The translations under genes were made by a program, and so were the position numbers. Positions 1-12,481 of a stretch of 12,481 nt of DNA are shown here, piece by piece. Every line of letters starts with the position of its first letter. The first letter of the stretch is position 1. Under the pieces are notes generated by a model. The model did no database searches. It had not been told where the DNA came from and was given only the letters and a program-made list of their open reading frames with translations. The stretch covers positions 1 through 12,481 of the forward strand of contig CALCOR010000203.1 of NCBI GenBank assembly GCA_937897085.1. The letters are read 5' to 3'. The DNA comes from an uncultured euryarchaeote (GTDB lineage: Archaea > Thermoplasmatota > Poseidoniia > Poseidoniales > Thalassarchaeaceae).

Positions 1-1
1 A

Positions 2-208
2 CTTCGCCTTGCATCTGCCATGTGTACACGTACATCTGCCCGGCGACTTTCTAGCCTATTTCAGCGTGATGCCGAACGGTTCGAACCTGCCCGGGATCCT
101 CACGCTGATTCACATCTTCGAAACCGCGGGAAAACGGCAGAAATTGATCGCCTCTCAATGCCGGCCCCGCCTGAACCACAGCCGACATCCCTTTGGGCGG
201 CCAATTGA
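2..208 (+). CDS. Possible C-terminal tail of an upstream gene (partial)
   Basis: A reading frame open from the left edge of the window ends at a TGA at 206-208, ten bases before the GTG proposed for the Nre gene. The translated tail is rich in Ala, Arg, Asp and Glu and finishes in a Pro-rich stretch ending PTSLWAAN, which looks like an ordinary protein terminus. Against it, its third codon positions are less GC-rich than those of neighbouring genes, and the Nre frame is also open here. I do not recognise a family. If real, this gene would sit in tandem with the Nre gene. Confidence 0.27.
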   Translation, partial: LRLASAMCTRTSARRLSSLFQRDAERFEPARDPHADSHLRNRGKTAEIDRLSMPAPPEPQPTSLWAAN

Positions 209-218
209 AACTCACCTC

Positions 219-1466
219 GTGTTCCCCGAATGTGTCGAGTGTCGCGGCGTGCGCGGCATGTGCGGAATTGATCCCTGTCCACTGCTCGCAGAGGTGCGCT
301 CGCGGTTGCCGACGTTTCAGCCGCGACGGGTTGACGAACTGAACGGACCGAGCCCTCCGTCGGTGTTCGTAGGGCGCTACAACTACCCGAAGATCACTGC
401 GGGGCCGCTGGCAATTGTGGCTGGGGACGAGGAAAGTGAGTCATTGCCGGCTCCCGCCGATCCAGCAGACCTCTACGGCCAGCCACTGGAGACGGTGGCG
501 GCACGCGGAGTGAACCTCGTGCGCGGGAGGCAGGCGGTGGGGGTCACGGACGCACGCTCACCGGGAAGAATCCTGCAGACGACGCAGGAGTTGGCAATGG
601 CGGAGCGCGACGTCGATATCGAGATGAGTTTCAGGAATCCTATCCATCTCGGCGGTCAACCCACGTTCGACTCGCTCACTCGGCCACTAGGACCCACTGG
701 TGAGGTCATACGTGCTGAGGTGACCAGCAACGCGGTGATACCACGCAAGGTGGATTCGGTCGTGGACGAGACCCACCTGTTGGCGACCGACGCCGTCGAA
801 GAACTGAACCAGACCGGCGTCGGCGAAGCACACCTGACGCGACTGCTCTCGGCAGGGCTGTTGGGGCATCAGCAGCGAAGGCGGTTGGTGCCGACGCGGT
901 GGGCGATCACGGCGACCGACGACATGCTCGGCAAACGGCTCTTCGAGCAGGTGCGCGACCTTCCTTCACTGGGGGCGGTCGAATGGCGGACTGCCGAATA
1001 CCTCGACAACACATTCCACATCATCCTCACTCCCGGCGCATGGGCATTCCACATGCTCGAGTGCTGGCACAAGGGCTCACTCTGGGCTTCAGAGATGCGC
1101 GTGATCGGTGATTGGGAGGAGGAGAAACCGCGTACTGACTACGCCGCCAGGGTGACCGGGGCGTACTACGCTGCGCGACTGGCGGTGTTCGAGCATCTGC
1201 TGGCCCGAGGCAGGAGCGGGTCCTGCCTAATCTGGAGGGACATCGGCCCTGGATACTGGGCACCGGTGGGGGTGTGGCTAATCCGAGAGGCGATGCGTGA
1301 CGCCATGAGCAACCCCGGACGACAGTTCGATTCACTGGGAGGGGCTGTTGAGTTCGTGGCGGAACGAATCAGCAACCCGAAGGTGTTGCGCGACTCCTGG
1401 TTCCTCAAGCGTACTCGACAGAGCCGCCTCTCTGAATACAGCGAGTCGACTGCGACTCAGTCCTGA
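219..1466 (+). CDS. nreA: Nre-family archaeal DNA repair protein with N-terminal zinc-binding Cys cluster
   Basis: Archaeal Nre proteins act in DNA damage repair and are thought to work with the sliding clamp PCNA. With the GTG start at 219 the protein has 415 residues, close to the family's usual size. Residues 5-20 hold a four-Cys cluster (C5, C8, C15, C20) likely to bind zinc. The diagnostic block GPSPPSVFVGRYNYPK follows at 43-58, and later RLVPTRWAITATDD and a conserved Trp/His-rich segment fit the family. Near the C-terminus, QSRLSEY (Q401, L404, Y407) matches the QxxLxxY/F form of a PCNA-interacting peptide. The frame stays open to the window edge, so TTG at 9 or ATG at 69 are possible starts, but the His/Cys/Asn-rich extension they add looks non-coding. 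GTG 219 keeps all four Cys; ATG 258 would lose two. The 3' end overlaps the convergent coiled-coil gene by 10 bases. Family assignment is strong; the choice between NreA and NreB is less certain. Confidence 0.88.
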   Translation: MFPECVECRGVRGMCGIDPCPLLAEVRSRLPTFQPRRVDELNGPSPPSVFVGRYNYPKITAGPLAIVAGDEESESLPAPADPADLYGQPLETVAARGVNLVRGRQAVGVTDARSPGRILQTTQELAMAERDVDIEMSFRNPIHLGGQPTFDSLTRPLGPTGEVIRAEVTSNAVIPRKVDSVVDETHLLATDAVEELNQTGVGEAHLTRLLSAGLLGHQQRRRLVPTRWAITATDDMLGKRLFEQVRDLPSLGAVEWRTAEYLDNTFHIILTPGAWAFHMLECWHKGSLWASEMRVIGDWEEEKPRTDYAARVTGAYYAARLAVFEHLLARGRSGSCLIWRDIGPGYWAPVGVWLIREAMRDAMSNPGRQFDSLGGAVEFVAERISNPKVLRDSWFLKRTRQSRLSEYSESTATQS

Positions 1467-2461
1467 GAGCGCCGGCGAGGGCCACCACGTCGGGGGGTGG
1501 CTGCCCGCTTGCCACGCTTCTTCTGGGGTGAGGTCCGCTCAGTCTCGGCGGCTCCACCCGCGCCAAGTGACAGGCTTCCTTCAGCAAGCAGTTGACTGAT
1601 CAACGAATCAGCTAATTCCTCATCCTCGGTGGGTTTGCGTGAACTCTCCTCAATCTCGCGATTGTGATCGTCGATCCATGCTTGGCGCTCGGCTCGCTCT
1701 TGCTTCAGCTCGTCACGAATCTCAGTCACCTTCTCAATCAGGCCCTGCATCGCCTGATGCACCTCATCGGCCGCCTCTCGACTGGCGACGAACAGGCTGT
1801 GCAATCGGTCACCCTCCGCTTTGAGGAAGTCTCGGTCTGCGAACAGTGGCTCGATCTCTGTCCACAGTTCATCGGCCTGTGTGTGGAACTTGACCATCGC
1901 CTCATGCTCCATATCTGCCTCAGCCCTGAGTTTCTCGATCGAGCCATCGAGGTCGTCCAGATCTATCTTCACACGCACCTCTTCAGAGACCATCGGCTCG
2001 AGCGCGATGACCTCCTCGCGCAGCGATTTGAGTTGCTTGAAAATCTGCTTCTCCTTGGCGATGGTGACGGTGCTGTCGGTTTCCAGACGGCGCTCAAGGT
2101 TGTCCATCTCCGCCCGCTTCTCCGAAAGTTGCACCACCACCGATTGTCCCTTCCCCTTGTCACGGGCCCCCTTGGAACGGGAGAACAGGCCGCGCAACTG
2201 CTCCTGGATGGCATCCCGCCTGGCCTGGTGCGTCTTCGCCTCAGCGCGGATTTCCTTCTGCTCCGCCAGTTTCTCCTTAATGCGGTCGCGCAGTTCCTTG
2301 TACTGCTCCTGGATGGTGTTGCGCTGGTCGGCGTGCGCGCGGGCGTTGTCGTTGTTGCCGGCCCGCTGGTCAGCCATGCGCTTCAACTTCGACTCCATTG
2401 CGTGCAGGCGGGTGTGCAGGTCGTCGCTCTCCTCGCCTGAGGATTCTGTGTCAGCCGACAT
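1457..2461 (-). CDS. Coiled-coil protein 1 (COG1340-like) with basic C-terminal tail
   Basis: This 334-residue protein is almost entirely charged alpha-helix, and no enzymatic motif is visible. It resembles the archaeal coiled-coil family COG1340, whose members are sometimes mislabelled phosphoserine phosphatase. The marks are a NLERRLET...EKQ segment at about 121-151, a helix of the form LKAEGDRLHxxFVxxxxxADEVH at 213-235, and LISQLLAEGSLSLG at 287-300, a loose match to the family's terminal 'G-x-L-(S/T)' motif. Residues 312-331 form a Lys/Arg-rich tail (KKRGKR, RRGGPRRR), suggesting contact with nucleic acid or acidic partners. The ATG at 2461 was preferred to an in-frame GTG at 2482 because a TATA-like TTCAAAT lies about 27 bases upstream of the ATG, consistent with a leaderless transcript. 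It lies downstream of the DtxR gene on the same strand with an 89-base gap. Precise function unknown. Confidence 0.85.
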   Translation of the reverse strand: MSADTESSGEESDDLHTRLHAMESKLKRMADQRAGNNDNARAHADQRNTIQEQYKELRDRIKEKLAEQKEIRAEAKTHQARRDAIQEQLRGLFSRSKGARDKGKGQSVVVQLSEKRAEMDNLERRLETDSTVTIAKEKQIFKQLKSLREEVIALEPMVSEEVRVKIDLDDLDGSIEKLRAEADMEHEAMVKFHTQADELWTEIEPLFADRDFLKAEGDRLHSLFVASREAADEVHQAMQGLIEKVTEIRDELKQERAERQAWIDDHNREIEESSRKPTEDEELADSLISQLLAEGSLSLGAGGAAETERTSPQKKRGKRAATPRRGGPRRRSQD

Positions 2462-2484
2462 CAGGTCGCCGAACCGAGCCACCC

Positions 2485-2491
2485 ATTTGAA
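2485..2491 (-). promoter_or_regulatory. TATA-like box for coiled-coil gene 1
   Basis: The minus strand reads TTCAAAT here, centred about 27 bases upstream of the ATG at 2461. That is the spacing expected for an archaeal TATA box driving a leaderless transcript. It suggests this gene has its own promoter in the 89-base gap after the DtxR gene. The match is short and AT-poor, so it is tentative. Confidence 0.35.
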
Positions 2492-2550
2492 GGAACGGGC
2501 TTGGCAGACGACTTAGATGGGACAGAAATCAATTCGGGCAACTGCATGTT

Positions 2551-3201
2551 TCAGCCCGTGCGTGCGAGAATCCTCGCTTGCAGGGAGTCCGATATCTGCA
2601 TCTCGACTCCAGCGACCTCGAACACGTCCTGGACTCGACGAATCTCAGCGCCAGCATGCAATCCCTGCTCTGACAGCGTGCGGCGCTCGACACCATCGAG
2701 CACCAGCAACTCGACAGTGGCCAACACACCTTCAGGAAGTGCCTTGAGCGGCAACAGCAGGTGCGATAGGTCAGCGTCGATGTCACGGCGAACTTGAGGG
2801 ATCGACTCTCCTGAGGGGGTGACCTCCGGGTAGTCAAGAAGACGGTCTATAGCAAGTTCCAACTCATCGGTCAATGCATGCTCCAGTCTGCAGGCGGCGT
2901 CATGCACGTCTCCGTCGAAATCAAGCATCTGAACCAAGAAAACCTCCATCAGACCTTCACGGCGCTTCACCCGAGATGCGAAGGCAAGACCTTCTTCGGT
3001 GAGGTGGACACCTTTGTAGGGCTCATGATCGAGCAATCCCTTGCCCCCCAGCCGCTTGAGCATCTCGCTGGCGCTCGCGGCGCTCACATCCATCGCTTCA
3101 GCGACCTGGCTTGTGCGGATCGGCTCGCCAGGATTCCCTTCTGCCAATCCGTAGAGCGTCTTCATGTACATCTCCTCGAACTCGCGAATTGGCTCGCTCA
3201 T
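2551..3201 (-). CDS. DtxR/IdeR-family metal-dependent transcriptional regulator with FeoA/SH3-like domain
   Basis: This 216-residue protein is a metal-responsive DNA-binding repressor of the DtxR/MntR family. Residues 1-75 form the winged helix: EMYMKTLYGL at 10-19, the recognition helix near 40-51, and the wing ending KGVHLTEEG. Residues 76-125 form the dimerisation and metal-binding domain, and about 150-214 resemble the FeoA/SH3-like C-terminal domain. The primary metal site is of the iron type: M11, C104, E107 and H108 correspond to DtxR M10, C102, E105 and H106. Met at the first position argues against an MntR-type manganese sensor, which has Asp there. In the ancillary site, E86 and H100 are kept but DtxR H79 is replaced by Glu (E82). 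The start is supported by GGTGG four bases upstream of the ATG. It lies 60 bases downstream of the surface protein gene on the same strand. Targets cannot be read from this window. Confidence 0.92.
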   Translation of the reverse strand: MSEPIREFEEMYMKTLYGLAEGNPGEPIRTSQVAEAMDVSAASASEMLKRLGGKGLLDHEPYKGVHLTEEGLAFASRVKRREGLMEVFLVQMLDFDGDVHDAACRLEHALTDELELAIDRLLDYPEVTPSGESIPQVRRDIDADLSHLLLPLKALPEGVLATVELLVLDGVERRTLSEQGLHAGAEIRRVQDVFEVAGVEMQISDSLQARILARTG

Positions 3202-3205
3202 CGGA

Positions 3206-3210
3206 CCACC
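3206..3210 (-). promoter_or_regulatory. Ribosome binding site of the DtxR-family gene
   Basis: The minus strand reads GGTGG four bases before the ATG at 3201, matching the 3' end of archaeal 16S rRNA. It fixes the start and suggests the gene is translated from a leadered transcript, possibly one that reads through from the surface protein gene. Confidence 0.5.
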
Positions 3211-3261
3211 CCTGCGCTTCGGGGGTGGCGCGATGACGTAACGATTCCTGATGAGCAGCTG

Positions 3262-5904
3262 TCAGGAAATCTCAGCCTGGAACTCTACCTTGCACGCACC
3301 GCAGCGGGCGCGGACGGGTCGGCGATCAATCGGTACGCGTAGCCGTTGGTTGCACTTAGGACAGCGGATCTCATCGCTGGCGGAGCGAGCGGTCCATTCA
3401 CCATCCCGCTGTCCAACACCGGGGCGTTCGGACCTCTGCGCGGTCGCCCTCTTCGGCTTGGGTGCAGGTTCCGCCTCCGATACCGGTTCTGGCTCGGGCT
3501 CAGGCTCTGGATCAGGCTCCGGTTCCGGATCACTATCCCGTTCTGGCTCGGGTTCTGGTTCGACGGCGAACGTGTGGGTGCAGGATGGACAGCGGGCAGA
3601 ACCGTCGTAAGCGGCAGGCACGCGCAGATGCTGACCGCAGGCGGGGCATCCAACCTCCCGTTTCTCATCGGGCGCGGATTCGGTCTTTCGTGCACGCACG
3701 CGGGCGCGAGCCTTCTCGCGCGCCTGACGTCTGGCGCCCCGTCGGGCAGAGCGCTCCTGCGGGTCCTGCTGCCGCCAGAGAATGGCGTAGCGAGCGGAGA
3801 TGGCCAACACCAGCCCCGCAGCCGCGCCAATGAGGAGAGTGGCCCATGGGATATCGAACGACTGGGTGAGCGACGAAGTCGCTGACGGGAATGACTTGCC
3901 CGCGATAAAAGACGCATCACCAACGACCCACTCGAGATCTAGGTCCACCAGCGACCCGCTCGGCCAAGAGTTCAACTCGATTGATCCTGAGTGACTGTCA
4001 TCGACAGCTACTGAGGGTGCATCCCCAGTCCAGAGGATCTCGTGCGTTCCAGCCACCATCAAGGTCAGAACTCCATCCTGTGCCACATCATTGCCTGAAT
4101 TCGTCAGTGTGTAGCCGATGCTCACAGTGCTGCCAGCCGCGGGGACAGCGGGAGTCGAACCACCGAGGATGGCGCTCAACTGGACGGTCGGCGCGAACAC
4201 CGCACGTGAATCCTGCAGTGTGGACATCCCCGATGCGGTCCATCCAACCGGGGTGACCAGCACCCATACTGTGTCCGCGCTGTCTGGTGTACCGAATCCT
4301 ATGTCCAATGTACGCTGACCAGATTCCAGCAATATCGTGGTGCGCAGCACCTCGAACGTGTCAGAGCCGGAATCGTATCCCGCCACCAGTTCCACTGAGC
4401 GACTGCGACCTTGGGACAACGTGAGGCTCGCCTTGGCATCCAAACCGTCAGACACGCTCCATGTCGGCACGTCGAGTGATACGTCCAGCACCTGACTCGG
4501 GAGCACGTTCAGTTCGATCGTGCCGCTCAACGACTCATCGACCATGCCATCCTCACTGAGCACGACCCAACTGATGTTGCGCTGGCCGAATCCCGAACTC
4601 AGGTTCAATTCCGCAGTCAACTGGAGGCTGTTCCCCATATCGAACGATCTGATTGCGCCTTCGGAGAACGCGTCATCATCCTGAAGGATCAGTCGGGCAT
4701 TCCCCGCTAGATCACCACCATTGTGGACCAGTGCGCTGGCACTGGCGGAATCACCGAAATGGAACGGTGAGCCAGAGATGGTGATCCCAGAACTTCCAGC
4801 GGGGCTGAAGTGGGCGGATTGCATGTTGTATTGGTGGAGGAAAGTGATTGACGAGTCCGTGTGGATGCGCTGACCTTCGCTGACACCACAAGAGAGGTTT
4901 CCGGGTCTTGCGGTGAATGAGAACGAGCGGTTCAGTGACGAGTTGGTAACGACTTGCAACTGTTCCGAGAACACCGTCTGCGACGACGATGGGAATTCGC
5001 ACTCGAGGTTGCCACTCCAATCGACCTCGCCGTCGTTTCCGAGAGTGACGTTCCACTCCGCCGTCTCACCGAGCCCAGCATCGTCTAATCTCCCCGAATC
5101 AGCCGTCAACTGCAGGCGCGCCAGCGGTGGTGGGCCTACCTGAACCGTGAGTGTGCGAGAATCATCGCTGGAATCCGAGTCGCCGACAGCGAGGAGTGAA
5201 ACCGTCAGTTGATACTGCCCCTCGGACAACTGCGCCGTGCTGAACACGATCTGCGCCACGCCCGTTGCGTTGATGCTCAAGTTCCCATCGGCCACGTCCG
5301 CTCCCAAGCCGTCGACCGCCTCCCACTGTCCGCTCCATGCCACCTCACCCGAGTTGGCCACCGGAACCGTAACCTGCAACTCATCCCCGTCCCGAACACT
5401 CTGGTTGCCGCTTGGGATTCCTCCTGAAAGCGGGGTTGTCACCCATTGGCCGACCGGTTCGATGCTCACGTCATGAGGAAAGAGGCGTGTGACCGACTGA
5501 TTGTAGTCGCCTGTGTGGCTGGAGTTCGAGGCGCCTACGTCACCGGCCAACAGCAATTGCAACTGATGTTGTCCCGGCGGTACCGCAGGGAACGTCACGC
5601 TCACCGGTTGGCTGCCATCAGCGCTCAGGTTCAGTGTAACAGTCGAGTTTCCGAGTTCGTTGGACGAGATGGCGGTGAGAGTGGCTGTCACCGTTCCATT
5701 GGCGGCTGAGCCGGCGGTCTCGGCGACGGTGAAGTTGACCATGACGTCTCCGACCCCGACCCCGCCGTCACCATCAACTGAAACAGACGCCTCCTCGATG
5801 AGCAGCCCACCGCCGCTTGCCCCGACCGTGGGAAGCAACGGGAGCAGCACTGCCGCAAACAGCAGCAGAGAGATGGCGGCGGCGCGCGAACTGGTGTACA
5901 TCAT
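3262..5904 (-). CDS. Large surface protein: signal peptide, Ig-like ectodomain, one TM helix, two cytoplasmic zinc ribbons
   Basis: This 880-residue protein starts MMYTSS and has a hydrophobic signal segment at about 9-29. The long ectodomain (about 30-684) is beta-rich and looks like tandem CARDB/Ig-like repeats, with more than a dozen N-x-S/T sequons (for example VNFTV, NSSLNRS, RNISW) consistent with N-glycosylation. It contains two Cys (LECEF, NLSCG) that could pair. A single transmembrane helix lies at about 685-710, followed by an Arg/Lys-rich stretch that should be cytoplasmic. Two short zinc ribbons follow, C753/C756/C772/C775 and C848/C851/C868/C871, both of the form CPxC-x-(Q)-x-L-R-V-P...C-x-x-C, separated by a Glu-Pro repeat linker (782-818). 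The specific role is not recognisable. The topology suggests an envelope protein that couples an outside adhesion or sensing domain to an inside partner. ATG 5904 directly precedes another ATG and has only weak SD support. Confidence 0.87.
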   Translation of the reverse strand: MMYTSSRAAAISLLLFAAVLLPLLPTVGASGGGLLIEEASVSVDGDGGVGVGDVMVNFTVAETAGSAANGTVTATLTAISSNELGNSTVTLNLSADGSQPVSVTFPAVPPGQHQLQLLLAGDVGASNSSHTGDYNQSVTRLFPHDVSIEPVGQWVTTPLSGGIPSGNQSVRDGDELQVTVPVANSGEVAWSGQWEAVDGLGADVADGNLSINATGVAQIVFSTAQLSEGQYQLTVSLLAVGDSDSSDDSRTLTVQVGPPPLARLQLTADSGRLDDAGLGETAEWNVTLGNDGEVDWSGNLECEFPSSSQTVFSEQLQVVTNSSLNRSFSFTARPGNLSCGVSEGQRIHTDSSITFLHQYNMQSAHFSPAGSSGITISGSPFHFGDSASASALVHNGGDLAGNARLILQDDDAFSEGAIRSFDMGNSLQLTAELNLSSGFGQRNISWVVLSEDGMVDESLSGTIELNVLPSQVLDVSLDVPTWSVSDGLDAKASLTLSQGRSRSVELVAGYDSGSDTFEVLRTTILLESGQRTLDIGFGTPDSADTVWVLVTPVGWTASGMSTLQDSRAVFAPTVQLSAILGGSTPAVPAAGSTVSIGYTLTNSGNDVAQDGVLTLMVAGTHEILWTGDAPSVAVDDSHSGSIELNSWPSGSLVDLDLEWVVGDASFIAGKSFPSATSSLTQSFDIPWATLLIGAAAGLVLAISARYAILWRQQDPQERSARRGARRQAREKARARVRARKTESAPDEKREVGCPACGQHLRVPAAYDGSARCPSCTHTFAVEPEPEPERDSDPEPEPDPEPEPEPEPVSEAEPAPKPKRATAQRSERPGVGQRDGEWTARSASDEIRCPKCNQRLRVPIDRRPVRARCGACKVEFQAEIS
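3451..3561 (-). repeat. Glu-Pro repeat linker (hexanucleotide repeat)
   Basis: The coding strand carries an imperfect tandem run of six-base units encoding Glu-Pro and Asp-Pro dipeptides, ending in an AEPAPKPK-like segment. It links the two zinc ribbons of the surface protein at residues 782-818. Such acidic proline-rich stretches behave as stiff, extended spacers. The DNA repeat is prone to length changes by slippage. Confidence 0.8.
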
Positions 5905-5999
5905 CCCGGTGAGCCCATGAGGGGTTCACATACCTTGCCGACTGCAATATGGGTGAACGCCCAACCTTTATGCGAAATCCGCAGGTCGAGCGGACGACC
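5905..5999. promoter_or_regulatory. Divergent promoter region between the surface protein and coiled-coil gene 2
   Basis: This 95-base region separates two divergent genes. On the plus strand TTTATG at 5967-5972 is a good TATA-like box about 30 bases upstream of the ATG at 6000, and an in-frame ATG falls inside that box. On the minus strand a weaker GTATGTG sequence lies about 25-30 bases upstream of the ATG at 5904. Both arrangements suggest near-leaderless transcripts from a compact shared control region. Confidence 0.45.
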
Positions 6000-6869
6000 A
6001 TGGAACTTGAGGAGATAGTCGCGCTCGCCCCGGAGGGGGTGGCCGAGAACATCGTCGCCCGGAGAATCGAACTCCGCGAGCAGCTTCCAGCCGTGATCGA
6101 ACAACGAAAAGTCGAGGTCGACTACCTGAAACCGCTGGTAGAGGAGAACCGGCTCTCGCGGGACCGCACTACATCGCAGGTGCACGAATTGAAGCAGCGA
6201 CGGAACGCCTGCCAGGTCGAAGCGCGGGGACTGAGGGCCCAACTGGCCGAGACGCGTGAGAAACTGCTCAGCGAGGGGAACATGCGCAACCCCGACCCAG
6301 CATGGGCCAAGGAGAGGCTCGAGGAGCGCATCTCTGAACTGGATGACAAGTTGCAGAAGCAGGCACTCGATCTGAAGACCGAGCGGGAGTTAATCGGCGA
6401 AATGCGTCAACTGTCGCGGCGCCACGAGGAATGGGTCGAACAGAATCTAGCCAAGAATCCGGAACTCAAGGATTATCGCGAAGGGTGGGAGAGGCACAAG
6501 TCTCTGATGGACGAGGCGCAGGAATGCCACACCGAGATGACCGGCCTCGCTGCTCAGAGTGAAGATGAACACACTCGCTTCGAGGAGACGCGTCACGTTC
6601 TGCGCGAATCGATGCGCCAACTGAATCGCGCACGTTCCCTGATGGCTCAGTCTGACGAAGCCATCTCCTACTGGAACCACAGGCTCAAACATGGCTTCAA
6701 CGAAATCGGCGACAACACCGGCGACTTGCTCGCCCCAGGTGCCAAGGTCGCTGCTGGAGGACACTCCTCGATGGCTCGTGAGGCACATCAGGGTCGTCGG
6801 ACTAGTCGGACTCGACGGACTCGTCGGGATAGTCAGGCTCGGCCGGATGCTGGAGGCGAAGAGGAATGA
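6000..6869 (+). CDS. Coiled-coil protein 2 (COG1340-like) with Arg-rich tail
   Basis: With the ATG at 6000 the protein has 289 residues, mostly charged coiled coil. The segment ISELDDKLQKQALDLKTERE at 111-130 is the clearest COG1340-like signature in the window, matching the family's 'I-x-x-L-x-x-x-L-Q...L-x-L-x-x-E' block. The His-containing helix around 166-200 corresponds to the later helix of its paralogues. The usual C-terminal 'GExLSxEEL' motif is absent. Instead there is a Gly/Ala-rich stretch (241-254), an Arg-rich tail at 266-281 built from a 9-base tandem repeat, and a short acidic end. In-frame ATGs at 5949 and 5970 would add up to 17 residues, but 6000 was chosen because a TATA-like box at 5967-5972 fits a near-leaderless start there. 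The stop overlaps the start of coiled-coil gene 3 (ATGA), so the two are probably translationally coupled and may form a hetero-oligomer. No enzymatic motif. Confidence 0.82.
   Translation: MELEEIVALAPEGVAENIVARRIELREQLPAVIEQRKVEVDYLKPLVEENRLSRDRTTSQVHELKQRRNACQVEARGLRAQLAETREKLLSEGNMRNPDPAWAKERLEERISELDDKLQKQALDLKTERELIGEMRQLSRRHEEWVEQNLAKNPELKDYREGWERHKSLMDEAQECHTEMTGLAAQSEDEHTRFEETRHVLRESMRQLNRARSLMAQSDEAISYWNHRLKHGFNEIGDNTGDLLAPGAKVAAGGHSSMAREAHQGRRTSRTRRTRRDSQARPDAGGEEE
6795..6830 (+). repeat. Four-unit 9-base tandem repeat encoding an Arg-rich tail
   Basis: Four consecutive in-frame 9-base units share the core CGGACT: cgtcggact, agtcggact, cgacggact and cgtcgggat. They encode RRT-SRT-RRT-RRD near the C-terminus of coiled-coil protein 2. 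The last unit has diverged. This looks like a local expansion that produced a basic tail. Confidence 0.8.
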
Positions 6870-7927
6870 GCGCCGAAGGTGGCAGAAAGGGCACGCGCGG
6901 CGGCCAGGGCCGCGGCCGAGGTAGCCGTGGAGGTGGCAGAGGCGGGAAGGGAAAGAGGCGACACGATTCCAACCTGTTCGATGACCTCGATGATCTCGAG
7001 GCCTACGAGATTCGTGAGCGACTGGCGCAGCATCGCGCCGGTTTGCGAGCGACCGAGCAGCAGCACGATTCGCTGCAATCCGAGCGAAGAGCTCTCATTT
7101 CCACCGTCCAGTTGCTGCGTGATGCTGTCGGCAAGAGCAGTGGCATCAGCCGCGAACGAGGGAAACTCCTGAAGGAATTACGCGAGCGGCGTAAGCGGGT
7201 GGATGAACAACGAAACATCCGAGATAGCATCAACGAACGCATCGCCCCGCCATCCTCCTTGATCGATTCACTGCTGAAAAAGACCCTCAAGCGGCTGACC
7301 GTACTGCCTGACGACTTGTTGAAGATGCCCAACCTGCCCACCGAGATCAAACAGTTCTCATTCCTGTTCGAACTCCAGCAGATGCACGCACAGAAGAATC
7401 TCAGCGACGCTGCCCACGACGAATACGTCAAGTTGATGCGCAAACAGCAGAGGACTATCGATAATCTCGATGCGCTGAAGGACGAGCGCGAGCAGATCGC
7501 CAGCGTGACGACCAGTGAGGATCCCCGCCTGAAGGAGATGAAGGTCAATCGCAAAGAGGAGAAACAACTCAACAAACGCATCGCCAGCATGCTTGACACC
7601 ATACTCTCTCAGCGTGATGAGATCAAGGGTCACCGGCGTGAGATCGGTCGTCTCGAGGCGTTCCTGCGCATTCGCACAGACGCGGAGCGTAAGGGGCACA
7701 CTGTGCAGCCACGCATACAGGACATCCAGCAGCGAGCGGCAAGTGGCGGCGCTCTCTCGCTCGAGGAGTTGTCTCGCTTGATCTCAAGCGGTGGCCTGAG
7801 CGACCTTGACAGTCGAGAGGAGGAGAAGCCATCCCGGAGCACGCGGGTAGAGCCACCCAAACCCAAACGGCGCAAGGCGAAGGCGAGGCGCGGTAAACCC
7901 GGTAGGCAGAAATCAACCCAGGACTGA
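6866..7927 (+). CDS. Coiled-coil protein 3 (COG1340-like) with RGG-rich N-terminus and basic C-terminus
   Basis: This 353-residue protein has three parts. Residues 5-32 are a Gly/Arg tract with repeated RGG and RG motifs, of the kind seen in RNA-binding proteins. Residues about 40-280 are a long helical region with heptad-like charged repeats, interrupted by a Pro-containing segment near 127-160 (APPSSLIDSLLKKTLKRL, then PDDLLKMPNLP). The C-terminal part holds a family-like motif, IQDIQQRAASGGALSLEEL at 284-302, and a Lys/Arg-rich tail (331-350) ending STQD. The ATG overlaps the stop of the preceding coiled-coil gene by four bases, and GGAGG at 6852-6856 gives a ribosome site with 9-base spacing, which fixes the start. 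Both ends being strongly basic suggests nucleic-acid binding, an inference. The central region is the most diverged of the four paralogues. It could be a structural subunit partnering coiled-coil protein 2. No enzymatic residues are visible. Confidence 0.85.
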   Translation: MSAEGGRKGTRGGQGRGRGSRGGGRGGKGKRRHDSNLFDDLDDLEAYEIRERLAQHRAGLRATEQQHDSLQSERRALISTVQLLRDAVGKSSGISRERGKLLKELRERRKRVDEQRNIRDSINERIAPPSSLIDSLLKKTLKRLTVLPDDLLKMPNLPTEIKQFSFLFELQQMHAQKNLSDAAHDEYVKLMRKQQRTIDNLDALKDEREQIASVTTSEDPRLKEMKVNRKEEKQLNKRIASMLDTILSQRDEIKGHRREIGRLEAFLRIRTDAERKGHTVQPRIQDIQQRAASGGALSLEELSRLISSGGLSDLDSREEEKPSRSTRVEPPKPKRRKAKARRGKPGRQKSTQD

Positions 7928-7968
7928 GAGCCGCAACCTCGATGCGCAACCACCGAGGTCGCCAACCG

Positions 7969-8466
7969 ATGGTCGAACTCGCTTGGCGGCTGTATCCCGA
8001 CGCAGCGCTGGCGCTCGATGAGGCTGCTTGGAGGCGCTGCTCACAACTGGTCGAGGAGTGTACCGGCGAATATTACGAGAGTGAACAACTTCAGCGACTG
8101 CCGCTCGCTGAGGAGTTTGGATGCCTGGTGCTGGAATCGATCCGGCGTCCTGGGCGACCCCTTGGTCTGCTGTTCAGCATGCGCTTGGACGAGACCACCG
8201 CACGGGTGCTGCTGTTCCTCGTCGAGTCTAATCTACAGAACAGGGGGCTCGGGGAACAGGCATGGGAGGAGTTCGCGCAACTAGCGAGGCAGGACGGAGT
8301 TGACTGGGTGCAGTTGGAAGTTAGAGAGGATAACTTGGATGGTCAGAGGTTCTATCACCGATTCGGACTCGAAGCCGTTGGCTGCTTGGAATCCTACTAC
8401 GGAGACGGTGGCGACGGGATGCTCATGCGAGGTCCACTGATGAAGCAGACGCCACAGATTGGCTGA
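7969..8466 (+). CDS. GNAT-family N-acetyltransferase (RimI-like)
   Basis: GNAT enzymes transfer an acetyl group from acetyl-CoA to an amine, often a protein N-terminus in the RimI branch. The 165-residue protein shows the acetyl-CoA pyrophosphate-binding loop QNRGLG at 90-95 after the strand ARVLLFLVES. Motif B then follows: LEVREDNLDGQRFYHRFGLE at 116-135, then YYGDGGDGMLM, as in RimI-type enzymes (LEVRxxNxxAxxFYxxxGF, YYxDGxDA). The substrate cannot be predicted. ATG 7969 was chosen over ATG 7942 because GAGGT lies nine bases upstream and the extra nine residues look unrelated. It follows coiled-coil gene 3 by about 40 bases on the same strand and may share its transcript. A possible role is acetylating a neighbouring protein, but that is speculation. 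Confidence 0.88.
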   Translation: MVELAWRLYPDAALALDEAAWRRCSQLVEECTGEYYESEQLQRLPLAEEFGCLVLESIRRPGRPLGLLFSMRLDETTARVLLFLVESNLQNRGLGEQAWEEFAQLARQDGVDWVQLEVREDNLDGQRFYHRFGLEAVGCLESYYGDGGDGMLMRGPLMKQTPQIG

Positions 8467-8504
8467 CAGCGCCGTTTTTCTCCGCGGACGGTCTCCGCTG
8501 GCTG

Positions 8505-8852
8505 ATGCGACAACAAGTTCTCGAGGAATTCGCCGCCGCCGAGGGGGTGGTATGGGCTGGAATTCTCTCAGGGGAGGGCTTCATCCATGAAGCGGTCGGC
8601 GCAGACTCATCGAACCTCGAAGGGGCGGGATCGCTCGCACCGGCGATGCTCGACGCCTCCGACGCGCTCAGCTCAGCAAGCGAGAGAGGCGCCACGACGA
8701 GAGTGACTGCTCTGGCGACTGCGGGTACTCTCGTGTGTGAGCGGCTCGCCCCAGACTGGCATCTGCTCGCCCGCTTGGAATCTGGCGCCAACCTCGGTCT
8801 GCTCCGCATCGCACTCTCAGGATGCTGCGAGAGACTCCGCGAACTTCTGTGA
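8505..8852 (+). CDS. Roadblock/LC7-domain protein
   Basis: This 115-residue protein fits a single Roadblock/LC7 domain. It has an N-terminal helix (VLEEFAAAEGV), two strands with a turn (VVWAGILSGEGFIHEAV), a central helix (about 38-62), the strand pair TRVTALATAGTLVCERL and HLLARLESGAN, and a final helix beginning LGLLRIALSGCCERL. The 'ANLGLLR' turn is typical of MglB-like members. Roadblock proteins dimerise and usually regulate Ras-like GTPases such as MglA or scaffold signalling and motility complexes. No GTPase is encoded in this window. No Shine-Dalgarno sequence is seen. The frame is open further upstream without an ATG, so a non-standard earlier start overlapping the GNAT gene cannot be excluded. 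It converges with the KaiC-like gene across 22 bases. Confidence 0.75.
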   Translation: MRQQVLEEFAAAEGVVWAGILSGEGFIHEAVGADSSNLEGAGSLAPAMLDASDALSSASERGATTRVTALATAGTLVCERLAPDWHLLARLESGANLGLLRIALSGCCERLRELL

Positions 8853-8874
8853 GTCGGGCAATCGGTGTGCTGTA

Positions 8875-9558
8875 CTAATCGAACAGTGGACCCATGATGC
8901 TGATGCCGCCATTACTGGCATCAATCGCCTGCTTCTCCATCGAATGGTTCACGTGACGCATCTTCTCAATCTGCAGGGTGCGCACGATCTTCCCGTTCCT
9001 GCGATCCAGTCCGAGGGAGAGAATCGCATCTGCGATGAAGCCCTCATTGCCCTGGAGTTCAGCATGCTCCCCGGACTGTCGTTCGGTGACTATCAGGGTG
9101 TAGAGTCCCTGTGAGCGCAGGAAGTCGAAGAATCCGAACATCCGCTTGCGCATGTCCGCATCCACGGTTGTCAGGCTGTAGATGGCCCCCAGACTGTCGA
9201 GTACGAATGTGGTGAAGGCATGCCCGCGCTCCTGCTTGAAATGCTGGATCATCCTACGGGTGAACTTCAGGTAATCCATCGCCTCGTTCTCCTTGCGCAG
9301 TTCTGTGAAGTCGGTAATCTGCAGGTTCGGGGGAAGGTCGATGCGCATCGACTGGCAGGACTTAAGCAGGCTGTCGACCGTCTCTTCAACTGTACAAAAG
9401 AGACCGAACTCCCCCGTGCGACGCAGATGATTGGCGACCAAGGATAGTGCGAATCCGGTCTTCATCGACCCGGGCGGACCGGTCACCAACGTGAGATACG
9501 GAGGGGACACGTCACTCTGCATCACCCGCTCCATACCGGGAATCCCACCGATGAACAT
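8875..9558 (-). CDS. KaiC-like RecA-superfamily ATPase with atypical P-loop
   Basis: This is a single-domain KaiC-like ATPase (COG0467 type) of 227 residues. Walker A is GPPGSMKT at 27-34, with Met where nearly all P-loops have Gly. The paired glutamates E58-E59 (FCTVEET) match the catalytic pair of KaiC-family ATPases, and Walker B is TTFVLDS with D121. TER at 158-160 and the closing strands FIADAILSLGL and IEKMRHVNHS...GGISIMG follow the KaiC pattern. These proteins are usually hexameric or filamentous ATPases that act as switches in signalling, or as remodelling factors. It is not ArlH or RadA by visible motifs. An upstream in-frame start at 9627 would add 23 Arg-rich residues unlike the family, so ATG 9558 was chosen. 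It is divergent from coiled-coil gene 4 across a 188-base region and convergent with the Roadblock gene, so a link to either is possible but unproven. Confidence 0.87.
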   Translation of the reverse strand: MFIGGIPGMERVMQSDVSPPYLTLVTGPPGSMKTGFALSLVANHLRRTGEFGLFCTVEETVDSLLKSCQSMRIDLPPNLQITDFTELRKENEAMDYLKFTRRMIQHFKQERGHAFTTFVLDSLGAIYSLTTVDADMRKRMFGFFDFLRSQGLYTLIVTERQSGEHAELQGNEGFIADAILSLGLDRRNGKIVRTLQIEKMRHVNHSMEKQAIDASNGGISIMGPLFD

Positions 9559-9746
9559 CGCTACCGACGGCGGGTAATGCCGACGCCGACTTAATCGTTG
9601 CCGCGGAAGACACCCTCTCAGTCTCAACGAGCGCCTCAGTGGATGTGGCGGGGAAATGACAGTCGTTAAATGTGGGCTACGGGTGGCACTTCCAGCGCGG
9701 CACGGCCCTCAGGGGACGCAGAACGAACAAAGGGAGCGGAGACTGA
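9559..9746. promoter_or_regulatory. Divergent promoter region between the KaiC-like gene and coiled-coil gene 4
   Basis: This 188-base region holds TTAAAT at 9666-9671, a TATA-like box for the plus strand that would give a leader of about 50 bases. A minus-strand GATTAA at about 9591-9596 lies about 35 bases from the KaiC-like ATG. GGAG at 9738-9741 is five bases before the ATG of coiled-coil gene 4 and acts as its ribosome site. No RNA gene or clear inverted-repeat operator was recognised. Confidence 0.45.
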
Positions 9747-10607
9747 ATGGAGGGGGAACTCCGTCAGTTGACAAGCCAAATCGATAAACTGGTCTCAGAA
9801 CACCGCACCAGCCGCGATGAATGGAACGCCCGCACTGTAGAATACCGCACTCGCCGTGATAAGATCGGCGGGAAGAAGCGCGGGATGTTCGACGAGATAC
9901 AACGTCTACGGATGATTCGCGACGAAGGCAACGAGAGCGTCAAGTCTGCGAAGAAAGAAAGAGACGCGGGTAACTTGTCGGTGGCCAAGGCGAAGGAGCG
10001 ACTCCAGGAATTGCGTGGCGACGACGCAGATCATAAACCCAAGGGGCCGAACATCCACAGCCTCAGGAAAAAACTCAACGAGATGGAGGACGATTACGAG
10101 ACGGGAAGGTTCGGGGGCGGTAAGAAGGAGAAGGAGGCCGTCGACGCGATGCGTGAACTTGACCGTCAAATCAAGAAACTGAACTCGATACAGGAAGACG
10201 ACAGTGACCTCAGTAGGGCATTGCAGGCTCGCATAGAGGCAATCGAAATCCAAGAAGTGGCACACCAGAAGGTGGTCGAGGAAGTGGAGAGAGCGCAGAA
10301 GGCCCACGTATTGATGCTCGAACTCCGTGAAGAGGTCAATCGGCTCACAGAACTGCACGAAGAAGCTCATCAAGCGTTCGTCGACTCGAAAATGCACGCG
10401 GACTCTGAGCACCGCCGCTACATCGTCGCCATGCGTATCATGTATGGAATTCGCTACCTGTTCGATGCCAAGGAGGCGCGCACGGCCGGACGCGAACCGA
10501 CGCGGGTTCAGGCGCGCGTCGAGGTCCAAGACCTGATGTCCAAGCTCATGAGTGGGGAGACACTGTCCACCGAGGAGTTGATGGGTATCCACAGAGACGG
10601 AGATTGA
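9747..10607 (+). CDS. Coiled-coil protein 4 (COG1340-like), canonical member
   Basis: This 286-residue protein is the closest of the four to the usual archaeal COG1340 pattern in length and layout. The N-terminal helix (1-90) is followed by a SLRKKLNEMEDDYET...KEKEAVDAMRELDRQI block at 105-142. A long helix carries the His-marked HEEAHQAFVDSKMHADSEH at 204-222, and the terminal motif LMSKLMSGETLSTEEL is at 263-278. It lacks the basic tails of the other three. The ATG is preceded by GGAG five bases upstream. Its TGA lies 14 bases before the purP ATG, and purP's ribosome site sits in that gap, so the two are almost certainly co-transcribed. Function is unknown. Some databases call relatives phosphoserine phosphatase, but no phosphatase motif (such as DxDxT) is present. 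Confidence 0.88.
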   Translation: MEGELRQLTSQIDKLVSEHRTSRDEWNARTVEYRTRRDKIGGKKRGMFDEIQRLRMIRDEGNESVKSAKKERDAGNLSVAKAKERLQELRGDDADHKPKGPNIHSLRKKLNEMEDDYETGRFGGGKKEKEAVDAMRELDRQIKKLNSIQEDDSDLSRALQARIEAIEIQEVAHQKVVEEVERAQKAHVLMLELREEVNRLTELHEEAHQAFVDSKMHADSEHRRYIVAMRIMYGIRYLFDAKEARTAGREPTRVQARVEVQDLMSKLMSGETLSTEELMGIHRDGD

Positions 10608-10608
10608 A

Positions 10609-10613
10609 GGAGG
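10609..10613 (+). promoter_or_regulatory. Ribosome binding site of purP
   Basis: GGAGG lies eight bases before the ATG at 10622, immediately after the stop of coiled-coil gene 4. It decides for ATG 10622 over the in-frame TTG at 10604 that overlaps the upstream gene. Confidence 0.65.
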
Positions 10614-10621
10614 GAATACGA

Positions 10622-11779
10622 ATGATTACACATGACGAAATTACGGGAATTCTGACAGAATATGATCGGCTCAAACTGCGTATCGGAATGACCGCTAGCC
10701 ACTCCGCGCTGGACATCTGCGATGGTGCCATCGAGGAGGGGTTTCCTACCGTTGCGTATTGCCAGAAGGGGCGAGAGAAGACGTATTCCGATTACTTCCG
10801 TACCGCACGCAGCAGCAGTGGTCGCGTCGTACGTGGCATGGTGGACAAGGCCATCGTGCTCGACAGGTTCAGCGATGTCCTAGATACTGAGTTCCAGCAA
10901 CAGATGCGTGATCGAAACGTAATCTACATCCCGAATCGCTCGTTCACATCATACTGCCCGATGCAAGCGATTGAGGATGACTTCCGCGTCCCGATGCTCG
11001 GCAGCCGCAACATGCTGCGTATGGAAGAGCGCACAGAGGATCAGGACTACTACTGGATCCTCGAACAGGCTGGCTTGCCCTACCCTGAGGATATCGGTGA
11101 CCCAGAGGATATCGACTGTCTGTGCATGGTGAAGTTGCACCACGCTGAGAAGAAACTCGAACGCGGATTCTTCGCCTGTGGGTCACACGAAGAGTATGTC
11201 GAGAAGTCGCAATCACTGCTCGCTCAAGGGGTCATAGATGAACAGGGCCTGGCCAGCGCCCGAATTGAGCGCTACGTCATCGGCCCGGTGTTCAACCTCA
11301 ATTTCTTCTACAGCCCTCTGGAGGAGGACCTCCCCAAACTGGAGTTGCTCGGAGTCGACTGGCGCTTCGAATCTAGCCTCGATGGCCACGTGCGCCTGCC
11401 GGCACCTGTGCAGATGGCGTTGCCGGAGTCTCAGCAGATTCCTGAGATGACGGTGGTGGGTCACAACACGGCGACCATTCGTGAGAGTCTGCTGGAAGAG
11501 GCTTTCGACCTAGGCGAGAAGTTCGTGGCCGCATCCAAGGAGCATTATGACCCGGGAATCATCGGTCCATTCTGCCTACAAACCTGTATCGACAAGGACA
11601 TGAATTACTGGATCTACGATGTGGCACCACGAGTAGGCGGTGGCACCAATGTTCACCTGAACTCTGGCCACCCGTACGGCAACTCGCTGTGGAGGAAGGA
11701 AATGTCCAGTGGAAGACGTATCGCCCTCGAGTTGCGCCAGGCCGTCGAACAGGACCGCCTCGACGAGGTCCTCACCTGA
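10622..11779 (+). CDS. purP: PurP: formate-dependent 5-formaminoimidazole-4-carboxamide ribotide (FAICAR) synthetase
   Basis: PurP is the archaeal ATP-grasp enzyme that converts AICAR, formate and ATP to FAICAR in purine synthesis, replacing the folate-dependent PurH formyltransferase step. The 385-residue protein carries the family's N-terminal SHSALDICDGAIEEGF (26-41) and the IPNRSFTSYCPM strand region (103-114). The ATP-grasp segment GSRNMLRMEER is at 127-137, and MVKLHHA (169-175) supplies the nucleotide-contacting Lys. ARIERYVIGPVFNLNFFYSP follows (213-232), and the ending PRVGGGTN...GHPYGNSLW...SSGRRIALEL (336-371) closes the ATP-grasp site. Length is slightly above the typical 360 residues. 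A strong GGAGG fixes the start. Some archaea have more than one PurP-like protein, so the sequence alone does not prove this is the sole or active copy. Confidence 0.94.
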   Translation: MITHDEITGILTEYDRLKLRIGMTASHSALDICDGAIEEGFPTVAYCQKGREKTYSDYFRTARSSSGRVVRGMVDKAIVLDRFSDVLDTEFQQQMRDRNVIYIPNRSFTSYCPMQAIEDDFRVPMLGSRNMLRMEERTEDQDYYWILEQAGLPYPEDIGDPEDIDCLCMVKLHHAEKKLERGFFACGSHEEYVEKSQSLLAQGVIDEQGLASARIERYVIGPVFNLNFFYSPLEEDLPKLELLGVDWRFESSLDGHVRLPAPVQMALPESQQIPEMTVVGHNTATIRESLLEEAFDLGEKFVAASKEHYDPGIIGPFCLQTCIDKDMNYWIYDVAPRVGGGTNVHLNSGHPYGNSLWRKEMSSGRRIALELRQAVEQDRLDEVLT

Positions 11780-11821
11780 GGGCTGGCGCGGGTTCAAGGG
11801 CCGTCGTGGTTGCACCGATTA

Positions 11822-11827
11822 GAGGGG
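11822..11827 (+). promoter_or_regulatory. Ribosome binding site of the Lgt-like gene
   Basis: GAGGGG lies six bases before the ATG at 11834, a good Shine-Dalgarno match and spacing. It supports this start for the gene that runs off the window end. Confidence 0.55.
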
Positions 11828-11833
11828 TTGAGC

Positions 11834-12481
11834 ATGCAGTTCCCGCTCTGGATTGATCTCGGCTTCGTCAGCCTTCATCCGCATTTAGTCCTCGAGGCTC
11901 TGGGATACATCGTCGGGCTGAGCCTGATGGCCCGTGAGGGGAGCCGCAGAGGAGATTCGCTCGACGGAACTCACCGAGGTCTGCTCATCATCACGGCCCT
12001 GCTCGGAGCAATCATCGGTGCCAAGACGCTCGCATGGCTGGAACACGCGCCCCAGACGCTGCAATTAGCGAGTGAACACCCATTTCGGCTCATCGGTGGC
12101 AAGACCATCGTCGGTGGACTTCTAGGTGGGACTCTGGCAGTTGAACTGGTGAAGAAGAGGCTGGGGGTCACCGAGCGTACCGGCGACATCTACGTCACAC
12201 CTTTGCTCGTCTCCATCAGCATCGGCAGGCTCGGGTGCTTCCTGTCCGGGATGGATGACATGACCTTCGGATACCACTCCGATCTCCCTTGGGCTGTCGA
12301 TTTCGGTGACGGCCCGCGCCACCCGACCCAGCTCTACGAGATTCTCTTCCTGTGTTATCTGGGCCTACGCCTCGGCAAGCATGAGCGTGACGGGCTCCAA
12401 CTTCCACCCGGCGCCCGCTACCAACTGTTCATGCTCATCTATCTCGGCTGGCGCCTCTCTGTCGATTTCATCAAACCTGCA
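11834..12481 (+). CDS. Lgt-superfamily membrane protein (prolipoprotein diacylglyceryl transferase-like), 3' end outside the window
   Basis: The frame runs from ATG 11834 to the last base, giving 216 residues without a stop, so the gene is cut by the window edge. Hydrophobic segments near 18-32, 48-68, 86-106 and 120-138, and again past 170, fit a multi-spanning membrane protein. Lgt-type marks are GGKTIVGGLLGG at 88-99, the signature region GRLGCFLSG at 131-139, RHPTQLYE at 162-169, and WRLSVDFIKP at 206-215, equivalent to the Lgt Arg/Glu block. Bacterial Lgt adds diacylglycerol to the lipobox Cys of secreted proteins. Here the usual Asn of the GRxGN signature is Cys, and the catalytic-loop His of E. 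coli Lgt (H103, in 'FHGG') is Val (V93). It is therefore a divergent subfamily and its reaction is uncertain. The start has a clear ribosome site 54 bases after purP. Confidence 0.82.
   Translation, partial: MQFPLWIDLGFVSLHPHLVLEALGYIVGLSLMAREGSRRGDSLDGTHRGLLIITALLGAIIGAKTLAWLEHAPQTLQLASEHPFRLIGGKTIVGGLLGGTLAVELVKKRLGVTERTGDIYVTPLLVSISIGRLGCFLSGMDDMTFGYHSDLPWAVDFGDGPRHPTQLYEILFLCYLGLRLGKHERDGLQLPPGARYQLFMLIYLGWRLSVDFIKPA

What the first reader, a model, noticed from the sequence alone, without database searches (positions are those of the whole stretch)
1457..10607. Four diverged COG1340-like coiled-coil paralogues clustered within about 9 kb
Four separate genes (1457-2461, 6000-6869, 6866-7927, 9747-10607) encode charged coiled-coil proteins of 286-353 residues. 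Different members share an 'ELxxLE/Lxx...EKE' segment (1, 2, 4), a His-marked later helix (1, 2, 4) and a 'GxxLSxEEL'-like tail (3 and 4, loosely 1). This local density suggests tandem expansion and hetero-oligomer formation, perhaps a filament, ring or scaffold complex. They are interleaved with an ATPase, a Roadblock protein and an acetyltransferase. Function of the family is essentially unknown.
Basis: partly seen in the sequence, partly recalled or inferred. Interest (0 to 1): 0.8.

Follow-up and report, generated by a model that had tools for sequence, protein, structure and literature searches.

The report
Archaeal coiled-coil quartet, likely RNA scaffold
Four related hairpin-shaped proteins of unknown function sit together in ocean archaea, and in a sister family one of them carries an RNA-tailing enzyme of a kind otherwise known from eukaryotes, which suggests that the set works on RNA, perhaps at the ribosome.

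Summary
The four genes are true paralogues of Pfam DUF7121 (COG1340-like): profile comparison links five of six pairs at 96.6-99.4%; CC2-CC3 is weak (32.7%). In 115 genomes of the order, CC3 and CC4 share a contig in 102 of the 108 that have both, always within 3 kb; CC1 and CC3 in 94 of 108, within 8.1 kb. The acetyltransferase, Roadblock and KaiC genes between them are optional. CC4 is the widespread archaeal member. CC2 and CC3 also occur as an adjacent, usually overlapping pair in three other families of the phylum, beside DnaG in six of eight loci. Function is inferred: basic tails on CC1 and CC3 in this order; ribosomal-stalk, SRP54 or similar neighbours of DUF7121 elsewhere; and, in the sister family, a Cid1/TUT4-type terminal nucleotidyltransferase fused to CC3 (domain in 39 of 115 genomes) with its catalytic residues kept and usually the uridine-type histidine. 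Best reading: a hetero-oligomeric, RNA- or ribosome-associated coiled-coil scaffold, to which one lineage fused a 3'-tailing enzyme. I saw no experimental function, and the window itself lacks the enzyme.

The parts
1457..2461 (-). CC1: DUF7121-like coiled-coil protein with a basic C-terminal tail
   Evidence: ORF (ATG at 2461, GTG at 2482); Pfam DUF7121 28.5 bits against cut-off 29; profile match in 113 of 115 order genomes, two of them (G016, G029) only partial or cross matches; hhalign to CC4 99.4%
1457..1558 (-). CC1 basic C-terminal tail (net charge +8 over the last 40 residues)
   Evidence: net +4 to +10 in 19 of 19 orthologues examined
1556..1618 (-). CC1 form of the family C-terminal motif (LLAEGSLSLG)
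   Evidence: alignments
6000..6869 (+). CC2: diverged DUF7121-like coiled-coil protein
   Evidence: ORF; 5 of 14 orthologues match DUF7121 at E<=0.01, the window copy does not; hhalign CC2-CC4 97.7%
6866..6869 (+). ATGA overlap of the CC2 stop and CC3 start, suggesting translational coupling
   Evidence: 4-nt overlap in 16 of 18 loci with both genes; the other two overlap by 1 and 56 nt
6866..7927 (+). CC3: most diverged paralogue; its orthologue in the sister family carries an N-terminal terminal nucleotidyltransferase
   Evidence: ORF; match in 110 of 115 order genomes; hhalign CC1-CC3 98.7%, CC3-CC4 96.6%; fusion
6866..6970 (+). CC3 disordered Arg/Gly-rich N-terminal tail
   Evidence: sequence (by eye shared only with L061 among 21); model confidence under 50 for residues 1-33
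7715..7786 (+). CC3 form of the family C-terminal motif (SGGALSLEEL) with two short predicted helices
7808..7924 (+). CC3 basic disordered C-terminal tail (net +9 over the last 40 residues)
   Evidence: net +5 to +15 in 21 of 21 orthologues of the order
9747..10607 (+). CC4: the widespread archaeal DUF7121 member
   Evidence: Pfam DUF7121 64.7 bits; 111 of 115 order genomes; hhalign to 20 DUF7121 proteins from outside the order 100%, E 4.5e-57
10530..10604 (+). CC4 C-terminal DLMSKLMSGETLSTEELM motif
   Evidence: many near-invariant columns in alignments A2 and A4
3262..5904 (-). conserved divergent neighbour: long membrane protein with CARDB and two zinc-ribbon-like stretches at its end; role in the system not shown
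   Evidence: present in 21 of 21 loci; Pfam
7942..8466 (+). optional neighbour: GNAT acetyltransferase, RimI-like
   Evidence: rimI 52.7 bits, cut-off 86.4; 12 of 21 loci
8505..8852 (+). optional neighbour: Roadblock/LC7-like protein
   Evidence: Pfam 18 bits, cut-off 23; 14 of 21 loci
8875..9627 (-). optional neighbour: KaiC-like ATPase
   Evidence: 8 of 21 loci

Best explanation
CC1-CC4 are four DUF7121 paralogues; CC3 and CC4 are predicted, and CC1 and CC2 by homology expected, to be antiparallel coiled-coil hairpins with a small tip. They most likely form a hetero-oligomeric scaffold, with CC2 and CC3 made together as a pair, that binds RNA or the ribosome, in this order helped by the basic disordered tails of CC1 and CC3. 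In the sister family CC3 also carries a terminal nucleotidyltransferase that would add non-templated nucleotides, mostly uridines, to the 3' ends of bound RNAs; the window's lineage would use the scaffold without it. Shown by computation: homology, the conserved cluster and CC2/CC3 pair, the tails, the fused enzyme domain and its intact catalytic residues. Inferred: assembly into one complex, RNA or ribosome binding, and tailing activity.
For: Homology and synteny. CC2/CC3 4-nt overlap in 16 of 18 loci. Outside the order a CC2-like/CC3-like pair (hhalign to CC2 99.5%, to CC3 99.6%) in seven loci of families f11, f26 and f28, overlapping by 1-4 nt in six and 15 nt apart in one; DnaG, recalled to be an archaeal RNA-exosome partner, lies upstream in five of the seven and beside a truncated eighth copy. 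Basic C-tails in 19 of 19 CC1 and 21 of 21 CC3 of the order, while the 20 intact CC4 tails are net acidic. Fused domain: MTPAP-like palm E about 1e-30 and PAP_assoc 2e-10 to 2e-15 in three of four CC3 proteins given, the fourth (L077) having neither; closest solved structures TUT7, TUT4, URT1, CutA and Cid1. All 39 order genomes with the palm domain are in the sister family, 36 of them on the contig of the CC3 match. In 80 loci of named genomes, 78 encode enzyme and CC3 in one frame; GS kept in 80, the first two Asp in 79 (one unread), the third in 80; the uridine-type site is His in 70, Arg in 7, other or gap in 3. Translation-type neighbours of DUF7121 in 20 of 40 genes looked at outside the order.
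Against: No RNA-binding domain is recognised in the coiled-coil parts; basic tails could bind DNA or acidic proteins. CC2 tails vary (-6 to +11). The CC3-like proteins of f11 and f28 end at the motif without a basic tail, so the tails are not a general feature of the pair. CC2-CC3 homology is weak (32.7%), and CC2 is missing or short in L068, L073, L076 and L080. The enzyme is absent from the window's genome and all f1 genomes searched and from some sister-family members (L051, L073, L077, L080), so the core does not need it; recruitment need not reflect the scaffold's role. Neighbour evidence has no random-gene control, is clade-specific, and the DnaG link is also compatible with a DNA role.
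Confidence: 0.53

Rival explanations
1. A DNA or nucleoid scaffold: headless relatives of SMC/Rad50-type coiled coils that organise the chromosome.
For: Weak NCBIfam matches to SMC and Rad50 coiled-coil regions; best Foldseek hit of both models is an archaeal SMC arm, E 1.2e-3 and 5e-3; basic tails could bind DNA; L111 CC4 begins with a stretch that looks like a SAP domain by eye; DnaG, which NCBIfam names DNA primase, lies beside the CC2/CC3 pair elsewhere.
Against: SMC/Rad50-type matches reach at most 22 bits against cut-offs of 300 or more; no ATPase head; the fused enzyme acts on RNA in its known relatives; many DUF7121 neighbours are translation genes.
Confidence: 0.16
2. A cytoskeletal filament, ring or cell-envelope scaffold, perhaps tied to the adjacent membrane proteins.
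For: Conserved membrane-protein neighbours (MEM in 21 of 21 loci, a second membrane-like protein U0 in 18); SRP54 beside DUF7121 elsewhere also fits a membrane-targeting role; long coiled coils.
Against: Predicted hairpins with disordered ends rather than continuous rods; no match to a filament family; does not explain the RNA-tailing enzyme.
Confidence: 0.12
3. Four paralogues in a stable neighbourhood that do not form one complex; CC4 and CC1 keep separate roles and CC2/CC3 form their own pair.
For: The CC2/CC3-like pair exists without CC4 beside it in f11, f26 and f28; CC1 and CC4 have separate counterparts outside the order; CC1 lies on the opposite strand beyond other genes; the block around CC4 is inverted in L061.
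Against: Nearly invariant proximity across 21 genera and two families; shared tail motif in three; close CC2-CC3-CC4 operons in seven loci.
Confidence: 0.19

Closest known systems
DUF7121 (PF23435), annotated as COG1340-like coiled-coil protein
   Same: CC4 and CC1 match it, CC2 through orthologues, CC3 through profiles; CC4 matches over nearly the whole model and shares the C-terminal motif
   Different: Genomes of the phylum show one to three matches; here four diverged copies are clustered, CC1 and CC3 add basic tails, and CC3 is outside Pfam's reach
CC2/CC3-like pair beside DnaG in families f11, f26, f28 of the phylum (found here, unnamed)
   Same: Adjacent, mostly overlapping genes; hhalign 99.5% to CC2 and 99.6% to CC3
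   Different: No CC4 or CC1 alongside in the stretches read; no basic CC3 tail in f11 and f28; no tailing enzyme
Cid1/TUT4/TUT7/URT1 terminal uridylyltransferases (sister-family CC3 only)
   Same: Palm and PAP_assoc domains, GS and Asp triad, usually the uridine-type His
   Different: In archaea and fused to a DUF7121-type coiled coil; 7 of 80 loci have Arg at the specificity site, as CutA has (CutA Arg557 and Cid1 His336 from passages of PMC7498324). Absent from the window
Bfr1, yeast polysome-associated coiled-coil RNA-binding protein
   Same: Analogy only, recalled: coiled coil on ribosomes and mRNA
   Different: No sequence comparison made; no Bfr1 sequence was available
SMC/Rad50 arms
   Same: Antiparallel coiled-coil shape
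   Different: No ATPase head; sequence matches far below the curated cut-offs

Membership tests
DUF7121 / COG1340 | Pfam gathering score reached by the window proteins | tested here: inconclusive
   CC4 64.7 bits over cut-off 29; CC1 28.5, just under; CC2 and CC3 no match
DUF7121 / COG1340 | Profile-level homology of each family to outside DUF7121 proteins | tested here: met
   Against 20 outside DUF7121 proteins: CC4 100%, CC1 99.7%, CC2 99.2%, CC3 96.7%; against the four second copies: CC1 99.9%, CC4 96.7%, CC2 95.4%, CC3 only 1.5%
DUF7121 / COG1340 | C-terminal G-x-x-L-S-x-E-E/D-L motif | tested here: inconclusive
   Clear in CC4 and CC3, shortened in CC1, absent from CC2 by eye
COG1340 as defined in the COG database | Match to the COG1340 profile itself | not testable with these tools
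   No COG library; the link of DUF7121 to COG1340 is recalled. PMC1322226 (passage) calls COG1340 a highly conserved archaeal group of unknown function
Cid1/TUT4-type terminal uridylyltransferase, applied to the window | Palm and PAP_assoc domains | tested here: not met
   Window CC3 and its genome have none; present only in sister-family CC3
Cid1/TUT4-type enzyme, applied to sister-family CC3 | GS motif and three catalytic Asp | tested here: met
   80 loci: GS 80, Asp1 and Asp2 79 (1 unread), Asp3 80
Cid1/TUT4-type enzyme, applied to sister-family CC3 | Uridine-type His in the nucleotide-recognition motif | tested here: met
   His 70, Arg 7, other or gap 3 of 80; the column holds His in two animal TUT4/TUT7 sequences. 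That it equals Cid1 His336 is recalled; no alignment with Cid1 there was seen
Cid1/TUT4-type enzyme, applied to sister-family CC3 | Nucleotide addition to RNA 3' ends | not tested
   Needs an enzyme assay
SMC/Rad50 | ABC-type ATPase head | tested here: not met
   At most 22 bits against cut-offs of 300 or more; proteins of 286-353 aa with no ATPase domain in Pfam
Filament- or ring-forming cytoskeletal coiled coil | Polymerisation | not testable with these tools
   Single-chain models only

The most novel reading that the evidence does not exclude
Poseidoniaceae archaea run a eukaryote-like RNA 3'-uridylation pathway: a Cid1/TUT4-type enzyme, possibly acquired from a eukaryote, was fused to CC3 of an older DUF7121 scaffold bound to ribosomes, mRNA or the exosome, and tags RNAs, perhaps for the RNase R-like exonuclease seen only in the same family. 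DUF7121 would then be a widespread archaeal RNA- or ribosome-associated factor.
Probability: 0.3. Interest if true: 0.88.

Novelty: new variant of a known kind. Interest (0 to 1): 0.7.

Why it matters
DUF7121/COG1340 is widespread in archaea and has no function assigned in what I could read. A conserved four-paralogue cluster, one member of which is naturally fused to a terminal nucleotidyltransferase and pairs with its neighbour beside DnaG in other lineages, gives a first testable hypothesis: RNA, ribosome or exosome association. If the fused enzyme is active, RNA 3' tailing by a Cid1/TUT4-type enzyme would exist in an abundant ocean archaeal group; the paper searches made here listed no report of it.

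Tried and rejected
PDB sequence search with a DUF7121 profile: only generic coiled coils, best E 0.0016. Foldseek on the CC4 and CC3 models and VIA-align on CC4: nothing with E<=0.001, rows are unrelated coiled coils. Long open frames around DUF7121 in other genomes (L246-L253) as possible fusions: long N-terminal extensions that I read by eye as low-complexity or frame artefact; no domain search was made on them. RNase R-like RNB protein as a partner: in 46 of 115 genomes, all sister family; overlap with the tailing domain 34, enzyme only 5, RNB only 12, neither 64. Across the order p=6e-14, but that reflects the clade; within the sister family's 56 genomes p=0.15. It is closer to RNase R (1.8e-52) than to Dis3L2 (5.8e-35). 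Phage records and viral contigs for the tailing domain: none. PADLOC: one weak match among five proteins, CC2 to JetC, 15.7 bits. A eukaryotic donor was not tested by a tree: few eukaryotic sequences were in hand. PAP_assoc in the phylum: 27 of 243 genomes, 26 in the sister family and one in a frame with three stops, set aside. The CC3 profile matched 8 of the 111 phylum genomes outside the order in the sample; one (G162) proved CC1/CC4-like, seven carry the pair. The CC2 profile matched 58 of those 111, best 1.1e-16, mainly coiled-coil cross-matches, many at DUF7121 places. Bfr1 kinship: paper search empty, no sequence to compare. Odds: confidence in the best explanation moved from 0.50 in the draft to 0.53 because of the CC2/CC3 pair beside DnaG, held back by its missing basic tail.
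Full report
WHAT THE WINDOW HOLDS. The window is contig 203 of a 1.87 Mb, 376-contig assembly. Some of its CC3 and CC4 relatives are named marine group II/III euryarchaeotes. The sister family (f2) corresponds to Candidatus Poseidoniaceae: several f2 contigs have the same length as named Poseidoniaceae or Poseidoniales contigs. That the window's family (f1) is Thalassarchaeaceae is my inference. Genes in order: NreA-like (plus), CC1 (minus), DtxR-type regulator (minus), long CARDB/zinc-ribbon membrane protein MEM (minus), CC2, CC3, RimI-like acetyltransferase, Roadblock-like (plus), KaiC-like ATPase (minus), CC4, PurP-like, Lgt-like (plus, open at the end).

THE FOUR ARE PARALOGUES. Single-sequence Pfam finds DUF7121 for CC4 (64.7 bits) and marginally CC1 (28.5 against 29), not for CC2 or CC3. 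With orthologues, 13 of 15 CC1 and 5 of 14 CC2 match at E<=0.01. Profile-profile comparison gives 96.6-99.4% for five pairs and 32.7% for CC2-CC3. Of 20 reversed-sequence controls 18 stay at or below 5.2%; CC3 and CC4 against their own reversals give 53.9% and 28.1%. Against 20 DUF7121 proteins from outside the order CC4 scores 100% (E 4.5e-57); four second copies from f16 score 99.9% with CC1. CC4 is thus the widespread member and CC1 has an outside counterpart. CC2 and CC3 do too: in 145 genomes of the phylum (34 of the order, 111 outside) the CC3 profile matches 42, eight of them outside. Seven of the eight carry an adjacent gene pair (families f11, f26, f28) whose first member matches CC2 at 99.5% (CC4 98.6%, CC3 0.8%) and whose second matches CC3 at 99.6% (CC2 45.7%, CC4 95.7%); the eighth, G162, is CC1/CC4-like there but has a truncated CC2-like copy elsewhere. 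The pair overlaps by 1-4 nt in six loci and is 15 nt apart in L267. DnaG (NCBIfam 514-534 bits, cut-off 300, in the four given) lies upstream in L260, L261, L262, L265 and L266 and beside the truncated copy in L268; L263 is cut by its contig end and L267 shows none (L260 and L265 by eye). In f11 a LonB-like gene stands between. That archaeal DnaG joins the RNA exosome is recalled; the paper I tried was not held.

CONSERVED CLUSTER. In 115 genomes of the order a match exists in 111 (CC4), 110 (CC3), 113 (CC1) and 112 (CC2). The CC2 profile also cross-matches paralogues; by my count of rows 83 genomes reach E<1e-70. CC3 and CC4 are both found in 108 genomes, on one contig in 102, all within 3 kb; CC1 and CC3: 108, 94, within 8.1 kb; CC1 and CC4: 109, 88, within 10.6 kb. 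In 21 loci read in full (the window plus 20 that I chose with CC3 and CC4 on one contig, covering most genera), MEM is present in 21, DtxR in 20, Roadblock in 14, PurP in 13, acetyltransferase in 12 and KaiC in 8. In seven f1 loci CC3 and CC4 are 41-76 bp apart. CC2 and CC3 overlap by 4 nt in 16 of 18 loci. CC2 is missing or short in L068, L073, L076 and L080. In seven f1 loci (L065-L071) the cluster lies between S3Ae and L30e-type ribosomal genes, the latter next to RNA polymerase genes by my reading.

ANATOMY. The CC4 model (mean pLDDT 81.8) is two helices of about 90 residues running antiparallel, with small tip helices and a low-confidence C-terminal pair of short helices. CC3 (77.2) is similar, with disordered ends. 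Structure searches give only generic coiled coils. In the order the last 40 residues of CC1 are positive in 19 of 19 and of CC3 in 21 of 21; CC4 is negative in the 20 intact copies; CC2 varies. The CC3-like proteins of f11 and f28 end at the motif without such a tail; L267 has a short basic one. The window's CC3 also has an Arg/Gly-rich N-terminal tail, shared by eye only with L061.

THE FUSED ENZYME. In many sister-family genomes CC3 is about 700 residues long. Its first 370 match the MTPAP-like palm (E about 1e-30) and PAP_assoc (2e-10 to 2e-15) domains in three of four proteins given; L077 has neither. Nearest solved structures are TUT7, TUT4, URT1, CutA and Cid1. The palm domain occurs in 39 of 115 order genomes, all sister family, 7 of 21 genera, in 36 on the contig of the CC3 match. 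PAP_assoc occurs in 27 of 243 phylum genomes, 26 of them sister family, one hit with stops set aside. A scan of 84,980 species genomes found 131 stretches with the pattern and 96 relatives; the 80 kept carry Poseidoniaceae/Poseidoniales, Euryarchaeota/euryarchaeote or (one) Thermoplasmatota names, and that one matches a sister-family contig by length. The scan used two peptide patterns, so distant relatives could be missed, and 16 relatives were not shown. In the 80 loci, 78 encode enzyme and CC3 in one frame; the catalytic residues are kept (GS 80; Asp1 and Asp2 79 with one unread; Asp3 80); the site that holds His in two animal TUT4/TUT7 sequences is His in 70, Arg in 7, Val, Leu or gap in 3. 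Passages of PMC7498324 say that His336 sets uridine use in Cid1 and that CutA has Arg557 there. One locus lies on the single-contig 2.06 Mb chromosome CM001443.1, so a binning error is unlikely. On a 38-row CC3 tree the label needs one change, in 74% of bootstrap trees; long branches (L073, L080) meet and the tree is unrooted, so gain and loss within the sister family are unresolved. Named non-archaeal hits in the protein search are animal TUT4/TUT7-like proteins and one fungal protein. Transfer from a eukaryote is plausible but untested.

NEIGHBOURS OF DUF7121 OUTSIDE THE ORDER. The CC4 counterpart follows ribosomal L10 and P1 in 3 of 3 f3 loci; it precedes an HTH protein that I read as MBF1-like, Sua5 and an M24 peptidase in 5 of 5 f16 loci; SRP54 lies downstream in 4 of 4 f17 long loci (0.5 to about 7 kb) and right next to it in one f30 locus. 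Of 30 short loci (1.5 kb flanks) 8 show SRP54 and 1 the M24 peptidase. Ten genes occur in both sets, so this is 20 of 40 distinct genes. I made no random-gene control, and the loci were the best matches, not a random draw.

MECHANISM. I read the quartet as a hetero-oligomeric scaffold that binds RNA or the ribosome, onto which one lineage fused a 3'-tailing enzyme. Homology, clustering, the CC2/CC3 pair, tails and the enzyme domain are shown; assembly, RNA binding and catalysis are inferred. An RNase R-like RNB protein occurs only in the sister family (46 of 115) but is not significantly tied to the enzyme within it.

LITERATURE. COG1340 is called a highly conserved archaeal group of unknown function in PMC1322226 (passage). 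Searches for DUF7121 (none), for the enzyme with Poseidoniales or marine group II terms (20 of 99 listed, 15 of 130) and for archaeal uridylation (15 of 89, 12 of 13) listed no paper that reports it; only titles, abstract starts and term counts were seen, plus passages of PMC11646218 and PMC4442281, which speak of uridylyltransferases in eukaryotes. Most subscription papers and all bioRxiv preprints are missing from this library.

Noticed in passing
window 11810-12481: An Lgt-like (prolipoprotein diacylglyceryl transferase) gene, NCBIfam E 1.2e-10, in an archaeon; seen in 1 of 21 loci at this place.
   Followed up: no
window 1457-1466: The NreA-like gene and CC1 overlap tail to tail by 10 bases.
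   Followed up: no
window 3262-5904: Membrane protein with CARDB and two zinc-ribbon-like stretches at its C-terminal end; present in 21 of 21 loci (494-1064 aa as called), divergent from CC2/CC3.
   Followed up: partly
L065:4303-5880 (U0): A membrane-like protein of about 500-600 aa without a Pfam match, between CC1 and DtxR in 18 of 21 loci; absent from the window and L061, and L076 is cut by its contig end.
   Followed up: partly
L262:4847-8087; L261:6238-11471: Outside the order a CC2-like/CC3-like gene pair stands beside DnaG, in f11 with a LonB-like gene between.
   Followed up: partly
L257:1376-3763: An RNase R-like RNB exoribonuclease in 46 of 115 order genomes, only in the sister family.
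   Followed up: yes
L061:8658-10699: The CC4-PurP block is inverted relative to CC3 and KaiC stands beyond it.
   Followed up: no
L111:9096-10166: The f3 (same class) DUF7121 protein has an N-terminal stretch that looks like a SAP domain (by eye, not searched).
   Followed up: no
7 of 80 loci: Arg instead of His at the nucleotide-specificity site of the fused enzyme, as in the C-preferring CutA; a natural U-to-C switch may exist.
   Followed up: partly
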